Assembly (NCBI GenBank): GCA_900539695.1
Contig: UQDG01000050.1
Span: 1-5,340, forward strand
Direction of reading: 5' to 3'
Source of the DNA: an uncultured Oscillospiraceae bacterium
GTDB taxonomy: Bacteria; Bacillota; Clostridia; Oscillospirales; Ruminococcaceae
DNA length: 5,340 nucleotides
Made by a program: the position numbers and the translations under genes. This document shows, piece by piece, positions 1-5,340 of the stretch. A model generated the notes under the pieces. It did no database searches and was not told where the DNA came from. It worked only from the letters and a program-made list of their open reading frames with translations. Position 1 is the first letter of the stretch. Every line of letters begins with the position of its first letter.

Positions 1-60
1 GCAGCTGCCGCACCTCGCTCGCCGTATCGGCACTTAGAATTGTGCGGTATTGCCTAAGGT

Positions 61-69
61 ATTATAGCA
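61..69 (-). promoter_or_regulatory. Possible leftward extended -10 promoter element
   Basis: On the minus strand these bases read TGCTATAAT, a perfect extended -10 element (TGn plus TATAAT). The -35 region is weak: the best candidate is TTGCAT (88 to 83), with a 16-base spacer and only three consensus matches. An extended -10 can work without a good -35. If real, transcription would begin near base 54 and run leftward out of the window, for a gene or RNA not visible here. No good start codon with a ribosome binding site follows on the minus strand within the window. The -35 region would lie inside the first hairpin repeat. Confidence 0.35.
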
Positions 70-74
70 TAAAA

Positions 75-102
75 GCGGGCGGATGCAAGCATCCGCCTCT
101 AC
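75..102 (-). repeat. Hairpin repeat, copy 1 (minus orientation)
   Basis: A 9-bp perfect inverted repeat (GGCGGATGC at 78-86, GCATCCGCC at 89-97) is separated by two bases. Read on the minus strand it has the layout GTAG-AGG-stem-loop-stem-CGC, which matches the second hairpin at 124-153. Short GTAGGGG-type hairpins of this kind recur between genes in many GC-rich gut Clostridia (recalled, not searched). It is probably a dispersed REP- or MITE-like element. On the minus strand the stem is followed after three bases by TTTT, so weak terminator activity in that direction is possible. Confidence 0.55.
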
Positions 103-123
103 GGCAAGAGCGGCTATCATATT

Positions 124-153
124 GTAGGGGGCCGATGCCCGCCATCGGCCCGC
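124..153 (+). repeat. Hairpin repeat, copy 2 (plus orientation)
   Basis: A 9-bp perfect stem (GGGCCGATG at 129-137, CATCGGCCC at 143-151) surrounds the five-base loop CCCGC. It begins GTAGGGG and ends CCCGC, the same frame as the minus-strand reading of the hairpin at 75-102. The stem bases differ but still pair, as expected of related mobile hairpins with compensating changes. The nearest T-run lies about 24 bases downstream, so it does not look like an intrinsic terminator. Confidence 0.55.
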
Positions 154-189
154 AAGTGCCACCCAAAATGTGAATTTTTTTCTCCTCCG

Positions 190-218
190 TTGTACACGGC
201 TAACGTTTGTGCTATACT
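190..218 (+). promoter_or_regulatory. Promoter of the efflux operon (extended -10)
   Basis: The -10 hexamer is TATACT at 213-218, directly preceded by TGC (210-212), giving an extended -10 element. The -35 is poor: TTGTAC at 190-195 with a 17-base spacer, or TGTACA at 191-196 with a 16-base spacer. Transcription should start near base 225, leaving a 5' leader of about 58 bases before the permease start codon. A weak -35 with an extended -10 fits a promoter held under repressor control; the palindrome at 229-248 starts only a few bases past the predicted start point. Confidence 0.65.
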
Positions 219-228
219 GGCATCGTCT

Positions 229-248
229 CCGACCGACCGGTCGGTCGG
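229..248. promoter_or_regulatory. Perfect 20-bp palindrome, probable TetR-family operator
   Basis: CCGACCGACCGGTCGGTCGG is identical to its reverse complement over all 20 bases with no spacer; the next base pair outward (T/T) does not match. Each half holds a doubled GACC (or GGTC) unit. Symmetric sites of this length and GACC/GGTC style are typical operators for dimeric TetR-family repressors (family knowledge). It sits immediately downstream of the predicted transcription start, where a bound dimer would block initiation or early elongation. The likely binder is the TetR protein encoded at the end of the same operon. That pairing is inference from position. Confidence 0.8.
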
Positions 249-262
249 TTTTTGTAAGCCCA

Positions 263-270
263 AGAAAGGA
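263..270 (+). promoter_or_regulatory. Ribosome binding site that decides the permease start
   Basis: AGAAAGGA lies 12 bases before the ATG at 283. The spacing is a little long, but it is the only purine-rich Shine-Dalgarno-like stretch in the leader. It supports the ATG at 283 over the in-frame ATG at 190, which lies at the -35 region and upstream of the predicted transcription start. Confidence 0.6.
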
Positions 271-282
271 TCTTTTCAACCT

Positions 283-3200
283 ATGCCGAAATACAGTGTC
301 AAAAAGCCCTTCACCATTCTGGTGGCGGTCATACTGGTGCTGGTGCTGGGCGTGGTCAGCCTGCTGCGCATCCAAACGGATCTGCTGCCCTCGATGAACC
401 TGCCCTACCTGCTGGTAATGACCACCTACCCCGGCGCCAGCCCTGAACAGGTGGAGGCCGATGTGACCCAGCCGCTGGAAAACAGCCTTTCCACGCTGAA
501 CGGCGTGAAAAACGTGACCAGCCAAAGCAACGAGAACTACAGCCTTATCTTTCTGGAATACCAGGAAGATACCGACATGGACAGCGCCATGGTCAAGGCC
601 AGCACGGCCGTGAACCAGCTGGGCGACACCCTGCCCGACATGGCCAGCACTCCCACGCTGATCGAGATCAGCCCCGATATGATGGCCACCCAGTACGTGG
701 CTGTGGACTGCGAGGGCATGGACATCTACGAGCTGTCCGACTACATCAACGACACGATCTTGCCCCAACTGGAGCGCGTGGACGGCGTAGCCAGCGTTTC
801 CGCCACCGGCCTGGTGAAGCAGACCGTGCAGATCACCCTCGATCAGGACAAGATCGATGAGGTGAACGACAAGCTGCTGGTGAAAGTCAGTGACCGGCTG
901 GCCGAAGCCAAGGACCAGCTGGACGAGAACCGCGCCAAAATCAACGAAGGTCTGGCCCAACTGGACGACGCCCAAGCGCAGCTGGACAGCGGCAAAAGCC
1001 AGCTGAACACCCAGAAATCCAACATCACCCAGCAGCTGCGGGACGCCATTACCCAATTGGACGACCAGATCCCCACGCTGGAGCAGAAGATCGCCGACCT
1101 GAAAGGCCAGCTGGACAAGGCCAACCAACAACTGGGCAGCCTGAAGACCGATCCGTCCAGCCTGCCGGAGGTCACCCTGCCCATCGATGACGCGCTGTTT
1201 GCCAGCTGCAAGCAAATTCTGGCCCAGTACGACAGCGAGTACAACGCCGCCGCCCTGCCCGCCAATCTGGAAGAAGCCAAGAGCGACCTTAACAAGATGG
1301 CTGCCATGATCGCCTCCATCGACCGCGCCGATGCCGCCATCCAGGCCGCTGCCGCGCCGCTGACCGGCGATGCCACCATCGAGCAGGCCAATGCCGCGCT
1401 GAACATTCAGATTACGGCGCTTACGCTGCAAATTCAGCAGTTGGACAATGAAATCGCCAACGACATCAACAGCGGTGCCACCGACGAGGAGCTGCAGGCC
1501 AAGCGCGACCAGCAGACCGCCCTGCAGACCCAGCTGACCACGGCCACCGCCAACCGCGATGCCCTGACCGGCTACAGCGACATGGTGAACACCCTGTCCA
1601 CCACCCACACCGCTTTGCAGAACGCTACCGTGCTGCTGAACGCCCGCAAGGACGCCGAGTCCAGCCTGAACAGCAGCACCGAGGAACTGCGCAAGACGCT
1701 GCAATCCACCATCTCCAGCCTGAACGACCAGCTGACCAAGGCCCAGACGATGCTGGCCCAGCTGAACGACCAGCGCGGCAAGCTGCAGACGATGCTGGAG
1801 AATCTGGAAGAGAACCCCGTGGACCCCAGCCTGGCCGATATGGCCGTACAGCTGCTTTTAAGCGGCAGCGAGGCCCAGCTGCAGCTGGGCGAATTCCAGC
1901 TGGAAAGCGGCCGTACCCAGCTGGAATCCGGCAAAGCGCAGTTGGACGCCGCGCAGGAAGAATACGATTCTGCCCGCGAAGAAGCGCTGAAAAGCGCCAA
2001 CCTGGACCAGCTGCTGAACATGAACACGTTGAAACAGCTGATCTCCGCCCAGAACTTCTCGATGCCCGCCGGGTATATTGAGGGCGGCGAGGGCGATGAC
2101 AACCGCTACATTGTAAAGGTGGGCGACACCTTCGACAGCGCCGACACACTGAAAAGCATGGTGCTGTGCAGCATTGACGGCATCGGTGATGTGCGCCTGT
2201 CCGACGTGGCGGACGTAGAGATCACCGACAACGCCGACGACAGCTACGCCAAGGTGGGCGGCAACCGCGCGGTGCTGCTCTCCATTTACAAGAGTTCCAC
2301 CGCGTCCACCTCAGCCGTGTCCTCCGCCAGCACCGCCGCCATGCAGACTTTGATGGACGGCAAGGACGGCCTGCACCTGACCACCATCATGGACCAGGGT
2401 GACTACATCCGCATGATCGTCAAGAGCGTGCTGTCCAACCTGGTGGAAGGCGCCGTGCTGGCCATTCTGGTGCTGGCACTGTTCCTGAAGGACCTGCGCC
2501 CAACGCTGGTCGTCGCCATTTCGATGCCGCTGAGCGTGCTGTTTGCCATCGTGATGATGTATTTCACCGGCATCACCTTCAATATCCTTAGTCTGTCGGG
2601 CCTGGCGCTGGGCATCGGCATGCTGGTGGATAACTCGGTCGTTGTCATCGAGAACATCTACCGTCTGCGTGGGCGCGGCGTACCGGCCCCGCGGGCTTCG
2701 GTTCAGGGTGCCCGGCAGGTATCGGGTTCCATCATCTCCTCGACCCTGACCACCATCTGCGTATTTTTGCCGATGATCTTCTCCACCGGCATGGTGCGCG
2801 AACTGCTCACCGATATGGCACTGACTATCACCTTCAGCCTGCTGGCCTCGTTGATCGTGGCGTTGACCGTGGTGCCCTGCGCGGGTTCCACCGTACTGCG
2901 CACCCAAAAAGAGGTCAAGCACCCGCTGTTTGACAAGCTGCTGGACGGCTACGAGAAAGCCCTGCGCTTCTGCCTGAAAGTCAAGGCCCTGCCCCTGGGG
3001 CTGGCTATCGGCCTGCTGGTGCTGTCGGTGTGGCGCATTGCCACCATGGGCATTGTCATGATCCCCGATATGGGCAGCAACCAGCTCTCCATCACCGTGG
3101 ACGTGGCCGACGACACCGCCAAGGACGACGCTTTTGCCACCGCCGATGCTGTAATGGACGCCGTGAGCGCCCTTGACGGCGTACAGACCGTGGGCGCCAT

Positions 3201-4662
3201 GTCCGGCGGCAACAGCATGGTGTCCATGATGGGCAGTGATGCCGCCGTGGACAACACAACCTTTACCTATTATGTACTGCTGACCGATGAGGGTGCCCGC
3301 CGGGGCAGCGAAATTCAAGAACAGATCACCGATGCCACCGCCTCCCTGCCCTGCGAAGTGACCGTGAATGCCAACGGCATGATGGACATGAGCGCACTTT
3401 CCGGCAGCGGTATCGAGGTCGACCTGTACGGCAGCGACCTGAACGATTTGAACACTGCCGCCGGGCAGGTGGTCGACCTGTTGAACAGCGTGGACGGAAT
3501 CGCCAACGCCAGCGACGGCCAGGAGAACGGCGACGAGGAGATCAACATCTCCATCGACAAGGACAAAGCCATGCGGATGGGCCTGACCGTAGCGCAGGTC
3601 TACCAGCAGGTAGCCGCCAAACTGACCACCGATACCACCGCCACCACACTGAAAGCCAACGGCACCAACTACACCGTGACCATCGTGGACAAGACCGAAA
3701 CGCCGGATCTGGACAGCCTGTTCAACATGGAATTTGAGACGACCACCACCGATGAGGACGGCAGCAGCGTAACCGAGACCCATACCCTGGGCGAGTTTGC
3801 CACCCGCACCACCAGCGCAGGCTTTGTTTCCATCGCCCGCGAGAATGGCTCCCGCAAGATGAGCGTGACCAGCGAGACCGTGGACGGCTACAACACCACC
3901 CTGCTCTCCCGCGAGGTGGAGCCGAAGCTGGCCGCGCTGGATCTGCCCGACGGCGTGACCGCCGAGCTGGCCGGTGAAACCACCCAGGTGGCCGAGATGC
4001 TGCAGCAGATGGTGCTTATGATGACCCTGGCGCTGATCTTCGTCTACTTTGTTATGGTGGCGCAGTTCCAGAGTTTGCTGTCGCCCTTCATCGTGCTGTT
4101 TACGATTCCACTGGCCTTTACCGGCGGCATGCTGGGGCTGATGATTGCCGGCGAACAGCTTTCGCTGATCTCGCTGATGGGCTTCCTGGTTTTGATGGGC
4201 GTTGTCGTCAACAACGGCATCGTCTTTGTGGACTACGCCAATCAGCTGCGCATTGGCGGGCTGGAGCGTACCGACGCGCTGGTAGCCACCGGCCGTACCC
4301 GTATGCGCCCCATTTTGATGACCACCCTGACCACCGTGCTGGCTATGGTAACGATGCTGTTCAGCCAGGATGTGGGCAGCGAAATGAGCAAGGGTATGGC
4401 CATCGTAATCATTGGCGGCCTGACCTATGCCACGTTGATGACGCTGTTCATCGTGCCCGTGATGTACGACCTGTTCTACCGCAAGCCGCCGGTGAACATT
4501 GACGTGGGCGACGATGGCATGGACGATCTGCCCGATGACGCCGCCGAATTTGCGGCAGAGTTTGCCGCCCGCCGCGCCGGTGCAGCCCAGCCTGCCGCCG
4601 ACGCCGAAGCGGAACCCACTTTTGAGACCACCCTGCTGCCCCCGAAGGAGGATGCGAAATGA
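283..4662 (+). CDS. RND-superfamily efflux permease with long coiled-coil insertion
   Basis: This is a 1459-residue integral membrane protein of the HAE1/AcrB-like RND family, which uses the proton gradient to export drugs, lipids or other amphiphiles. The usual two-fold plan is visible. TM1 is at about 8-28, then a large extracytoplasmic loop, then TM2-TM6 at about 718-736, 741-761, 768-790, 815-836 and 845-866. TM7 at about 902-922 precedes the second loop (927-1240), and TM8-TM12 lie between about 1243 and 1398. Family landmarks include LPSMNLP and YPGASPEQVE after TM1, NFSMPAG at 591-597, and LVDNSVVVIEN in TM4 (D783, N784). VVNNGIVFVDY lies in TM10 (N1310, N1311). Relative to AcrB (recalled), D407 is kept, D408 is Asn and K940 is Asn, a pattern I recall from SwrC-like Gram-positive relatives. 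Usual family length is about 1030-1060; the excess is an insertion at about 195-573 plus an acidic Ala-rich tail (1402-1459). The start is the ATG at 283, after the promoter and operator. The stop overlaps the TetR start. The substrate cannot be told. Confidence 0.93.
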   Translation: MPKYSVKKPFTILVAVILVLVLGVVSLLRIQTDLLPSMNLPYLLVMTTYPGASPEQVEADVTQPLENSLSTLNGVKNVTSQSNENYSLIFLEYQEDTDMDSAMVKASTAVNQLGDTLPDMASTPTLIEISPDMMATQYVAVDCEGMDIYELSDYINDTILPQLERVDGVASVSATGLVKQTVQITLDQDKIDEVNDKLLVKVSDRLAEAKDQLDENRAKINEGLAQLDDAQAQLDSGKSQLNTQKSNITQQLRDAITQLDDQIPTLEQKIADLKGQLDKANQQLGSLKTDPSSLPEVTLPIDDALFASCKQILAQYDSEYNAAALPANLEEAKSDLNKMAAMIASIDRADAAIQAAAAPLTGDATIEQANAALNIQITALTLQIQQLDNEIANDINSGATDEELQAKRDQQTALQTQLTTATANRDALTGYSDMVNTLSTTHTALQNATVLLNARKDAESSLNSSTEELRKTLQSTISSLNDQLTKAQTMLAQLNDQRGKLQTMLENLEENPVDPSLADMAVQLLLSGSEAQLQLGEFQLESGRTQLESGKAQLDAAQEEYDSAREEALKSANLDQLLNMNTLKQLISAQNFSMPAGYIEGGEGDDNRYIVKVGDTFDSADTLKSMVLCSIDGIGDVRLSDVADVEITDNADDSYAKVGGNRAVLLSIYKSSTASTSAVSSASTAAMQTLMDGKDGLHLTTIMDQGDYIRMIVKSVLSNLVEGAVLAILVLALFLKDLRPTLVVAISMPLSVLFAIVMMYFTGITFNILSLSGLALGIGMLVDNSVVVIENIYRLRGRGVPAPRASVQGARQVSGSIISSTLTTICVFLPMIFSTGMVRELLTDMALTITFSLLASLIVALTVVPCAGSTVLRTQKEVKHPLFDKLLDGYEKALRFCLKVKALPLGLAIGLLVLSVWRIATMGIVMIPDMGSNQLSITVDVADDTAKDDAFATADAVMDAVSALDGVQTVGAMSGGNSMVSMMGSDAAVDNTTFTYYVLLTDEGARRGSEIQEQITDATASLPCEVTVNANGMMDMSALSGSGIEVDLYGSDLNDLNTAAGQVVDLLNSVDGIANASDGQENGDEEINISIDKDKAMRMGLTVAQVYQQVAAKLTTDTTATTLKANGTNYTVTIVDKTETPDLDSLFNMEFETTTTDEDGSSVTETHTLGEFATRTTSAGFVSIARENGSRKMSVTSETVDGYNTTLLSREVEPKLAALDLPDGVTAELAGETTQVAEMLQQMVLMMTLALIFVYFVMVAQFQSLLSPFIVLFTIPLAFTGGMLGLMIAGEQLSLISLMGFLVLMGVVVNNGIVFVDYANQLRIGGLERTDALVATGRTRMRPILMTTLTTVLAMVTMLFSQDVGSEMSKGMAIVIIGGLTYATLMTLFIVPVMYDLFYRKPPVNIDVGDDGMDDLPDDAAEFAAEFAARRAGAAQPAADAEAEPTFETTLLPPKEDAK
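865..2001 (+). other. Coiled-coil-rich insertion domain within the RND permease
   Basis: Residues about 195-573 of the permease interrupt a segment that is continuous in ordinary RND pumps: VQITLDQDKIDEVND before it and LISAQNFSMPAG after it normally lie about 20 residues apart. The insert is rich in Gln, Asp, Lys, Leu and Ala. The first arm has an unbroken heptad (L213, I220, L227, L234, L241, I248). The last arm has another (L533, L540, L547, L554, Y561), with repeated QLxxG units (G536, G543, G550). The arms resemble each other (EGLAQLDDAQAQLDSGKSQL and QLESGRTQLESGKAQLDAAQ). Pro/Gly-containing breaks near 290-302, 359-363 and 511-516 suggest several helices folded back as hairpins. By comparison with AcrB the insertion point lies in the N-terminal docking subdomain, facing away from the membrane. 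The second half of the pump has no matching insert. Exact edges are approximate. Confidence 0.8.
4645..4651 (+). promoter_or_regulatory. Strong ribosome binding site for the TetR gene
   Basis: AAGGAGG sits 7 bases before the ATG at 4659, inside the last codons of the permease. An ATG at 4652 directly follows it but is too close and in another frame. The site allows the repressor to be translated efficiently from the same mRNA, by fresh initiation or by re-initiation at the ATGA overlap. Confidence 0.85.
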
Positions 4663-5255
4663 CCCCTGACAGCCATGCACAGCGCAAAGCCAAAGTATAC
4701 GAAGCCGCGCTGGCCTTAACGTCTCAGGGCGTCAGCCCCGCCGCTATGACCATCCAGCAGCTGGCCGACGCCGCGGGCATCGGCAAAGGCACCGTGTACG
4801 AATATTTTTCCTCGAAAGAAGAGATTTTGCAGGGCGTGGCCCGCTACTGCTTTGCGCAGGAGAACGAGCGCATCGCCGCCCGGTTTGACCGCTGCCGCAC
4901 GCTGGTCGATTTGGAGAATGAGCTGGTGGACTATTTGCAGGAGGTTGCCGCCCAGCGGATGAGCACCTACCGGCTGTTGGCCGTCAGCTTTGGCCAGCAG
5001 GCCGCTTCGCCCGAATGTACCAACGCATGTCGCAGCCAGCTGACTGCCCTGACCGATGCGCTGGTGGCCCGCCTGCAGGCCGCCGGGGAGATCGACCCCG
5101 ACTTGACGATGGACGCTTGCCGCACCTCGATCTTCTGCACCGTGACCGGCGGGTTGATTGCCCTGTGCTGCAGCGCCGGCAGCGGCACCTCCCTGCCCGC
5201 CCTGCCGCAGAATTTGCGGGAGGCACTGCATAGGAGTTTGCAAGCTCCCAAATAA
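4659..5255 (+). CDS. TetR/AcrR-family transcriptional repressor
   Basis: This 198-residue protein has the usual length and plan of a TetR-family regulator: an N-terminal DNA-binding head followed by an all-helical ligand-binding and dimer domain. The helix-turn-helix spans about 31-50 (TIQQLADAAGIGKGTVYEYF), followed by SSKEEIL at 51-57, the characteristic family signature with the GTVYEYF recognition helix. Residues from about 60 on are divergent, as usual, and do not reveal the ligand. The gene starts within the permease stop (ATGA, 4-base overlap) with a strong ribosome binding site, so the two are co-transcribed and probably translationally coupled. It most likely represses the shared promoter through the palindrome at 229-248, giving negative autoregulation (inference). 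It is rich in cysteine for its size: eight, at 64, 79, 120, 124, 154, 160, 170 and 171, including a CxxxC. That could hint at redox, electrophile or metal sensing, but this is speculative. Confidence 0.93.
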   Translation: MTPDSHAQRKAKVYEAALALTSQGVSPAAMTIQQLADAAGIGKGTVYEYFSSKEEILQGVARYCFAQENERIAARFDRCRTLVDLENELVDYLQEVAAQRMSTYRLLAVSFGQQAASPECTNACRSQLTALTDALVARLQAAGEIDPDLTMDACRTSIFCTVTGGLIALCCSAGSGTSLPALPQNLREALHRSLQAPK

Positions 5256-5264
5256 ATACTAAAC

Positions 5265-5280
5265 AAAAACAGCCCTGCGC
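5265..5280 (+). terminator. Possible left half of an operon terminator, interrupted
   Basis: Ten bases after the TetR stop an A-tract (5265-5269) runs straight into the GC-rich CAGCCCTGCGC (5270-5280). This is the usual left half of a bidirectional intrinsic terminator (A-tract, GC stem, loop, GC stem, T-tract), but no pairing right half (GCGCAGGGCTG then T-run) appears before the window ends. The apparent insertion sequence beginning near 5293 may have split it. This is a guess from composition only. Confidence 0.25.
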
Positions 5281-5292
5281 TTTGGAGTGAAG

Positions 5293-5340
5293 TGACCCCC
5301 AAAAGTTAGACAATATTTTGAAGTAAAAATTGTTCAAGCA
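5293..5340 (+). mobile_element. Probable left end of an IS3-family insertion sequence (partial)
   Basis: TGACCCCCAAAAGTTAGACA at 5293-5312 matches, from memory, the terminal inverted repeat common to IS3-family (IS150-like) elements of Firmicutes, which begin TG and end CA. The next 28 bases are AT-rich (bases 5301-5340 have 9 G or C of 40), unlike the GC-rich operon, as expected for an IS leader before a transposase gene. The transposase would lie beyond the window. Any 3- or 4-base target duplication would be AAG or GAAG (ending at 5292), but the other end is not visible, so the boundary is unproved. It could also be a remnant terminal fragment. Confidence 0.5.

Follow-up and report, generated by a model that had tools for sequence, protein, structure and literature searches.

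A stretch of 5,340 nucleotides from an uncultured Oscillospiraceae bacterium (the whole of which is called the window here) encodes an RND pump with about 382 extra residues in its docking region, and the long insert is spread over one branch of Clostridial pumps in which a linked adaptor gene is rare. We consider the chances about even that this protein is an AcrB-type exporter whose extra residues form a long antiparallel coiled-coil hairpin on the outer face, prolonging the exit path into the cell wall with no separate adaptor protein involved. The coordinates of the features discussed below are collected in Table 1.

Table 1. Features of the window, with positions counted from its first nucleotide
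Feature	Position	Strand	Remarks
Perfect palindrome CCGACCGACCGGTCGGTCGG	229..248	.	Upstream of the pump; likely TetR operator
RND permease gene, ACR_tran (PF00873) family with insert	283..4662	+	1459 aa; reading frame open from ATG to stop
N-side anchor ITLDQDKID	832..858	+	Residues 184-192
Outgoing arm, predicted single helix of ~99 residues	844..1140	+	Insert model 5-103, full-length 188-286
Coiled-coil insert	868..2013	+	Residues ~196-577; extra to the 18-residue plain spacing; mostly helical in both AlphaFold2 models
Helical tip (predicted)	1189..1461	+	Insert model 120-210, full-length 303-393; block pLDDT 84-96
Returning arm, predicted helices	1474..1998	+	Insert model 215-327 and 339-389 (full-length 398-510 and 522-572)
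C-side anchor SMPAG	2059..2073	+	Residues 593-597
TM4 motif GMLVDNSVVVIE	2617..2652	+	One Asp retained, second Asp of AcrB replaced by Asn
TetR-family regulator gene	4659..5255	+	Pfam TetR_N, E 2.4e-10; start overlaps the pump gene end by 4 bases

The pump core and the site of the extra residues

The pump gene is preceded, about 12 bases 5' of its ATG, by AAGAAAGGA, which resembles a ribosome-binding site. Its product matched the Pfam family ACR_tran at an E-value of 2.1e-192, scoring 642 bits where the cut-off is 28. The match falls into two stretches, and the stronger starts at pump residue 578, equivalent to model position 198. The top solved structure by sequence was MdtB, which aligns to pump residues 7-189 and then again from 580, and the core of an AlphaFold2 model of the pump (residues 40-1239, 35 relatives in the input; mean pLDDT 71.5, pTM 0.45) matched the folds of CusA and AcrB. 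The closest named relatives are those of Gemmiger formicilis, with 76% identity, or 83% over the core, in two comparisons, which makes a gut Clostridium the likely host. The pump is a member of the AcrB family and would, like AcrB, operate as a proton-driven trimer.

AcrB carries an Asp-Asp pair in TM4 and a Lys in TM10. At the TM4 positions that we take to be equivalent by AcrB numbering, the window pump departs from this arrangement, and the resulting Asp-Asn pair was found in all 64 expanded pumps (those with extra residues at the site described below) and also in 48 of the 54 plain Clostridial pumps, which makes it a trait of the subgroup; the comparison took in L075-L104 and L113-L142. 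The TM10 Lys is likewise replaced by Asn in all 64 expanded pumps and in most of the plain Clostridial ones. The proton path of Asp-Asn pumps may differ from that of AcrB.

Between the anchor LDQDKID, ending at residue 192, and SMPAG, the window pump has 400 residues, whereas the spacing is exactly 18 in every one of the 54 plain Clostridial RND pumps, and the insert therefore amounts to about 382 residues. The original prediction had been close on each of these points, with an insert of some 380 residues at 865..2001 (residues 195-573), ordinary pumps bridging the two motifs within about 20 residues, and a remainder of about 1020 residues once the insert and the acidic tail are removed, the same figure that we obtained. 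It had also assigned the insertion to the AcrB-type docking region, and the ACR_tran match is indeed broken close to model position 198, which falls within the N-terminal docking (DN) region; in all 14 relatives' genomes the second ACR_tran stretch begins between 185 and 201. The description of AcrB in PMC6975555 has the DN part of the docking (funnel) domain spliced into PN2 at the insertion point, and its section 6 has the adaptor beta-barrel touching a DN helix and the base of the DN hairpin. The turn that received the insertion would belong to that same adaptor-touching DN helix. Since the insert is placed between TM1 and TM2 it should lie outside the membrane, and homology puts it on the outer and not the cytoplasmic side.

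Comparison of the insert with Pfam and NCBIfam gave no known annotated domain, as none of the matches listed came up to its cut-off. RND_mfp reached 12.3 bits over the first 55 residues against a cut-off of 94.9, and type_I_hlyD 11.2 bits against 208.65; an identity as an RND_mfp or HlyD adaptor domain was rejected on these scores, which are far under the cut-offs.

Predicted form of the insert

The large hydrophobic residues of the insert recur with a helix-like periodicity that was reached by 0 of 1000 shuffles in the first arm, 0 in the tip and 15 in the last arm, while in control parts of the same pump it was reached by 217 of 1000 (TM part) and by 126 and 466 (porter parts). This bears out the heptad-rich helix proposed at the outset, which AlphaFold2 also predicts as helical rather than disordered. 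The accompanying proposal of resembling arms with QLxxG repeats fared less evenly. The likeness between the arms was reached by none of 500 plain shuffles, but 120 of 500 shuffles preserving the heptad columns reached it, so that the likeness reflects a shared heptad pattern and does not demonstrate duplication; the strict QLxxG motif is present at 233 alone in the first arm and at 532, 539 and 546 in the last.

AlphaFold2 applied to the insert alone (413 residues; mean pLDDT 77.5, pTM 0.50) predicted an outgoing arm, a helical tip and a returning arm, with tip helices at model residues 120-133, 146-151, 153-177 and 183-210. The helices of the returning arm are parted by a low-confidence break with a Pro, and the start of the first of them may belong to the tip. 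A fold search with this model retrieved generic antiparallel coiled coils only (SMC segments and chemoreceptor hairpins); a clean short match was 5f5p, with 82 residues at 1.4 Å across model residues 62-320, and an outgoing arm lying along the returning arm would fit such short pair matches. With predicted helices and coiled-coil fold matches covering both arms, the monomer prediction agrees with the antiparallel hairpin that had been envisaged. With a rise of 0.15 nm per residue, the outgoing arm would measure about 15 nm and the returning helices, if straight, would reach up to about 24 nm.

When the heptads of 26 long-arm pumps were pooled, both arms had Leu at position a, as the test was set up to give, and a small residue (Ala, Gly or Ser) three positions further on in 58% and 57% of cases on the two arms. 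The other heptad places of the first arm are mostly polar, and in the last arm hydrophobics make up 36% at e and 41% at f. Such a surface suits a tight two-helix hairpin. A six-helix barrel as modelled for MmpL5 finds little support and is not favoured, as there appears to be one narrow Leu/small-residue seam and a second that is only partial. Differences in length of the first and the last arm are weakly matched (Mantel r 0.13, with 71 of 5000 permutations as high).

Length series, gene neighborhoods and a proposed order of events

A search for related loci yielded 35 loci from Gemmiger, Lachnospiraceae, Ruminococcus, Roseburia, Anaerostipes and others, among which L005, L009, L018 and L024 hold incomplete genes; all 35 carry a long insert, with 203-446 residues between the anchors. 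Since the patterns of such a search favour near relatives, an even sampling of genomes was added. Across 118 genomes of the class, a split ACR_tran match in a long frame was found in nine genes of eight genomes, against 45 unsplit full-length genes among the matches listed, whose sequences were not all retrieved and could conceal short loops. The eight split genes thereby added (L105-L112) have a spacing of 102 once and of 231-281 seven times. A survey of 398 genomes of the phylum turned up 25 that match the window protein at E ≤ 1e-170, in frames of 985 to 1493 aa. Twenty of these were measured (G001 and G078 were already in the set; G225, G365 and G406 were left out), giving spacings of 36, 38, 38, 38, 39, 39, 39, 56, 56, 57, 59, 59, 111, 225, 248, 248, 248, 281, 369 and 393. 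The 63 expanded loci thus comprise 12 short (36-59), 2 middle (102-111) and 49 long (203-446) ones. The "clean domain insertion" of the original prediction does not describe such a site, which is graded from 18 upward through these classes.

Besides the long-arm pump L108, genome G112 encodes a second pump, L109, whose loop is of middle size (spacing 102) and which forms a long branch in the trees. P0021, P0026 and P0028, similar Gemmiger-type proteins, lack 25-48 insert residues, through either real deletions or assembly collapse of repeats. Apart from these, G037:C187:155-3388 is an RND frame of 1150 aa in which ACR_tran ends at 495 and resumes at 501 with about 70 residues between, possibly another insertion between the halves.

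A local adaptor model, built from 25 upstream adaptors, was run on the flanks of the pumps. Plain pumps had a match within 1.5 kb on each side in 27 of 30 and 23 of 24 cases (50/54 together), including the adaptors of L093 and L094, which were recognised though absent from the model's building set, and 25 of 27 upstream ORFs of plain pumps matched RND_mfp of NCBIfam. The plain pumps without an adaptor are L096, L098 and L140, which meet a contig end upstream, and L099, where roughly 4.2 kb of upstream and 0.9 kb of downstream sequence contain no adaptor match. Among expanded pumps, a nearby adaptor gene was found in 3 of 35 (L007, L008 and L021), 0 of 8 and 0 of 20, that is, 3/63, in flanks of up to about 8 kb, several of them short or ended by the contig. 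Whether carriers of the insert lack adaptor genes had been raised as a check, and 60 of these 63 loci have no linked one; the 12 short-loop pumps have none (0/12). The window itself has no adaptor gene, its sole gene beside the pump being that of the TetR-family protein.

At L008 (13126-17325), L021 (12789-17059) and L007 (12352-15850), MacA-like adaptor genes lie just downstream of the RND pump, in frames of 718 aa (L008), 742 aa (L021) and 915 aa (L007, read stop to stop). Next after the adaptor gene comes an ABC ATPase gene at all three loci, with a MacB_PCD/FtsX gene after that at L008 and L021.

At the scale of 14 relatives' genomes of unstated completeness, HlyD_D23 matched in nine and RND_mfp in twelve (above its cut-off in six), with neither model matching in G009 and G013; given matches elsewhere in 12 of 14 genomes, an adaptor could serve in trans. 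TolC and Omp85 were each found in 0 of the 14 (completeness unstated), with control genomes positive in 7 of 14; judged on these relatives, a TolC-type channel of a tripartite system would be missing, which accords with the earlier supposition of a probably monoderm host.

The palindrome upstream of the pump, despite a terminator-like flag, is likely a TetR operator, because it also precedes part of the related pumps. Allowing up to 4 mismatches to its 16-base core, we found it before 14 of 44 long- or middle-insert pumps (window counted) and before 2 of 54 plain pumps (L098 and L099); among the loci of the phylum survey it precedes nine of the 12 short-loop pumps and two of the remaining eight. 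From these counts it is confined to this lineage among the pumps examined, without being present in all of it. A TetR_N match on the gene 3' of the pump occurs in the window, at L001, L008, L016, L017, L098 and L099 (the latter two the same as L143 and L144) and at five short-loop loci, with different neighbors elsewhere, for example at L025, L026 and L035. As pump, regulator and operator also occur together at pumps without the arm (L098 and L099) and at short-loop loci, the set is likely older than the arm. Repression of the pump by the TetR protein would likely take place at the upstream palindrome and be lifted when a toxic substrate binds; from the presence of such a regulator one may guess that the substrate is a toxic amphiphile, for instance a bile acid.

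The main tree was built by a quick method from a core alignment stripped of the insert columns, with adaptor-linked plain pumps as the root. In it, L098 and L099 (spacing 18) split off first and the expanded pumps form one branch of 45 rows (SH-aLRT 100), inside which the long-arm pumps form one branch of 31 rows (SH-aLRT 100) with the 36-111 group as their sister branch (SH-aLRT 91), L109 being a long row; no reversal to a short loop was seen within the 31-row branch. An earlier tree, with long rows flagged, set the insert pumps all apart (100) with L098 and L099 adjoining, and a midpoint-rooted tree placed insert and six short-loop pumps together (100), L109 alone, and the insert group weakly (18). 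The main tree suggests an order in which the adaptor would have been lost first, the loop then expanded, and a long arm gained once and subsequently lengthened. L098 and L099 are plain pumps with a TetR gene and palindrome and with no adaptor in the DNA examined; since they diverge earliest in the lineage, the adaptor may have been lost before the arm arose. Judging by L098 (with only 0.2 kb upstream) and L099, a pump of this kind seems able to function without an adaptor and also without an arm.

Candidate roles of the arm

In the reading that we prefer, an exit extension, the arms would arise near the docking helix that bears the adaptor beta-barrel in AcrB, and substrates leaving the funnel would pass between or along them and so get past the membrane surface and the wall. 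This reading is best supported by the contrast in adaptor linkage: since pumps of this branch rarely adjoin the usual adaptor gene, the arm would likely extend the exit unaided. A simple replacement of the adaptor by the insert is countered most by the loss of the adaptor apparently before the arm, and also by the graded loop.

The adaptors AcrA and MacA likewise present an antiparallel helical alpha-hairpin at the pump exit; they differ as separate proteins with lipoyl and beta-barrel domains, and among the matches listed the insert stays under the adaptor-model cut-offs. SwrC/YerP are single-component Gram-positive RND exporters. ApeX, set beside the window pump by description and not by sequence, is an RND exporter of a monoderm with no known accessory gene, and the passages that describe it in PMC5596346 mention no coiled coil. 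With AcrB, CusA and MdtB (ACR_tran) the window pump shares its core sequence and predicted fold; unlike them it has the insert, no linked adaptor, no outer channel in its relatives, Asp-Asn in TM4 and Asn in TM10, the latter traits being common to most plain Clostridial pumps. It resembles the adaptor-linked Clostridial RND pumps in core, host class and Asp-Asn motif (48/54 of these), whereas in those pumps the insertion point always spans 18 residues, and 50 of 54 have an adaptor gene close by.

By analogy, the mycobacterial MmpL5 and MmpL10 appear to be the closest working counterpart. In MmpL5, as reported in the relevant part of PMC12501195, the coiled coil is a 196-residue insertion required for efflux and modelled as a 13 nm tube. 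Like MmpL5, MmpL4 and MmpL10 (HAE-2), the window protein would be an RND exporter with a long antiparallel coiled coil rising from its outer domain. The MmpLs have the coil in the second periplasmic domain, an MmpS partner and a mycobacterial envelope, whereas here an ACR_tran protein carries it in the docking region of the first half; the coil is about twice as long as in MmpL5, the relatives are monoderm, and the window holds no partner gene for the pump. An HAE-2 MmpL identity was rejected, with no MMPL family among the Pfam matches up to E 0.01, and so was an MmpL-type coil of the second outer domain, the insert lying in the first half, before TM2.

A fuller version of the exit-extension reading, which we put forward tentatively as possible rather than probable, is a one-polypeptide monoderm counterpart of the tripartite pump: an AcrB-type trimer that lost its adaptor and underwent graded expansion of a docking turn, with three arms of 15-24 nm jointly forming a wall conduit, independently of the MmpL tube and at another point of the RND fold.

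It is unlikely that the tip is instead a binding or sensing head for the wall, a secreted partner or a substrate donor, with the coiled coil a mere spacer. No other part of the insert is predicted as well as the tip (see Table 1 for its block pLDDT), and gaps favour multiples of seven near the two bases (139 of 417 and 63 of 271) but not in the middle (405 of 2764); yet an alignment of 36 inserts has no 90%-conserved column from residue 27 to residue 384, where a shared binding site would be expected to leave some, and a known domain was not found in the insert.

We would give a rather low probability to the arm as a trimer clamp, in which the bases of the three hairpins would pair and keep the trimer assembled, in the manner of the MmpL10 coiled coil, and the arm would play no part in the exit path. 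MmpL10 without its coiled coil loses oligomerisation, in the part of PMC12183618 concerned with it, and the long DN hairpin of AcrB, which the insert just precedes in sequence, deeply enters the next monomer as PMC4403515 describes that contact. Plain and short-loop relatives, however, presumably trimerise without an arm, neither 200-430 residues nor a folded tip would be needed for clamping, and the first arm has a single seam.

Docking of an unlinked MacA-like adaptor from elsewhere in the genome, which would leave the pump bipartite, seems improbable. The adaptor-model matches in 12 of 14 genomes and the genes just downstream at L007, L008 and L021 are in its favor, but G009 and G013 have none, the three adjoining adaptor genes are followed by ABC-transporter genes, and 60 of 63 expanded loci are without a nearby adaptor. 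It is more improbable still that the loop is a tolerated expansion of little function, with seven-residue repeats piling up once the docking helix lacks adaptor cover: the graded length series, the drift of long arms from 203 to 446 residues and the 25-48-residue deletions among P0021, P0026 and P0028 (which may be assembly faults) would fit, against the heptad pattern in the pooled 26 long-arm pumps, the conserved flanking motifs and the 31-row long-arm branch with no reversion to a short loop.

To our knowledge, the role of RND pumps at the outer face of single-membrane cells is poorly known. Should the arms form a conduit, as in the exit-extension reading, the same solution would have evolved twice among RND exporters, once here and once in the MmpLs, with the coils set at different places in the fold. 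Because this branch provides a natural length series, from 18 to 446 residues and mostly without a linked adaptor, the need for an exit extension and its necessary length become testable in related commensals.
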